Source of the DNA: Pelotomaculum isophthalicicum JI
GTDB lineage: Bacteria; Bacillota; Desulfotomaculia; Desulfotomaculales; Pelotomaculaceae
Assembly (NCBI RefSeq): GCF_029478095.1
Contig: NZ_JAKOAV010000017.1
Coordinates: forward strand, 1 to 64,000
Direction: 5' to 3'
Length of the DNA stretch: 64,000 nt
Position 1 is the first letter of the stretch. Each line of letters begins with the position of its first letter. The translations under genes were made by a program, and so were the position numbers. The notes under the pieces were generated by a model. That model had not been told where the DNA came from, ran no database searches, and was given only the letters and a program-made list of their open reading frames with translations. Positions 1-64,000 of this stretch are shown here, piece after piece.

Positions 1-1
1 T

Positions 2-94
2 CCGACGGTACCTCCCAGGTTTGTCTGCGAAAAATGCGGAGGAGAAATGCGTCCTAAAGAGCCATGGCAAAACAGCTTAGAAGATATCTTCTAG
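2..94 (+). CDS. C-terminal end of a small zinc-ribbon-like protein (partial)
   Basis: Only the last 30 codons are inside the window; the reading frame enters at base 2 and stops at TAG 92-94. The visible tail carries a CEKCGGEM knuckle (a CxxC pair followed by GG), typical of a zinc-ribbon or rubredoxin-like metal site, then a Pro/Trp-containing tail ending in EDIF. A hairpin terminator follows 12 bases later, which supports a real gene end. I do not recognise the family, and the start lies outside the window. Confidence 0.55.
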   Translation, partial: PTVPPRFVCEKCGGEMRPKEPWQNSLEDIF

Positions 95-105
95 AAAAGG
101 AAGAA

Positions 106-128
106 CCGCCCGATAGGGCGGCTTTTTT
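106..128 (+). terminator. Rho-independent terminator after the partial zinc-ribbon gene
   Basis: A six-base-pair GC stem (CCGCCC / GGGCGG) with a GATA loop is followed by C and six T residues. It ends the plus-strand gene that stops at 94. Confidence 0.85.
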
Positions 129-288
129 ATTTAATAAGTATTAATTTCTATTCGAATTAATTAATTCCTTCTTATTACCATAAAAAATTACAAAATATAC
201 AACTTATAATCATGGAGTTAAAGTAACATCTGCCTTCATCTCCGCTGCGACCTGCAGTATACATGCTATTTTCCGGTGTGCAACACTA

Positions 289-315
289 AACCGGGACGTA
301 TTTTACGCCCCGGTT
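289..315 (-). terminator. GC hairpin downstream of the reverse rubrerythrin gene
   Basis: AACCGGG and CCCGGTT arms pair around a short ACG/CGT inner stem. It lies 18 bases past the rubrerythrin stop codon. No clear U tract follows on the minus strand, so it may be a weak terminator or an mRNA 3'-end structure. Confidence 0.4.
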
Positions 316-332
316 AGTTTAGTCTAAACATT

Positions 333-878
333 CTACGCTTTTGGGAAATACCTTTTTAAGAGGCCGTAGAAGGCCAGGCAATGTCTGGCTTCGTCTTTGC
401 ACGCTTCATGAATGGCATCGTGGATTGCGTCCTGTCCTTCCTGCTTGGAACGGGCGGCGATTTCCTTTTTCCCGCGGTTGGCGCCGGCCTCGCCATCCAC
501 TAATTTTTTCAGGTTTACTTCCGTGCTTTCACTGATTACTTCCCCCAGGAGTTCGGCAAATCGAGCCGCGTGGTGAGCCTCTTCCCAGGCTATGCGTTTC
601 ATAGTCTCGGCTATTTCCGGATAGCCCTCCCGCTCAGCCTGGCGGGCCATGGCGATATACATTCCCACCTCCATGCACTCTCCCCGGAACTGCATGTTCA
701 AGTCATCTTCAAAACCGGAGCCTTTTGCCACGCCAATTTTGTTCCAGTCCACCAGATCCGGACCGGACGTGGTCAATAATTCGAATTTCTCCTTGGGAGC
801 CCCGCAATTAGGACACTTTTCCGGCGGCGTTTCCCCTTCGTGGACATAACCGCAAACTGTGCAGCGCCATTTTTTCAT
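333..878 (-). CDS. Reverse rubrerythrin (N-terminal rubredoxin, C-terminal diiron domain)
   Basis: A 181-residue protein with the domain order opposite to classical rubrerythrin. A rubredoxin-type site comes first (C6, C9, C22, C25 in CTVCG and CPNCG), then a ferritin-like diiron four-helix domain with E67, EEAHH at 99-103 and EARH at 163-166. Reverse rubrerythrins of clostridia act as NADH-linked peroxidases that reduce H2O2 in the cytoplasm. The ATG at 878 was chosen because the longer frame begins with a TTG that lies against the AGGAGG ribosome site itself. The gene lies 73 bases downstream of perR in the same direction and probably shares its Per-box promoter, making it a peroxide-inducible detoxification gene. 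Confidence 0.9.
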
Positions 879-951
879 AGCATTAGACCTCCTCAATTAA
901 TTTATGTTAGTAATTTTTCCCTCGTTATTCCGAGGGTCAACCCGCAATCGC

Positions 952-1371
952 TTACCGGTTCCCGCCTCTATCCTTTTCCAGGCATCCCGGGCAAACTCCG
1001 TGAAAATAAAGTGTAAATCCTTCCACCAGATAGCCGTTAATATTAATTGGAGCTTGTATTTCCAAAAGACCGGCATCCAGATCATGAACTGATTCGCAAA
1101 TCCTACATAAAAAATGACTATGTGGATTTGGGTTCGGATCAAAATGTCTCTTATCCGCCTTGATCCTGATCTCTTGCAATTCCCCCGCCCTGGCTAACAT
1201 TTCAAGGGTATTATATACTGTGGCAAGGGACAAAGACGGGTACTGGGGCTTTAATTGTTTGTATATCTCCTCCGCTGACGGGTGTTTTGTATTACCTTCG
1301 AGCAGGTTCAATATGGCCAGTCTCTGGGGTGTCAATTTCAACCCCATCTTCTTTAATTTTTTTATTACCAT
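952..1371 (-). CDS. perR: PerR-like Fur-family peroxide-sensing repressor
   Basis: A 139-residue Fur-family protein: N-terminal winged helix (LTPQRLAIL, ATVYNTL at about 50-56), then a metal-binding dimerisation domain. Two CxxC pairs (C89/C92 and C127/C130) form the structural zinc site. H30, D78, H84, H86 and D97 occupy positions like the regulatory metal site of PerR, with an Asp where Fur usually has Glu. The best support is the promoter: a perfect Per box overlaps its -10 element, so it should repress itself and the reverse rubrerythrin downstream. The spacing from GGAG to the ATG is long, so the start is slightly uncertain. Fur or Zur are less likely given the box and target. Confidence 0.85.
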   Translation of the reverse strand: MVIKKLKKMGLKLTPQRLAILNLLEGNTKHPSAEEIYKQLKPQYPSLSLATVYNTLEMLARAGELQEIRIKADKRHFDPNPNPHSHFLCRICESVHDLDAGLLEIQAPININGYLVEGFTLYFHGVCPGCLEKDRGGNR

Positions 1372-1395
1372 TATTAATTTATAACTCCTACTATT

Positions 1396-1432
1396 TTATA
1401 ATAATTATAATTTGGTAATTCATACTTGTCAA
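1396..1432 (-). promoter_or_regulatory. Consensus sigma-A promoter with a perfect Per box over the -10
   Basis: On the minus strand TTGACA (1432-1427), a 17-base spacer and TATAAT (1409-1404) form an exact consensus promoter. Bases 1396-1410 read TTATAATnATTATAA, the 15-base inverted repeat defined for Bacillus PerR, and cover the -10 hexamer. PerR binding here would block RNA polymerase. It lies 25 bases upstream of the perR start codon. Confidence 0.9.
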
Positions 1433-1450
1433 CCTGTTCAAACAGTTTCG

Positions 1451-2371
1451 TTAAAAAATTTTATTAAAACCGGTATAAATTCTCCTCAGCCCCGCCCGCC
1501 TGGCTGCGTCAACAGCTTCCCGGAACTCCTTACGGGTGATCCGCCTGTCCAGTTCCGGGTAGTTAACAGCATTAAAGGCGGGATAATACTGGTCCATAAT
1601 GTTTATGAAAGTATCTTTAGAAACCTCATCGGCCAGAAACTCGAAAACTTTTTCCGAACGGGCCAGGTTGTCCGGCAGGACCAGGTGCCGCACCAGCAGG
1701 CCGCGGTAGGCGATGCCCCGCCCGTCCACGGCCAGGTCGTCCACCTGTCCGTGCATTTTCTTCACCGCCTTTTTGGCAACAGTGAAGTATTCCACCGCGC
1801 CGGAGTATTTACGGCCGGCATCGTCGTCGGCAAATTTGATGTCAGGCATGTAAATGTCCACGATTCCGTCCAGCAAGTCCAAAGTTTCCGGTGCGTCATA
1901 CCCCCCGGTGTTGTAAACCACCGGCAGGGTAAGCCCTTTTTCCGCCGCCACGTTGAGGGCCTCCAGAAACTGCGGGACGAAGTGGCTCGGAGACACCAGG
2001 TTGATGTTGTGGCAACCCCTCTTCTGGAGATCAAGCATCATCCCGGCCAGTTCTCCGGCGGGCACCTCGTCACCTTCACCAAGCTGGCTGATTTCGCAGT
2101 TCTGGCAGAACTCACAGCTTAAATTGCAGTATGTAAAGAAGATCGTTCCCGACCCGCCTGTCCCCACCAGCACATCCTCTTCACCGAAATGCGGCCCGTA
2201 GCTGTTTACCGCCGCCAGACGCCCGCCCCTGCATATGCCCAACTCCCCCTCCAGGCGGTTGACGCGGCATTCCTGTGCGCAAACGGTACAATCCCCCAGC
2301 ATGGCCACAGCTTTTTTTGCCCGCTTGGCCAGTTCACCGGGAGGAAGTTTCAGATAACTGCCTTTAACCAT
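1451..2371 (-). CDS. PflX-type radical SAM protein (COG1313)
   Basis: A 306-residue radical SAM protein. The [4Fe-4S] motif is YCNLSCEFC (C82, C86, C89). The N-terminus has an extra cysteine cluster of the type CxxCxxxCxVNRxxGExGxC (C28, C31, C35, C47) characteristic of the PflX/pyruvate-formate-lyase-activase-like group. The substrate of this group is not established, and no partner glycyl-radical enzyme is nearby. The ATG at 2371 follows AAAGGTGGG at proper spacing; the earlier in-frame ATG lies upstream of that site. It follows perR in the opposite part of the same strand but has its own upstream gap, so it is probably separately transcribed. Confidence 0.8.
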   Translation of the reverse strand: MVKGSYLKLPPGELAKRAKKAVAMLGDCTVCAQECRVNRLEGELGICRGGRLAAVNSYGPHFGEEDVLVGTGGSGTIFFTYCNLSCEFCQNCEISQLGEGDEVPAGELAGMMLDLQKRGCHNINLVSPSHFVPQFLEALNVAAEKGLTLPVVYNTGGYDAPETLDLLDGIVDIYMPDIKFADDDAGRKYSGAVEYFTVAKKAVKKMHGQVDDLAVDGRGIAYRGLLVRHLVLPDNLARSEKVFEFLADEVSKDTFINIMDQYYPAFNAVNYPELDRRITRKEFREAVDAARRAGLRRIYTGFNKIF

Positions 2372-2783
2372 AAAACCCACCTTTGCCATAAAATTTTTCT
2401 GTCAAGGCGCATTGGCCAATAAATGATCAAATGTGCGGCAATGGCCGACATATTTCCAAGATAGCCTTATTTTTTGACATTTTCAAGAAGGATTATCCCC
2501 AATTTCTGTCCTTTGCCACTGCGATAAGCTTAATTGTTCCATCCCTCAAAAAATCGAGTGGAGTAATCTGTATATTACCTTTATTTCCCTGGGACATGAC
2601 AATCATTTTTGGGTAAAGCTAAAAGATCCCGGTGACATGAGCCTTGAGGAAATTTTCCACAACCAGGTTAGAAACGATAAAAATGATTAAGAAAGATAAA
2701 AAATGACCACACCGCCAAAAGGTATGGCCACCTGTCACTCCAATTAATGGAGATTCATTTGATAAAACTCATGCGGGAGATTG
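2372..2783. other. Intergenic region, no confident gene
   Basis: About 410 bases. A 37-codon minus-strand frame at 2493-2606 (beginning MIVMSQGNKG, ending DRNWG) reads like protein but has no ribosome site and a stop just upstream, so it may be a gene remnant. Nothing else is recognisable. Confidence 0.3.
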
Positions 2784-3131
2784 CTATTCAACCTTCTCCT
2801 GGGGCTTAAACTTGCTTATCACGTCAGGTATCACTTCCGCCAGCTTGGACAGACTGCCTTTCTTTGCCAGGGAATACACCTGAACGTTGTCTCCCTGCAA
2901 GATGAGCAGCGCTGAAGGACTGAGTTTCATGCCCGCGCCTCCGCCGGTGCCTTTGCCTCCCTGGTTCTTTTCATCCTGTCCTTCACCGCTGCCTATGCCG
3001 AAACCAACGGAAGCCGTCACGATAGGAATAATAGTTGTATTACCGCTGATAATAGGCTCGCCGACGATAGTCTTGGTCGAAATCAGATTTTCCAGACGGG
3101 ACACTAAGGACTCAATGTCTTCTTTAAACAT
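2784..3131 (-). CDS. ytfJ: GerW family sporulation protein (YtfJ)
   Basis: 115 residues with the GerW/YtfJ pattern: an amphipathic N-terminus (ESLVSRLENLISTKTIVGEPI), a beta-rich core (TTIIPIVTASVGFGIGSG), a flexible Gly-rich linker (GGKGTGGGAGM) and a C-terminal strand region (SALLILQGDNVQVYSL). In Bacillus, GerW is a forespore protein needed for L-alanine germination. The ATG at 3131 follows AAGGAGG; a longer frame has no ribosome site. It overlaps the end of the DUF2953 gene by 8 bases, the same ytfI-ytfJ order seen in Bacillus, so the two are translationally coupled. Confidence 0.85.
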   Translation of the reverse strand: MFKEDIESLVSRLENLISTKTIVGEPIISGNTTIIPIVTASVGFGIGSGEGQDEKNQGGKGTGGGAGMKLSPSALLILQGDNVQVYSLAKKGSLSKLAEVIPDVISKFKPQEKVE

Positions 3132-3798
3132 ATTGCGCACCCTCCTTAAGTTTTCTTCCGACGAATTTTGATTTAAGCTGAGTCCACCAAAGATTGCGGA
3201 CAGGTCCGGCAAAAAGAAACCGTATGGTTAAATACAAGATCACGACAGGTACGATCCGGCCCGATGTTTCTCCCGCTATGTCAAGAACCGGCCCGCTGAA
3301 GTCAGCATCCAGGTCAAGGTTGACATGCCCGGCGTTTAGCGTACCCATTAACCCGGCGAGCAGTCCGGTCAGGGCCGGGTCGCCGGTGCCATAGATACCG
3401 GCCAACCGCAACCGTAGTCCTAAGGAACGAAAAACCTTTTTTATAAAACCCAAAACAGCCGCGAGAAACTTCCTGCTAAGTACCTTACTGATTGTTAAGA
3501 AATTGAATCCATGCCTCTCCTTCTTCCGCCTGGTTGTTTTCCGTTTCTCTTTTGCCTTGACTGTTCCAGGATTTTTCCGGTTAACTGGAATGGTTGCCCC
3601 GGCGAGGCGCAACGCAAATGACATCTTCCCCCTGTTCATTCCAATGGTGGCAACAAGGAGCCTCCACCCCCAAGCGATTCTCACATCCAACTGCTGCTCC
3701 TCAATACACAACCGCCCTCCGGCTTTGAAGGTCAGCGGTAAACTTAAAAGTCCCACAATCAACAGCAAAATTAGGATTAAAATCATCAATCCGCTCAA
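3124..3798 (-). CDS. DUF2953 membrane-anchored protein (YtfI-like)
   Basis: A 224-residue protein with one N-terminal transmembrane segment (about 5-23), then a basic stretch (KAKEKRKTTRRKKERHG) and a C-terminal domain with GTGDPALTG and an LDLDADFSGPVLDIAG-like strand region typical of DUF2953. Function is unknown; the constant partner of ytfJ in sporeformers suggests a sporulation role. The TTG start overlaps the anti-sigma stop codon (TTGA), so it is coupled to the gene before it; an ATG four codons later is the alternative. Confidence 0.75.
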   Translation of the reverse strand: MSGLMILILILLLIVGLLSLPLTFKAGGRLCIEEQQLDVRIAWGWRLLVATIGMNRGKMSFALRLAGATIPVNRKNPGTVKAKEKRKTTRRKKERHGFNFLTISKVLSRKFLAAVLGFIKKVFRSLGLRLRLAGIYGTGDPALTGLLAGLMGTLNAGHVNLDLDADFSGPVLDIAGETSGRIVPVVILYLTIRFLFAGPVRNLWWTQLKSKFVGRKLKEGAQYV

Positions 3799-4232
3799 CG
3801 CTGGTCACGCCTTTTGCTTATTATCTTACTCGCTATAGATGAAACACCCTTGATAACACCGGGCAGCCCGCGTCCCGCGGTCCTGGCCAACTGCCCCAAC
3901 TGCCGCGTACCGGGAATCTGGGATACACCGGCAAGGAGCGGCTGCCAGGCCAGCTTTTGGGCGGCCCAGAGACTGACACTTGACGTTCTTTGCATGTCCT
4001 GCCTGGCCGCCCTGGCCTTAGTGACAGCTTGCTGGCGAATGAAAGGAAGCCCTGCCGGCACCTCAACTTCATCTTCCTGTTCCAGTTCCAGCCAGAGCAG
4101 CCTCAGCCTGGACAGTTCCCGCCGGCAAGCAGGGCAGCAAGCGAGGTGGTTGCGAACAGCTTCTGTTTCAGCCAATTCCAGCTCGCCGTCCAGAAAAGCT
4201 TGCAGGATTTCCGAACTGCACATCAATGCCAT
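3795..4232 (-). CDS. zf-HC2 anti-sigma factor
   Basis: About 145 residues. The N-terminus carries the zinc-binding anti-sigma motif HxxxCxxC (HLACCPAC) preceded by CSSEILQAFLDGEL, the usual zf-HC2 signature. The rest is basic and lacks an obvious membrane helix, so it is probably a soluble anti-sigma factor. Start chosen at the ATG that overlaps the sigma stop in TGATG; an ATG three codons later is also possible. Pairing with the ECF sigma gene immediately upstream says it binds and restrains that sigma factor, with zinc or thiol chemistry as a possible signal. Confidence 0.75.
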   Translation of the reverse strand: MALMCSSEILQAFLDGELELAETEAVRNHLACCPACRRELSRLRLLWLELEQEDEVEVPAGLPFIRQQAVTKARAARQDMQRTSSVSLWAAQKLAWQPLLAGVSQIPGTRQLGQLARTAGRGLPGVIKGVSSIASKIISKRRDQR

Positions 4233-4807
4233 CACTCCCATCCGTAAACGCTTGCCAGTTTGCGCTTCAACTGCTGCCTGGCCCGAAAGAGACACGTTTT
4301 CACGGTGCCCGGCGGCAAGCCGGTAGCCGCCGCTATTTCTTCGTAGCTGAGTCCTTCCTGGTGCCGCATCATAAGCACTGCCCGCTGCTGGTATGACAGC
4401 TCGCTCATCGCCTGCTGGAGCACCTCACGGGCATCACGCCATTCCGCGGCATGTTCCGGGTCGCCTGTGTTTCCGGCGATGGTGTCTCCAAGCACGATGT
4501 CTTCGGCAACAGGCTGCTCCAGGGAAACAGTATCCGGCACACGCCGCCTGAGGTAGTTCAAGCAGGCGTTTACCGTAACCTTACGAAGCCAGGGTTTAAA
4601 CGGCCTGCCAGGCTGAAAACTGTCCAGTCCGGTCAGCACTTTCACAAGCGCTTCCTGGGTGAGATCCAGAGCGTCTTCACTTGAACCGCCGATCCGGTAG
4701 CACAACCGGTATACGTAGGCTTCGTAGCGGGCTAATAATAACCGCCAGGCTCCTTCATCACCTTCACGGCAGCGGATGATCAAGTTATGATCGGTGTTGG
4801 CGTCCAC
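4232..4807 (-). CDS. ECF-type RNA polymerase sigma factor
   Basis: 191 residues with sigma region 2 (YRLCYRIGGSSEDALDLTQEALVKVL, the core-binding helix and DLTQE) and region 4 (LSYQQRAVLMMRHQEGLSYEEIAAATGLPPGTVKTCLFRAR, helix-turn-helix). Regions 1 and 3 are absent, as in extracytoplasmic-function sigma factors. GTG start after AAAGGGGG. It heads an operon with its anti-sigma factor, DUF2953 and ytfJ, an arrangement that puts two sporulation-associated genes under this sigma operon. Confidence 0.85.
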   Translation of the reverse strand: MDANTDHNLIIRCREGDEGAWRLLLARYEAYVYRLCYRIGGSSEDALDLTQEALVKVLTGLDSFQPGRPFKPWLRKVTVNACLNYLRRRVPDTVSLEQPVAEDIVLGDTIAGNTGDPEHAAEWRDAREVLQQAMSELSYQQRAVLMMRHQEGLSYEEIAAATGLPPGTVKTCLFRARQQLKRKLASVYGWE

Positions 4808-4895
4808 CGTTGATCCCCCTTTAAGCCCTTCAATTATTTATTAACCCGTTTTTCTCAAAAAGTTTCATCCAAAACAAATATTTTTATTTGCCGGT

Positions 4896-6038
4896 TTATT
4901 CCATCAAATCATGCAGGTCGCATTCGAATATTTCCTTTTTCCGGTCAGCCAGTTGCAAAAATCTCTGGTATGTGTCTTCCAGTTTATCCCGGTTCAATTG
5001 ATAGCCCAGTTCTCCCAAACAGTGTCTGAGCGCATGCCTGCCCGACCTGGCGCTCAAATTAATCGAGCTTCTGGAAACACCAACAATCTCCGGCTGGATA
5101 ATCTCATATGTCGTTTTATCTTTTAAAACACCGTCCTGGTGAATACCGGAAGCGTGCATGAACGCTCCCGACCCGACAATAGCTTTATGGGCGGGAACCG
5201 GAACCCCGGTAACCCTTGATACCAGCATGCTGGTGGCGTATATTTCCCTGGTGTTCACGCTCATCTCCAGCCCATATTGCACGCGCCTGGTATACACGGC
5301 CATAATGACTTCCTCCAGCGAGGTATTGCCGGCCCTTTCACCAATGCCGTTTACGGCGCCCTCGACCTGGTTCGCCCCGGCCATTATCCCGGCGAGCGCA
5401 TTGGCGGTAGCCATGCCCAGGTCATTATGACAGTGCACGCTCACCACGACTCTTTCAATCCCCCTGACATTATTCATCAGAAAGGAGATAAGCTCCTCAT
5501 ATTCAGAAGGGGTGGCATAGCCTACCGTATCAGGCACATTGATTATATTAGCGCCGGCCTTTATAACTTTTTCTAAAACTGTAACGAGAAAAGCGCGATC
5601 GCCGCGGAAAGCGTCTTCGGCATAAAACTCAACGTCACCGACGTATTTCCTGGCGTGCTTTACCGCGGCCACAGCCAGTTCAATTACCTGTTCAGGTGAC
5701 AGTTTAAGCTTCTTCTCCATGTGTATCGGGGATACCCCTATCCCGGTGTGAATTCTCGGGTGTTCGGCCGCCCGCAAGGCTTCGGCGCAACAGTCGATAT
5801 CACTCTCAACAGCGCGCGTAAGCCCGCAAACGGAGACTCCTTTTATTTCCCTGGCAATCGTGCTTACCGAGTCAGCGTCTCCAGGCGATGAGGCCGGAAA
5901 ACCCGCTTCAATCACATCCACACCGAGTTTGACAAGCTGCCTCGCTATCTCCAGTTTTTCCGCAACGTTTAAAGTTATCCCCAATGACTGCTCTCCATCC
6001 CTCAAGGTAGTGTCGAAGATAAACAGCCTTCGCATCAT
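4896..6038 (-). CDS. leuA: 2-isopropylmalate synthase lacking the regulatory domain
   Basis: A 380-residue HMGL-like TIM barrel enzyme that would condense acetyl-CoA with 2-oxoisovalerate, the first step of leucine synthesis. Visible motifs: TLRDGEQS (12-18), the metal ligands in VSVHCHNDLG, GIGERAGNTSLEE, and SGIHQDGVLK, whose Gln fits isopropylmalate synthase better than NifV homocitrate synthase. The usual LeuA enzyme is about 500 residues, with a C-terminal leucine-binding dimer domain; here the protein stops after the catalytic part. A T-box leader with a CTC leucine specifier directly upstream supports the leucine assignment. ATG start after AAGGGGG. Homocitrate or citramalate synthase remain possible alternatives. 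Confidence 0.8.
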   Translation of the reverse strand: MMRRLFIFDTTLRDGEQSLGITLNVAEKLEIARQLVKLGVDVIEAGFPASSPGDADSVSTIAREIKGVSVCGLTRAVESDIDCCAEALRAAEHPRIHTGIGVSPIHMEKKLKLSPEQVIELAVAAVKHARKYVGDVEFYAEDAFRGDRAFLVTVLEKVIKAGANIINVPDTVGYATPSEYEELISFLMNNVRGIERVVVSVHCHNDLGMATANALAGIMAGANQVEGAVNGIGERAGNTSLEEVIMAVYTRRVQYGLEMSVNTREIYATSMLVSRVTGVPVPAHKAIVGSGAFMHASGIHQDGVLKDKTTYEIIQPEIVGVSRSSINLSARSGRHALRHCLGELGYQLNRDKLEDTYQRFLQLADRKKEIFECDLHDLME

Positions 6039-6111
6039 TATTTTCCCCCTTGTTATATTTATTGGTTACGTACCATTTTAACCGTCTAAGGTCGCTAAGG
6101 TCTGATTCCAT
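5908..6111 (-). other. Possible leader ORF overlapping the start of leuA
   Basis: A 67-codon frame starts at an ATG nine bases after GGGAGG, between the T-box terminator and leuA, and runs out of frame into leuA. Its first 25 codons (MESDLSDLRRLKW...) precede leuA; the rest is shadowed by leuA coding. It could be a short translated leader that couples ribosomes to leuA, or chance. No family is recognised. Confidence 0.25.
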
Positions 6112-6141
6112 CAAACACCACCTCCCGGATAAATATTTAAA

Positions 6142-6420
6142 CCCTCCGCCTCTTTTGAGACGAAGGGTTCACTTCGTGGTACCACTCAAATTAACGACGC
6201 CTAAACGCCGTTCACTCAAAAGGATACGGGACAACAAGTCCGATATCCCCTTCCTTTTAACGGCGGAAGCTCCGTCCGGACCTAATCTCACAATGGATTT
6301 CGACCGGCTGCTCCAGGGAGAGTTCTGCGTTAAGCCTTCGACCGCCTCGCACCATCCGGCGGCTCTCTGAACCTGATACTAAACACTTACTATTCCCTTT
6401 CATCGTCTTTACATATTATA
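6142..6420 (-). promoter_or_regulatory. Leucine T-box leader with terminator
   Basis: On the minus strand the leader has all core T-box parts. Stem I includes CAGAGAG and GGTGCGA. The specifier loop reads GAA-CTC (CTC at 6322-6320, leucine). The T-box sequence AGTGGTACCACG lies at 6186-6175. An 11-base-pair terminator (6142-6167, loop of four) follows. Uncharged tRNA-Leu would pair with CTC and the T-box bulge and favour read-through into leuA. Upstream, TTGACA (6455-6450) with TAAGAT 18 bases on, or a separate TATAAT, could serve as promoter. Confidence 0.9.
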
Positions 6421-6579
6421 TGAATCTTACCAGCTAAGAAGCTCCGCTGTCAATAACTATTGGCGCATTCTTTTATATTATCCGGACATTAACATAAATT
6501 TTGCAAACAGGACGATCAGGAAGATATAGTTCGCTTTTGTACTCCTCATGGATGCGGATAATACTATTATAAAGCAAGC

Positions 6580-7155
6580 TTACGATTTTTTAATATTAAA
6601 TCCGTATGGCTTATTAATATGAAATGCCGCAATTATTGCCCCAATCACATCGCACACAAGATCTAAGTCTGTATCAACCAGATCCGTCTGATACTGCACT
6701 TCTGGCTTTAACATAATATCTGTTAAGAATTCCACAATTTCAAAAAGTGTACCTAAACTGATTCCCAATAAAACCACATAGATAAATATACCGGACTTTT
6801 GAGGAAGTGGTTTGATGTTCATCTTGTACAGCAACGAATAAATGAAAAGGACAAAGGCATATGTACCAAAAATATGTAAACCGCGATCAAAAATGGGTGA
6901 CGTTATATATAAATCCAAATATTCTCCAAAGAAATTATGACCTATAATTGTTAAAATCACAGTACCTCTGATATAGTTACTCAAGTGATATTTGAATTTA
7001 ACTTCGAATACAGTATAAATTATCAGAAAAACAGTGGTAACACCTACATCGTACACATACTCATATTTCATGCTTCTGATTAATTCGATAAAAGTCAATA
7101 ACTGCACAATTAAAAATGCAAGCGTTAAAATCATTCTTGTTCCCTGCTTTTGCAT
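6580..7155 (-). CDS. Multi-pass membrane protein, DUF2238/YjdF-like
   Basis: 191 residues with about six hydrophobic helices (for example 9-26, 39-54, 63-79, 93-111, 122-139, 171-184). Conserved-looking polar motifs sit between them: GHNFFGEYL, FDRGLHIFGTYA, LFEIVEFLTD and DTDLDLVCDVIGA, resembling the acidic motifs of the DUF2238/YjdF and VanZ-like group. Function is unknown. The region is AT-rich compared with flanking genes and the gene stands alone. Confidence 0.6.
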   Translation of the reverse strand: MQKQGTRMILTLAFLIVQLLTFIELIRSMKYEYVYDVGVTTVFLIIYTVFEVKFKYHLSNYIRGTVILTIIGHNFFGEYLDLYITSPIFDRGLHIFGTYAFVLFIYSLLYKMNIKPLPQKSGIFIYVVLLGISLGTLFEIVEFLTDIMLKPEVQYQTDLVDTDLDLVCDVIGAIIAAFHINKPYGFNIKKS

Positions 7156-7396
7156 CTTGAAACCTTCTTTTTCAAATAAAGCTTAATATAACCCAATTGA
7201 CAATTTGTTATTAAAGCACGCATATGCCCAGATCCTCTCCTAAGCCAAAATGAAAGCTGACTAAAAAAATAAATATATTAAATTCACCTGATCGGGTGAT
7301 TTTATTTTTCCGCCAAAATGTAGTTGATTACTATTTCACAATAGCGCTGTAATAAAAACCGGCAAACAGGTACAATAAAAACACACCGGAACGCAT

Positions 7397-7594
7397 TCAA
7401 CGCTCCGGTATGTTTTTACAATCACCACAGTTTTTTTTATTTATCTGATATTGAACACCACATTTCATATAATATTCAACAACATACTTATCAATTTTCC
7501 TACTTATCTTAAGTAGGACTTCTTCGCTAGCGTTCATTTTGGATGCGTTAATAAGAATGTTTCGCGCTATCTCTATTCTATTTTTTATATCCAC
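7397..7594 (-). CDS. Spo0E-like aspartyl-phosphate phosphatase
   Basis: About 65 residues forming two helices. The second contains LLKISRKIDKYVVEYY, matching the Spo0E family signature SQELD (here SRKID) followed by a hydrophobic/aromatic tail. Spo0E proteins dephosphorylate Spo0A~P and delay sporulation. A Cys-rich tail (NCGDC) follows the family core. The GTG at 7594 was chosen from the GGAGAAGGGGG ribosome site; the frame is open further upstream without one. It is divergent from the XRE regulator gene at 7746. Confidence 0.65.
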   Translation of the reverse strand: MDIKNRIEIARNILINASKMNASEEVLLKISRKIDKYVVEYYMKCGVQYQINKKNCGDCKNIPER

Positions 7595-7745
7595 GTCCAC
7601 TCCCCCTTCTCCTAAAAATAACCGCAAACATAATTCTATATTAAACATTTGCACATTGCAAATACTAATTATATGCCTCCAGCAGATTTAGTTGCAATTC
7701 AAAGTTAGATAAAGTATTTTAAGTTGGAGTAATAAGGAGAATAAA

Positions 7746-8123
7746 GTGGAGATAGATAACAAGGCCATTGGTCTAAGAATAAGGGAAGAAAGAGAAAAGC
7801 TCAAACTTTCACGTGATGAATTCGCTGAAATCATCGAGCTTTCGGAATACTACGTCGGGCAACTGGAACGCGGAGAGCGACAAATGAGCTTGCCCACCCT
7901 GGTTAATATTGCCAATACATTACATATATCTTTAGACTACCTTGTTCTAGGAAAAACTGAACACAATAATTATTATGTTCATTATGAAAATAATATTTAT
8001 GAAACAAGTGCCTGCGATATTGACAAAGAAATAAATAATTTGCTCAACAAATGCTCACCAAAAGAATTAGCTCTGATAAAAAAGCTTGTACAAACCATCC
8101 TCCCTTATATAAAAAACGAATAG
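7746..8123 (+). CDS. XRE-family (SinR-like) transcriptional regulator
   Basis: 125 residues. Residues 8-66 form a Cro/C1-type helix-turn-helix (IGLRIREEREKLKLSRDEFA, VGQLERGERQMSLPTLVNIANTL, DYLVLG). A short linker leads to a C-terminal helical pair (INNLLNKCSPKELALIKKLV) that probably dimerises. GTG start after AAGGAG. It neighbours the Spo0E-like gene and may act in the same developmental decision, but no operator was identified. Confidence 0.75.
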   Translation: MEIDNKAIGLRIREEREKLKLSRDEFAEIIELSEYYVGQLERGERQMSLPTLVNIANTLHISLDYLVLGKTEHNNYYVHYENNIYETSACDIDKEINNLLNKCSPKELALIKKLVQTILPYIKNE

Positions 8124-8145
8124 AACCATTTTATTAGACAAATCA

Positions 8146-8844
8146 TTAACCCGCTTCAACAGGTCCCGCCTTATATTTTTTCTTCAACTCACGGTACAGG
8201 AAACGACGTACCAGATAATTGGAAAACCCGATTAAATTACCCGATAGAAAACGGGTAATTTCCCACTCTTCTTCATCGTTTAGTCCCTTGATGGACATGT
8301 CACGAAATTCACTAGACCTCGCCGCCACTTGCCCCAGCAAATCAGGCAGAAAGTCAAGGCCCTCCAGGGGAATGTGATTTTTCTTAACCATCATCAGAGA
8401 TTTGGCTACCACGAGATCGTCATTGTTGTACATATCATTTTCGAAAGGAACCAGCAACTGAAGTTGTTCCAGGTTTTCCAGTTCTCCGCTTTTCATGCCG
8501 GTCTCTTGTAAGAGTTCCTTGCGGCTGTATGTCCGTTCCGGGTCACCGGGTTCCGCGTATGCCATTTTATATAACAACTCGTATATATGCACAGCCCTAT
8601 CAATAGTTGGGTTTTGTCCAATGAAATCTAAAATGCGCTTAATAGCGTGCAGCGGCAGGAAAAACCTGCTCTGCAGGGTACGTATGATATTGATCAACTT
8701 AATATATATCTCCGGGTAATATGCCATATTTTTGGAAGTCCTGACAGGTTCAGGAAGAAGCCCCATCCGGATGTAATGCAAGACAGTCGACTTGTTCTCA
8801 CCTGTTTTTTCCACTATTTCTTTCATACGTAGATTATTGTCCAT
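8146..8844 (-). CDS. MerR-family transcriptional regulator
   Basis: 232 residues. An N-terminal MerR-type winged helix (MKEIVEKTGENKSTVLHYIRMGLLPEPVR) is followed by a coiled region (LQSRFFLPLHAIKRILDFI) and a long C-terminal domain without the metal cysteines of MerR/CueR, so the ligand is probably organic. It is divergent from the RND efflux operon, with facing consensus promoters in the 141-base gap, and is the likely regulator of that pump. Confidence 0.7.
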   Translation of the reverse strand: MDNNLRMKEIVEKTGENKSTVLHYIRMGLLPEPVRTSKNMAYYPEIYIKLINIIRTLQSRFFLPLHAIKRILDFIGQNPTIDRAVHIYELLYKMAYAEPGDPERTYSRKELLQETGMKSGELENLEQLQLLVPFENDMYNNDDLVVAKSLMMVKKNHIPLEGLDFLPDLLGQVAARSSEFRDMSIKGLNDEEEWEITRFLSGNLIGFSNYLVRRFLYRELKKKYKAGPVEAG

Positions 8845-8878
8845 TGAATATTCCTCCGGAATAATAACTAAAAAAACC

Positions 8879-8939
8879 TTGACAGCCCATAGCAGTAAAA
8901 TTATAGTATAAGCATAAAGTATAACTTCACACTTGTCAA
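8879..8939. promoter_or_regulatory. Overlapping divergent promoters between the MerR gene and the efflux operon
   Basis: Plus strand: TTGACA (8879-8884), 17 bases, TATAGT (8902-8907) toward the efflux genes. Minus strand: TTGACA (8939-8934), 17 bases, TATGCT (8916-8911) toward the regulator. The two -10 regions nearly touch, and the core between them contains two AGTATAA direct repeats, a candidate regulator site controlling both genes. Confidence 0.65.
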
Positions 8940-8985
8940 ATGTTTTGAGATTTGACCTTGGTATATAACGCGGGGGTAAACGACC

Positions 8986-10164
8986 GTGCAGAAAAAAAGA
9001 TTTCTTTACATAATAATAACGCTTAGCTTTCTAGTAGCAGCAGCTTATTTTGCAATGGAAAGAAAGAAAGATTTCACCGGCGCGCCAAATCCCAGGGCCG
9101 TGGAAACAATGACCGTTCAGGCTCAAACAACGCGGTCGGGTGGCGGTTTAGCCGGGATTGTCAAACCATTCAAGGAAGCAAAACTAGGTTTTCAGGTAAG
9201 TGGCAGGATTCAGGGTCCGGTCCTGGATGAAGGAACTCTGGTGGAAGAGGGATCGGTACTGGCCTCCCTCGACCCCGCCGATTACCAGGCGCAGGTGGAA
9301 GCTGCCGGCGCTGCAACAGAAGCAGCCCGGGCTGGCATCGAGCAGGCGGCGGCAGTATTGGGACAAGCCGAGGCGGCCTACCGGAAAGCCCAGCAAGATT
9401 ACGAACGGGTGAAAAGCCTGTACGAAGCCAAGGCAGTCTCCAAAGCCCAGTTCGATGACGCCGGCACCCAATTGTCAGTAGCAGCCGCCAAGTACCATGA
9501 AGCTCAATCGGGCTACAATGAAGGTCAGGGAGCCAGCGTGTCCGATTATCACAAGGCGCAGGCCCTGGCCAGCCAGTCCAGGCTGCAATTGAGCCATACC
9601 AAGCTGACAGCCCCCTTCAAAGGCACCGTGCTCAAAAAAGCAGGCGAGGTCGGAGAGATGGTCAGCGCGGGCACGCCGGTCTATGTTATTGGAGACCTTG
9701 ACCGGATTAAGATAGAAGTAACTGTGGCTGCAGCCGAGCTAAACAACTGGCAAGCGAGCGACCCGGTCGATGTGACCAGTCCTGATCAGCCCGGGCGGAA
9801 TTGGCCTGGCGAGGTCACTCTCGTTCATCCCGCGGCAGACAGTCAGACGGGTACTTTTTTAATAGAAGTGAGTGTGGATAATCCCGGCCATCTCCTGAAG
9901 CCGGGCATGGTAGCCCGCGTGGCGAGCCGCCGGCAGACCCGCGCCACGGTTTGGGTTCCGGTAGGGGCACTGGTTAAGCGAGGTTCGGAGGTCACCGTCT
10001 TTGTTATCCGTGACGATAAAAGTTTTACTAAAAAGATTACTACAGGCGATACGATCGGCAACCAGATTGAGATAACCTCGGGGCTTGACCCCGGGGAAGA
10101 ACTCGTTGTCCGGGGAGCGCTTTACCTGCATGACGGCGACCCCGTTTTAAGGCAAAAGTCCTGA
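8986..10164 (+). CDS. RND efflux periplasmic adaptor (membrane fusion protein)
   Basis: 392 residues. An N-terminal membrane anchor (about 7-22, no lipobox Cys) is followed by the HlyD/AcrA fold: a lipoyl half-motif (VKPFKEAKLGFQVSGRI), a coiled-coil hairpin rich in Ala/Glu/Gln (about 100-195) and beta-barrel domains (LTAPFKGTVLKKAGEVGEMV; GMVARVASRR). It would couple the inner-membrane pump to an export route. GTG start, 18 bases before the pump gene; the two form an operon. Confidence 0.85.
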   Translation: MQKKRFLYIIITLSFLVAAAYFAMERKKDFTGAPNPRAVETMTVQAQTTRSGGGLAGIVKPFKEAKLGFQVSGRIQGPVLDEGTLVEEGSVLASLDPADYQAQVEAAGAATEAARAGIEQAAAVLGQAEAAYRKAQQDYERVKSLYEAKAVSKAQFDDAGTQLSVAAAKYHEAQSGYNEGQGASVSDYHKAQALASQSRLQLSHTKLTAPFKGTVLKKAGEVGEMVSAGTPVYVIGDLDRIKIEVTVAAAELNNWQASDPVDVTSPDQPGRNWPGEVTLVHPAADSQTGTFLIEVSVDNPGHLLKPGMVARVASRRQTRATVWVPVGALVKRGSEVTVFVIRDDKSFTKKITTGDTIGNQIEITSGLDPGEELVVRGALYLHDGDPVLRQKS

Positions 10165-10182
10165 AGGGGGGTAGGTAGGCCG

Positions 10183-13100
10183 GTGCTGCGCAAGATTCTC
10201 GAATACAACAAAATTATCCTGGTCTTCTTTGTCGCGGCAGCGCTTTGGGGTCTGCTGAGCTTCTATACCATACCACGGCAGGAAGACCCGGACATCACCC
10301 TGCTGAACGCCAGAGTAGTTACCACCTACCCCGGAGCAAGCCCTGAAAAAGTGGAAAAACTGGTTACCAAACCTCTGGAGGAAGGTTTTGAGGCAATCAA
10401 GGGAGTCAAAAAAATCGAGTCCACCTCTTCGGAAAGCCTTTCCGTGATCATTATTGAGGTTTATCCCGGCACGGACACAAAAAAAGCCTGGGACGACGTT
10501 CGCTATAAGATTGAAGAGGTGCGCGGGAATCTGCCTGACGAGGCCTCGGAACCTCAGATCAACACAGAACTGATCCGCACCTGTATGATGGTCTTGCACC
10601 TGGACGCCCCGAACATGGACTACCTTGAGCTAGAAGCTGTCAGTCGTAAAGTTAAGGACGAGCTAAAGGGGCTGCCCGGCGTGGCGGAGGTCCAGAGGGA
10701 AGGGCTTCCCGACCGGGAGATCCAGGTGGTCCTTGATTTGGAGCGAATGGCCCGTTTCAATCTGACCTGGAGCCAGGTGGCTGACGCTATTAAAGCGCGC
10801 AACGTCACCATACCGGGCGGCAAAATCAAAGAGCAGCCTTATGGCCTGGCCATCCAGACCACCGGTGAGTACCTTGACCCCCAGGTCATTAGCGGAACTA
10901 TTTTGAAGGTTACCCCGGAAGGAAATTCGGTCTACCTCCGCGATATAGCCTCTGTAAGTCTTGGTACCGCCGACCCCACTGTGCTGGTCCGTTCCAATGG
11001 GACGCCCGCCGTTTCCCTGGTGCTCTTTCCCAAAGAAAATATCGACCGGGTCAAAGTTGCCGCCAATATCCAAGCCTATATTGAACAGAGTATAGCGCCC
11101 GCGCTTCCCACCGGGGTCACCCCGCGTATCGTCTTCAACCAGGCCGTCAACACCAGCGCCCAGTTCAGCCATCTTTACAAGGAACTTTTCATCGGCATGG
11201 GCATTGTTTTCTTGGTGTGCCTGCTGGCCTTGCCGCCCTTTGGCGCGCTGCTGGTGGCTGTCGCGATACCTCTCTCGGTGCTGCTCGGCATGGGGCCGCT
11301 GGGGATGATGGGCCTCAAATTGCACCAGATTTCCGTAGCCGCCCTGGTAATAGTGCTGGGAATCCTGGTTGATGATTCCATCGTCACCAACGACAACATT
11401 CAACGCCACCTGGAACTAGGCGATAATCCGATGCAAGCCGCCACCCTGGGCATCCGCGAGGTGGCCTACTCCATCACCAACGCCACCGTTGCCACTATCG
11501 CCGCATTCGCCCCCCTTTTCCTGCTTAAAGGCAACATCGGTGAATTTATTTACGCCATTCCCCAGGTTGTCACAGTAACCCTTCTGGCCTCCCTGGTGGT
11601 ATCCCTCTTTCTGACGCCAATTGTACGACTCCACCTCGCTTCCCGTCCGGCTGGTCCGGCGGGGGGCGTCATTGCGGCTTTTTTCCACAGGGACGGCGGA
11701 CTGGCTGAGGGAACTTACCGGCGGCTGCTGACCTTTTACCGGCACTCAATTGAACTGGCTCTAAGCCGGCCCTGGCGGACCGTAGTTATGGCTGTCATCT
11801 TCATGATCGTCAGCCTGTCCCTTTTTCCTTTAACCGGTAAAACCTTTTTCCCGCCAGCCGACCGCAGCGAGTTTTTAATCGACATTACGACCCCGGCCAC
11901 TTCAACGCTGGAAGAAACCCTAAGCCAAATCATGGGGGTCGAATCAATCTTGGCTGAACAGCCGGAAGTAAATATTATCGCCAGCTATGTTGGAAAATCG
12001 TTTCCACAGTTTTATTACAATGAAACCAAGTATGTAAGCGGATCCAACAAGGGGTGCATTTATGTTAATACCCGCACGGGCAGGGGCATGAGGAAACCCG
12101 CCCAACTGGTTGAGTACCTGCGCGGCCGGCTCCGGGAGGAAATTCCCGGCGCCAACATCCTGGTCCGCAATCTGGAGCAGGGGACTCCCGTGGGCGCTCC
12201 GGTTGCTGTCCGCATCAAGGGGGAGGACATGGAAACACTGCGCACCCTGGCCGGTGACATCAGCGCCAGGCTGCGGGATATACCCGGCGCAATCAATGTT
12301 GATGACACCATGGGTCCGGATATCTTCCAGTTCAAGGTAATAGTTGACGAGGAGCGGGCCAACCGTCTCGGGGTGACCAACCTGGACATCGCCTCGACCA
12401 TATTGCTAATGACCAACGGCATGGCGGTATCCACCTACCAACTGCCTGACGAACAAATCAATATAGTTTTAAAAGCCGCCAAAAACCAATCTATACCACT
12501 GGATCAGCTTAAAAACCTACCCGTCCCTTCCCGTGTCAACGGCGCGGGCATTCCTCTCAACCAATTGGCTGAAATCACCCCAACCTGGGCGGTGAGCCAG
12601 ATCAACCGCAACCAGTTGGTGCGAACTGTCACAGTGAGCAGCTACACCCAAGGCCGTCTCCCCTCGGAGGTGGTCAAAGACTTGCAAAACAGCCTGCAGT
12701 CCTACCCGCTGCCGCAGGGTTATAAAATCGAATACGGCGGTGAACAAGAGGAAGGCAACAAGTCTTTTGCAGACTTGGCCCGGCTGTCCCTGATGGTAAT
12801 GGTGATCATTTACCTGCTGCTGGCCACACAGTTCAATTCCCTGCTCAAGCCTTTAATTATTATGGTTACAGTCTTCTTGGGAGTTTGCGGGGCGCTGATT
12901 GGTATTTTCGTGACGGGGAACCCAATCGGCTTTATGGCTGCCCTGGGTGTCTTCAGCCTGGCAGGTGTCGTTGTACGGAACGGCATAGTGCTAATCGAGT
13001 TCGTGGAACTAGCCGTCAAGGAAGGCAAACCGCTGAAGGAAGCCCTGGCGCAAGCCGGGCAGGCCCGCCTGCGCCCGATCCTCCTGACCATGTTTTCCGC

Positions 13101-13311
13101 CGTCGGAGGTTTGACCCCCATGGTTGTAGCGGGCGGCGCTTTGTGGCAGCCAATGGCCATCGCGATCATCTCAGGTCTGATTATCTCGACAGTCCTCACC
13201 CTCTACGTCGTCCCGACTCTTTACCTGTTGCTGGAAAATTACCTCTCTCGAAGGGACCGGCAGAAACAGGCATCCCGAAAATTAATGATGGAACAGCCTC
13301 AAACCCGTTAA
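10183..13311 (+). CDS. RND family efflux transporter (AcrB/HAE1-like)
   Basis: 1042 residues, normal for the AcrB/CusA superfamily. Features: N-terminal helix (LVFFVAAALWGLLSF), first porter domain, a central membrane block with the proton-relay helix VLGILVDDSIVTNDNIQRH (adjacent acidic pair), and a second membrane block after about 860. It would be a proton-driven exporter of amphiphilic compounds. No outer-membrane factor gene is present in the window. GTG start after GGGGGGTAGG. Its last 30 bases overlap the convergent AICAR transformylase gene. Confidence 0.9.
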   Translation: MLRKILEYNKIILVFFVAAALWGLLSFYTIPRQEDPDITLLNARVVTTYPGASPEKVEKLVTKPLEEGFEAIKGVKKIESTSSESLSVIIIEVYPGTDTKKAWDDVRYKIEEVRGNLPDEASEPQINTELIRTCMMVLHLDAPNMDYLELEAVSRKVKDELKGLPGVAEVQREGLPDREIQVVLDLERMARFNLTWSQVADAIKARNVTIPGGKIKEQPYGLAIQTTGEYLDPQVISGTILKVTPEGNSVYLRDIASVSLGTADPTVLVRSNGTPAVSLVLFPKENIDRVKVAANIQAYIEQSIAPALPTGVTPRIVFNQAVNTSAQFSHLYKELFIGMGIVFLVCLLALPPFGALLVAVAIPLSVLLGMGPLGMMGLKLHQISVAALVIVLGILVDDSIVTNDNIQRHLELGDNPMQAATLGIREVAYSITNATVATIAAFAPLFLLKGNIGEFIYAIPQVVTVTLLASLVVSLFLTPIVRLHLASRPAGPAGGVIAAFFHRDGGLAEGTYRRLLTFYRHSIELALSRPWRTVVMAVIFMIVSLSLFPLTGKTFFPPADRSEFLIDITTPATSTLEETLSQIMGVESILAEQPEVNIIASYVGKSFPQFYYNETKYVSGSNKGCIYVNTRTGRGMRKPAQLVEYLRGRLREEIPGANILVRNLEQGTPVGAPVAVRIKGEDMETLRTLAGDISARLRDIPGAINVDDTMGPDIFQFKVIVDEERANRLGVTNLDIASTILLMTNGMAVSTYQLPDEQINIVLKAAKNQSIPLDQLKNLPVPSRVNGAGIPLNQLAEITPTWAVSQINRNQLVRTVTVSSYTQGRLPSEVVKDLQNSLQSYPLPQGYKIEYGGEQEEGNKSFADLARLSLMVMVIIYLLLATQFNSLLKPLIIMVTVFLGVCGALIGIFVTGNPIGFMAALGVFSLAGVVVRNGIVLIEFVELAVKEGKPLKEALAQAGQARLRPILLTMFSAVGGLTPMVVAGGALWQPMAIAIISGLIISTVLTLYVVPTLYLLLENYLSRRDRQKQASRKLMMEQPQTR

Positions 13312-14457
13312 TGCCATTATCATGCCATATTCATCACACGCGCGGATCACAAGATCATCCCTGATCGAGCCGCCGGGCTGCACAATATATTTAACACCGC
13401 TTCTAAATGCCCGGTCGATATTGTCTCTGAATGGGAAGAACGCGTCAGAGCCCAATGTGACATTATTCAATTCTTTCAACCATGCTTCCTTTTCACCCGG
13501 TGAAAGCCTGTCAGGAACCACATCAAACAGATCATTCAGCATATCAAACTCATATTCCGTGGTATCGTGCCTGACAAACAAATCGATAGCGTTGTCACGC
13601 TCCGGTCTTCCCACACCTTGTTTGAATTTTAAACTCAATACCTTGGGGTGCTTTTTGAGGTGCCAGATGTCCGCTTTTTCACCCGCAAGCCGCGTACAAT
13701 GAATTCTTGACTGTTGTCCCGCGCCGCAGCCGATAACTTGACCGTCCGATACAAAACAGACTGAATTGGACTGGGTATATTTCAGGGTGATCATCGCAAT
13801 GATCATATCTCTCTTCGCTTCATCAGGCAAAACTTTATTTTCCGTCACTATATTTTTTAAGTCATCAAAACCGGGAATCACATTGTTTCTTTTCTGCACA
13901 AACTCAATACCGTATACACACTTTTTATCAATTTCGCCCGGTTCATAATCACTATTGATTTCAACGATATTGTATTTTCCGCCTTTTTTCTGTTTTAAAA
14001 TCTCAAGCGCTTCATCAGTATACCCCGGGGCAATAATACCATCAGATACTTCTTTTTTTAAAATCATCGCCGTGGCTTTATCCACCGTATCACTCAAAGC
14101 AGCCCAATCTCCAAAGGAGGACATCCTGTCGGCTCCCCTTGCGCGGGCATAGGCCGATGCGATTGGCGACAATTCTACATCCAGGTCGTCAACATAGTAT
14201 GCTTTTTTCAGTTCGTTTGACAGCGGGAGCCCGATAGCCGCTCCGGCGGGACTGACATGTTTGAAGGAGGTCGCTGCCGGGACATTTAAAGCAGTCTTTA
14301 GATCCTTCACCAGTTGCCAGGAGTTTAACGCGTCCATGAAGTTGATATAGCCCGGATTTCCATTCAACACCCTTAACGGCAGTTCTCCCGCGGTTGCCCG
14401 TATTTCCGCCGGTTTTTGATGCGGGTTGCACCCATATTTCAATTCATAATTCTTCAT
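13282..14457 (-). CDS. Stand-alone AICAR transformylase (PurH C-terminal domain type)
   Basis: 391 residues equivalent to the formyltransferase half of PurH, which adds a formyl group from 10-formyl-THF to AICAR in purine synthesis. Motifs seen: YGCNPHQKPA at the N-terminus, TSFKHVSPAGAA (catalytic Lys-His), YTQSNSVCFV with GQQSRIHC, and SDAFFPFRDNID. The IMP cyclohydrolase domain is absent. A ZTP riboswitch lies directly upstream, and ZTP is made from this enzyme's substrate, so regulation and function agree. ATG start after GAGAGGGGG. Confidence 0.9.
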   Translation of the reverse strand: MKNYELKYGCNPHQKPAEIRATAGELPLRVLNGNPGYINFMDALNSWQLVKDLKTALNVPAATSFKHVSPAGAAIGLPLSNELKKAYYVDDLDVELSPIASAYARARGADRMSSFGDWAALSDTVDKATAMILKKEVSDGIIAPGYTDEALEILKQKKGGKYNIVEINSDYEPGEIDKKCVYGIEFVQKRNNVIPGFDDLKNIVTENKVLPDEAKRDMIIAMITLKYTQSNSVCFVSDGQVIGCGAGQQSRIHCTRLAGEKADIWHLKKHPKVLSLKFKQGVGRPERDNAIDLFVRHDTTEYEFDMLNDLFDVVPDRLSPGEKEAWLKELNNVTLGSDAFFPFRDNIDRAFRSGVKYIVQPGGSIRDDLVIRACDEYGMIMALTGLRLFHH

Positions 14458-14472
14458 TTATATCCCCCTCTC

Positions 14473-14626
14473 AAAAATTAAGCCGCCTGGGCCAAATATT
14501 TTACCCAGGCGGCCGGTAATCATCCCGATCATGCTCCCTGTTGTTCGTTCAACTCATCCGCCAGTCACATGATCTATGCTTTAAGTTTTCTAATCTAGTA
14601 TAAGTGATTTTCCAATATGCTGTCAA
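14473..14626 (-). promoter_or_regulatory. ZTP (pfl) riboswitch with terminator and promoter
   Basis: Minus-strand leader: TTGACA (14626-14621), 18 bases, TATACT (14602-14597), then an aptamer with the pfl blocks GTGACTGGCGGAT, AACAGGGAGCATG and CCGCCTGGG. The last block forms a 10-base-pair terminator stem (GCCGCCTGGG / CCCAGGCGGC, 14482-14513) followed by a T-rich run. In this class, ZTP or AICAR binding prevents terminator formation, so the transformylase is made when AICAR accumulates. Confidence 0.88.
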
Positions 14627-14674
14627 TAATGAGGCCCGGCAGTCCCGGCAGTATTATACCGGGCATCATTCAGA

Positions 14675-14926
14675 TTATGACATTCTTTTTACTTTATCCG
14701 CGTTAACTTTACCGGAACCTTTAGTTACATAGGTTTTGCATGCGGTTGACGTACATACTCCCGCATTTTCGGGGGTTAGTTGACTCGCCATCGGAGCATC
14801 TACTTGATCCGGTTGGCTTTCCGCGAAGTTATTGGTGGATACGAGTATTTCATTCGCGTCGCACTTATTACCTTGTGCCCAGTAATGACAGTCGTTCACA
14901 ATACAATGGATGTGTTGCTGTTGCAT
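14675..14926 (-). CDS. DUF1540 small cysteine-rich protein
   Basis: 83 residues with the DUF1540 pattern: IHCIVNDCHYWAQGNKCDANEI, i.e. three regularly spaced cysteines with CxYW and GxxCxAxxI, then a later Cys pair (VCTSTACKTY). It probably binds a metal. Function is unknown; such genes are common in sporeforming clostridia. Confidence 0.75.
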   Translation of the reverse strand: MQQQHIHCIVNDCHYWAQGNKCDANEILVSTNNFAESQPDQVDAPMASQLTPENAGVCTSTACKTYVTKGSGKVNADKVKRMS

Positions 14927-15059
14927 TTACCTTTCAATCCTTTCATTTATCATTTTACTGCTTTAATATTTTTTGCTAAGAAAATAATTTTATGTAAAGT
15001 AAAGGCAGCCAGTAATGACAAATAAAGGAGGAGGCGATTTATATTGCATGCCCTGCTTT

Positions 15060-16106
15060 CTAATCAAACAGACAGCTATATTTCCCATATCCTTCCCTTT
15101 CAAGGTCTTCCTTGGGAATGAACCGTAGAGCCGCGGAATTGATACAGTAGCGCAAGCCGGACGGCGCCGGTCCGTCGTTAAAAACGTGACCAAGGTGTGA
15201 ATCCGCTTCCCGGCTGCGGACTTCGGTGCGAACCATGCCATGGCTTAAATCTTTCTTTTCAATAACATTTTCCTTCTGAACCGGCCTGGTAAAGCTCGGC
15301 CAGCCGCATCCCGAGTCAAATTTATCTTTAGAACTGAAAAGCGGTTCGCCAGAAACAATATCAACGTATATGCCTTCACGCTTGTCGTCCCAGTATTCGT
15401 TCCTGAAAGACGGTTCGGTGGCGTTGTTCTGCGTCACTTCATACTGAAGCTCGGTCAGTTTCTCTTTCAACTGCTCTTTCCCGGATTCTTTTTCTTTTCC
15501 CCAGTACTGTCCAATAAAAGCGTCGCGTCCTGAGCCCATGCGGTACCGGGCATAGTGGCAGGGGAATTTCTTATGGTAATCTTGATGGTACTCCTCGGCC
15601 GGATAAAACACGGAAGCCGGAAGAATCCGCGTGACAACAGGCATGTCAAACCGGCCGCTTTCAATTAGCTCTCTTTTGGATGTTTCCGCTTTTTGCCTTT
15701 GTCGCTCATTATGGTAAAAAACAGCCGTACGGTAAGACTCTCCCCTGTCGTAAAACTGGCCATCTTCATCTGTCGGATCAATTTGCCGCCAGTAAACGTC
15801 CAAAAGTTTTTCATAGGGTAAAACAGCCGGGTCGAAGCAAACTTGAACCACTTCACAGTGCCCCGTGTCACCGGAACAAACCTCTTCATAGGTGGGACGC
15901 TCCTTATGTCCCCCCATGTAACCTGACACTACGCTGATGACTCCCTCCAGCCTTTCAAAAGGCGCTACCATGCACCAGAAACACCCTCCGGCAAAGGTTG
16001 CCAGTTCATAGCGCTTCCCGCTTTCATCGCCGCAGTCACTTCCCATGCATTGCCACCCCGCTTTTTTGACGTTTCTAATAGCATGTCCTTTTTGATACTT
16101 TGCCAT
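15060..16106 (-). CDS. msrAB: Bifunctional methionine sulfoxide reductase MsrA/MsrB
   Basis: 348 residues. The MsrA domain (about 33-200) has GGCFWC with catalytic C42, GHCEVV and HQDYH. The MsrB domain (about 210-345) has [17 protein letters not shown] and catalytic C321 in [11 protein letters not shown]; the structural-zinc CxxC pairs of some MsrB proteins are missing. The fused enzyme repairs both S- and R-methionine sulfoxide in the cytoplasm (no signal peptide). It adds to the oxidative-stress genes of this window. Confidence 0.92.
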
Positions 16107-16184
16107 AGGAACATTATTTTCTGCGTCATTATAAAGACAGAAAGCAGTTTTGGTTTGGGACTTGTATTAAAAGCATCTGCCAGA

Positions 16185-16820
16185 TTATCTGAGCTCCAAC
16201 AATACTACTTCAGTTTTTCCAGGTAGTGATGATTTATCTATATCTAAAAACGATTTCTTTTCTACTCGTGGGAAAAGACCAAGAAACTCATCCACCGGCG
16301 CGATAGGCAGCGTAACCCGTTTATCCAACTTGTAGTGCATGGGCAAAACCAGAGCGGGCCGCAATTGTTGCACTACCTCGTAGGCCTGTTTGGCGTCAAT
16401 GGTATAAAAGCCTCCTACCGGCACAAACAATACATCAACCTGTCCTATATCCGACACTTGCTGAGAGGTTAATAGATGACCCAGATCTCCTAAATGGCAG
16501 ATGTTCAATCCGTCCAGATTGATAACAAAAACTGTGTTTTTCCCTCGCTTTTTTCCTTGCTCCGTATCGTGGCACGTGGCTACCCCTTTGATCACAATCC
16601 CGGCGGCCTCATGCTCACCGGCGCCTTCTATTATCACCGGTTTGCCCGGCAGCGAATCAACGTAATTATGATCACCGTGCTGGTGGCTGACTGTTGCCAC
16701 GTCCACCTCGACATTTGGCAACGGGTAACCTACATACTGATCAAATGGATCTGTCAACACCCGTACTCCTTTGGAACTGATCAGCAAAAAGCTGGCATGC
16801 CCCTTCCATTCAATTCGCAT
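16185..16820 (-). CDS. Metallo-beta-lactamase-fold hydrolase (UlaG-like)
   Basis: 211 residues. Metal-binding motif SHQHGDHNYV, a further GAGEHEAAG loop, a late Asp in HLGDLGH and HYKLD near the C-terminus fit the UPF0173/UlaG-like metal-dependent hydrolases. Substrate unknown. It lies 46 bases from the HAD gene upstream, so the two may be cotranscribed. Confidence 0.75.
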   Translation of the reverse strand: MRIEWKGHASFLLISSKGVRVLTDPFDQYVGYPLPNVEVDVATVSHQHGDHNYVDSLPGKPVIIEGAGEHEAAGIVIKGVATCHDTEQGKKRGKNTVFVINLDGLNICHLGDLGHLLTSQQVSDIGQVDVLFVPVGGFYTIDAKQAYEVVQQLRPALVLPMHYKLDKRVTLPIAPVDEFLGLFPRVEKKSFLDIDKSSLPGKTEVVLLELR

Positions 16821-16866
16821 ATTATCTCTCCACCTTGTTTATTTTTGGTTTCACGCATTATGCTTA

Positions 16867-17532
16867 TCAAAATTCAAAACAGTTAATAATGTCAATCATA
16901 CTTTCATATTCGCGAAAGGCAAGCTTTCTCACTTTATCAGCCGGATACTTGATATCTTTAATCAAAACCGGAATTGTCCCCGCCCGGCTTGCCGCAAGCA
17001 AGCCATTCTCTGAATCTTCAAGAACAATACATTTTGAAGCTTCGCTGCCAAGCAAATCGACAGCTTTTAAAAATATCTCCGGTTCCGGCTTACTCTTTGC
17101 CACTTCGTTGCCACATACAATCACCTGAAAATATTTATTTAAGCCTGAAATCCCCAGATACTTTTCCGTTAAGTCACGATCGGTAGAAGTGGCGAGCGCC
17201 ATGGGCACATTGTTTTCCCGCAGTTTCCTGAAAACTTCCTTCACTCCTTCTTTTATGGGCAGACCAAACTGATCGATATGAGCAAACTTTAGTTGCAAAA
17301 ACTTTTCTTTTACCTTTCCGTATGGGTAATCCTCTCCATAGGTTTCTTTCATTAACTTTTCCGTTGCCACGGCATTTAAACCTATTGATTTTTCAAGAAT
17401 GTCAAGACCAAGCGGTGTTCCCAACAATTGTGACGCCTCGATATATAGTTTTATAGCCAATCTTTCAGTATCAAAAATAGTCCCGTCCATATCAAAAATA
17501 ACAATGTCAATGTTTTTATCAAAAAATTTCAT
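16867..17532 (-). CDS. HAD-superfamily phosphatase (beta-phosphoglucomutase-like)
   Basis: 221 residues with HAD motif I FDMDGTIFDTE (nucleophile D14, D16), motif II LATSTD, motif III with Lys in AKSKPEPEIF, and motif IV VLEDSENG. A helical cap (about 20-80) places it in subfamily IA with the beta-phosphoglucomutase/phosphoglycolate-phosphatase-like enzymes. The substrate cannot be read from sequence. Confidence 0.8.
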   Translation of the reverse strand: MKFFDKNIDIVIFDMDGTIFDTERLAIKLYIEASQLLGTPLGLDILEKSIGLNAVATEKLMKETYGEDYPYGKVKEKFLQLKFAHIDQFGLPIKEGVKEVFRKLRENNVPMALATSTDRDLTEKYLGISGLNKYFQVIVCGNEVAKSKPEPEIFLKAVDLLGSEASKCIVLEDSENGLLAASRAGTIPVLIKDIKYPADKVRKLAFREYESMIDIINCFEF

Positions 17533-17589
17533 ATTTCAGCACCTTATGTCTTACAAAAGCCTATCTAACATTAAATGAAACAGGCGTTA

Positions 17590-18165
17590 CTAACCGTTTA
17601 TTTTTTTCAGCAGCCAAGCCATATTTTCACCCAAAACCCGCATGATTTGCATTCCTTCCGCATCGGCCTCAACTTCTCCTTTTTCCCGGCCGATACCCAG
17701 GTTCCAGTAATTTGAACCGGGTACGATCATCTGGCTGATGAAAAAAAGGTGGTTTATCGAATCAATAGTATGAATCGCTCCGGCCCGCCGCGCGACGGAC
17801 ACCGCCGCCCCCACTTTCCGTTTTAACAAATCACCGTTGGCTCTTGATACGTAACCTGCCCGGTCAATTAGCGCCTTCATTTCCGGCGTCATATCGGAAA
17901 AGTAAGTTGGTGATCCCAGGATAATCCCATCCGCATCCAACATTTTTTTAAAATACATATTAAATGAATCACTATCGTTGGAGCAACGCTTATCTTTATT
18001 TTCCAGGCATTTCATACAGGCCAGACATCCTCTGATCTTCTCGCCGGCCAACTGGATTAATTCCGTCTCGATGCCTTCCTTTTCCAGTTCTACGAAAACC
18101 CGTTTGATTAGAATAGCGGTATTCCCATCTTTTCTGGCGCTGCCGTTAATACCTACAACTTTCAT
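17590..18165 (-). CDS. Flavodoxin-like NAD(P)H-dependent FMN reductase
   Basis: 191 residues. N-terminal FMN phosphate loop [15 protein letters not shown], a cysteine cluster [15 protein letters not shown] resembling the iron-sulfur flavoprotein motif, and [19 protein letters not shown], typical of the NADPH-dependent FMN reductase/Isf-like family. The four cysteines may hold a [4Fe-4S] cluster. Probable role in electron transfer or oxygen detoxification in an anaerobe; partner unknown. Confidence 0.75.
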
Positions 18166-18280
18166 CAGCTAATCACCCTTCCTGTTTTATTAATACTAAG
18201 ATACCATGCCTATCACATAATGGCTACTCTCCCCAAGTTTATGATACAATTGATACCCGGGGAGAAATGGAGGGAAACAC

Positions 18281-18457
18281 ATGGACAGAAGCGAAAAAGA
18301 ACTGAAGGTTATGCTCATGCTCTTAGAGCATGGCGTCAGCCGGGATGTTGCCATAGTCGCTGTAAATGAAATATGGAGCGAGCAGGATTTGGATGAGATT
18401 ATTTCTTTACCACCCGAGAAAGTGGCGGAAATCGCTCAAGACATGAAGGATTTGTGA
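18281..18457 (+). CDS. Small acidic helical protein, 58 aa
   Basis: A 58-codon frame with ATG after GGAGAAATGGAGGG. The product begins MDRSEKELKVMLMLLEHGVS and ends in KVAEIAQDMKDL; it is rich in Glu/Asp/Leu and likely all-helical. It is the only plus-strand gene between minus-strand neighbours. Codon pattern and the good ribosome site support it. No family is recognised. Confidence 0.6.
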   Translation: MDRSEKELKVMLMLLEHGVSRDVAIVAVNEIWSEQDLDEIISLPPEKVAEIAQDMKDL

Positions 18458-18472
18458 AGTTATGGAGGAAAG

Positions 18473-19504
18473 TTAATTTTCCTTCTTAGTCTCATAGGAT
18501 TCAAGTGTTCTTTGCAACAATGTCAGCAGTTCAGATTTAGTAATAAATTGATCCGGCTTAAAGGCACCGTCAGGATATCCGATGACAATACCCTTGGCCG
18601 CGGCGGCTCTTATGCCAAGCGCCCACGCAGGCAAATCATCTGTAAAGTTAGTATTTTGTTCTGACGTTGGGAATAGTTTACCTGCCGCGTTGGCTGCCTC
18701 CGCCCTGGTTAGATAATTATCCGGCTCAAGTAAATTTTGACAGCCGACAATAACCCCGGAATCTATTAATGGCTTTATTTTATCCAGATCTTGCGGAGAA
18801 ATTTTATCTGAGTCCAAGAAACGCTCTGTAAGGATTTTATCGTCATAGACTATTTTTAACGGACATGAGGGGAAAGGTACGGTCGAATCAGCCAGAATTT
18901 TCATAAACTCCAGCCGGGTAACTTTTTCATCAGGATTTTCCTTATATTCTTTCGCGACATCAATTAACCGGGATACTCTAAGCGTACTATAATTTTCTTT
19001 ATCAAAAACAAAGTCCAATACCATGATCTTGCCTGCGGCATCAATATTCCCGACTTCCACAGTAATGGAACGGGGGGTACCTGATATAAATTTGATACCC
19101 GGTACATTTTTGGCGTCCTGTATCTGATTTTTTTCGCCGTCCAAAATCTTGGGCCACTCAACATAATTTTTATACGTGTCGGCGGTAGGAGCTTGCATAT
19201 AGCACGCGCCCACCGGCAGAGTCACCATTACTTTGTTCCCGGGCTTTACCGGGATACTTATATCTTTCTTTCCCGTTATCCTTAAAGTACCCATTACCCT
19301 GTTATCGCCAAACGAAACATTGGGGGTCGACAGTACTGTATTAATTGTATTACCTTCGTGTACTTTTTCGCCCCCACAATCCGGATCGGAAACAGTAATG
19401 GCGATATCGCTATCAGCAAAACCTATGGACGGTATACCAAGCGAAATTAAAAACAGGGCAGTGAAAACCGTTAATATAATAATTCTTCTGGGATTAATAT
19501 GCAC
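18473..19504 (-). CDS. Exported protein with SLH-type repeats
   Basis: About 343 residues. A signal peptide (hydrophobic stretch IIILTVFTALFLISLGI, cleavage near GFADS) is followed by a beta-rich domain (about 30-170) and then SLH-like segments: VTRLEFMKIL, YLTRAEAANAAGKLF and a clear AAAKGIVIGYPDGAFKPD...ITKSELLTLL. SLH domains bind pyruvylated cell-wall polymer, so this is a surface protein. GTG at 19504 is preferred because AAGGAG lies inside the longer frame. Surface role only; the beta-rich domain is not assigned. Confidence 0.75.
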   Translation of the reverse strand: MHINPRRIIILTVFTALFLISLGIPSIGFADSDIAITVSDPDCGGEKVHEGNTINTVLSTPNVSFGDNRVMGTLRITGKKDISIPVKPGNKVMVTLPVGACYMQAPTADTYKNYVEWPKILDGEKNQIQDAKNVPGIKFISGTPRSITVEVGNIDAAGKIMVLDFVFDKENYSTLRVSRLIDVAKEYKENPDEKVTRLEFMKILADSTVPFPSCPLKIVYDDKILTERFLDSDKISPQDLDKIKPLIDSGVIVGCQNLLEPDNYLTRAEAANAAGKLFPTSEQNTNFTDDLPAWALGIRAAAAKGIVIGYPDGAFKPDQFITKSELLTLLQRTLESYETKKEN

Positions 19505-19659
19505 GCAAATAATCTCCTTTTGAGTTAACAATTATTATCTAATTTTACCACACCTTTTCTCTCTTTGAAACACTTTGCGAATACATTCCAACCGCCCACC
19601 TCAGCCAAATACATATCCTGAACAGCTAATGCTTTTCCTTTAATTCCCTGCCTGTAAAA

Positions 19660-19695
19660 TAAAAAACCACCTTATCACTAATAGTGGCAGGTGGT
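19660..19695 (-). terminator. Terminator after the NhaD-like transporter gene
   Basis: On the minus strand ACCACCT and AGGTGGT arms, extended by a CACTA/TAGTG inner stem, are followed by six T residues. It lies 85 bases downstream of the transporter stop. Confidence 0.8.
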
Positions 19696-19780
19696 ATGAA
19701 CCTTATATTTTCAGGGATTTAGACTATATTATTATTATTTTCGTATACTTATGATGTAACCCGTTTAATGTAACCCGTTT

Positions 19781-21151
19781 CTATTTTGTAAGCATTTTTG
19801 AGAGCGGTTTTAAGAGTAAAAAAAGTACTATTGCGACACCTAGTGTTACAATTATGGCGGTCATAGTGTGAACCAAGTGCCAGAGTAGAAGATAACCAGT
19901 GGACACAACTATGGACATCAGCATCAGTGGAAAAGCTATCTTCATATAGTTAATAAAGCTGATAAGCAGACCCCTTTTTTCGGCTATACCTATGACGACC
20001 ACATTAGCTGAGGCACCGATAGCGGTACCGTTGCCACCCAGACAGGCGCCTAAGGACAACGACCACCAGAGTAAGTTTAAGTCGGCAATACCTCCCAGGC
20101 GGCCCATGTCTTGAATTAGTGGGATCATTGTAGCGACAAAAGGTATGTTATCGACAAAGGCCGAGGCTATGGCAGACAGCCAGAGAATCAGCATAGACGT
20201 CGGCACCATGTTGCCGCCGGTCACCTCTAGCGACCACTTGGCCATTGCCTCAATAACACCAACCTCTTCCAAAGCTCCCACCACCACGAAAAGGCCGACG
20301 AAGAAGAAGATAACAGGCCACTCAACCGCATGCAGAGAATGTTCCGGATCACTCCTGGTGACAAGAAGCAATAGACTGGCCCCTGACAAGGCTATGACGG
20401 ATGATTCCAGGTGTACATATTGGTGCAGGACAAAACCTAATACGGTAAGAAAAAGCACCACGAGGCATTTATGTAAAAGCTTGGCGTCCTTTATCTCATC
20501 CTTCTCATCAATTTCCATAATAACAGATTGAAGTTCCGGTCTGGCCACCAGTTGTTTCCGGTATATGATTTGTATAAAGAAAATGGTCAAAATGTATATA
20601 ACAACTATGACAGGCGTCAGATTAAAGACAAAATCCATAAAGCCAAGCCCGGTGGCGCTACCGATCATGATGTTCGGCGGGTCACCGATTAAAGTAGCCG
20701 TACCGCCAATATTGGAGGAGATGATCTCAGCAATCAGGAACGGCAACGGGTTAAGTTCCAGCTGCTTGGCTATGGCAAAGGTTACCGGCACAATTAACAG
20801 CACGGTCGTAACATTATCTAAAAAAGCAGACAAGACAGCCGTGATCAAAGAAAGGGCGGCGATAATTTTGAGCGGTTCTCCCTTTGAACCCTTGGCCGCC
20901 TTGATCGCCAAGTATTCAAAAATACCGGTTTGCTTAGTGATGCCCACGATTATCATCATCCCCACCAGCAAGCCAATGGTGTTGAAATCGATGGCTTCGA
21001 TAACTTGCTCCAGACCCAATATTTTTGTTAAGGCCATCAAACAAGCTCCCACCAGGGCAACCACAGTGCGATGAATTTTTTCTGAAACGATTACTGCGTA
21101 TGTAATTAAGAATACCGCAGTTGCAAAAAAAACCTGAGTACTTTCTGACAA
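19781..21151 (-). CDS. ArsB/NhaD-family ion transporter
   Basis: About 456 residues with 11-12 hydrophobic helices. Two inverted family repeats are visible: AFLDNVTTVLLIVPVT with IGGTATLIGDPPNIMIG in the first half, and SAFVDNIPFVATMIPL with LGGNGTAIGASANVVVIG in the second. These are the substrate-site motifs of the ion transporter superfamily branch holding ArsB, NhaD and citrate carriers. Na+/H+ exchange is the more likely job; no ars genes are nearby. TTG at 21151 has GGGGAG upstream; the longer frame has none. A c-di-GMP riboswitch precedes it. Confidence 0.82.
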   Translation of the reverse strand: MSESTQVFFATAVFLITYAVIVSEKIHRTVVALVGACLMALTKILGLEQVIEAIDFNTIGLLVGMMIIVGITKQTGIFEYLAIKAAKGSKGEPLKIIAALSLITAVLSAFLDNVTTVLLIVPVTFAIAKQLELNPLPFLIAEIISSNIGGTATLIGDPPNIMIGSATGLGFMDFVFNLTPVIVVIYILTIFFIQIIYRKQLVARPELQSVIMEIDEKDEIKDAKLLHKCLVVLFLTVLGFVLHQYVHLESSVIALSGASLLLLVTRSDPEHSLHAVEWPVIFFFVGLFVVVGALEEVGVIEAMAKWSLEVTGGNMVPTSMLILWLSAIASAFVDNIPFVATMIPLIQDMGRLGGIADLNLLWWSLSLGACLGGNGTAIGASANVVVIGIAEKRGLLISFINYMKIAFPLMLMSIVVSTGYLLLWHLVHTMTAIIVTLGVAIVLFLLLKPLSKMLTK

Positions 21152-21282
21152 GATAGACTCCCCTTTCCATATCAATACATTTGATCAATATCTTGTTTTC
21201 AAGTTTCACCTCCTTATATTCTCGAATAATTATAAGATTTTTTGTTTTTATAAAGCTATTTAACACAATATCTTAAATAAAT

Positions 21283-21430
21283 AAAAAAAGGGCGAGTATA
21301 GTCATATAAGACTATACCCACCCCAGTAAAGTCAGCTTCCTTGTTGCCTGGCAATCATGGCTTACTACTAAGCGTTAGACCCAAGGCTATGCGTCCCCGG
21401 CTTTCGCACGGGTTTGCCCAACACGTTGCG
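21283..21430 (-). promoter_or_regulatory. c-di-GMP-I (GEMM-I) riboswitch with terminator
   Basis: Minus-strand leader with the GEMM-I core: GGGCAAACC, a GCGAAAGC tetraloop hairpin, GGACGCATAGCC, GGGTCTAACGC and a second helix. A 13-base-pair terminator (21291-21303 / 21310-21322, two wobble pairs) with a T-rich run follows. The first G of GGGCAAACC, the base that reads the ligand guanine in the Vc2 RNA, is G here, which favours c-di-GMP over cGAMP. A TATAAT lies upstream near 21465. Read-through leads to the NhaD-like transporter. Confidence 0.88.
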
Positions 21431-21530
21431 ATAATATTTATTTAATTTAATTTTATTATATCGTAATTGGCTTTACGGTACAATAATTATATTATTCATA
21501 ACTTTTGGCATGATATTTGTGCTGGTTATT

Positions 21531-23429
21531 TCAGCTGTCGTACACTGTCATATTCTCCTTCACATGACCTGCATGATGACCTTTCATTCCCCCAAAGTTA
21601 AAACCCGGCAACTCGCCACGCGGCGTAAAATAGGTATGCAGCAGTTTTTTAGACATGTTGCTCAGTGGGTGTCCCAGGAACTCTTCATAAATTTTTTTCA
21701 CTGCCGGATTTTCGTGAGCGCGCCTTATTTTTTTCGAATAATCGATTCGTTCCAGGGCATCGGCCCGGTTATGGCGGTAATCCAACGATATCTCCTTATG
21801 TTCCCTGGTGCCGAATATCGGTTGACCGCCTCCTCCCACACAGCCGCCGGGACAAGCCATGATTTCCGCGTAGTCAAATTGCTCGCCGGCTTTCAACCTG
21901 TCCATTAAAATCCTGGCGTTCCCGGTACCATGCGCGATAGCCACTTTAATCCGTCTTCCCTTCAATTCCACCCAGGCTTCTTTCAATCCGCTAAACCCGC
22001 GTAACTCCTCATAGTCCAGCACATCCAACTCCTGGCCGGAGGTAAGATAATACGCGGTTCGCACCGCCGCCTCAATCACCCCTCCGGTAGAACCGAAGAT
22101 AGCCCCGGCGCCGCTGGCAATCCCCATGGGAGTATCATAATCTTCATCCGGCAAGTCGCAGAAATTTATTCCCGCCTGCCTGATCATTCTCGCCAGCTCT
22201 CTGGTAGTTAAAACCCAGTCCACATCTTTAAAATTGCCGGTGCCCATTTCCGGCCTGCTGGCCTCAAACTTTTTCGCCGTGCAGGGCATGATTGCCACTA
22301 CCACGATTTTTTCGGGATCAAGTCCCTGCTTCCCGGCAAAATAAGTTTTAGTCAGAGCTCCGAACATTTCATGAGGAGACTTGCAGGTTGACAAGTTCTC
22401 CAGAAACTCCGGGTAAAAGTGCTCGGCGAACTTAACCCAGCCGGGGCTGCAGGAGGACAGCAGGGGCAGCTTGTCACCCTGCTCCAACCTTTCCAATAAT
22501 TCATGGGCTTCTTCCATGATGGTCAAGTCAGCGGTAAAGTCCGTGGAGAACACCTTGTCAAAACCCAGACGCCGCAAAGCGGCCACCAGTTTCCCGGTAA
22601 CCACCGTACCCACCGGGTAGCCGAACACCTCACCCAAAGTGACCTGAATGGACGGAGCGGTTTGCACTACTACATACTTGTCCGGGTCTTCAAGCGCCTC
22701 CCATACGGAGTCAATACATTCTTTTTCCGTTAGTGAAGCGGTAGGGCAGGCAATCACACATTGTCCGCAGGTGATGCAGGCCACCTGGGAAAGGTCCTGC
22801 ATGAACGCCGGAGCGATCACCGTATCATAACCCCGGTTGATCGCGGAGTAAACATTTACTTCTTGCACTTTGCTGCAAATTGCCTCACAACGGCGGCATT
22901 TGATACATTTGTTATAATCCCGGACAATGAACGAATTCTCGTTCTGAACCGGCAGTTGTTTCATTTCACCGGTGTATTTGATATTCCTTATCCCCAGGTT
23001 GTCCGCTATATTTTGCAGTTCACAATTCAAGTTGCGAATACAGGTGGTGCATTCACGGTGATGGTCGGACAGAAGCAGTTCCACCATCGTTTTCCTAACC
23101 CTTCTCACCCGCGTTGAAGAAGTATGGACCACCAAGCCTTCGGTTGCGGGAAAAGCGCAGGAAGCCTGGAGCACCCTGTTCCCTTTGATTTCCACTTCAA
23201 CCAGGCAGACCCGGCAGGAGCCAATTTCATTGACATGACGCAGGTAGCACAGGCTGGGAATTTCGATGCCCGCAGCGTGAGCCGCCTCCAGGACATTCAT
23301 TCCCTTGTCGGCTTCAATCTCCCTGCCGTCAATCGTAAGCCTGATTTTATCTACTTTTTTCTCCGGGTTGTCATAAAGTTGCCCTGTTCTCCTGACTACC
23401 GGTCCCGGTGAAAATTCCGGCGTTTTCAA
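21531..23429 (-). CDS. hydA: [FeFe] hydrogenase catalytic subunit HydA (HndD type)
   Basis: About 632 residues. Order: N-terminal [2Fe-2S] plant-type domain (CYLRHVNEIGSCRVC), His-Cys cluster (HHRECTTCIRNLNC), two [4Fe-4S] sites (CIKCRRCEAIC, CITCGQCVIACP), H-cluster domain with L1 SSCSPGW, L2 MPCTAKKFE and L3 ACPGGCVGGGG, and a His-rich tail. With HydB and HydC it would form a cytoplasmic NADH-linked, probably electron-bifurcating hydrogenase. L1 has Ser where the prototype TSCCPGW has its second Cys. TTG at 23429 is favoured by AGGAGG and overlaps hydB by 59 bases; the start is uncertain. Confidence 0.93.
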   Translation of the reverse strand: MKTPEFSPGPVVRRTGQLYDNPEKKVDKIRLTIDGREIEADKGMNVLEAAHAAGIEIPSLCYLRHVNEIGSCRVCLVEVEIKGNRVLQASCAFPATEGLVVHTSSTRVRRVRKTMVELLLSDHHRECTTCIRNLNCELQNIADNLGIRNIKYTGEMKQLPVQNENSFIVRDYNKCIKCRRCEAICSKVQEVNVYSAINRGYDTVIAPAFMQDLSQVACITCGQCVIACPTASLTEKECIDSVWEALEDPDKYVVVQTAPSIQVTLGEVFGYPVGTVVTGKLVAALRRLGFDKVFSTDFTADLTIMEEAHELLERLEQGDKLPLLSSCSPGWVKFAEHFYPEFLENLSTCKSPHEMFGALTKTYFAGKQGLDPEKIVVVAIMPCTAKKFEASRPEMGTGNFKDVDWVLTTRELARMIRQAGINFCDLPDEDYDTPMGIASGAGAIFGSTGGVIEAAVRTAYYLTSGQELDVLDYEELRGFSGLKEAWVELKGRRIKVAIAHGTGNARILMDRLKAGEQFDYAEIMACPGGCVGGGGQPIFGTREHKEISLDYRHNRADALERIDYSKKIRRAHENPAVKKIYEEFLGHPLSNMSKKLLHTYFTPRGELPGFNFGGMKGHHAGHVKENMTVYDS

Positions 23430-25323
23430 TGATCGTCGCCTCCTTTCCCCTGCCTTGAAAGATCGCCTTTTTCGGACACCTGGCCACGCATGCCGCGCAC
23501 TTGACACATTTCGCCGGGTCAATCCGGTACGGCTGTTTCGGTTCCCCGGAAATCGCCCCGACCGCGCAGGCTTTGGCGCAAAGACCGCAAGCCACACATT
23601 TTTCTTCGTCTACCTGATATTCAAGCAAGGCTTTGCAAACACCGGCCGGGCAGGCTTTATTTCTTACATGGGCAATATATTCGTCCTTAAAATAACTTAG
23701 TGTGGAAAGAACCGGATTGGGCGCGGTCTGGCCCAGACCGCACAGAGAGGCGTCGCGGATATCCAGCGAGAGTCTCTCCAAAATATCCAGATCCTCCATC
23801 TCACCTTGTCCCTCAGTGATTCTTTTCAGGATTTCCAGCAACCTTTTCGTGCCGACCCGGCAGGGAGTGCACCTGCCGCACGATTCGTCCTGGGTAAACT
23901 CCAGGTAAAACCGCGCCAGGTCAACCATGCAATTGTCCTCGCTCATCACGATCATTCCGCCGGAACCCATAATCGAGCCAATTTCCTTTAGTGACTCATA
24001 GTCAATCGGCCGGTCGAGGAATTTTTCCGGGATACAGCCTCCTGACGGCCCGCCGGTCTGGACAGCCTTAAATTTTCTGCCTCCGGGTATGCCCCCGCCT
24101 ATGTCAAAAATTATGGTGCGTAAAGACGTGCCCATGGGCACTTCAATCAAGCCGGTGTTATTTATTTTCCCGGCCAGGGAAAAAACTTTGGTGCCTTTAG
24201 TGGTAGCGGTGCCGTACCCTTGGTACCATTCCCAACCCCTTCGTAAAATAATTGGTATATTAGCGTAAGTTTCGACATTGTTAATCAGGGTTGGCTTGCC
24301 CCAAACCCCTTCCTGGGCCGGATAAGGAGGCCTGGGGCGGGGCTCTCCGCGCGCGCCCATGATTGAATGAAGCAGCGCGGTCTCCTCTCCGCATACGAAG
24401 GCGCCCGCCCCCAAACGCAATTCAATATCGAAGTCAAATGAAGTACCGAAAAGTCCTTTGCCCAACAAACCGGTTTCCCTGGCCTGCTTAATGGCAATTT
24501 CCAGCCTTTCAACCGCCACGGGGTATTCCGCCCGCACGTAAATATATCCTTGATTGGCGCCGATACAGCAGGCGGCTATAGCCATGGCTTCCAGCACGCT
24601 GTGCGGGTCGCCCTCGAGGATGCTGCGGTCCATAAAAGCGCCGGGGTCGCCTTCGTCAGCATTACACACAACATATTTCGGAGTGACATCCTGCGCGGCA
24701 GTCATCTCCCACTTTTTCCCTGTCGGGAAGCCGGCGCCGCCCCTCCCCCGGAGTCCCGACTTACTGATAATGTCAATTATTTCACCGGGCTGCTTATTCA
24801 AAATAACATCCGCCAGGGCAAAGTACCCGTCCCTGGCTATGTACTCTTCTATATCTTCCGGGTTAATCACTCCACAATTTTGCAGGACGACCCTTTCTTG
24901 CGCTTTAAAAAAATGGATATCATTGATGCTCGGTATCCTTCTTCCTGTTAAATCCTCCTGATAAAGCATTCTTTCCACCAGCTTGCCGTCTATCAGGTGG
25001 GTTTGCACCAGTTCCTTCACGTCCTCCGGTTTTACCTGGCAGTAAAATATCTCTCCCGGATGCACCATAACAACGGGACCGTGCTGGCAAAAACCGAGGC
25101 AGCCGGTTTTCACGACGCGGACATTTTCTTTCAAGCCGTAATCATCCAGTTCCCGCTCCAGTTCCCGCAGGATAGCCTGGCTTTCGGAAGAGATACAAGA
25201 ACTGCCTGAACAGACCATTATCTGGGTCAGGCCCAGTCCGTTCCGGTGGCCAAGTCTTTGTTTGATCAGCGGATAATGTTTTTCTTTCAGCGCTTTTAGA
25301 TCTTCAATATTTTCAACTTTCAA
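23371..25323 (-). CDS. hydB: Hydrogenase flavoprotein subunit HydB (NuoF-like)
   Basis: About 650 residues. An N-terminal thioredoxin-like [2Fe-2S] domain (CSGSSC...KTGCLGFC) leads into the NuoF flavoprotein core with the NADH/FMN motif GLRGRGGAGFPTGKKW and GADEGDPGAF-like NADEGDPGAFMDRS. The [4Fe-4S] motif ESCGRCTPCRVG follows, and two C-terminal ferredoxin sites (CVACGLCAKAC, CVKCAACVARC). It takes electrons to or from NAD(H). TTG at 25323 overlaps hydC by 11 bases, showing translational coupling. Confidence 0.93.
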   Translation of the reverse strand: MKVENIEDLKALKEKHYPLIKQRLGHRNGLGLTQIMVCSGSSCISSESQAILRELERELDDYGLKENVRVVKTGCLGFCQHGPVVMVHPGEIFYCQVKPEDVKELVQTHLIDGKLVERMLYQEDLTGRRIPSINDIHFFKAQERVVLQNCGVINPEDIEEYIARDGYFALADVILNKQPGEIIDIISKSGLRGRGGAGFPTGKKWEMTAAQDVTPKYVVCNADEGDPGAFMDRSILEGDPHSVLEAMAIAACCIGANQGYIYVRAEYPVAVERLEIAIKQARETGLLGKGLFGTSFDFDIELRLGAGAFVCGEETALLHSIMGARGEPRPRPPYPAQEGVWGKPTLINNVETYANIPIILRRGWEWYQGYGTATTKGTKVFSLAGKINNTGLIEVPMGTSLRTIIFDIGGGIPGGRKFKAVQTGGPSGGCIPEKFLDRPIDYESLKEIGSIMGSGGMIVMSEDNCMVDLARFYLEFTQDESCGRCTPCRVGTKRLLEILKRITEGQGEMEDLDILERLSLDIRDASLCGLGQTAPNPVLSTLSYFKDEYIAHVRNKACPAGVCKALLEYQVDEEKCVACGLCAKACAVGAISGEPKQPYRIDPAKCVKCAACVARCPKKAIFQGRGKEATIIENAGIFTGTGSQENRATL

Positions 25324-25873
25324 TTTTGTCACCTTTCTGATAGTCACGGATTATATTCATAACATCTTTCGCCGCAATTTCTCCGTACACATCGTCATTT
25401 GCCAGCAGGACGGGCGCAAGCCCGCAAGAGCCGATGCAGCGCGTGCTTTGTAAAGTAAAAAGCTTGTCTTGCGTAGTTTCCCCCTCGTCAATTTTCAAGT
25501 TTTCTTTAAGAGTGTTCATGATCTCCTGCGCCCCTTTGACATAACAAGCAGTGCCCAGACATACTTTTATCTCATATTTTCCCTTTGGCTCAGTTGAAAA
25601 AAGGGAATAAAAAGTAACCACCCCGTTAACCTCACTGACGGGAATCCCGGTTTTATTCGCGATATATGCCTGCACCTCTTCCGGCAAGTAGCCGAATATT
25701 TCCTGAGCTCTATGCAAAATCCCAATCAACTGGCCTGGTTTTTTTGTATATTCTTGAATAACATTATCCAATTCTCTATATTGATTCCTCTCTTTATTAT
25801 CGGTAACTCTATCAGGAGCCTGTTTTTCTATTCCGGTTATGTTTTCATGCTCACCAATGATAAAATCAGGCAT
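25313..25873 (-). CDS. hydC: Hydrogenase subunit HydC (NuoE-like [2Fe-2S])
   Basis: 186 residues. A helical NuoE domain (LIGILHRAQEIFGYLPEEV, VNGVVTFYSLF) precedes a thioredoxin-fold [2Fe-2S] site with C105, C110, C146 and C150 (CLGTAC, CIGSC). About 30 N-terminal residues precede the family core. First gene of hydCBA; ATG after GGGAGG. It relays electrons within the complex. Confidence 0.92.
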   Translation of the reverse strand: MPDFIIGEHENITGIEKQAPDRVTDNKERNQYRELDNVIQEYTKKPGQLIGILHRAQEIFGYLPEEVQAYIANKTGIPVSEVNGVVTFYSLFSTEPKGKYEIKVCLGTACYVKGAQEIMNTLKENLKIDEGETTQDKLFTLQSTRCIGSCGLAPVLLANDDVYGEIAAKDVMNIIRDYQKGDKIES

Positions 25874-25925
25874 AATTAGATCACCTCCCGCCTTATTTCT
25901 TTATTGTTTATCTTTCCACGTCTTT

Positions 25926-25951
25926 TATACGATAAGAATATACGATAAGAA
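25926..25951. repeat. Perfect 13-bp tandem repeat upstream of hydC
   Basis: TATACGATAAGAA occurs twice without a gap, 53 bases upstream of the hydC start. On the coding strand it reads TTCTTATCGTATA twice and leads into TATAAAAG, so it sits at promoter position and could be a regulator site for the hydrogenase operon. Confidence 0.7.
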
Positions 25952-25980
25952 AAAACCTGCCTCGCGATTAAGACAGGTTT
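25950..25980 (-). terminator. Terminator after the ATPase gene
   Basis: Minus strand: AAACCTG and CAGGTTT arms around a 14-base loop, followed by further T residues. It lies about 60 bases after the ATPase stop and separates it from hydC. Confidence 0.65.
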
Positions 25981-26041
25981 ATGACATTGACAATGTTTCA
26001 GTTGCGGCGAGTCCGGTCAGACGACCGTCCAAACTCCCTTT

Positions 26042-27157
26042 TCAATAACTCCTCAAAACATACTCTTGCAGCATAGGCTCTACAAACCTGTATTTGCCAC
26101 GACTTTCCTTTTTAATAACAGCACTGACTATAAGCTGATCAATTGCTCTTTTAATATCGTTAGGGTGTTTCTTTTCCATATAGATTGCATCCCCGACAGC
26201 CAGGCGGTGCAAAACCTCACGTACAATTGACTTTTTACCGACTTCGTCCAGTATTTCGTCAAAAACAGGAGTAAGTATAACCATCGCACGTTCGTAGGCG
26301 ATCCTTACTATCTCCATAGTTAACTTCTTTTCACCGGCTTCTAACAATGTATAATACGCCTCATTGCTAATAAGCATTGTGTCTTGCGGATGCCCCCCGG
26401 ACAGCCTGCCAATTTCTTTTAATGCATAATCACTACTTATCTTAACACCCTTTTCCTCAAACTTACGGCCGATATAAACTGTCCAGGATTCCTCTGAAAT
26501 TCGGGGAATGGGGAGAACGGTGGCAAAGCGATAGAAAGCATGTTTCTTTCCACCGAAAAGCGACTGCATCATTCCCTCTTTTGAACCAAGAAAAAGGTAT
26601 GACACATTCGTTTGCAGTTGAAAATAGGACCGCATTTTCTTATAAATATCCTGCCCCGCAACATGTCCGGCGTCTTGAAACTCGTCGAACACCATTAACA
26701 TGCGCTTATTATCTTTAGAAGCAAGAACATCCGGCAGGTTGAGAGCATATTCCAGAAGCGTTTCGTCATCCATTTCCCTCTTTGGAAAACCGAGGTTTAG
26801 CTCCAAATCCTCCACCTTGACTGCAATCTTGGCGGCGCCGGCAAGTAATCTCGCTCGATCCCATACGGCATTTAACGTTTTTCTTACTCCAGTTCTGTTT
26901 TCAAGACAACTATTTATAATAGCTTCAGCAATGCTTCTATTATTTGATGTACGAAAGAAGTCAACAGAAGCCACGTAAAACCCTTTTTTCTTCAACCGGC
27001 GCGATACCTCGTTTGCAACGGAGGTTTTTCCAATCCTGCGTGGCCCCGCAAGCATTATACTCTGACCTTCGGACAACCTGGTTTCAAGAGACATGATAAA
27101 ATCTTTCCTGCCTACAAGCTCACTTTCAGGCACCGGCCCACCGAGCGGGAACAGCAT
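26042..27157 (-). CDS. AAA/STAND-type ATPase of the archaeal-ATPase-like group
   Basis: 371 residues. Walker A GPRRIGKTSVANE (about 38-50), Walker B LMVFDEFQDA, sensor-like LFLGSKEGMM, then a C-terminal winged-helix-like region (HPNDIKRAIDQLIVSAVIKKESRGKYRFVEPMLQEYVL). Such single-gene ATPases are widespread in archaea and clostridia; their role is unknown. AT-rich relative to neighbours and with its own terminator, it may be an acquired cargo gene. Confidence 0.7.
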   Translation of the reverse strand: MLFPLGGPVPESELVGRKDFIMSLETRLSEGQSIMLAGPRRIGKTSVANEVSRRLKKKGFYVASVDFFRTSNNRSIAEAIINSCLENRTGVRKTLNAVWDRARLLAGAAKIAVKVEDLELNLGFPKREMDDETLLEYALNLPDVLASKDNKRMLMVFDEFQDAGHVAGQDIYKKMRSYFQLQTNVSYLFLGSKEGMMQSLFGGKKHAFYRFATVLPIPRISEESWTVYIGRKFEEKGVKISSDYALKEIGRLSGGHPQDTMLISNEAYYTLLEAGEKKLTMEIVRIAYERAMVILTPVFDEILDEVGKKSIVREVLHRLAVGDAIYMEKKHPNDIKRAIDQLIVSAVIKKESRGKYRFVEPMLQEYVLRSY

Positions 27158-27193
27158 AAAACCACCCCTATAAACATAATCGTTTAAACCCGG

Positions 27194-28300
27194 CTACAGG
27201 TTGATTGCAAATTTTATCATATCCGCAATGTAATCTTGCAACTCATTCTCCATATCCGGCCAAATGGGCAGGCTGAGCACTTCGGCGGCAGCTTGCTCCA
27301 CTTTGCTTAAAATAAGGCGATTCCCCCGATAAACCGGTAGCTTGTGCAAAGGCACCGGGTAATGAACTCTTGTTTCAATACCCTGCCCCGCGAGATATTT
27401 TTGCACGCTGTCACGTTTTCCGTCTGATATCCTTACAGTATACTGGTGATATACATGTTTTGCGCAAGGCGCTTCATATGGAGTTGTTATTCCAGGAATA
27501 TCGTCAAGTAAATCGTTATACCGCCTGGCAACCTGCCTGCGTTTTTCGTTCGATCTTTCGAGCTCAGGCAGCTTTACCCGCAAAACAGCCGCTTGGATTT
27601 CATCCAAACGCGAATTATAGCCGATCACTTCGTGGTAATATCTTTTTGTTGAACCATGTGCCCGCAGCATTCTGGCTGTTTCAGCCATATGGTCGTCATT
27701 GGTTGCGATAAGGCCGCCATCTCCGAACGCGCCAAGAACTTTAGAGGGGAAAAACGAGTAACACCCGGCATTACCGGCAGCGCCCAATTTTTTACCTTTA
27801 AATTCCGCGCCGAAGGCTTGGGCCACGTCTTCTACAACAACTAGTCGGTATTTTTCCGCCTGCGCGAGAATTGTCTTCATATCCGCGGCATGACCGTACA
27901 AATGCACCGGCAGGACCGCCTTGGTGCGTGTTGTGACAGCGTTTTCTATTAAACCGGGATCAAGATTAAATGTTTTAGGATCAATATCAATAAAAACCGG
28001 AATGGCGCCCACCCGGCTAATCGACTCCGCAGTGGCAAAAAAAGTGAACGGAGTGGTGATTACCTCATCCCCCGGACCGATCCCCGCGGCGCGCAAACTA
28101 ATAACCAAAGCGTCGGTTCCCGAGTTAACCCCGACAGCATGTTTAACTCCCAGGTAATTAGCCGCTTCTTGCTCAAAAGCTTTAACATTAGGCCCCAAGA
28201 TAAACTGTCCGGAAAGAACAACCTCTTGGATGGCCTTATTTATTTTGTCCCACAGCAACTTAACTTCAGGCGAAAGGTCAAGCATTTGTATTTTTTTCAC
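27194..28300 (-). CDS. DegT/DnrJ/EryC1-family sugar aminotransferase
   Basis: About 368 residues of the PLP-dependent nucleotide-sugar aminotransferase family: VGVNSGTDALVISLRAAGIGPGDEV, VEDVAQAFGAEFKGKKLG, the PLP lysine in SFFPSKVLGAFGDGG, and YNSRLDEIQAAVLR. It would transaminate a keto-sugar for a surface glycan. GTG at 28300 gives the family-typical start MKKIQMLDL; an ATG at 28366, overlapping the glycosyltransferase gene, is the alternative. It is likely cotranscribed with the glycosyltransferase upstream. Confidence 0.82.
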   Translation of the reverse strand: MKKIQMLDLSPEVKLLWDKINKAIQEVVLSGQFILGPNVKAFEQEAANYLGVKHAVGVNSGTDALVISLRAAGIGPGDEVITTPFTFFATAESISRVGAIPVFIDIDPKTFNLDPGLIENAVTTRTKAVLPVHLYGHAADMKTILAQAEKYRLVVVEDVAQAFGAEFKGKKLGAAGNAGCYSFFPSKVLGAFGDGGLIATNDDHMAETARMLRAHGSTKRYYHEVIGYNSRLDEIQAAVLRVKLPELERSNEKRRQVARRYNDLLDDIPGITTPYEAPCAKHVYHQYTVRISDGKRDSVQKYLAGQGIETRVHYPVPLHKLPVYRGNRLILSKVEQAAAEVLSLPIWPDMENELQDYIADMIKFAINL

Positions 28301-28334
28301 TTGATAATCACCGGAATTAATTTTTAGCTCTGGT

Positions 28335-29486
28335 TCAAACTTCACATGCTCTTCTTTCAATAACATGGCTGTAACAATTTATTAATTTTGCCGTACAGTT
28401 GGCGGTGGATAGATTTTCGGCGTTATTCCTCGCGTTACGGCTCATTTTTTCGTAAAGATCATCGTTTTTAAGAAGAAGGGTTATTTTTTCAATAAATTGC
28501 AACGGTTCCAACTCCGTTAAAAACCCGTCGATTCCATCATCCACCATCTCAGAAACTCCAAAAGCGGCTACAGCTACCACCGGAAGCCCGGCGGCTTTGG
28601 CTTCGCCGATAACAATTCCCTGGGTTTCAGTAACTGAGGAAAACACAAAAATATCAGCCCCGGCGTAGCAATTCACCACATCGGAAGGTGGCAGAACCCC
28701 GGTGAATGTTACCTGTCCCGCAATCCCCAGCTCTTTTGCTTTATTTTTCAACTCCTCTTCCTCAGGGCCGCCCCCAACCAGCACAAGCCTGGTATTTTTC
28801 ATTTCCCGGTTAATTCTTGCGAAGCATTCCATTAGAAAATTGATATTTTTTTCTTGCCCCAACCTTCCCACGAATAAAAGTACTTTCTCACCCTCGGGTA
28901 AGCCGAACCGGCACCTCAGCCAGTCCCGATCGCCACTCTGATAATTCATCACTTTGATTCCGGTCGGCACTACGCGAATTGACGCTTTTACGCCTATTTC
29001 ATGCAAATACTTTTCAACTGCGGCTGTAGGGACAATAACAAGGTCGCAATGGTTGCAAAAGCCCCTGCTTATTCTCTGCGCCAAATCTTTCGTTAAAGAT
29101 TGCGCAAACGGTACGTAATGCACGTATTGATCATATAAAGTGTGAAAAGTAAAAACCAGTGGTATGCCCAGCCTTCTGGCATACCGGGCGCCGAGACGCC
29201 CTAACAGGAAAGGGGAGTGAACATGAATCAAATCAAGGTTAAGCTTCTTTATGGTAGGTCTTAATCTGATTGAAAAAGGCATCGCTAAAGTGAAGTCGCG
29301 GTTGGTCGGCGACGGTATTGACGAAAACCGGAACACCCTGTTTTCCTTGCGGCAGTCACGGTAACTGGGCGCAAAAATAAAAACTTCGTGCCCGTTGCTG
29401 GTCAGCTCTTCACTAAATGTTTGAATTGAACGGACTACTCCACTGGTATATGGTAGATAACTGTCGGTAAAAATACCGATTTTCAA
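28335..29486 (-). CDS. GT4-family glycosyltransferase
   Basis: 383 residues with a two-Rossmann GT-B fold. N-terminal Gly-rich KIGIFTDSYLPYTSGVVRSI, HVHSPFLLGRLG, then the donor-site segment VLLFVGRLGQEKNINFLME and the EX7E-type motif SSVTETQGIVIGEAKAAGLPVVA. Closest in pattern to diacylglycerol or phosphatidyl-inositol glucosyl/mannosyltransferases. TTG start after GGGAGG. The acceptor, lipid or glycan, is not certain. Confidence 0.82.
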   Translation of the reverse strand: MKIGIFTDSYLPYTSGVVRSIQTFSEELTSNGHEVFIFAPSYRDCRKENRVFRFSSIPSPTNRDFTLAMPFSIRLRPTIKKLNLDLIHVHSPFLLGRLGARYARRLGIPLVFTFHTLYDQYVHYVPFAQSLTKDLAQRISRGFCNHCDLVIVPTAAVEKYLHEIGVKASIRVVPTGIKVMNYQSGDRDWLRCRFGLPEGEKVLLFVGRLGQEKNINFLMECFARINREMKNTRLVLVGGGPEEEELKNKAKELGIAGQVTFTGVLPPSDVVNCYAGADIFVFSSVTETQGIVIGEAKAAGLPVVAVAAFGVSEMVDDGIDGFLTELEPLQFIEKITLLLKNDDLYEKMSRNARNNAENLSTANCTAKLINCYSHVIERRACEV

Positions 29487-29596
29487 TTGACCGGACCTCC
29501 CGGTAAAGAAGTTATGCGACTTTCGTCATTACAGTTATTATGAACAATATAACATGTAACATGCAAGATTCTAACACAATCCCCAGTAAATAGCAA

Positions 29597-29634
29597 GGGC
29601 ACCCGTTTGATTCCTTTCATAGTACGGTGTGCCC
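29597..29634 (-). terminator. Hairpin downstream of the radical SAM gene
   Basis: Arms GGGCAC and GTGCCC enclose a large loop; on the minus strand TTGCTATTT follows. It lies just after the radical SAM stop and may terminate that transcript. Confidence 0.45.
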
Positions 29635-29654
29635 GGCATACTTTTTATTTACCT

Positions 29655-30530
29655 CTACAAAGCTCGCATAAATTCAGGTCTGAGCAGCTCCGGATGCGCC
29701 AACGCTCTTTGGATGAGGGCAAGGAGCTTCTCCCTGTCCTGGTTTAGCACACCTTTCAGCGGCAGGTAATTTGAAGCGTGATTGCTCCTGAACACACAGT
29801 TGGTCAGTGTCATATTTTCCAACATAACTCTTAGCTCTTGAAGGGTTTGCTCAGGTGTAAGCAGTTTGAACTCGCCCTTTTTCACTTTTCTGTCCATAAA
29901 TGAATTTTCCGGAATCAACATGGTAAGCGCCGACAAATAAGCCGGGTTGATGGCGCTTGCGGCCTTGGCGGTTGCGATAGCGTGTTCTTCGGACAATTCC
30001 GGACCGCCCACCCCGATAATAACGGTAACTGACAGCGGCAACCCGGCTTCCTGGGCTTTACGGCCGCCGTCAATTATCTCGGCGACGGTCGATCCCTTGT
30101 GAATCATTTTAAGAATGCGGTCGTCGCCGCTTTCCAGGCCCAAGTAAGCGAGAGTGATACCCGCTTCACTCAGTTTCTTTAAATCCTCCGGCTTTTTGCT
30201 CAGAAAATCACTTGCCCTGGCGTAGATGCCCACTCTCTCCAGGTAAGGAAAGTCATGATACAGTTTCTCCAGTACTTTAAGAAGCAGTCCGGTTTCCGCC
30301 ACCATGGCGTTTCCATCAGCTAAAAAGACTCTGGTGATATTATGATAGTATACTTTAGCCGCGTTGATATCAGCTTCGATTTCTTCCCATGTTTTAACCC
30401 TGAATCTCTTGCCTTTGTACGATACACAGAAACTGCAAGCGTTATGTGAGCAGCCCAGGGTAACCTGGAAGATCAGGCTGGCGGCTTCGCTAGGTGGCCG
30501 GTAGACAGGCGGAACAAGATAATAACCCAT
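29655..30530 (-). CDS. Radical SAM protein with CX4CX2C cluster motif
   Basis: 291 residues. The iron-sulfur motif is GCSHNACSFC, with four residues between the first two cysteines rather than the classical three, as in one branch of COG1032-like proteins. Further SAM motifs: VFLADGNAM, GIYARASDF, YLGLESGDDRILKMIHKG (Elp3/MiaB-like) and VTVIIGVGG. No B12-binding domain. The substrate is unknown. Confidence 0.78.
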   Translation of the reverse strand: MGYYLVPPVYRPPSEAASLIFQVTLGCSHNACSFCVSYKGKRFRVKTWEEIEADINAAKVYYHNITRVFLADGNAMVAETGLLLKVLEKLYHDFPYLERVGIYARASDFLSKKPEDLKKLSEAGITLAYLGLESGDDRILKMIHKGSTVAEIIDGGRKAQEAGLPLSVTVIIGVGGPELSEEHAIATAKAASAINPAYLSALTMLIPENSFMDRKVKKGEFKLLTPEQTLQELRVMLENMTLTNCVFRSNHASNYLPLKGVLNQDREKLLALIQRALAHPELLRPEFMRAL

Positions 30531-30761
30531 CTTTTTACCCCTTTCTTAATTCCAAAATATAGCCCTTCTTAATACTAATATAACAAATATACATTATTGT
30601 TACTATTCCGGTATTCAAAATTCAGAGGGCATAATTCAGGAATAATTCAAGACTATAAATAGTTCTCTGATTCTGCCCTAAAAATAAACCTCAACCATTT
30701 CTTCCGTCTGATGGTGAAGCGAAGCTTCATGGCCGTCCGACTCCTGACTTCTGAGCAGTTA

Positions 30762-31865
30762 TCAATCTCCAAATGAGATGCCAATCTGCTTTGCCGCGCG
30801 AATCAAGTCACCATCCACAGGGACCAGGCGTTGTTCACCGACCGCGTCCGCCAGAGGCACCGATTCAATATTCGGGGTGCGCAGGCATACCATTTCTCCA
30901 AATTTGCCCGCCATAACCAGGTTGACAGCGCCGGTGCCGTAACGGGTTGCCAGGATGCGGTCAAAAGCCGTGGGGGTTCCTCCCCGCTGCAAGTGTCCCA
31001 ATACCGTGGTCCTTGATTCCATGCCGGTTTCTTCTTCTATCTGATAAGAAACAACATTGCCGATGCCTCCGAGGCGAACCGGGTCAAAGCTGTCCTCCAC
31101 CCTGCGCTGGACCACCATCTCACCCCCGACCGGCTTTGCCCCTTCCGCCACAACCACGATGCTGAACTTCTTCCCCTGTTCCTGCCTGTCAGTAATTTTC
31201 TTAATTACATTTTCCATTGAAAAAGGTATTTCCGGAATCAAAATAACGTCGGCTCCGCCCGCAAGGCCGGCTTCAAGCGCGATCCAACCGGCATAGCGTC
31301 CCATTACTTCCAATACGATAATCCGGTGATGTGATTCAGCGGTTGTATGCAACTTGTCAATTGCTTCGGTGGCTGTGTTTAAAGCTGTATCAAAACCGAA
31401 TGTCTGGTCGGTGGCAGATAAGTCGTTGTCTATGGTTTTAGGTACGCCAACTACCGGCAAGCCCTTTTCTTCAAAGAGTTCTTTGCCGATGCTGAGACTG
31501 CCGTCACCGCCAATAATGATCATCGCGTCGATGTTATGTATGTTAATATTTTCAACCACACGGTCCGACACATCTTTAAACACTTTTTGCCCGTTAATGA
31601 TCATCGGATAATGAAAAGGGTTGTCACGGTTGGTAGTACCCAGGATAGTACCTCCGCGGGGCAGAATACCGACTACATCCTTCTCGGTCAAATCACGCGC
31701 CCGGTTTTGGATCAGCCCGCCAAAACCATTTTCAAAACCGACCACAGTAAGCCGGTATTCTCTAATAGCGGTTTTAACCACTGCGCGAATTACAGCGTTA
31801 AGTCCCGGACAGTCACCACCGCCGGTCAGCACTCCGATCCGCCTGATTGTTTTATTTACCGCCAC
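30762..31865 (-). CDS. pfkA: 6-phosphofructokinase, group III
   Basis: About 367 residues. Motifs: GVLTGGGDCPGLNAVIR, IIGGDGSLSIGKEL, VGVPKTIDNDL and EVMGRYAGWIALEAG. The residue after GGD is Gly, as in ATP-using enzymes (Asp in PPi enzymes), but PKTIDND has the Lys typical of PPi-type and group III enzymes. ATP use is more likely. GTG at 31865 lies seven bases after GGAGGG; an ATG five codons earlier lies upstream of that site. It catalyses the committed step of glycolysis. Confidence 0.88.
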   Translation of the reverse strand: MAVNKTIRRIGVLTGGGDCPGLNAVIRAVVKTAIREYRLTVVGFENGFGGLIQNRARDLTEKDVVGILPRGGTILGTTNRDNPFHYPMIINGQKVFKDVSDRVVENINIHNIDAMIIIGGDGSLSIGKELFEEKGLPVVGVPKTIDNDLSATDQTFGFDTALNTATEAIDKLHTTAESHHRIIVLEVMGRYAGWIALEAGLAGGADVILIPEIPFSMENVIKKITDRQEQGKKFSIVVVAEGAKPVGGEMVVQRRVEDSFDPVRLGGIGNVVSYQIEEETGMESRTTVLGHLQRGGTPTAFDRILATRYGTGAVNLVMAGKFGEMVCLRTPNIESVPLADAVGEQRLVPVDGDLIRAAKQIGISFGD

Positions 31866-31909
31866 ATTTATTCCCTCCATTCATTGGCAAATATCATAAG
31901 TCTACGATA

Positions 31910-32677
31910 TCATTTTGAGGATATGAAATCAATGATATGTTTATTGACAATCCCCGGTTTCTCCAACATCAGCATATGGCCCGCCCCTTCAATCTCGACT
32001 AACCTGGCGCAGGGCAGTCCGCATTCCAGCAAACGGGCGTATTGCAATGGTGTAAGCAAGTCGCCGGTCCCGGTCATAATTAGCGCCGGCAATTGAATTT
32101 CTGATAGCCGGGAGGTTACGTCAAAATATTTACACGCGGAGAAGTCCCTAAACCATACCACCGGGCTGACGGAGTTAATTTCCCTTAAGGCAAGCTCTCT
32201 AAATTGTGGCAGAGCGTTTTTGCTGTAAACGAGATCAACCAACTCGTGATTGTGCCGCCCGTTTTTCAACATCTCTAGAATCGCGTTTATTGCACTAAAT
32301 TTAGCGCTGGTTGCGATTAAAATAACACCTGCCAACATTTCCGGGTGATTGAGGGAAAAGTCCAATACAACCGCTCCTCCCATGGAATGACCGGCCAGGT
32401 AAAAGCCGCCGTCGATCACCTTGGCGGCAAATTTGTTGAGAAACTCCCGGTAAGCTTTTATACTGTCACATGAAGTCCCCGCCGATTTCCCGTGACCTGG
32501 CAAGTCCGGCGCAATAACACGGAAGTTGCTTCCTAATCCAGTTAATTGTTTTGTCCAATAGCTGCCGTTGCCACCGGCTCCATGTACAAAAACGATTGTT
32601 TTACCCACACCGCCCGTTTTTTCCGGATTACGTTCATAATAAAAGTACTGAACGTTATCCAGTTCGCAGTAAGGCAT
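31910..32677 (-). CDS. Alpha/beta hydrolase
   Basis: About 255 residues. Oxyanion segment FVHGAGGNGSYW, nucleophile elbow GHSMGG, an Asp in MTGTGDLLTPLQ and His in GAGHMLMLEKP form the usual catalytic triad. It resembles the small esterase/lipase group; the substrate cannot be read. It lies 44 bases upstream of pfkA on the same strand and may be cotranscribed. Confidence 0.78.
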   Translation of the reverse strand: MPYCELDNVQYFYYERNPEKTGGVGKTIVFVHGAGGNGSYWTKQLTGLGSNFRVIAPDLPGHGKSAGTSCDSIKAYREFLNKFAAKVIDGGFYLAGHSMGGAVVLDFSLNHPEMLAGVILIATSAKFSAINAILEMLKNGRHNHELVDLVYSKNALPQFRELALREINSVSPVVWFRDFSACKYFDVTSRLSEIQLPALIMTGTGDLLTPLQYARLLECGLPCARLVEIEGAGHMLMLEKPGIVNKHIIDFISSK

Positions 32678-32700
32678 TTCATTCACCTACCAAAAATAAA

Positions 32701-32776
32701 AGCTATCGCTTAAGCCGATAGCGATCGGTAACTTATTATTTTTACGTTCATGGAAGGGGAGTTCCCTTCCATGAAC
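32701..32776 (-). terminator. Two stacked hairpins after the UPF0182 gene
   Basis: A perfect 13-base-pair hairpin (32746-32758 / 32764-32776) is followed on the minus strand by a second stem GCTATCG/CGATAGC and TTTTATTTTT near 32701. Together they form a strong end to the UPF0182 transcript. Confidence 0.75.
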
Positions 32777-32788
32777 ACGTTTTATTAT

Positions 32789-35533
32789 TTATTGACCGGT
32801 TTTATTCACTAAATCCGTCAAGGTCTGTTTCAATTTGGACAGCGATTCGCCATACCCGGACCAATCCCCTGATTTAAGCTTGTTTTGCGCCTCATCATAA
32901 AGCTGGTTGGCCTTTTGAGCAAGGTCAGCCACACTTGCAGGAGACAGAGGCTGAGCACTGGGTTCAGACAAAGCTGTTGGTTTCTGCGCGCCCCCGCTGG
33001 GACTGAATATTTTTTCCAATGCTCTATCCAAAGTTGGTTCCATCACCACCATATCGCCATGGGCTACGATCACCCGGCGCAATTCAGGCATCTTGCTTTG
33101 CTCAGCCTGCAGGTAAAGCGGTTCAACATAGAGCAAGGCGTCCTTAATCGGGATGACCAGCAGGTTGCCCCGGATCACCCTGGAGCCGCGTTGATCCCAT
33201 AGAGACAACTGTTGAGATATCGTTGTATCCTGATTAACCCTGGCTTCGATCTGCATTGGCCCATAAACCAGTTCCTGCTTGGGAAAACCGTACGCCAGCA
33301 GCTTTCCATAATCCGCACCATCAGACCTGGCCGCCAGCCAGGCAATCATGTTCTTCTTGTTCTGCGGTGTAAACGGCATTATTAGCACAAACTCCGGTTT
33401 GCTTTCACCGGGCAACTTGATAATCGTATAGTAAGGTTGCATTGCTTTCTCTTCGTTGCCGAAAAGTTCAGTCGGCAAATTCCATTTGTCTTCCTTATTG
33501 TAAAAAACCTGCGGATCTTCCATATGATACACGGCATACATATTCGCCTGAATATTGAAAAGGTCCGCGGGATAGCGTATATGCTGTTTAAGGTCGTCGG
33601 GCATTTCATCGAGCGATTTGAACAACCCGGGGAAAATCTTGCTGTAGGTTAAAACCACCGGGTCTCCCGGATCACTGATATAAAAAACAACATTGCCCGT
33701 ATAGGCGTCTATCACTACCTTCACAGCGTTACGAATATAGTTGTTGACTTTATTATATGGTTCGGAGTAAGGATACTTGTCCGTAGTGGTATAGGCGTCC
33801 CACATCCAATATAGTTTTCCTTCACTCAAAACCATATAAGGATCACTGTCATAATCAAGAAAGGGAGCAATTTTTTGCACTCTCTGTTTAATATTACGGT
33901 AGTATAGAATCCTGCTGTTGTTGTCGACATCGCTGGCAAGCAGCAATTTATAGTCCCCGAAAGAAAAAGCATACATGACCCGGCGCAGGAAACTCCCTAA
34001 ATTGACGCCGCCTCCGCCCTCATATGTCGAAAAGACATTATCATCACCGCTGGGGTAGTCAAATTCCAGGGTCTTGGTATTTACGATAACATAATTGTCG
34101 GTCAGTTCACCGTAATAGATTTCCGGCCGGGTGACTTTTAGGTCGGTTGTGGTTGCCGGCGGGATATCTTTCAATAAGAAAGCCGGCAAACCTTCCCCGG
34201 TAAGTTCATTTACAGGACTCATGGCGATACCGTAGCCATGGGTGTATTTAAGCCGCTGGTTCATCCAGGTCTTGGCCTGAGTAGGCAGGTGCTCCTGATT
34301 CAATTCCCTGGCCGCCAGCATAACTTGACGGTAACGGCCGTCCACCAGGTAGCGGTCAACGTCAATATCTTTAAATTGATAATAAAGTCTCATTTCCTGG
34401 AGCTGGCTGTAAGTCTGCTGGAGAGGCTCCCAGTCCCAGAGGCGGATGTTGCCGACTGTATCCTTGTTAGCCTGGATGTCTTCCAGCGACAATACTTTTC
34501 CGGCTGGAAAACTTCTTTTTTCAATAGCGTCAAGGTTATATGCCTTCCTGGTAAACTGGATGTTCCTCTCAAGGTACGGAGTCTCCATGGAAATTTCATT
34601 TGGCGTAACCATAAATCTTTGCACAAATATCGGATATATCCCGCCCAGCAATACTGAAGCAAGCAAGAGAAATCCGATGCTGTACACGATAAGTTTAAAC
34701 CGGCGCAAGAACAGGTTCACCAAAATAGCGAGAGCGCAAATAAGAGCGATATAGGTCAGCACCTTATAGGCAAATAGCGTGGTATGGATAGCGGTATAAC
34801 CAGGTCCCCATACGGCGCCGTGATGAGTGAACAGCAGGGCGTATTGATCAAGCTGGTATCCCACGGCTTTTAAAGAGAAGAAAAGGACGGCCAGAATAGA
34901 CAAATGATAACGGGCCGCCATAGACTGCAGGAGCTTGCCGGGCGCACCCTGGACGACGCTAACGAGAAAGTAGATTACGCACACCCAAAAAGCAATAATC
35001 AGGATGGTCCAGCTTGCCACGTTGTATAAAAACTGATAGAAAGGAAGCTGGAAGACGTAAAATCCGATATCACGCTGAAAAACTGGATCTAATCCGCCAA
35101 AAGAAGTCGGGTGAAGAAATTTTTGCAGGGTAACCCAGTCCCCCGCGACAGTAAAGCTGAACAAGAAAGCCATAATCAGGCTTAAGACCGTATAAGCGGC
35201 TAATAAATACCCTGGATTAAAAAACCTGCTTAAAGGTGACGCCTGAATTGTTACCAGATTGTCTTCCCTAAAAACCGCCGCTTTCTGCGAAGCCTTGATT
35301 AACGGACCGCGTGTCAGGAGGAGGTTAAGAAACAGCAGAATGAAAAAGGCGGCGCTGGCGGCAAAACGCAGGCCCAAATCCGAAACAATGATCGTCATAA
35401 ATACCCGCTGGTAGCTGAGAGATTGGAACCACAACCAGTCGGTGTAAAGTTGCGCGCTTTTTACGGATATTGCCAGCAAAATAAGGGTTAGTCCTAAAAA
35501 CGTGATAAAGGACCATCGCAATTTGTTATACAA
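32789..35533 (-). CDS. UPF0182 (COG1615) large membrane protein
   Basis: 914 residues. About seven transmembrane helices occupy the first 310 residues; the remaining 600 form a large extracellular domain with recognisable UPF0182 text (TPNEISMETPYLERNIQFTRKAYNLDAIE, WDWEPLQQTYSQLQEMRLYY, YYTIIKLPGE). The extreme C-terminus (AQKANQLYDEAQNKLKSGDW) is helical. The family is found in actinobacteria, cyanobacteria and clostridia and has no known function. Confidence 0.88.
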   Translation of the reverse strand: MYNKLRWSFITFLGLTLILLAISVKSAQLYTDWLWFQSLSYQRVFMTIIVSDLGLRFAASAAFFILLFLNLLLTRGPLIKASQKAAVFREDNLVTIQASPLSRFFNPGYLLAAYTVLSLIMAFLFSFTVAGDWVTLQKFLHPTSFGGLDPVFQRDIGFYVFQLPFYQFLYNVASWTILIIAFWVCVIYFLVSVVQGAPGKLLQSMAARYHLSILAVLFFSLKAVGYQLDQYALLFTHHGAVWGPGYTAIHTTLFAYKVLTYIALICALAILVNLFLRRFKLIVYSIGFLLLASVLLGGIYPIFVQRFMVTPNEISMETPYLERNIQFTRKAYNLDAIEKRSFPAGKVLSLEDIQANKDTVGNIRLWDWEPLQQTYSQLQEMRLYYQFKDIDVDRYLVDGRYRQVMLAARELNQEHLPTQAKTWMNQRLKYTHGYGIAMSPVNELTGEGLPAFLLKDIPPATTTDLKVTRPEIYYGELTDNYVIVNTKTLEFDYPSGDDNVFSTYEGGGGVNLGSFLRRVMYAFSFGDYKLLLASDVDNNSRILYYRNIKQRVQKIAPFLDYDSDPYMVLSEGKLYWMWDAYTTTDKYPYSEPYNKVNNYIRNAVKVVIDAYTGNVVFYISDPGDPVVLTYSKIFPGLFKSLDEMPDDLKQHIRYPADLFNIQANMYAVYHMEDPQVFYNKEDKWNLPTELFGNEEKAMQPYYTIIKLPGESKPEFVLIMPFTPQNKKNMIAWLAARSDGADYGKLLAYGFPKQELVYGPMQIEARVNQDTTISQQLSLWDQRGSRVIRGNLLVIPIKDALLYVEPLYLQAEQSKMPELRRVIVAHGDMVVMEPTLDRALEKIFSPSGGAQKPTALSEPSAQPLSPASVADLAQKANQLYDEAQNKLKSGDWSGYGESLSKLKQTLTDLVNKTGQ

Positions 35534-35574
35534 ACAATTAACCTCCTGTAAGCAATATTATCCATTAGAGTCAT

Positions 35575-35760
35575 TCACATCGGCTTGGGATTTTTCTGGC
35601 CTTTATCAGCTTCATTTTTCAGCTTGGCCTGGCACATTACACAAAATACGGATGACTTCTTTCTGATAATTTCATCATCGTCATCGTCGTCATCATATTT
35701 ATCAGCTATTACCACTTCTTCCTCGATCAATTTACCGCATAACATACAACGTGTTTTCAT
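35575..35760 (-). CDS. Small zinc-ribbon protein with a poly-Asp linker
   Basis: 61 residues: CMLCGKL, then seven consecutive Asp residues, then FCVMCQAKL and a basic tail. The paired CxxC knuckles would bind one zinc. ATG after GAGGTGTAGGGT. Function unknown; it may be cotranscribed upstream of UPF0182, 41 bases away. Confidence 0.65.
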   Translation of the reverse strand: MKTRCMLCGKLIEEEVVIADKYDDDDDDDEIIRKKSSVFCVMCQAKLKNEADKGQKNPKPM

Positions 35761-35906
35761 ACCCTACACCTCCGCATTTTAATTGAGCAACATTAAATAT
35801 TCGCTGTCGCCCTTCTTAAATCCTGCCCGTAATATAACGGAGTTCTATAGGATACGCAAAATGTTTTCTTTTTCCATAGTTTAACCCAATTAATAAAAAA
35901 TAGTTT

Positions 35907-36581
35907 TTATTTTAATTCATTGACAATAGCCACTCCGGCACTGGTGCCAATTCTGTCAGCCCCGGCCTCCAACATGGACAACGCTTTTGCCAGATCCCGG
36001 ATCCCTCCCGATGCTTTGACGCCAATCCGTGGCCCGACTGATTGTCTAAGCAATTTAATATCAGCAGCCAGAGCGCCTTCCTTGTTAAAACCAGTTGATG
36101 TTTTTACAAAATCGGCACCCGCTGCTACGGCAACCCGGCAAGCTCGAACTTTTTCCTCGTTTGTTAAAAGGCATGTTTCCAGAATTACCTTGACAACTGC
36201 CTCAGGTTTTTCAGACTTGGCCGCGCTAACCACACCAGTAAGATCTGCCTGAGTTTTTCCAAGCAACCCGCTTTTAAAAAACCCGATGTTCATTACAACA
36301 TCCACTTCTGAAGCGCCAGCTCTGACTGCCGCAGCCGCCTCAGCCGCTTTTACGGCCGGATCGCTCGCGCCCAGAGGAAAACCAATTACCGCGCAAATGC
36401 CGACCGGGGCATTTTCCAACTCCCGGTGCGCCAAATCAATGTAGCTTGGGTTAATGCATACCGACTTGAAACCGAAATCAACAGCCTCCCGGCAAAGGCC
36501 GACGATATCCTGACAAGTAGCTTCAGGTTTGAGAAGGGTGTGGTCGATCATCCCGGCCAGTACTGCTCGTGATATTTCCAT
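35907..36581 (-). CDS. deoC: Deoxyribose-phosphate aldolase
   Basis: 224 residues, full length. Motifs: IDHTLLKPEAT, VCINPSYI, EVDVVMNIG, the proton-relay region VKVILETCLL and the Schiff-base Lys in DFVKTSTGF; phosphate site VKASGGIRD. It splits deoxyribose 5-phosphate to acetaldehyde and glyceraldehyde 3-phosphate. ATG overlaps the ddl stop by one base, so the two are translated together although metabolically unrelated. Confidence 0.92.
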   Translation of the reverse strand: MEISRAVLAGMIDHTLLKPEATCQDIVGLCREAVDFGFKSVCINPSYIDLAHRELENAPVGICAVIGFPLGASDPAVKAAEAAAAVRAGASEVDVVMNIGFFKSGLLGKTQADLTGVVSAAKSEKPEAVVKVILETCLLTNEEKVRACRVAVAAGADFVKTSTGFNKEGALAADIKLLRQSVGPRIGVKASGGIRDLAKALSMLEAGADRIGTSAGVAIVNELK

Positions 36582-37540
36582 TATATTCCCTCAGACGCCG
36601 GATTTTTATTTAATGCCAGATTAATGATTTTCTCGACCAGTTCCGGGAATTCAATGCCCGCGGCGCGGGCGGCGTCCGGCGAGAGACTTGTGGCAGTCAT
36701 GCCGGGAATCGTATTCAACTCCAGGATATACGGCTTTCCTTGGCGATCAACAATAAAATCCACCCGTGCCAGGCCCCGGCAACCTAAAGCTTTAAACGCG
36801 CGCACAGCCAAATCCTTAACCAGATCCTGCCGTTCCTCCGGGATGCGCGGCGGGATAATATGACTACTCATACCGGTGGTATACTTGGCCTCATAGTCGT
36901 AAACACCAGTGACGGAAACAATTTCAATCAAAGGAAGAGCGATTGGTTCGTCATTTCCCAGCACCGAAGCAGTTACTTCCACTCCTTCGACAAATTGTTC
37001 AACCAGGGCGACCGGATCATGCTGAAAAGCCAGTTCCAAGGCTGGAATCAGTTCCCGCTCTTGATGCACAAAAGTTATGCCTATTGTGGAACCTTGTGTG
37101 GGCGCTTTAACTACCAGAGGCAATCCCATTTCGCCGGCAATTCGCCCTGCTATGGACGGCATGCCGTCAAGTCCTTTTTCTTCTTTGCCGACCAGGATGA
37201 ACAAAGGCGTTGGAAGACCTTCAAAGAGCAACATTTTTTTGGTAGTAATCTTATCCATTGCCATGGCGCTAGCTAAAACACCCGAACCGGTATATGGGAT
37301 ACCGAGAATTTCCAACAGCCCTTGAATTGCTCCATCTTCACCGAACTTGCCATGCAGCGCCAGAAAAGCGAGATCTATTTTTTCTTCATTGATTCTGCTC
37401 ACAATGTTATTGTCCACATCTATTTTTACACATGGATAACCTTTCTGCCTCAAGGCGTTGTAAACAGCCTCGCCTGTACGCAGGGACACTTCCCGCTCAG
37501 CTGATTTGCCACCCATTAACACACCAATCTTTAAAGACAA
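36581..37540 (-). CDS. ddl: D-alanine--D-alanine ligase
   Basis: 319 residues, ATP-grasp fold. Motifs: VLMGGKSAEREVSLRTG, LALHGKFGEDGAIQGLLEILGIPYTGSG, LVVKAPTQGSTIGI (Ddl type, not VanA), and RVDFIVDRQGKPYILELNTIPGMTATSL. It makes the D-Ala-D-Ala dipeptide of peptidoglycan. TTG start after GAGGT. Confidence 0.93.
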   Translation of the reverse strand: MSLKIGVLMGGKSAEREVSLRTGEAVYNALRQKGYPCVKIDVDNNIVSRINEEKIDLAFLALHGKFGEDGAIQGLLEILGIPYTGSGVLASAMAMDKITTKKMLLFEGLPTPLFILVGKEEKGLDGMPSIAGRIAGEMGLPLVVKAPTQGSTIGITFVHQERELIPALELAFQHDPVALVEQFVEGVEVTASVLGNDEPIALPLIEIVSVTGVYDYEAKYTTGMSSHIIPPRIPEERQDLVKDLAVRAFKALGCRGLARVDFIVDRQGKPYILELNTIPGMTATSLSPDAARAAGIEFPELVEKIINLALNKNPASEGI

Positions 37541-37677
37541 ATTCCATTACCTCACTTTTTGATTTTATAGTTATTCTAAAATTATATTCGCCCAATAACA
37601 AGAAAAACTTACAAAAGAGTTTTTCTTGACGTGATAATATGGTTATTATATAATAACGAACGGAGGATAAGCGACAT

Positions 37678-37753
37678 AGGGGAGTAGCTCAATTGGTAGA
37701 GCATCGGTCTCCAAAACCGAGGGTTGCGGGTTCGATCCCTGTCTCCCCTGCCA
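37678..37753 (+). tRNA. trnW: tRNA-Trp (anticodon CCA)
   Basis: A 76-base cloverleaf: acceptor AGGGGAG/CTCCCCT, D arm GCTC/GAGC, anticodon arm TCGGT-CTCCAAA-ACCGA giving CCA, T arm with TTCGATC, discriminator G and an encoded CCA tail. It is the only plus-strand gene in this part and is followed at once by a terminator. Confidence 0.95.
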
Positions 37754-37756
37754 CTT

Positions 37757-37789
37757 TTCTCAAGGGTTTCAGCCTTTGAGAATTTTTTT
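37757..37789 (+). terminator. Terminator after tRNA-Trp
   Basis: TTCTCAAGGG / CCTTTGAGAA stem with a TTTCAG loop and seven T residues, starting four bases after the tRNA CCA end. Confidence 0.88.
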
Positions 37790-37799
37790 ATGGAGGGTT

Positions 37800-37878
37800 T
37801 GGACAGATTAATCGTCTCGTAAGTAATAGCTATGGCCAAGTTGCTTTTCCCAACCCCCGGCGGGCCTAGAATCCTCTG
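37800..37878 (-). pseudogene. IstB-like ATPase remnant
   Basis: The minus strand can be read as ILGPPGVGKSNLAIAITYETI. It carries the Walker A segment GPPGVGKS typical of IstB, the helper ATPase of IS21-family elements, then decays. It joins the methyltransferase remnant in the same reading direction with no start of its own. Probably a trace of a lost mobile element. Confidence 0.55.
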
Positions 37879-38283
37879 CCGAACTTCATCGGGGTTTCTT
37901 ACTATGCTTCGTCCTCTCAGCGACGACGAACTGCTTAATATTCCGCTCGATCCGCTGCGGTCGTCCCTTGGTTGCCAGGAGACATGGCTCGGTATTACTT
38001 ATTACCCATTGTCCGCCGGCCAAGGTTACAGGCCATTTCCCGGTCCTTGTCTGATTGACCCAGACGAAAGCGACAGTTTTATATTTGAACCCCCAGGCCG
38101 TAATGACCTCATCTCTGGCTGCAAGGTCTTGTACCGGCAGGGACCTAATCCATGTGTGGGACTGCGTTTCGTAATGAGTTTCAGCACCTTGCCTGTGGCC
38201 TCTCATTTTGTCGTTATAGCTCCAGGGAGGGCCTGCGTAAATATCTGACATTGCTTGTCCGGGAACAATATAATATCAGCCAT
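37878..38283 (-). pseudogene. Decayed MT-A70-type adenine methyltransferase
   Basis: The frame opens with ATG 38283 (MADIILFPDKQ, ribosome site AAGGGG), needs a frameshift to reach DIYAGPPWSYND, and continues as SLPVQDLAARDEVITAWGFKYKTVAFVWV, SNTEPCLLATKGRPQR and RTKHSKKP before a stop. These match the MT-A70/Dam-like phage methyltransferases, but the catalytic DPPW is GPPW, roughly 15 residues after DLAARD are missing, and a second frameshift would extend KP into DEVRQRI. Such genes are common in Firmicute prophages, so this is likely the scar of an element beside the tRNA. Confidence 0.72.
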
Positions 38284-38423
38284 TTACCTGCCCCTTAAAA
38301 TCCATAAAGGATAAAATTGTTTTACAGCCCCTCGCAATAGAACAAAATAGAACAAAATCATAACCACCGGTATGATGAAACTCGGTGGTTATAAACGCAA
38401 TCTTTAATTTAGGTTTTTACAGT

Positions 38424-38531
38424 TTAAATACAGCCGCCAAAGCATCCCACGCCAAAAATGATCAGGATGAAGATCAAGAAAATAATAAACCCTATATTAC
38501 CAAAACCTGCTGTGCCAACAGCACCATCTAC
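38424..38531 (-). pseudogene. YjcZ-like small hydrophobic sporulation peptide, start lost or unclear
   Basis: A 35-codon frame gives a Gly-rich head (DGAVGTAGFGNIG) and a hydrophobic tail (FIIFLIFILIIFGVGCFGGC), the pattern of the short YjcZ/YhcZ-type sporulation peptides. No ATG, GTG or TTG precedes it in frame, and a TGA lies just upstream, so either the start codon is damaged (GTA stands where ATG is expected) or the gene is dead. Confidence 0.45.
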
Positions 38532-38618
38532 TGCATATCAAAACTTCTTACTTAAATAAGCTTTTAGACAATTTGCCTTTTAACCCTATAGTTGAATATC
38601 TAGAATATTGTTTATCAT

Positions 38619-39515
38619 TTATGCCCGTGCTCCCCTGGGTTTACTGCGCTCTTCCACCTTTTTGAAATCATACCAGAGCGGGCTGGCATTAAAGATTGAC
38701 GAATAAGCGCCACTTGACACACCGATCAACAAAGCCAGGACCATATTGTGAATCGTTGCGCCACCCAGTAAGAACAAGGCCACCAGGACAAGTATAACTG
38801 TCAGCACCGTGTTGATCGAGCGGGCCAGGGTTTGCCACAGGCTGTTGTTGATAATATCCTCCAAGACCTCGCCCTTTTTCCTGTTATGCATATTTTCACG
38901 AATCCGGTCAAAAATTACGATGGTGTCATTTATCGAATAACCGATAATTGTCAGGACCGCTGCCACGAAGGTGCTGTCCACTTCGATCTGAAATATTGAG
39001 AAAATTCCGAGTATCACCAGAGTATCGTGCAGTAAGGCGATAATGGCCGCGATACCCTGCTTGAACTCAAACCGCCAGGCGATGTAGACGACCATCAGGA
39101 TCGAGGCCACACCCAGCGCCAGCAAGGCCTTTCTGAGCAACTCCTGGCCGATTACGGGACCGACCCGCTCATTGCGCTGCACTGTGACGCCACCCAGTTT
39201 CTGGTCCAGATTCTGTACTATTGTTAAGTTTTCATCCTCGGTAAGTTCTCTGGTTCTAATAAGAAAATCGGTTTCACCGCTGCGCTGGATAGAAGCGCCC
39301 TCCAAGCCAAAATCCGCCAGCACTCCCCTGACCTGCTCAACCTCAGTGGGCTGGTTGAATCTCAAATCCAACAGGCTGCCGCCCCGGAAGTCAATGCCCA
39401 GATTGAGTCCCTGACTGAAAAGTGATATGATTCCAGGCACGATCACCAAAATAGAAATTACGTACCATATTTTTCTTAATTTAATAAAGTGGAACGGTTT
39501 TTTGTCTCTTAACAT
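38619..39515 (-). CDS. secF: Protein translocase subunit SecF
   Basis: About 298 residues. Six membrane helices, the periplasmic domain after helix 1 (GIDFRGGSLLDLRF), and the conserved YSINDTIVIFDRIREN motif. With SecD it uses the proton or sodium gradient to help preproteins leave SecYEG. It starts at the ATG after GGGGGAG, 15 bases after secD. Confidence 0.93.
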   Translation of the reverse strand: MLRDKKPFHFIKLRKIWYVISILVIVPGIISLFSQGLNLGIDFRGGSLLDLRFNQPTEVEQVRGVLADFGLEGASIQRSGETDFLIRTRELTEDENLTIVQNLDQKLGGVTVQRNERVGPVIGQELLRKALLALGVASILMVVYIAWRFEFKQGIAAIIALLHDTLVILGIFSIFQIEVDSTFVAAVLTIIGYSINDTIVIFDRIRENMHNRKKGEVLEDIINNSLWQTLARSINTVLTVILVLVALFLLGGATIHNMVLALLIGVSSGAYSSIFNASPLWYDFKKVEERSKPRGARA

Positions 39516-39530
39516 CAACTTTGTCTCCCC

Positions 39531-40766
39531 CTATGCCCCGTACATTTTGGCGTTGCGCACCAAGTTGCTGCCTGCCACCAGATGCAACAGGTATCTGGTC
39601 ATGGTGATGGCGGTGAACATGCTTGCCAGGATACCGATGGACAGCGTCACGGCAAAGCCTTTAATCGGTCCTGTCCCAAAATAATACAGAACAGCCGCAG
39701 CAATCAAGGTAGTAACGTTCGAGTCGAATATAGCTACAAAAGCCCGCTTGAAACCGGCGTCTATCGCTGAGCGCAGGGTCTTGCCGGCCCACATCTCTTC
39801 CCTGAAACGCTCGAATATAATCACGTTAGCGTCTACCGCCATACCCAGGGATAAGAGGAAGCCGGCGATGCCGGGCAGGGTCATGGTCACATGGAGGGCG
39901 GCAAATATCAACAACACGATCAAGGCGTAGGTTATTAGTGCAAAGTCGGCGACCAGTCCGGGCAGGCGGTAATATAAAACCATAAAAACAAGAATGGCAA
40001 TAAGGCCGGCAATACCTGCCTTAATTGACTTATCCAGAGAATCCGCCCCCAGGGTCGGCCCGACCGTTCGCTTCTCCATTACATCCAACTTTACCGGCAA
40101 CGCGCCGGAGCGGAGCAGGATGGCAACATTGTGCGCCGCTTCAAGGGACTCATAAGGAGAAATCTGCGCCTTGCCGTTGGGAATAGGCTCTTTTACATTT
40201 GGGGCTTGAAGAACCTGATTGTCCAGCAGAATGTAAATGGGCTTGCCTACATTGGCCGCGGTGACATCGGCAAAAATCTTGGCGCCGTCAGGCTCAAATT
40301 CCAGGTTTACCTCCGCCACTCCGCTTTGCGGATTTTTTCCCTCCGTGGCGGTCTTCAATTGACGGCCGGTAAGCACGGTCGTTCCGTCCTCTGTTTTAAA
40401 CTCCAGATAAGCGGTTTTAATCATGTTGCGCACCGCCTCATCCGGATCTTTGATTCCGGCCAGTTCAACAATAATTCTCCGGTCGCCCTGCTGCTGGATA
40501 ATAGGCTCAGCAACCCCAAAAGCGTTGACCCGGTTTTCAATAACGGCCATGGCCCGCTTAACACTATCCGGTGTCACCGGCGAATCGGGAGTATCCTGGG
40601 CTTCAAGCACCACGTGCACGCCGCCTTGAATATCTAGGCCCTGCTTTATTAATTTAGTGAACGGAAGCCACTTGACATCCGGGATAACTGGCTTTACCGC
40701 TAATATTGCCACAACAGCCACAACTGCTATTATGACTATCAGTTTTAGAAGCTTGTCCCACTTCAT
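39531..40766 (-). CDS. secD: Protein translocase subunit SecD
   Basis: About 411 residues. Helix 1, then LGLDLQGG-like KQGLDIQGGVHVVLEA, the P1 domain (IENRVNAFGVAEPIIQQQGDRRIIVELAG), and C-terminal helices with the signature LSLGMAVDANVIIFERFREE. The P1 head domain is shorter than in E. coli, as usual in Gram-positives. ATG at 40766 versus a TTG three codons earlier cannot be separated with certainty. Confidence 0.93.
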   Translation of the reverse strand: MKWDKLLKLIVIIAVVAVVAILAVKPVIPDVKWLPFTKLIKQGLDIQGGVHVVLEAQDTPDSPVTPDSVKRAMAVIENRVNAFGVAEPIIQQQGDRRIIVELAGIKDPDEAVRNMIKTAYLEFKTEDGTTVLTGRQLKTATEGKNPQSGVAEVNLEFEPDGAKIFADVTAANVGKPIYILLDNQVLQAPNVKEPIPNGKAQISPYESLEAAHNVAILLRSGALPVKLDVMEKRTVGPTLGADSLDKSIKAGIAGLIAILVFMVLYYRLPGLVADFALITYALIVLLIFAALHVTMTLPGIAGFLLSLGMAVDANVIIFERFREEMWAGKTLRSAIDAGFKRAFVAIFDSNVTTLIAAAVLYYFGTGPIKGFAVTLSIGILASMFTAITMTRYLLHLVAGSNLVRNAKMYGA

Positions 40767-40812
40767 GTCGTTCAATTTCCTCCTCTATGGTCAAATAAAT
40801 CAATAGAAACCA

Positions 40813-41472
40813 TCACAATAACTTCGCTCCGTTAATTACCAGTTCAAAATTGCACTTCAAGAAGTTCGCGGCCCTGCGGCACATAATCATCCTGCTTAAA
40901 AATATTTCAAAATACTCCATCACGGGACAAATGTCAATGTCAATGGTCAACTCCATGGTAATAGCCCGTTTATCGTCTGCCACCCATAAAAAAGAGTGCT
41001 CTACCGCATAGTTCACCCGGTCGTGGATATCAAAAGTGGCAAAATCCGGGTTCCTCACCCTGGAGCGGTGCACATCGGACTTGTCCGCCACAATCAGGGC
41101 CGCTGCGACACTGTTTACGGCGTTTCCGTATTGTTCCTCGTGGTTGGCGATAGCCGAAATCACTGTGGCTATTTCATCAGGGTGCATCCCCATTTGCATT
41201 AAAATCGGGTACGCGATTACCGCCCCGGAAATACCGTGTTCGGTGCGGTTGACAACGTTACCGAGGTCATGCATATACCCCGCTATTGCGGCCAATTCAG
41301 CTTGTCGTTGCGGAAACCCCAACCTCTCCAAAACATTCCTGGCAATACTGGAAACCAGATTCACATGACGGTAGCTATGCTCTGTATAACCGATCACACC
41401 AAGGTATTTATTGCCTTTCCGGATAAAGGAGTCAACAACTGGGTCCTTCTTGATATCCTCCAGGGTGATCAT
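40813..41472 (-). CDS. HD-domain phosphohydrolase
   Basis: About 219 residues. H...HD...D motif: EHSYRHVNLV, AGYMHDLGN, ANHEEQYG and VADKSD, the metal site of HD/HDIG phosphohydrolases; the C-terminal part is beta-rich. The gene sits within the secDF-yajC block of many Peptococcaceae-like genomes but its substrate, possibly a nucleotide or cyclic nucleotide, is not known. Confidence 0.8.
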   Translation of the reverse strand: MITLEDIKKDPVVDSFIRKGNKYLGVIGYTEHSYRHVNLVSSIARNVLERLGFPQRQAELAAIAGYMHDLGNVVNRTEHGISGAVIAYPILMQMGMHPDEIATVISAIANHEEQYGNAVNSVAAALIVADKSDVHRSRVRNPDFATFDIHDRVNYAVEHSFLWVADDKRAITMELTIDIDICPVMEYFEIFLSRMIMCRRAANFLKCNFELVINGAKLL

Positions 41473-41579
41473 AAACAAATAAACCCCCTCAGCAGGGAAA
41501 AGGAGCGTGTATTCTCAAAGCTCAAGGTAAATGATATGGCTCGCATGCTAAATTCCCGCAATACCCACGCCTTTTCCGC

Positions 41580-41867
41580 TCACTCCTTCTCTGCCGCTTC
41601 GCTGTCGACAACCTGGCCGACAGCATTTTTCTGGAACTCTATCCGGACGTTATCGGATACTCTTATGATGAAGGAGTTATCCTTTATCTTATCTATTGTG
41701 CCGTACATTCCGCCAACAGTAACCACCCGGTCGCCAACCTTCAGATTGTTGATCATCTCCTGAAGTCTTTTTTGACGCTGCTGCTGGGGCCGGATCATCA
41801 AGAAGTATAAAATCGCAAAGAGAGCGACAATATACAGCAATGAACCATATTGAGAAGTGATACCCAC
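41580..41867 (-). CDS. yajC: Preprotein translocase subunit YajC
   Basis: 95 residues: one membrane helix (LLYIVALFAILYFLMIRP), QQQRQKRLQEMINNLKVGDRVVTVGGMYGTI, then an acidic tail. YajC associates with SecDF. GTG at 41867 lies after AAAGGAGG; the longer frame starts upstream of this site. Confidence 0.92.
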   Translation of the reverse strand: MGITSQYGSLLYIVALFAILYFLMIRPQQQRQKRLQEMINNLKVGDRVVTVGGMYGTIDKIKDNSFIIRVSDNVRIEFQKNAVGQVVDSEAAEKE

Positions 41868-41955
41868 TCTCGGACCTCCTTTCACATTATAGTGCAATAA
41901 TTTAATTCGTTCATTGTGTCTAAAATCCCTTTTTTAAAGAAAACTTTTTATACAG

Positions 41956-43068
<1,113 letters not shown>

Positions 43069-43083
43069 TCAGTTCCTCCGGTT

Positions 43084-44109
43084 TTATATTATTAACATCG
43101 CGTCGCCGAAACTAAAAAACCGGTATTTTAACCGTACAGCCTCGTTATATGCCGCCATTATCTTATCTTTTCCGGCGAGGGCGGATACCATCATCAGCAG
43201 AGTGGACTTAGGCAAATGAAAATTGGTGACCAGACTTTCCACTAGTTTAAAACGATATCCCGGGTATATAAAAATATCAGTCCAGCCTGAGCCTGGGCAA
43301 ATCTTGCCATTTTCACCGGCAGCGCTTTCCAGACAACGGGTCGTAGTGGTGCCAACGGCAACCAATCGTCCTTTCCTTCGCTTAGTTTCGTTAATGGCAC
43401 TGGCTGCCTCTTCTGAGATCTCATAATACTCCGCGTGCATATGATGCTCCCGGATATCATTCACCTGCACAGGGCGGAAGGTACCTAACCCCACATGCAG
43501 CAACACGGGAACGATTATCACACCCATATTCAAAATCCGTTCCAGCAGCTCCCGTGAAAAATGAAGCCCGGCAGTGGGAGCCGCCGCCGACCCCGCCTGA
43601 CGGGCGTAAATTGTTTGATAACGTTGCTTATCTGATAGCGGCTTTTTAATATATGGGGGAATTGGCATCGTACCAACCCGATCCAGGATTTCTTCGAAAA
43701 GACCGTTATAACTGAACTCCAGCACCCGGCCACCGAAATCTGTGTGGTCCAAAACCAGAGCTTCCAGCAGACCGTCACCGAATATAATCTTCGTGCCTGC
43801 CGACAGCCTTTTTCCCGGACGCACCAGCGCCTCCCAACGGTTCTTTTCCAGTTGTTTTAAGATCAGCACTTCCACCCTCGCTCCGGTGGTATCTTTTATG
43901 CCAAAGAGGCGGGCGGGTATAACTTTTGTCTCATTTATAACCAGAGTATCTCCCGGCCTGAGATAATCAACCAAATCCGTAAACCGGCGGTGCTCCAGAG
44001 GCGCATTGTCAAGATGCAGGACCATTAACTTGGAAGAGTCCCTCCGGCTTACCGGTTCCTGGGCAATCATCTCCTCAGGGAGGAAATAATCAAAATCAGT
44101 CAAATTCAC
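43084..44109 (-). CDS. queA: S-adenosylmethionine:tRNA ribosyltransferase-isomerase
   Basis: 341 residues, full length. FDYFLPEEMIAQEPVSRRDSSKLM, NETKVIPARLFG, AAPTAGLHFS and ESLVTNFHLPKSTLLMMVSA are QueA signatures. It adds the epoxycyclopentane ring from SAM to preQ1 on tRNA. GTG start; 15 bases upstream of tgt and in the same operon. Confidence 0.95.
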   Translation of the reverse strand: MNLTDFDYFLPEEMIAQEPVSRRDSSKLMVLHLDNAPLEHRRFTDLVDYLRPGDTLVINETKVIPARLFGIKDTTGARVEVLILKQLEKNRWEALVRPGKRLSAGTKIIFGDGLLEALVLDHTDFGGRVLEFSYNGLFEEILDRVGTMPIPPYIKKPLSDKQRYQTIYARQAGSAAAPTAGLHFSRELLERILNMGVIIVPVLLHVGLGTFRPVQVNDIREHHMHAEYYEISEEAASAINETKRRKGRLVAVGTTTTRCLESAAGENGKICPGSGWTDIFIYPGYRFKLVESLVTNFHLPKSTLLMMVSALAGKDKIMAAYNEAVRLKYRFFSFGDAMLII

Positions 44110-44173
44110 CCGTCGCTGTTCAACTCCTCATTATCGCGAAAAGCGTAATTCCATCGACTGCAAATAGAACTTA

Positions 44174-45547
44174 TTACTTGCCGTAATTCTCAACAATATT
44201 AATTTCCGAATAATAGTATTTCAAAATATCCTGGTACTTATAACCTTGTTTGGCCATACCGTTGGCTCCCCATTGTGATAGACCCAAACCATGCCCCCAA
44301 CCGCTGCCGGTTATATTCACTCCGGTAAGATTTTTATCCTTATCGTACACTTTTTTCAAAGTAAATAAAGCGCTTTTCAGGCCAAGAGCAATTCTTACGT
44401 TGTCCGCGTTCGCAATCTCAGCCCGCAAAGGCTTGCCGTCGGTTCCCACACCGCTAACCGTCAGTTTTTTCACCCTGGCGCCGGAAGCGGTATAGGCCGT
44501 ATCAATACCGGTAATATTCTTGAATTTATAACCGGCGCTCTTGAACACTTCCAACAACTGAGCAGCTGTATAATTGACCTGCCAGTTATAATGCAAATTG
44601 TTCTTATCATACGGGTCTACCTTGTATTTTATATACGGCAAGGCATTATACCAGACATCCTCGCTATTCTCGGTATAACCGCCGCTGCTCGAGTGGAAAA
44701 AAGCGGAAATTAAGTTGCCCCGGTTGAGCATAACCACCCCGCGGGTTTCCTCAATTGCTTTGTCGGTGGCGGATACCTCCGCGTCATAGCCTGAATAGAC
44801 TTGACTGAACTGGTCATTTGTCAAATTATAGCTGGAGCCGCTGGTAGCTTCAACTTTCTGGAGGGCATAGTTGCGCGCCACGACAGCCTGGGCTTTCAGC
44901 GCTTCAGCCGGCCAGGAAGACGGCATTTCCGCCGGGACCACTCCACGCAGGTAATCCTCAATGTTCAATTCATTTATTGCCACAAGACCGCCACTTTCCA
45001 CACGGAATTCAATATTGCCGCGGTAGCGCTTGTATTCCGCTCCCTCCAGCAATGAAATCAAGTTTAATCCGCTGCTTGAGGCCAATTCCTTCTGAGCCCG
45101 GTCGTTTCTAACATATAGACTGGTGTTTTCACCAAGGTTTACAGATTCCTCCGAGGCATTCAACGCCACTAGATCATTCATCGATATTCTTTCCACAACA
45201 TTTTTGTTCGCAGCAATAACACTAATACGCGTATTATTTTCTTGAACCACGACTGGTCCGCTAAAAGGCCCGAATTTTTTTCCGGAACTCTGGAACATTA
45301 TTTGACCGGCCTGTAAATCCACTTGCCAGCTTTCCTTGCGTCCTATTTTAGTTATTACCTTATTATTTGATAAATCAATTAATTGATAATCACCATTTGC
45401 TATAAAGCTCAAAGATTTAGCTTGTCTTTCAAGAGCCACCCGCACCGTTTCAGACTTCTGCGCCCCCTCCGCTACAACCGGAAGCAAAAGCGAGAAAATA
45501 ACCGACAGAAAAACCGGGAACTGCCTTGTCGTTACTTTTAATTTCAC
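44174..45547 (-). CDS. SpoIID/LytB-domain exported protein
   Basis: 457 residues. Signal peptide (FPVFLSVIFSLLLPVVAEGA), a N-terminal beta domain, then the SpoIID/LytB domain: INELNIEDYLRGVVPAEMPSSWPAEALKAQAVVARNYAL, FFHSSSGGYTENSEDVW and GSGWGHGLGLSQWGANGMAKQG. SpoIID is a lytic transglycosylase used during engulfment; this protein is longer than SpoIID itself, so it may be the vegetative or LytB-like relative. GTG start after GGGAG. Confidence 0.87.
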   Translation of the reverse strand: MKLKVTTRQFPVFLSVIFSLLLPVVAEGAQKSETVRVALERQAKSLSFIANGDYQLIDLSNNKVITKIGRKESWQVDLQAGQIMFQSSGKKFGPFSGPVVVQENNTRISVIAANKNVVERISMNDLVALNASEESVNLGENTSLYVRNDRAQKELASSSGLNLISLLEGAEYKRYRGNIEFRVESGGLVAINELNIEDYLRGVVPAEMPSSWPAEALKAQAVVARNYALQKVEATSGSSYNLTNDQFSQVYSGYDAEVSATDKAIEETRGVVMLNRGNLISAFFHSSSGGYTENSEDVWYNALPYIKYKVDPYDKNNLHYNWQVNYTAAQLLEVFKSAGYKFKNITGIDTAYTASGARVKKLTVSGVGTDGKPLRAEIANADNVRIALGLKSALFTLKKVYDKDKNLTGVNITGSGWGHGLGLSQWGANGMAKQGYKYQDILKYYYSEINIVENYGK

Positions 45548-45641
45548 CTTTTCTTCTCCCGATACTTAAATATTAACTCATTAAGTAAATTCGATAAAAA
45601 TTGCCAATATCCTTTAACAACTGAAAATATATGAATTATAT

Positions 45642-45860
45642 CTACCGGCGCATGAACAAGTTAACAATTATCGTAAGCAGAATACTTAGAACAACACAAG
45701 TTACCACGGGAAAATAAAAGCTAAAGTTTTGCTTCTGAACGAATATATCCCCAGGCAGGTGCCCCAGTCCGAACAATTTGCCACCGATCAGGAGCAGCCC
45801 GCCAATTATAATCAGAAACAGACCTAAGAGAAGGATCATCTTGCCGAATGATTCTAACAT
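45642..45860 (-). CDS. DUF2905 small membrane protein
   Basis: 72 residues with two helices (MILLLGLFLIIIGGLLLIGG and FYFPVVTCVVLSILLTIIVNLF) and the family centre LGHLPGDIFVQKQNFSFYFP. Function unknown; this family commonly stands near queA/spoIID/ruv genes in Firmicutes. The ATG at 45860 has the better ribosome spacing than the GTG three codons earlier. Confidence 0.85.
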   Translation of the reverse strand: MLESFGKMILLLGLFLIIIGGLLLIGGKLFGLGHLPGDIFVQKQNFSFYFPVVTCVVLSILLTIIVNLFMRR

Positions 45861-45918
45861 ATCATGCACCCACCTCTAAATACATGATCCAGCCATCAGA
45901 CTGTCAGATGTATGGCAA

Positions 45919-46488
45919 TTATATACCCAAGTTAGCTTTTTTCCCGCCGGACGTCTTAGCGCCGCGGCAATAACGTTCTTTTTCACTATATATGCAGCCG
46001 CAATATTGCTGCCTGTACATACCCAGTTTCTTTGATAAACCAACAGCCTCACGGTAGCCATTTCTAAAATCGGCGTAGTAAAACGGGACCCCATATCTAT
46101 CCCCTATCGCTTCACCGGTTTCCCTGATCAAATCGTGTTTCTGGTAAGGACTTACCAGCAAAGTTGTGCTAAAGTAGTCAAACTCTCCTTTTCTAGCCAC
46201 CCTGGCCGCTTGGCTTAGGCGCATTGAATAACAAAACTGGCAACGTTTTGACTCTCTATGGACAATACCTTGTAAGAATTCCTCCAGTTGATAATTATTA
46301 TCAAAAATAACATTGAGGCCTATATCCGCGGCATACTTCTCCAGAGTTTCCTTGCGCCTTTCAAATTCGGTATATGGGTGAATGTTTGGATTATAGAAAT
46401 ACCCGTAAATATCCATTCCTGTTTCTCTCAATTGCTGAACAGGGTATATTGAGCAAGGACCGCAGCAAATATGCAACAATATTTTCAT
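45919..46488 (-). CDS. queH: Epoxyqueuosine reductase QueH
   Basis: 189 residues. HICCGPCSIYP near the N-terminus, ESKRCQFCYSMRL, and RQQYCGCIYSEKERY give the cysteine pairs that bind the [4Fe-4S] cluster and second metal of QueH. It performs the last step of queuosine synthesis, replacing QueG. Together with queA and tgt, the block modifies tRNA. Confidence 0.92.
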   Translation of the reverse strand: MKILLHICCGPCSIYPVQQLRETGMDIYGYFYNPNIHPYTEFERRKETLEKYAADIGLNVIFDNNYQLEEFLQGIVHRESKRCQFCYSMRLSQAARVARKGEFDYFSTTLLVSPYQKHDLIRETGEAIGDRYGVPFYYADFRNGYREAVGLSKKLGMYRQQYCGCIYSEKERYCRGAKTSGGKKANLGI

Positions 46489-46539
46489 TATAAAACCTCC
46501 AAACGTCTTGTCTCCTGCTCCAGTTCATTTAGTTGTTTT

Positions 46540-47286
46540 CTACATATCCGCCAACATATCCGTCTCGAAGTTAGTATAAACATTTTGCACGTCATCGTGT
46601 TCCTCAAGCGCATCTATTAATTTTACCATCTGTTCCGCTTCTTGTCCTTCCAGTTTGACAGTGTTTAATGGAAGCTTAGTAACCTCCGCATAGGCTATCT
46701 CGACACCGGACTTTTCCAGGGATTCTTTTACCGTCATCATGTCACCGGGCTCAGTTGTAATCTCATAGGATTCATCATCACTTACCTTAAAATCCTCCGC
46801 GCCCGTTTCAATACTCAACAACATCAAATCATCTTCGCTATATTTGCAGTTTGCTTTCTCAACCACAATCAATCCTTTTTCCTGGAACATCCAGGCGACA
46901 CATCCGGATTCACCCAGACTGCCGCCGTTTCTTGAAAACAGATATCTTATTTCACTTGCCGTACGGTTACGGTTATCGGTCATTATCTCAATCATTACCG
47001 CAACTCCGCCGGGTCCATAACCTTCATAGTTAAACTCCTCATAATTTTCACCGCCTAGTTCACCCGCTCCCTTTTGTATAGCGCGCATAATATTCTCATT
47101 CGGGATATTTGCTTCCTTGGCTCTTTGAATAGCGGTTTTAAGTTGCATATTGCCATCCGGGTCTTTACCCCCTCGTCTCGCGGCAACCATAATTTCTCTG
47201 GCCAAGCGTGTAAACAGTTTACCCCGTTGAGCATCTACTTTAGCTTTTTTGCGTTTGATAGTAGCCCACTTAGAATGTCCGGACAT
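46540..47286 (-). CDS. yebC: YebC/PmpR family regulatory or translation factor
   Basis: 248 residues beginning MSGHSKWATIKRKKAKVDA, the fixed YebC start, with RGGKDPDGNMQLKTAIQRAKEANIPNENI and a C-terminal acidic domain ending EEHDDVQNVYTNF. Members act as transcription regulators and, in some bacteria, as aids to translation at polyproline. The longer frame starts ten codons earlier without a proper site; GGGGGAG precedes the chosen ATG. Confidence 0.92.
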   Translation of the reverse strand: MSGHSKWATIKRKKAKVDAQRGKLFTRLAREIMVAARRGGKDPDGNMQLKTAIQRAKEANIPNENIMRAIQKGAGELGGENYEEFNYEGYGPGGVAVMIEIMTDNRNRTASEIRYLFSRNGGSLGESGCVAWMFQEKGLIVVEKANCKYSEDDLMLLSIETGAEDFKVSDDESYEITTEPGDMMTVKESLEKSGVEIAYAEVTKLPLNTVKLEGQEAEQMVKLIDALEEHDDVQNVYTNFETDMLADM

Positions 47287-47350
47287 CAAAACTCCCCCTT
47301 CATGACAGGCATACAATGCGTTATATAACTAGTATGAATATGTTTAAACT

Positions 47351-47369
47351 AAAAAAGCGCAAAGCGCTT
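47351..47369 (-). terminator. Small hairpin upstream of yebC
   Basis: AAGCGC/GCGCTT arms around TTT with a T run on the minus strand, 65 bases before yebC. There is no upstream minus-strand gene for it to end, so it may act in the yebC leader as an attenuator. Confidence 0.4.
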
Positions 47370-47503
47370 AACTATTCCCAAAATATTTTAGCATATAGAT
47401 TATCCTCACGCAAACGATATGTTTTATAATACCAAGCACCTGTGAAATACCGGGTGTTATAATCAAAACCCGCGAAGAAATCGCCGTGACTTCGTTCATG
47501 CCA

Positions 47504-47535
47504 TTGGAATACAGTAAATTTGGAATACAGTAAAT
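47504..47535. repeat. 16-bp perfect tandem duplication
   Basis: TTGGAATACAGTAAAT occurs twice without a gap in the yebC/Fe-S oxidoreductase gap. Probably replication slippage; no feature is attached to it. Confidence 0.75.
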
Positions 47536-47619
47536 TGTCTGCGATAAATTTTACTCAACTTGATTAAACCAAGTTGACTTAAACGGTAAACGTTATTAAT
47601 ATATTTAGTTAATAAATTT

Positions 47620-47798
47620 AATAACGCGCTCCGAGTTAAAACACCTAAAGCGAGAGCTATGGCTTTTAACCACTGGGTGCAAATGGAAACATCTGTGCCT
47701 CCCGTCTGGAAAGGAGATTTTCTTTCTGAGTCTTTTATTAAAAGACATGAAAGAATTGCTAGAAGTTAAGGCAGTTTCCAGACGGAAATTGCCTTTTT
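47620..47798 (+). promoter_or_regulatory. Attenuator RNA resembling the Moco/Tuco riboswitch
   Basis: A structured plus-strand leader before the Fe-S oxidoreductase gene. Blocks that resemble the Moco RNA motif are CTCCGAG (about 47628-47634), an ATG-GAAA-CAT hairpin, GTGCCTCCCG and GGAAAGGAG. A 12-base-pair terminator follows (47768-47779 / 47784-47795, one G-T pair, loop AGAC, then TTT). Bases 47702-47712 are the exact complement of 47775-47785, so an antiterminator of 11 pairs competes with it. That switch is certain from sequence; the molybdenum/tungsten-cofactor assignment is from memory of the motif and needs a covariance search. Confidence 0.62.
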
Positions 47799-47840
47799 AT
47801 ATGATTTTTTAAACACAAATTGTCGTGTGTCGAGGTTAAT

Positions 47841-49796
47841 ATGCGCGTAATAATATTTTTTTCTTTATTAATTATTTCCTCTAGTTATTTTTTCTTCCAA
47901 ATATATAGGCGTATTTGTTATATTCGCTTGGGAAAACCGGAAAATTGTAGTAATCACCGTCTGGAAAGGTTGCAATATTTCTGTCAGGCTGTTTTCCTGC
48001 AAAAAAAGATTGCGGAATATCCTCTTTCCGGCATTTTCCACGGTTTTATCATGTGGGGTTTTATTGTTTTAATATTTAGCAGTTTGGACATGGCGGCCAT
48101 AGTTCTTTTTAAAGCGGAAATAACATTCTTGGAGCATCCATGGTTCTTGTTTTTAAGAGATCTTTTTATTTTATTGGTATCAATAGGGATTATTGGTTTT
48201 ACTTTTCGCCGCTTATTTTTAAAACTTTTTAAACAAAACTGGTTTCATAGTTCATTTAGGAATTATGCTATTCCTATTTTAATTTTTTTCATTTTCCTTA
48301 GCGAACTCCTTTACTTATCCATTCATTCCATATTAATGGAAAGAGCATTGCCTGGCGCCTGGCTGGTTGTTGCTTTTTCTGACAGGCTTTCTTTCCTTGG
48401 CGCGCCTGCCTTGCTCATTCTCATGGAAATAAGTTGGTGGTTTCACTATTTAACGATTTTTTCTCTTCTATTTATTATTCCAAACTCTAAACATCTTCAC
48501 CTTGTCTTTGCCCCTTTTAATATCTATTGGCGTTCTTTGCGTACGAAAGGATCCCTTCAGCCGGCTTCACTGGCGGAAACAAGTAAACAAGTACGCGGTG
48601 TAAACACAGTTGATGATTTTACCTGGAAGCAGTTGCTTGATACCTTTAGCTGTGTGCTTTGCGGGCGCTGCCATCGGGAGTGCCCGTCGGAACGTAGTAA
48701 AGAATGGTTAAAGCCCAAAAGACTAAACGGTTTTATCCGCACATATCTGGAAGAAGAGGGTTCTGAGCTTTTAAAAAACAAACCTTCAATAAAAATGGCA
48801 GGCGACCTTTTCCACTATGATTTTATTTGGAGTTGCACTACCTGTGGCGGGTGTAACGAAGCTTGCCCCGTATCTATTGACCATCTCTCCAAAATTATTG
48901 ATATGCGACGCGGTATCGTATCGGAGGGAAAACATATCCCCCCTGCCATGAAAGAGTTTTTTAATAATCTTGAGCAATCGGATAATCCTTACGGTAAACC
49001 ACGAAAACCCGGTCACGACTATATTTGGGCCGGTGAATTAGGGATTCCAAGCATTTCTGAAAAGCCCGATGCCGATTATTTGTTTTTTGTCGGCTGTCAG
49101 GGAACTTTTGACAAACCAACCCAAAAAGCGGCTGCGGCTTTTGCCAAAATACTGCAATCAGCCAAAGTGGACTTCGCAATTCTCGGAAAGGAAGAGCGGT
49201 GTTGCGGTGAAACGGCCAGAAGGATGGGTAATGAACCTCTTTTTCAAAAAATAGCCCAGGGGAATATTTCCAGTTGGGCGAAGTACGGTATCAATAAGAT
49301 TATTACCTTCTGTCCCCACTGCTTTAATACCTTTAAAAATGAATATCCTCAATTTGGCGGGAATTATGACATCATTTCACACGCGGCTTTTTTGGCCGAC
49401 CTTCTGCGGCAGGGCAGACTCCAGATTACCCACCCGCGGAATACTGCCGTTAACTATCATGATGCTTGTTATCTGGGGCGATTTAATGATATTTATGAGC
49501 AGCCCAGGTATGTATTGAGATCAGTACCTGGCGTGCGTTTAATAGAAATGCCCAGGAACAAAAAGGGATCATTTTGCTGCGGTGCCGGCGGCGGACGTTT
49601 CTGGACCAGGTCGGAAAGAGAAAACCCGATAAGTGTTAATCGAGTTAAAGAGGCCTTGGCTACAGAGGCTTCAATGGTTATTACCGCCTGCCCCTATTGT
49701 CGTACTATTTTTAAGGAAAAAACAGAGCGGCAGGAACCAGGTGACATTATGGTTCTGGATATAGCAGAATTATTGCTCTCAGCCCTTTCCGACTAA
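47841..49796 (+). CDS. Membrane Fe-S oxidoreductase, EMO/FadF-like (CCG domains)
   Basis: About 651 residues. The first 230 hold six hydrophobic helices of a NarI-like haem-b type membrane domain, with PLSGIFHGFIMWGF. Two [4Fe-4S] sites follow (CVLCGRCHRECP, CTTCGGCNEACP) and then two CCG domains of the HdrD type (EERCCGETARRMG; YHDACYLGRFNDIY ... SFCCGAGGG). This matches the EtfAB:menaquinone oxidoreductase (EMO)/FadF family, which passes electrons from electron-transfer flavoprotein to quinone during fatty-acid oxidation. No etf gene is in the window. ATG at 47841 follows GAGG. Preceded by the attenuator RNA. Confidence 0.82.
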   Translation: MRVIIFFSLLIISSSYFFFQIYRRICYIRLGKPENCSNHRLERLQYFCQAVFLQKKIAEYPLSGIFHGFIMWGFIVLIFSSLDMAAIVLFKAEITFLEHPWFLFLRDLFILLVSIGIIGFTFRRLFLKLFKQNWFHSSFRNYAIPILIFFIFLSELLYLSIHSILMERALPGAWLVVAFSDRLSFLGAPALLILMEISWWFHYLTIFSLLFIIPNSKHLHLVFAPFNIYWRSLRTKGSLQPASLAETSKQVRGVNTVDDFTWKQLLDTFSCVLCGRCHRECPSERSKEWLKPKRLNGFIRTYLEEEGSELLKNKPSIKMAGDLFHYDFIWSCTTCGGCNEACPVSIDHLSKIIDMRRGIVSEGKHIPPAMKEFFNNLEQSDNPYGKPRKPGHDYIWAGELGIPSISEKPDADYLFFVGCQGTFDKPTQKAAAAFAKILQSAKVDFAILGKEERCCGETARRMGNEPLFQKIAQGNISSWAKYGINKIITFCPHCFNTFKNEYPQFGGNYDIISHAAFLADLLRQGRLQITHPRNTAVNYHDACYLGRFNDIYEQPRYVLRSVPGVRLIEMPRNKKGSFCCGAGGGRFWTRSERENPISVNRVKEALATEASMVITACPYCRTIFKEKTERQEPGDIMVLDIAELLLSALSD

Positions 49797-49948
49797 TCAA
49801 CCCCACATTTAGTATTTTCCAGGTGAGTCTGTTCGCTTGATATAATTTCTTGGAAAGCTTGGTTGATTAGGTCTGATTCTTTAAAGGAAAATAAATATTT
49901 TTATCGAATATATAGCCAATTTAACGTTTTGGGAGGTGGTGGCATATA

Positions 49949-50683
49949 ATGGTAAATAATATTTCCCGTAATGATCAGATAGACTTTTTAAATATAACTA
50001 CCGAAGATTTAGCGCTAATGGGTAAATTTAAGGATATTTTTATCAAAGAAGCTGATCGGGTTGTAGATGCATTCTATAATCATATTCTGAAATATCCTGA
50101 GTTAAGAAACTTAATAGAAGCCAAAAGTACTGTTAATCGTTTAAAAGAAACTCAAAGAAAGTATTTTATTAGTTTAGCCTCGGACACTATTAATGAAGAT
50201 TACGTGAAGCAACGGCTTTATATCGGCCAAAAACATCGTGAGGTGGGCCTTTTTCCTAAGTGGTACATAGGTGCCTATCAAATATATTACAAGGAAATAT
50301 TTAAAATATTACAAAAAACTTGTAACAATGAAAATAATACCGAATTTATTCAGGCAAATATTGCTTTTCAAAAACGTTTAAATTTTGATATGCAACTAGC
50401 AATAGAAAATTATATTATCGATCAGCTACGGCAGTTAGTAGCTTTTAATGGTGATATTGAGTCAGCGGCTGCTATTATTGGAGAAATAGCAGAACAAACC
50501 AATATGGTTTCATTAAATGCTTCAATAGAGGCAGCAAGGGCTGGGGATAACGGACGAACTTTTGCTGTTGTTGCCGCAGAAGTAAGAAAACTTGCCGATC
50601 TTTCAGCAAAATCTGCTAAAGACATTACTAGTCTGGCACAGAAAAATAGAAAAACAATTGAACAAATGGGTAGTGGTAAATAA
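49949..50683 (+). CDS. HemAT-like globin-coupled sensor with a shortened signalling tail
   Basis: 244 residues. Residues 15-165 form a sensor globin with probable proximal haem His96 ([16 protein letters not shown]). A short methyl-accepting hairpin tip follows ([40 protein letters not shown]), and the protein stops soon after. HemAT of Bacillus is about 430 residues, so most of the coiled coil is missing after the tip, and methylation helices cannot form a complete rod. It may still bind CheW/CheA, or be a truncated oxygen receptor. ATG after GGGAGGTGG. Confidence 0.8.
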
Positions 50684-50730
50684 ATACACCTCCCCTTGCA
50701 AAATAATGGTATAGTAATCCAAATCACTGT

Positions 50731-51270
50731 TTACAAAATAAGCTTGTCAACAGTGTTAATTAAAGTTGGATACTGCGGCTTACTTATCTGTGCATCGGCT
50801 CCTACCGCTTCACCTTTATGTAGCAGATCATCTGTTATTAGTGATGAAAAAATAACAACGGGTAATTTGGCGAGTTCCGTGTGTTCTTTAATGCGTTTCG
50901 TCAAATGGTGTCCGTCCATTTTGGGCATTTCGATGTCAGTAATCACTAACTGAACTTGTTCTGTAAAATTTGCCCCCATATCACTGAAAACCTTTTCTAG
51001 ATAATTCCAGGCTTCTAACCCGTTATTAGCTAATATCATTGATTTAACGACAATATCCTCAATAATACTAAGCTCTTTATTCATACTATCCAGTTCATCA
51101 GGAGTGGCTTCTACCGTTAGGTTTATTATGCCACGATCACATTTAGAATAAGGAATTCCACTACGAAGTAAAATTAATGAGCCATATTTCGTCAATATTT
51201 GCTGTACTTTGGGTGCATTTTCTGATTTTTGATTAACTAAAATACCAATAATACAAACATGTTTTTCCAT
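50731..51270 (-). CDS. Chimeric protein: TM1266-like domain fused to the CheV receiver end
   Basis: 179 residues. The first 78 match the TM1266 family, 'iron-only hydrogenase system regulator' (CIIGILVNQKSENA, YGSLILLRSGIP, GIINLTVEATPDEL). From about residue 80 the text becomes the second half of a CheV-type receiver: NNGLEAWNYLEK, phosphoacceptor D112 in LVITDIEMPKMDG, FSSLITDDLLHKGEAVGADAQISKP. The receiver's first beta strand with its acidic pair, needed to bind Mg2+, is absent. The join suggests a deletion that fused two genes. ATG after AAGGAGGAAGG. Whether the product works is unknown. Confidence 0.78.
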   Translation of the reverse strand: MEKHVCIIGILVNQKSENAPKVQQILTKYGSLILLRSGIPYSKCDRGIINLTVEATPDELDSMNKELSIIEDIVVKSMILANNGLEAWNYLEKVFSDMGANFTEQVQLVITDIEMPKMDGHHLTKRIKEHTELAKLPVVIFSSLITDDLLHKGEAVGADAQISKPQYPTLINTVDKLIL

Positions 51271-51304
51271 TGCCCTTCCTCCTTTTAGATCTCATTTTAT
51301 TTAA

Positions 51305-51469
51305 CTAGCCATTATAGCGTCCTTTCATTTTAGATGATGTACCATCCACAGCATAGTTTTCGAACCTGACTTCGAAATAGGCCTGTGGATGTGCGCAAGT
51401 TGGACAGACCCTTGGAGCTTCTTCACCATAATGGACATGGAAATTCCTTATACATCGAAGTCCACTCAT
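51305..51469 (-). pseudogene. Rubrerythrin C-terminal fragment
   Basis: 54 codons with ATG after AAGGAG. The product includes HYGEEAPRVCPTCAHPQAYFEVRFENY, the last part of rubrerythrin. The second metal knuckle is present (CPTC) but the first is reduced to a lone Cys (LRCIRNFHVHYG), so it cannot hold a normal rubredoxin site. The diiron domain is missing. A degraded fragment, possibly still translated. Confidence 0.6.
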
Positions 51470-51535
51470 AATTTTCTCCTTCTGCTGCTGTTTGTAGATT
51501 TAATTCCAAAATAATTCCTCCCTCAAAAAGCTTGG

Positions 51536-52567
51536 TTAATATGCCCCGGAATCCGGGTCACTTAAATCTTTTTCCGTAACTGGGTGTTTAAAAATGATAT
51601 ACGTCCAGACCTGGTAAGCGATCACAATGGGTATAAAGATGGCCACCACCAGCGTCATGATCTTCAAGGTATATTGACTGGCCGATGAATTAAAGGCCGT
51701 CAGGCTATACCTCGGGTCAAGACTTGATGGTATCAGGTTGGGAAACAGACCGATGACCCCGGTGAAAGTGACCGTCACAATCGTCACACAGGAGGAGAAA
51801 AAAGCCGCTACGGACTTTTTCCCGGATATCAACATTTTCATGCCTAACAAAGCGATTACAGCAGCGGCGGGAACCGCGAAGCAGGCCGGACTGCTCATAA
51901 AGTTAATATAAAGCTTCGTAGCAAAAGCGGTAAGAACCAGGAACCCCGCGGCTGCCAACAGCAGGAGCCACCACAGCTTTGCCGCAAGCGCCCGGGCTCT
52001 GGCTTCTAATTCACCTTCCGTCTTGACAGAAACCCAAATGGCTGCGTGCTCCAGGAAAAGCAGCAAAAAGAGCGATCCGGCCAGTAGGCCGTAAGGGTTC
52101 AACAGAGTCAGGAGACTCCCGTGGTAACCCTGGGCGTCCATTGGTAAGCCCTGAAAGATGTTGCCAAAGGCTACACCAAAGAGCAGGGCTGGTACAAGGC
52201 TACCCAGGAAGAGTGCGATGTCCCACGTCTTCCGCCAGGAATCCGAATCGACCTTGCCCCGGAACTCAAAGGATACGCCACGTCCGATCAGGGCGAACAA
52301 AATGATTAAAAGCGGCGCGTAAAGATAGCTAAACATGTAGGCATACGTTGTTGGAAAGGCGGCAAACGTCACGCCGCCGGCGGCAAGGAGCCAAACTTCG
52401 TTGCCGTCCCAGACCGGGCCGACAGTGTTGATCAATATCCTTTTCTCCATCTCGCTTTTCCCAATAAAAGGGGCCAATATTCCCACTCCCAGGTCAAATC
52501 CGTCGAGCATGAAATAGACCGCCCAGAGCAGGCCCCACAGGCCAAACCAGAGCATCTGCAATTCCAT
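51536..52567 (-). CDS. cydB: Cytochrome bd quinol oxidase subunit II
   Basis: 343 residues with 8-9 membrane helices and CydB signatures: WFGLWGLLWAVYFMLDGFDLGVGIL, GPVWDGNEVWLLAAGGVTFAAFPTTYA. Partner of CydA, 12 bases downstream. The complex reduces oxygen to water with quinol and protects an anaerobe at low oxygen. ATG at 52567 follows GGGAGG. Confidence 0.95.
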   Translation of the reverse strand: MELQMLWFGLWGLLWAVYFMLDGFDLGVGILAPFIGKSEMEKRILINTVGPVWDGNEVWLLAAGGVTFAAFPTTYAYMFSYLYAPLLIILFALIGRGVSFEFRGKVDSDSWRKTWDIALFLGSLVPALLFGVAFGNIFQGLPMDAQGYHGSLLTLLNPYGLLAGSLFLLLFLEHAAIWVSVKTEGELEARARALAAKLWWLLLLAAAGFLVLTAFATKLYINFMSSPACFAVPAAAVIALLGMKMLISGKKSVAAFFSSCVTIVTVTFTGVIGLFPNLIPSSLDPRYSLTAFNSSASQYTLKIMTLVVAIFIPIVIAYQVWTYIIFKHPVTEKDLSDPDSGAY

Positions 52568-52579
52568 CACCGCACCTCC

Positions 52580-53932
52580 CTATAACGGTATTGTCCGGCC
52601 GGACGGCATGCTGTGCCCCATCTCTTCGGCCGGGCCATTTTTTGAGAATTTCACCAACAGATAAATGTCTGCCACTGCCAACAGGCCGTAAAATATTGCG
52701 AACCCCGCCAGAGATGCAGCCGCCTGTCCTGCCGTGATATTCTTAGACACCGCGTCGGACGTTTTCATCAAGCCGTAAACAATCCACGGCTGCCGCCCTA
52801 CTTCCGCCACCAGCCAGCCCAACTGACAGGCTAGGTAGGGAAGAGGCATGGAAAAAACCATGATTTTTAAAAACCACGTTTTTTTCTCCAACGTTTCCTT
52901 TCTGGAAAAAACATATCCGGATACTGACAGGAGTATAAACAGGGTGGTCAGCCCCACCATTAACCTGAAACTGACAAAGGTTAAGGTTACGGGCGGGCGT
53001 TCGCTGACCGGAAAATCTTTTAAGCCCTGCACCGTGGCGTGCGGGTCATGCTCGGCCAGAATGCTCAGCATGTTGGGTACAGGCAGAATTTCCATTGTGT
53101 TTCGTTCTGTTGCCTCGTCCGGTATGGCAAATATGTAAATTGGCGCGCCTTGGCGGGTTTCCCAGATAGTCTCCATAGCAGCAAACTTGGTAGGCTGGGT
53201 TCTAGCCACCTCCCGGGCGTGCCAATCCCCGACGGCTACTTCCGCCAGGCAGGACATTAAGGCAAAGGCAGCGGCAATTCGAAACGATTTTTTAAAAAAA
53301 TCAAGGAAATTATTCTTCAAAATGTGGTACGCGGACACTCCCATTACGAAGAAAGCTCCTACCAGGTAGCCGCCCAGCACGGTGTGCAGGAATTTTGACC
53401 AGGCGTAGCCGGATAGCGCCACCGCGGCGAAATCCACCAGTTCCGCCCGGCCGTTGTTGATGACATAACCCACCGGATGCTGCATCCAGGCATTGGCGGT
53501 GAGGATCCACAGCGCCGAAAGGCTGGTGCCGGCAGCTACCATCCAGACAGCAACGGCGTGAGCCTTTTTCGATATTCTTTTCCAGCCAAAAATCCAGATG
53601 CCCATGAATGTAGACTCCAAGAAGAAAGCTACTGAAGCCTCAATGGCCAGGGGGGCGCCGAATATATCCCCAACGTAGCGGGCATACTCAGCCCAGTTAG
53701 TGCCGAACTGGAACTCCAGAGTAATCCCGGTGACCACTCCCAAGGCGAAGTTGATCAGGAACAATTTGCCCCAGAATTTGGTCATCTTAAGGTATTGTAC
53801 GTTTCCGGTCTTGACGTAAAGGGTTTCCATCACAGCGACAATGATAGAAATACCCAAAGTTAACGGCACGAAAAGAAAGTGAAACATGGCAGTAATCGCA
53901 AATTGTAACCTCGCCAGTAGAAGCGCATCCAT
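52580..53932 (-). CDS. cydA: Cytochrome bd quinol oxidase subunit I
   Basis: 450 residues. LLLARLQFAITAMFHFLFVPLTLG includes the His ligand of haem b595, the Q loop is short, GVVTGITLEFQFGTNWAEYARYVGDIFGAPLAIE and FLESTFMGIWIFGW are typical, and the b558 His and Met ligands fall in the expected helices (GYLVGAFF...; SFRLMVGL). First gene of cydAB; ATG after AAGGGGGAG. Confidence 0.95.
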   Translation of the reverse strand: MDALLLARLQFAITAMFHFLFVPLTLGISIIVAVMETLYVKTGNVQYLKMTKFWGKLFLINFALGVVTGITLEFQFGTNWAEYARYVGDIFGAPLAIEASVAFFLESTFMGIWIFGWKRISKKAHAVAVWMVAAGTSLSALWILTANAWMQHPVGYVINNGRAELVDFAAVALSGYAWSKFLHTVLGGYLVGAFFVMGVSAYHILKNNFLDFFKKSFRIAAAFALMSCLAEVAVGDWHAREVARTQPTKFAAMETIWETRQGAPIYIFAIPDEATERNTMEILPVPNMLSILAEHDPHATVQGLKDFPVSERPPVTLTFVSFRLMVGLTTLFILLSVSGYVFSRKETLEKKTWFLKIMVFSMPLPYLACQLGWLVAEVGRQPWIVYGLMKTSDAVSKNITAGQAAASLAGFAIFYGLLAVADIYLLVKFSKNGPAEEMGHSMPSGRTIPL

Positions 53933-53987
53933 GTTTTTTGTCTCCCCCTTTTCTCAATAACATATTTCATGACGTTAGTTGAGTGTA

Positions 53988-55142
53988 TTAAACTTGCAAA
54001 GCAGACGACAGCTTAATAAAAGCCTCAAGGATTTTTAACGACGTGTCAACCACAGCTTCCGCGTTTTTTGAACTGCAATCAATTGAAAGAGCATTAGCGG
54101 CTTCATGGAATTTTTTATGCGGCTCTTCAATTGCCAAGTAAGCGGCAATATTTTGATATTGGACACGTTCTTTCTCGTACCATTTACCAAAGGCGCAGTC
54201 GCGATGTGTTGCAAGTCTTACTCCTTTACCGGCGCTTTTTATTACATTGCGCAAAAAGTTAGCGTGGTCAACTAGCCTGGCCGCCAGCACAGTTAATATA
54301 TGTTCCTTTTCGGCAACATTCAAATATGGTTTTATTATTTTGCTCAATCGCTCAACATCTAGATTTAAAACGTCGCCAAAATCCGTCACAGAAGCTAACT
54401 CTCCAGAGAGCCTGGCAAGGTTTTCAGTGGTTAAAGCCTGTTGTTGCGCAGCTTTTGCAATATTGTCAATAGCACCGGCAGCTTCTCTAACTTGCCGCCT
54501 GTTTTCGCTCATAATATTGGTAACCTTTTCCGTATTATTCAAATATCGCTCGAAAACATCTTTTACGTTCGTTACAGCGTTATTGGTATTCATGGCTTTA
54601 CCATTCATATCATCTGAAATGTTTTTGACTTCCTTAACCGCTTGCTTAGTTTGATCTGCCAGCTTTCGAACCTGCTCCGCCACGACAGAAAAGCCTCTAC
54701 CATGTTCACCTGCGCGAGCGGCTTCTATAGCGGCGTTTAACGAGAGTAGATTTGTTTGATCAGCTATATCCGATACGTTTTGACTGATGCCGTCGATAGT
54801 TTTAATCTTTTCCAATAACTCTGTAGCGTTACTAACCATGTTATTAAGCATTTCACTTGAACTTTTTGTAAGCGACGACAATTCATTAATATCATTAAAG
54901 CTTTCCATTTCTTTTGCATCAACCATCTGCATTACCGCACTAATTTGCTGGGTGGAAGCTGATGTTTCCTCTGCTGTGGCTGACATTTCTTCAGTGACGG
55001 CAGCCAGATCCGCCGATTTCTCCGAAATTTCCCGAACTTTAATTGATGTACTGAAAGCCATCATCTCACTATGCGCTAGTGAAAAATCAAACACAAAGCG
55101 GATAAGAAATCCATTTCCGCTTGGTTGGCAATGGATACGCAT
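53988..55142 (-). CDS. Soluble chemoreceptor with C-terminal CZB zinc-binding domain
   Basis: 384 residues without membrane helices. Residues 30-250 are a methyl-accepting signalling rod with the tip [38 protein letters not shown]. The C-terminal 120 residues are a CZB domain: [31 protein letters not shown], giving the three His and one Cys that bind zinc. CZB receptors sense oxidants such as HOCl or zinc level. The first 30 residues look unlike a domain and the ribosome spacing is long, so the start is uncertain. Confidence 0.85.
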
Positions 55143-55349
55143 GCTAGTTGTTTTTCCTTAGGAAAAAAGAACATTATATTAGTCAGCTCCTTTTCGAATC
55201 TTTTTTATGTTATCTCAGAGAATATGAATTATCATTTTTTATGTTAATTATCTATTGTAAATATGACTTTTCCTTTGCGGAATTGATATACAGATTATAA
55301 AACCTATTTAGTGATTCTTACTATTCTCCACAAGACCAAATTTTTTCAA

Positions 55350-55393
55350 TAAAAAAAGACAGCTTATTATCGTCTGAAGATAATAAGCTGTCT
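55350..55393 (-). terminator. Strong terminator after the PAS-PucR gene
   Basis: A perfect 15-base-pair stem (55357-55371 / 55379-55393) with a seven-base loop is followed on the minus strand by seven T residues, 18 bases after the stop codon. Confidence 0.93.
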
Positions 55394-55410
55394 AGCAATG
55401 CCCAATATAT

Positions 55411-56979
55411 CTAATTATTAACCAGATTGCTTAATTTATGTAATTTAATTGCTGCCGCTAAAGCGAGCTTAGTTTCAAAATGGTCAATAGATACTCCTAA
55501 AATTTTTTCAATGCGCTGTTTTCTAAAGACCAAAGTTTTATGATGCAAAAATATTTTTTGGGCTGCTTCTTTCAAGTTATTACTTTGTAAAATTATTTCG
55601 AGAGTAAGTAAAAGGCTGGCTCCTTTATCACGGTCGTATTTTATAAGTGGGCCGATCAATTTTTGAATATACTCTGCGGCACGCTCTTTTCCATCATAGG
55701 TTGCAAGAAGTTGAAAGAGGCCGATATCCCGGTAACAATAAATTCCTCCACTATATTCCAATTGACATTTAGCCGAAACGATGGCACTCCGCGCTTCCTG
55801 ATAACTTTTTTCTAAGCTGTCAGGCCCGTTATGCATGTCGCTCACACCAATTGTTACTATGAGATCAGGGGCATAGCGGCTTATTTTTTCCTTAATTTGT
55901 GTAGCAGCCTGTATACCCGCGTCCAATATGTCAAGTGTGTGACAGGTCTGTAACAAAACTCCTATGTTATCTCGAATATCCCATACAACATATTCCGGGT
56001 TTTTGCTCAAAAGATTGTTAATATATCTTTTTTTCTGTTGAGTGTCAATAGGATTATGAATATCAATCAAGCAGCAGAAAAAAGGAATCGTAAAATCTAT
56101 TCCCCATTTTTTAGCAGTTGCTATAGCATCTTTATCTATAGAGACATTACCATTAATGATATCGTTAAAAAAATCGCTTTTGCGTTGTAAATCATAGGCT
56201 ATCTGCAACATTCTTTCGGCTTTACGCCTTTCTGAGATATCCCGAACCACACTCACAATTCCTGCCATCTTACCTTTATCATCGCGTAAAATATTTACGG
56301 AAACCTCTATCCACAAGACTTGCCTATTTTTATTAAAATGCTCCAATTCGAAAACATGTCCCTGGCTGACGACCTCCTCATCGGCTAATAACTGCCTTAG
56401 CTTTACACATAATGCTTGAAATGAATCGAATGACAAAACTTCTTCTATGGTGCGGCCGATTATCTCTTCTTGTGTACGACCCAAAAGCCGGACAATCGAC
56501 GGACTGACGTATGTAAATCGCTCTGCAAGGTCTATGACCATAATGACATCTAACACGTTTTCCGCCAGCAGGCGATACCGAGCTTCACTTTCCTTCAGTT
56601 CTGCCGTAGCCTTTGCCAGTACCTTTGTCAGCGAATTAAAAGCAACTGAAAAATCCCCCATAAAGTCGACCCTTTGGGTAAAATCTCCGCTGGCAATCAT
56701 CTGGGTCTGCCACGTTAAATGTCGCAGATTTGCCTGAAGAGTTCGCAGCCCGCCGGAAAGAAATCCTTTCACTCGCATACCTTGTGATAAATCCCCGTTA
56801 GCCAAGGCTGAAATAAAACCTCTAATGGCTGCGAGTTTTTCATATAAATTAACGAACTCCGGATGTGATTTTAAATCAGCCGGCAATGTATTTACCGACA
56901 CCTTATTTGATATAATATCTTCCAATGCCTGTACAGCAAGGTTAAGTAGCACTTCCTGCTGGTCACCTTGCGTAGCCAT
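55411..56979 (-). CDS. PAS-domain PucR/CdaR-type transcriptional regulator
   Basis: About 522 residues, soluble. Residues 1-130 contain two HAMP-like helical segments (ISALANGDLSQGMRVKGF; MIASGDFTQRVDFMGDFSVAFN). A PAS domain follows (RYRLLAENVLDVIMVIDLAERFTYVSPSIVRLLG, IVSVVRDISERRKAE), then a GGDEF-like/CdaR domain and a C-terminal PucR helix-turn-helix (LLLTLEIILQSNNLKEAAQKIFLHHKTLVFRKQRIEKILG). It senses an unknown ligand, probably with the V4R protein encoded 16 bases upstream. ATG at 56979 follows GGAGGG. Confidence 0.82.
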   Translation of the reverse strand: MATQGDQQEVLLNLAVQALEDIISNKVSVNTLPADLKSHPEFVNLYEKLAAIRGFISALANGDLSQGMRVKGFLSGGLRTLQANLRHLTWQTQMIASGDFTQRVDFMGDFSVAFNSLTKVLAKATAELKESEARYRLLAENVLDVIMVIDLAERFTYVSPSIVRLLGRTQEEIIGRTIEEVLSFDSFQALCVKLRQLLADEEVVSQGHVFELEHFNKNRQVLWIEVSVNILRDDKGKMAGIVSVVRDISERRKAERMLQIAYDLQRKSDFFNDIINGNVSIDKDAIATAKKWGIDFTIPFFCCLIDIHNPIDTQQKKRYINNLLSKNPEYVVWDIRDNIGVLLQTCHTLDILDAGIQAATQIKEKISRYAPDLIVTIGVSDMHNGPDSLEKSYQEARSAIVSAKCQLEYSGGIYCYRDIGLFQLLATYDGKERAAEYIQKLIGPLIKYDRDKGASLLLTLEIILQSNNLKEAAQKIFLHHKTLVFRKQRIEKILGVSIDHFETKLALAAAIKLHKLSNLVNN

Positions 56980-56995
56980 AACGGTTCCCTCCAAA

Positions 56996-57517
56996 CTAGA
57001 CTACTACTTCGGCAGTAAATCGGCAGGTACGGTCGCCAGTGCACCAACAGTCTACTTCTTTTACACAAAATTGCCGGTCGGCGAAGAAAGACTCCATTAA
57101 AGCCGCGATAAAACCCTCGTCGTACTTACATATCTCCTGATCAGACTCCGGCAGCCCGGAGCAGTCAAGATCCTCATCGACGGTAAAAACGAAAGAACCT
57201 TGATCAATATCAGCCTTTTCCACTCGGAGAATTCCGAGCCGCAACTCTCGAAGCAACTCCTGCAGCTTACGGATAAATTCATGAAAGTCGTTTATTTTAC
57301 CGATCATATTTTTAAAAAACTCAAGGCCAGCCAATCTGCCTGACTCGTAAAAAATTTCGTCTGCCTTTTCTGTACCGAACTTTGCCTCTATTACATCACG
57401 AAAAGTATATTGCATGAGCCGGTACAACTCGATCCTAGTTATTGGTCCGAGGTTTGGCCGTCCAACAGCGATGTCTCCAAGCAAATCCCATGAAAAAGGA
57501 TATTTTCTGTTATCCAT
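56996..57517 (-). CDS. V4R-domain sensor protein
   Basis: 173 residues. The first half is helical (ELYRLMQYTFRDVIEAKFG, IFYESGRLAGLEFFKN). The C-terminal half is a V4R domain with EGFIAALMESFFADRQFCVKEVDCWCTGDRTCRF, whose cysteines may hold zinc. V4R domains bind small aromatic or hydrophobic ligands, as in XylR/DmpR, where they are fused to the regulator. Here the domain is a separate gene just ahead of the PAS-PucR regulator. ATG follows GGAGGAGGG. Confidence 0.8.
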   Translation of the reverse strand: MDNRKYPFSWDLLGDIAVGRPNLGPITRIELYRLMQYTFRDVIEAKFGTEKADEIFYESGRLAGLEFFKNMIGKINDFHEFIRKLQELLRELRLGILRVEKADIDQGSFVFTVDEDLDCSGLPESDQEICKYDEGFIAALMESFFADRQFCVKEVDCWCTGDRTCRFTAEVVV

Positions 57518-58074
57518 AATCCATCCCTCCTCCACTTTTTCATAATATTTCTACACAACAAACAAGATTCCTGTTAGAGCAGACCGAGAAGTAACTGTTT
57601 TCAGGAACTAACCATACCGGTTATATGATTTTGCCCATAGGTTAAATACCGGAAGCGATATTTGCAAGTACCATTTGAGTTATTGGCACCTTTGCGCAGT
57701 CGACTCAAAGATGTGCAACTGATAACTTTTACCGATTAGCGTTAAGTAAATAAGCATTTCTCAACGTAAAAAGGCTGCATATCCCGACTGCCCGCATGTA
57801 CTTCATCTCACTAGTTACCGAGGTAATAGGCTGGGCTTTAGCGAATAAGCCTTTATACCTTCTTTGTTTACCCGGCTTTCTATGCTCTAATCTTCAAAGG
57901 GAACTTAAAGTATCACGGTTTCCCCATAAATTCGTGTCTATTTGAGCTTTTCTGCATACCTGCACGCGCTATAACCGCATCCAGTGCTCCGCACTGCTTC
58001 GGATAAACACACGATCCAGTAAGTCAAGCCTTTTCGAACACTACACTTTTTCCAATGCAACAAAGAAAAAACAT
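57518..58074. other. Gap between the V4R gene and the CRISPR array
   Basis: About 557 bases with no confident gene. Minus-strand frames contain coding-like scraps interrupted by stops (for example a piece ending ICSLFTLRNAYLLNANR), so it may be a decayed element. It is not markedly AT-rich and shows no obvious CRISPR leader features, consistent with this being the trailing end of the array. Confidence 0.4.
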
Positions 58075-61000
58075 CTTTCAGTCCCCTTGTTATCGGGATT
58101 GGTACTGCAACACCGGTAAATACGCGGTCATTAATTTCGTGCCATTTCCTTTCAGTCCCCTTGTTATCGGGATTGGTACTGCAACGTTTTTAATGTATGA
58201 ATACGCTAAAGAACATAAAACTAGCTTTCAGTCCCCTTGTTATCGGGATTGGTACTGCAACTTCATGGTAGCCACCCGGTCGTTGTATGATTTCGTCTTT
58301 CAGTCCCCTTGTTATCGGGATTGGTACTGCAACTTTTGCGATTTATTGAACTGCCACAACATTCTTACAGGCTTTCAGTCCCCTTGTTATCGGGATTGGT
58401 ACTGCAACCTATCTTTTTCAGGCTTGCCAGCTTTGTCGCCTTGCCTTTCAGTCCCCTTGTTATCGGGATTGGTACTGCAACGGAAACCGTGGACGTGGCC
58501 GGCGCGGTGGATGGCAGCCTTTCAGTCCCCTTGTTATCGGGATTGGTACTGCAACCAAGGTCGGGGCAATGTATGCCGCGGGGCAGGTGCTGGCCTTTCA
58601 GTCCCCTTGTTATCGGGATTGGTACTGCAACCGGCATACATGGCCTGTATCCTGATTGTGGTTAGCGCTTTCAGTCCCCTTGTTATCGGGATTGGTACTG
58701 CAACGTTGATGTAATTTCAAAATCTGAACAAATCTCCTTTGTCTTTCAGTCCCCTTGTTATCGGGATCGGTACTGCAACGTTGGTTAAGCATTGCTTAGT
58801 ACCTCTGTTTCTTCAAACTTTCAGTCCCCTTGTTATCGGGATCGGTACTGCAACGGGGAGGCCGGTAGTGTACTCCGCCTGGTGCTCGGCCACTTTCAGT
58901 CCCCTTGTTATCGGGATCGGTACTGCAACCCGGCCAGTAGGTGAAGCCAGGTAAATGTAGTTATCTGTTCTTTCAGTCCCCTTGTTATCGGGATCGGTAC
59001 TGCAACATTATTATGGACGGGATCTTGAGGTTGCAGTGCAGCGCTTTCAGTCCCCTTGTTATCGGGATCGGTACTGCAACGACAAGTTGACGTTGGGTTT
59101 GGCGGTCCTTTGTTAGTCTTTCAGTCCCCTTGTTATCGGGATCGGTACTGCAACCTAACCACTCCGTTTGTTGCCCACTTTCCAGATTCCTTTCAGTCCC
59201 CTTGTTATCGGGATCGGTACTGCAACAGGAGGGAAGTATCTGAGTACCAAAGAGACGTTGCCCACTTTCAGTCCCCTTGTTATCGGGATCGGTACTGCAA
59301 CCAACCGATGCTGATACTGGAACCGAAGTTTCTGGTGGCTTTCAGTCCCCTTGTTATCGGGATCGGTACTGCAACTATAGGGGAGTCTAGTAGAAGAGGA
59401 ACCGAAGATGCTCTTTCAGTCCCCTTGTTATCGGGATCGGTACTGCAACACTTGGCGTATTGTCGATTTCGATTATTGGTATAACTGCTTTCAGTCCCCT
59501 TGTTATCGGGATCGGTACTGCAACGTTTCTTATATCTTCCGGAAACGCCTCCAATAATACTTTCAGTCCCCTTGTTATCGGGATCGGTACTGCAACTGTT
59601 TTGGTTCAGTGAAAGGAGAACATACCTAATGGACTTTCAGTCCCCTTGTTATCGGGATCGGTACTGCAACGGTCAATGCTCCATCCAAGATCATCACCGA
59701 TACTGGTCTTTCAGTCCCCTTGTTATCGGGATCGGTACTGCAACTCAAATTGGTGGAAAAATTGTAGAAAATTTAGATAGCTTTCAGTCCCCTTGTTATC
59801 GGGATCGGTACTGCAACAGGCCCTAGCGAAGGGCCCTGTGGACGACGAAAAGTCTTTCAGTCCCCTTGTTATCGGGATCGGTACTGCAACTATAGTAACA
59901 AAGGATACGAAATTTCAAATACCTATCCCTTTCAGTCCCCTTGTTATCGGGATCGGTACTGCAACATAAAGTTCTTGTTCTTCTTCTGTTAATGGGGTTT
60001 TACTTTCAGTCCCCTTGTTATCGGGATCGGTACTGCAACCATTTTGGCAGCATTAGACAGATCAAAGTTATTCGAGACTTTCAGTCCCCTTGTTATCGGG
60101 ATCGGTACTGCAACTTATCCGCAGGCTCTTACCCTGCGTTAATGCGGCTCCACTTTCAGTCCCCTTGTTATCGGGATCGGTACTGCAACGCTGGTTGACG
60201 ATGGTCTGCGGCTATTAGGCAAAGTAGACTTTCAGTCCCCTTGTTATCGGGATCGGTACTGCAACGGAAGTTAGAGCGCAACTAAAGAAAAACGGATTTC
60301 GGCTTTCAGTCCCCTTGTTATCGGGATTGGTACTGCAACCTCACCCGGCTTTCATTGTTAATGGGGTTGTTAAGTCTTTCAGTCCCCTTGTTATCGGGAT
60401 TGGTACTGCAACTACAACGAAAAGGACGAATTCCTGCGCGCGGTACCGGCTTTCAGTCCCCTTGTTATCGGGATTGGTACTGCAACGATGAAGGGCATGG
60501 ATAAGTGGGTTACTGGTGACGGTCTTTCAGTCCCCTTGTTATCGGGATTGGTACTGCAACGGAGAAATATGACCTGACATCCCTAAAAGACCAGCTGGCC
60601 TTTCAGTCCCCTTGTTATCGGGATTGGTACTGCAACCTTAACGGCAAAGTTACTATTAAAGGCTGGGTTGATACTTTCAGTCCCCTTGTTATCGGGATTG
60701 GTACTGCAACATGACATAGGGGAAGTCAGGCAGGTCCTGCTTTTGATTCTTTCAGTCCCCTTGTTATCGGGATTGGTACTGCAACAAAATAATGAGCAGT
60801 TTCAGGGAAAATACGTATATTATCTTTCAGTCCCCTTGTTATCGGGATTGGTACTGCAACTTCGTTTTTCTGCCAGAGCAATAGGGTCTCCTTCATCGCC
60901 TTTCAGTCCCCTTGTTATCGGGATTGGTACTGCAACGGAGTTTATCGTTTTGCCATTCTCGATAAAGTTTAAGCTTTCAGTCCCCTTGTTATCGGGATTG

Positions 61001-64000
61001 GTACTGCAACATATTAAGTAATAGAGACAAATTTCCCAAATGTAAAAACTTTCAGTCCCCTTGTTATCGGGATTGGTACTGCAACATGCCTAAAGAAAAA
61101 TGGGATTTTGAATATATTAATTCTTTCAGTCCCCTTGTTATCGGGATTGGTACTGCAACTTGGATAATATGATAGATGATTATTTCAAGTTAAATATCTT
61201 TCAGTCCCCTTGTTATCGGGATTGGTACTGCAACTTTAATAGTCATATCTTCAACAGTTTTTTGTTCACCTGCTTTCAGTCCCCTTGTTATCGGGATTGG
61301 TACTGCAACAAAAACAAACTCAAAAAACAGGTCAATCCGTCAATGACTTTCAGTCCCCTTGTTATCGGGATTGGTACTGCAACAATCTTATCTTCTGATG
61401 GTATGAGAATTAAATTATTTCTTTCAGTCCCCTTGTTATCGGGATTGGTACTGCAACCCATATTGAGGTTGATCGTCAACGTGTAAAACCGGATGCTTTC
61501 AGTCCCCTTGTTATCGGGATTGGTACTGCAACGGCTAAAGTCCTAAACGTAAATCCAGAGTGGCTCTACTTTCAGTCCCCTTGTTATCGGGATTGGTACT
61601 GCAACTTTTCATGGGTATTATTTGCCGTACGTAAGAATATGGCCTTTCAGTCCCCTTGTTATCGGGATTGGTACTGCAACCGAGGAAACCGTGACGGCGC
61701 CGTTGCAGGGTATATGGCTTTCAGTCCCCTTGTTATCGGGATTGGTACTGCAACACCTGAGTTTGCACGCGGAACGTTGCTTGGTATGGGCAACTTTCAG
61801 TCCCCTTGTTATCGGGATTGGTACTGCAACAATTACGGCTTACAGGTTGGTAGACGAGAGTATTATTTCTTTCAGTCCCCTTGTTATCGGGATTGGTACT
61901 GCAACACCCGCAACAATGCGACAAAACGAGGATGTTTTTGACTTTCAGTCCCCTTGTTATCGGGATTGGTACTGCAACCAGTTCTTGTTTGGCGCAATGA
62001 TAAGGACATATTTCTCTTTCAGTCCCCTTGTTATCGGGATTGGTACTGCAACAAAATCAAACATGTGAGACCCCGTCATTTTTTTACCCTCTTTCAGTCC
62101 CCTTGTTATCGGGATTGGTACTGCAACACAAATACCTTCAAGTGAAGTACACACTTACTAAAGACTTTCAGTCCCCTTGTTATCGGGATTGGTACTGCAA
62201 CCTTTCGCAATTCGGCAAAAGAAAGCGAAGCCGCAATGGCTTTCAGTCCCCTTGTTATCGGGATTGGTACTGCAACGGGACCAAGATCCTACCGCAAGGA
62301 TTTTAGCGAAACTCTTTCAGTCCCCTTGTTATCGGGATTGGTACTGCAACTAGGAATTTAGTGCAGGGCCAAGAACTTGATGACGGTCTTTCAGTCCCCT
62401 TGTTATCGGGATTGGTACTGCAACCTTCCTTCCCCAAATTCTGGTTACGTTTCTTTCTATGTCTTTCAGTCCCCTTGTTATCGGGATTGGTACTGCAACT
62501 GTATTCCTTATCAATTTATTGACGATTGTTTAAATCTTTCAGTCCCCTTGTTATCGGGATTGGTACTGCAACGTCTACCCTACATATTCAGCTAGAGTGC
62601 CTTGTTCATCTTTCAGTCCCCTTGTTATCGGGATTGGTACTGCAACATGATTGCCTAGAAGATTATTATATGTGTGACAATTGCTTTCAGTCCCCTTGTT
62701 ATCGGGATTGGTACTGCAACATAGCATAATTTGTAAAACGATAATAACTATCATTTGCTTTCAGTCCCCTTGTTATCGGGATTGGTACTGCAACTGCTAC
62801 AGCAGAACAACAAAAACAATATACTAAACACTTTCAGTCCCCTTGTTATCGGGATTGGTACTGCAACGTTAGCAAATGTTAGTATTAGTAATTATATCTT
62901 ATATCCTTTCAGTCCCCTTGTTATCGGGATTGGTACTGCAACCGGTATTGCTGAACGTGTCGTCGCTGTCACTATTAATCTTTCAGTCCCCTTGTTATCG
63001 GGATTGGTACTGCAACCTGTTACAATTTCTGGTGCTGATAATACTGCTTCTTCCTTTCAGTCCCCTTGTTATCGGGATTGGTACTGCAACTGTTCCGCCC
63101 CCTGCCGTCTGGCCTGCTCAATTGCTGCTTTCAGTCCCCTTGTTATCGGGATTGGTACTGCAACGCTAAACCTTGTTATCGAAAATACCACCGACACGGT
63201 AGCTTTCAGTCCCCTTGTTATCGGGATTGGTACTGCAACTTCCGCTGACCAGTTAGCCATCACTCAACCATCCTTTACCTTTCAGTCCCCTTGTTATCGG
63301 GATTGGTACTGCAACCCGCTTCATCTATTGTCTGTCCGCCTTTCCAGTAGCTTTCAGTCCCCTTGTTATCGGGATTGGTACTGCAACGGCAAATGGACCA
63401 GTGGCCGGGATAGAGTGTCCTTCTTCTTTCAGTCCCCTTGTTATCGGGATTGGTACTGCAACAACGGGGGAGAAAAGATTGAGTAATGAATGCTGTTATC
63501 CTTTCAGTCCCCTTGTTATCGGGATTGGTACTGCAACAAGGCCATCATTGTTAGTTTCAATCTCCAGCATGTTTCTTTCAGTCCCCTTGTTATCGGGATT
63601 GGTACTGCAACAAGGCTCCGCCTTCCATACCCTCTAATGGGTTAATGCCTTTCAGTCCCCTTGTTATCGGGATTGGTACTGCAACTCCTTCCGCGAACAC
63701 CGTAACATGTTTGATATTGAGCTTTCAGTCCCCTTGTTATCGGGATTGGTACTGCAACGGCACAGAAAACTTACCTGCGGTCAATCGGTGAAGACGCTTT
63801 CAGTCCCCTTGTTATCGGGATTGGTACTGCAACACCTTATCTTCAAATAACGAGTGAGTTTCCTTCATCTTTCAGTCCCCTTGTTATCGGGATTGGTACT
63901 GCAACCCATGCTTATTTACGTGGACGTGGGTGAGAAGTTCCACTTTCAGTCCCCTTGTTATCGGGATTGGTACTGCAACAACATCACCCTAAGAACACCA
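58075..64000. CRISPR. Large CRISPR array, 80 repeats seen, continuing beyond the window
   Basis: Eighty copies of a 37-base repeat, first copy 58075-58111 and last complete copy 63943-63979, separated by 79 complete unique-looking spacers of 35-40 bases (mostly 37-38). Plus-strand repeats start CTTTCAGTCCCC and end GGTACTGCAAC. Read on the minus strand the repeat begins GTTGCAGTACC and ends GGGGACTGAAAG, a 3' end like the crRNA tag of many type I and III systems, so transcription is probably leftward with the leader beyond 64000. No cas gene is in the window. Apart from one base (see next entry) the repeats appear identical. Confidence 0.98.
58743..60265. repeat. Block of 21 variant CRISPR repeats
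   Basis: Repeats 10-30 read GGGATCGG where repeats 1-9 (58075-58704) and 31-80 (60303 on) read GGGATTGG. The change is at repeat position 26 on the plus strand. Every repeat inside the block has C and every repeat outside has T. Confidence 0.95.

Follow-up and report, generated by a model that had tools for sequence, protein, structure and literature searches.

What a riboswitch resembling those for the molybdenum and tungsten cofactors controls, and why it should precede a gene for a membrane electron-transfer protein, is the question raised by a locus of Pelotomaculum isophthalicicum JI, which lies within the 64,000 nucleotides analysed here (i.e. the window). Syntrophs, whose metabolism runs close to what thermodynamics allows, release their electrons as formate or H2; the formate route uses tungsten or molybdenum enzymes, and the H2 route uses hydrogenases needing neither metal. 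The initial annotation of this locus had proposed a Moco/Tuco-like attenuator RNA acting on an EMO-type gene and tying cofactor status to the electron flow of fatty-acid oxidation.

The class of the RNA was examined using the Rfam covariance models. A match to RF01055 (Moco/Tuco RNA) was found at 47617-47732 (+), spanning model positions 1-135 of 135 and scoring 60.7 bits against a gathering score of 36, with E-values of 4e-12 for the whole window and 1e-13 for the local stretch. The match bears out the class suggested initially, and the sequence blocks on which that suggestion rested (CTCCGAG at 47629, GCCTCCCG and GGAAAGGAG) are all present. Parabacteroides-1, PyrR and other weak Rfam matches in the local stretch were all far under their own gathering scores. 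Elsewhere in the window, a T-box leader (6153-6412), a ZMP/ZTP riboswitch (14496-14578) and a c-di-GMP-I riboswitch (21339-21428), all on the reverse strand, exceeded theirs. In the RF01055 alignment, P1 of the aptamer is formed by CUCC (47629-47632) and GGAG (47713-47716), P2 with its tetraloop-receptor-like bulge (CCUAA...UAUGG) occupies 47635-47670, and P4, capped by a GAAA tetraloop, occupies 47675-47699.

Covariation was counted on RF01055 alignments of ten EMO-associated leaders, as a plain MAFFT alignment of these divergent leaders misaligned P2 and P4. Compensatory changes were observed in 9 of 11 outer P2 pairs and 6 of 11 P4 pairs. Standard pairs filled 220 P2/P4 cells as compared to a mean of 189 and a maximum of 202 in shuffles, and 16 pairs were compensatory as compared to a shuffle mean of 9.4, the shuffles ignoring relatedness in both cases. 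The initial annotation had named the lack of both an Rfam match and covariation as what would count against its assignment; a match and covariation were both found. The P3 helix is absent from all ten leaders in the RF01055 alignment. P3-lacking RNAs have been tied to the tungsten cofactor (Wco/Tuco) by correlation, in a study that did not demonstrate direct ligand binding for the class (Regulski et al. 2008, PMC2408646). The missing P3 is the sole basis for assigning the window aptamer to the tungsten-cofactor type, for which Wco is the likely ligand. TupA/TupB-type genes and AOR genes occur in the same genome.

The leader contains the remaining elements of a transcriptional switch. A putative sigma-A promoter (TTGACT-17-TAATAT, 47574-47602, +) agrees with the consensus at 9 of 12 positions, which alone is not above chance, and both hexamers recur at a near-identical distance from the aptamer in four orthologous leaders (i.e. 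L119, L120, L121 and L122). The interval between aptamer and terminator holds a spacer hairpin (47720-47755, +; predicted -11.1 kcal/mol) that is predicted in 4/4 of these leaders despite their different sequence. An intrinsic terminator (47768-47795, +), comprising a 12 bp stem and a 4-nt loop and followed by a T-run, recurs in L119-L122, where a G-C pair has been exchanged for A-U with pairing retained; two terminator-like sites were found in the stretch versus 0.4 expected. The antiterminator 5' arm, CCGUCUGGAAA (47702-47712, +), lies within aptamer P5 and the P5-P1 joint, is conserved in L119-L122 and is an exact 11-bp complement of the 3' arm, UUUCCAGACGG (47775-47785, +), which lies within the terminator stem and loop. 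The strong terminator and the exact 11-base antiterminator of the initial annotation are therefore both real features of the leader. As judged by eye, the antiterminator pairs are kept in L119-L122 via changes that include C-G to U-A and, in L120, G-C to U-A, although L121 and L122 each leave one position unpaired. All four orthologues retain the whole set of promoter, aptamer, antiterminator and terminator. Translation of the gene can start at an ATG at 47841 behind a Shine-Dalgarno sequence (GAGG, 47832-47835), and the TTG start at 47820 given by the mechanical ORF call is unnecessary.

The behaviour of the leader was modelled by thermodynamic folding at growing transcript lengths. The leader was more stable than shuffled sequences (z -3.3). 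In free transcripts of 168-176 nt, the antiterminator exhibited a mean pairing of 0.74-0.93 (0.92-0.93 at 170-176 nt). With P1, P2 and P5 held, its pairing fell to 0.00 and the terminator formed instead, and earlier. The same contrast between free and P1-held transcripts was observed for the EMO leaders L119, L120, L122, L133, L140 and C33, more weakly for L121, and likewise for the leaders of the C33 IDDTD gene and of TupBC. As the 5' arm sits inside P5 and the P5-P1 joint, a transcript can form either the aptamer or the antiterminator but not both. The layout is very probably the anatomy of a transcription-terminating OFF switch, and OFF is presumably also the direction in vivo. Binding of the cofactor, most likely Wco, would allow P1 and P5 of the aptamer to hold CCGUCUGGAAA, so that the terminator forms and the gene is off; at low cofactor supply, CCGUCUGGAAA would pair with UUUCCAGACGG in the terminator stem and loop, permitting read-through and synthesis of the protein. 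The OFF direction and the P3-lacking, tungsten-type form are additions to the initial annotation, which gave neither.

The controlled gene (47841-49796, +) encodes an EMO/EtfD-like membrane iron-sulfur electron-transfer protein of 651 aa, consisting of a heme b domain, two [4Fe-4S] clusters and two CCG domains (Pfam CCG, 5e-36; Fer4_8, 3e-10). The nearest solved structure is mycobacterial EtfD (PDB 9ojn, E 7e-101; described in PMC13083937), a homology which, together with the conserved ligand positions, upholds the initial EMO-type assignment. On alignment to 9ojn, H67 and H220 correspond to the EtfD heme ligands His78 and His241, and C271/274/277/281 and C332/335/338/342 to the ligands of the cubane clusters. 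C419, C454, C491, H493 and C494 align with the D1/D2 site and C543, C579, C580, C617 and C620 with the D2 site. The heme, [4Fe-4S] and CCG ligand positions are invariant in 12 relatives. Conservation of these positions relative to EtfD indicates that the protein has the construction of a wire delivering electrons to menaquinone. Electrons would probably enter from a soluble donor, pass along the two CCG-bound clusters, both cubane clusters and heme b, and end on menaquinone; both the donor and the physiological role of the protein we infer. No etfAB genes were found beside the EMO-like gene in the window or in L118-L122. Directly downstream, at 49949-50683, the window encodes a fusion of a protoglobin with a short signalling domain of the methyl-accepting chemotaxis type, and cydAB (cytochrome bd oxidase) is present at 51536-53932 (-), in a genome with anaerobic named relatives.

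The pairing of this RNA with this type of gene is conserved. Orthologues with 67-73% identity in Pelotomaculum PtaB.Bin104, 'Desulfoscipio geothermicus' MAGs and Sporotomaculum syntrophicum all have an upstream RF01055 RNA. A second subfamily member in the same genome (C33; 46% identical) lies behind two tandem RF01055 RNAs, and the second copies in L133, L140, L157 and L159 likewise have RF01055. On the tree of EMO proteins, RF01055 was found upstream of 6/6 members of the window clade and 5/5 of the C33 clade, of none of the nine members of the etf-linked EMO clade and of none in the sister clades; this distribution needs 2 changes as compared to a mean of 9.4 for shuffled labels. The RF01055-bearing clades span Pelotomaculum, Sporotomaculum and Desulfoscipio genomes. 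The window EMO is a member of a subfamily separate from the etf-linked EMOs. A general association of RF01055 with EMO genes was rejected, as no RF01055 was found upstream of EMO homologues in the loci L040-L055 and L034-L035 of relatives or in the Sporomusa, Pelosinus and Desulfotruncus loci. In one further locus (L098, G011:C1, 6029-7142), RF01055 lies 77 nt upstream of a truncated EMO-like gene encoding the membrane half only (~310 aa).

The window locus is one of many RF01055 loci in this genome. Over all contigs, 21 RF01055 RNAs were detected, with 23 in another family member (G015). Most of the 21, including those of TupBC and the C33 EMO, are followed by a terminator overlapping a complement of the aptamer core. 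The leader of a NiFe hydrogenase had a terminator-like hairpin by eye and no clear antiterminator in the scan, and no terminator was found in the RF01055-containing leader of the C62 formate dehydrogenase, a leader that had been considered a candidate for ON control. Further targets are a histidine kinase/response regulator pair, ResB/ResC-like proteins and S-layer/Ig-like surface proteins. One surface protein behind a Moco/Tuco RNA (L031, G000:C22, 5845-7659) has a weak oxidoreductase-molybdopterin-binding match and recalls the targets described as 'sulphite oxidase' in Syntrophomonas wolfei. The genome contains four AOR-family and five molybdopterin-oxidoreductase matches, the enzymes that a tungsten shortage would hit.

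Taken as a whole, the locus is best read, on balance, as a tungsten-type RF01055 OFF riboswitch controlling a dedicated EMO/EtfD-like wire, with a role in tungsten shortage as the most likely function. A response to tungsten shortage is proposed because TupA, TupBC, the NiFe hydrogenase and the second EMO-like gene (C33) also lie behind RF01055 RNAs. Under such a shortage, electrons would bypass the tungsten enzymes that stay incomplete, i.e. formate dehydrogenases and aldehyde oxidoreductases; we prefer this bypass role of the wire, albeit tentatively. A wider proposal, which is possible but rather doubtful, is that the many RF01055 RNAs respond to a low level of the tungsten cofactor by shifting electron disposal away from the formate and aldehyde enzymes that depend on tungsten, towards routes that do not (i.e. 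the NiFe hydrogenase and the two EMO-like wires), and by raising tungstate uptake; the cofactor would then act as a master signal for electron flow in syntrophy. If true, a sensor that switches on an EMO-like wire at cofactor scarcity would link trace-metal supply directly to the choice of electron route, with relevance for anaerobic digesters short of tungsten.

Gene neighbourhoods bear on the main rival to the bypass, namely that the EMO-like protein acts in molybdenum or tungsten acquisition, in cofactor insertion or as a dedicated electron partner of tungsten enzymes, the OFF switch then providing end-product feedback. The initial annotation had reported no molybdenum or tungsten gene nearby; this holds for the window, which has no homologue of the reference set (Mo/W enzymes, transporters and cofactor genes), but not for the relatives, which adjoin moeA, AOR, tupABC, modABC or mobA. 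In the switched orthologue L118, moeA lies 5 nt after the EMO gene, and genes for a ThiF-family protein and an aldehyde ferredoxin oxidoreductase are found close by, further on. EMO genes lie beside tupABC and moeA in L123, ModA-type and MoCF genes in L125 and modABC and mobA in L135. As these three loci have no RF01055, the apparent link of the subfamily to Mo/W physiology is partly independent of the riboswitch, and riboswitches and gene neighbourhoods together mark the subfamily as a candidate for such physiology. Several other subfamily EMOs adjoin an ECF-transporter cluster. That members of the subfamily adjoin moeA, tup or mod genes in more than one genome fits a cofactor-supply role as well as it fits the bypass, and PMC2408646 proposes OFF control for biosynthesis genes, moaABCDE among them. 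However, the neighbours vary between genomes and are absent from the window, and the most that L119-L122 offer is a formate dehydrogenase on the opposite strand, ~4 kb away, which in L119 and L122 lies beyond an acyl-CoA synthetase gene. We also know of no homologue of the EMO-like wire in cofactor synthesis. A supply or partnership role appears rather unlikely. The ECF-type cluster, accompanied by a TiaS/methanogenesis-marker-11-like 'IDDTD' protein, adjoins EMO-like genes in L021 (G000:C33, 2843-9127) and L099-L104, and in the window genome (C33) it lies behind tandem Moco/Tuco RNAs.

The bypass reading also has to be set against the original proposal, in which the window gene is a beta-oxidation EMO set by cofactor status. 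Several EMO homologues are present in this genome, and the canonical etf-linked one (G000:C37:27620-29617), which adjoins etfA and an acyl-CoA dehydrogenase gene, is 36% identical to the window protein. It shares the domain layout and ligands but falls outside the well-supported clade of the window protein, and has no RF01055 upstream. As the EMO linked to etfA and acyl-CoA dehydrogenase is a different gene without a riboswitch, the tie to fatty-acid oxidation is not supported, and the window gene was rejected as the beta-oxidation EMO of this genome, a place filled by C37. The homology to EtfD, the second, unlinked one of the two etfA genes, and the acyl-CoA synthetase gene following the EMO gene in L119-L122 speak for the original proposal; in L119, however, that synthetase gene comes with its own promoter-like site. 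Overall, a beta-oxidation role is improbable.

A plain attenuator or a decayed aptamer that has lost cofactor sensing might be suspected from the score of 60.7 bits, which ranks towards the bottom of the 21 matches of the genome, from the mismatched outer P1 pairs in the RF01055 alignment, and from the degenerate relative L118, whose match is weak (38.1 bits) and which is missing the conserved promoter. The conserved core and GAAA tetraloop, the conserved and covarying P2 and P4, and the joint retention of all switch elements in four orthologues make such decay very improbable. An ON switch, by which the cofactor would raise EMO expression, has nothing direct in its favour and is scarcely credible given an aptamer and antiterminator that exclude each other at P5 and the P5-P1 joint.

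Comparison with known systems separates what is familiar from what is new at this locus. The RNA shares P1, P2, P4, P5, the GAAA tetraloop, the receptor-like bulge and a terminator-type platform with the RF01055 class (PMC2408646); with its OFF platform, it is an unexceptional representative of that known class. Many copies, including tandem ones, occur both in Syntrophomonas wolfei (at least 15; PMC2408646) and in the window genome. Compared to mycobacterial EtfD (9ojn) and syntroph EMO/DUF224, the protein has the same membrane heme b, two cubane clusters and two CCG domains; it differs from EtfD in C455, an Hdr-like second cysteine that replaces Thr539 here as in 12/12 aligned relatives, in having no adjacent etfAB and in being under riboswitch control. 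Genes with no part in cofactor synthesis, hydrogenase genes among them, have been reported behind tandem Wco riboswitches (PMC9481103), so that targets outside cofactor metabolism are not new as such. The examples of that report include no EMO/EtfD-like gene, the main text of PMC2408646 contains no target that is an electron-transfer protein without a Mo or W domain, and no earlier report of an EMO-like target was found in the literature searched, most subscription papers and supplements lying outside the search. Wco-type RNAs precede redox genes in both PMC9481103 and the present genome, the window RNA being single where the reported RNAs, like those of the paralogue at C33, are in tandem, and the conserved target, i.e. 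two clades of EMO-like wires, seems to be new.
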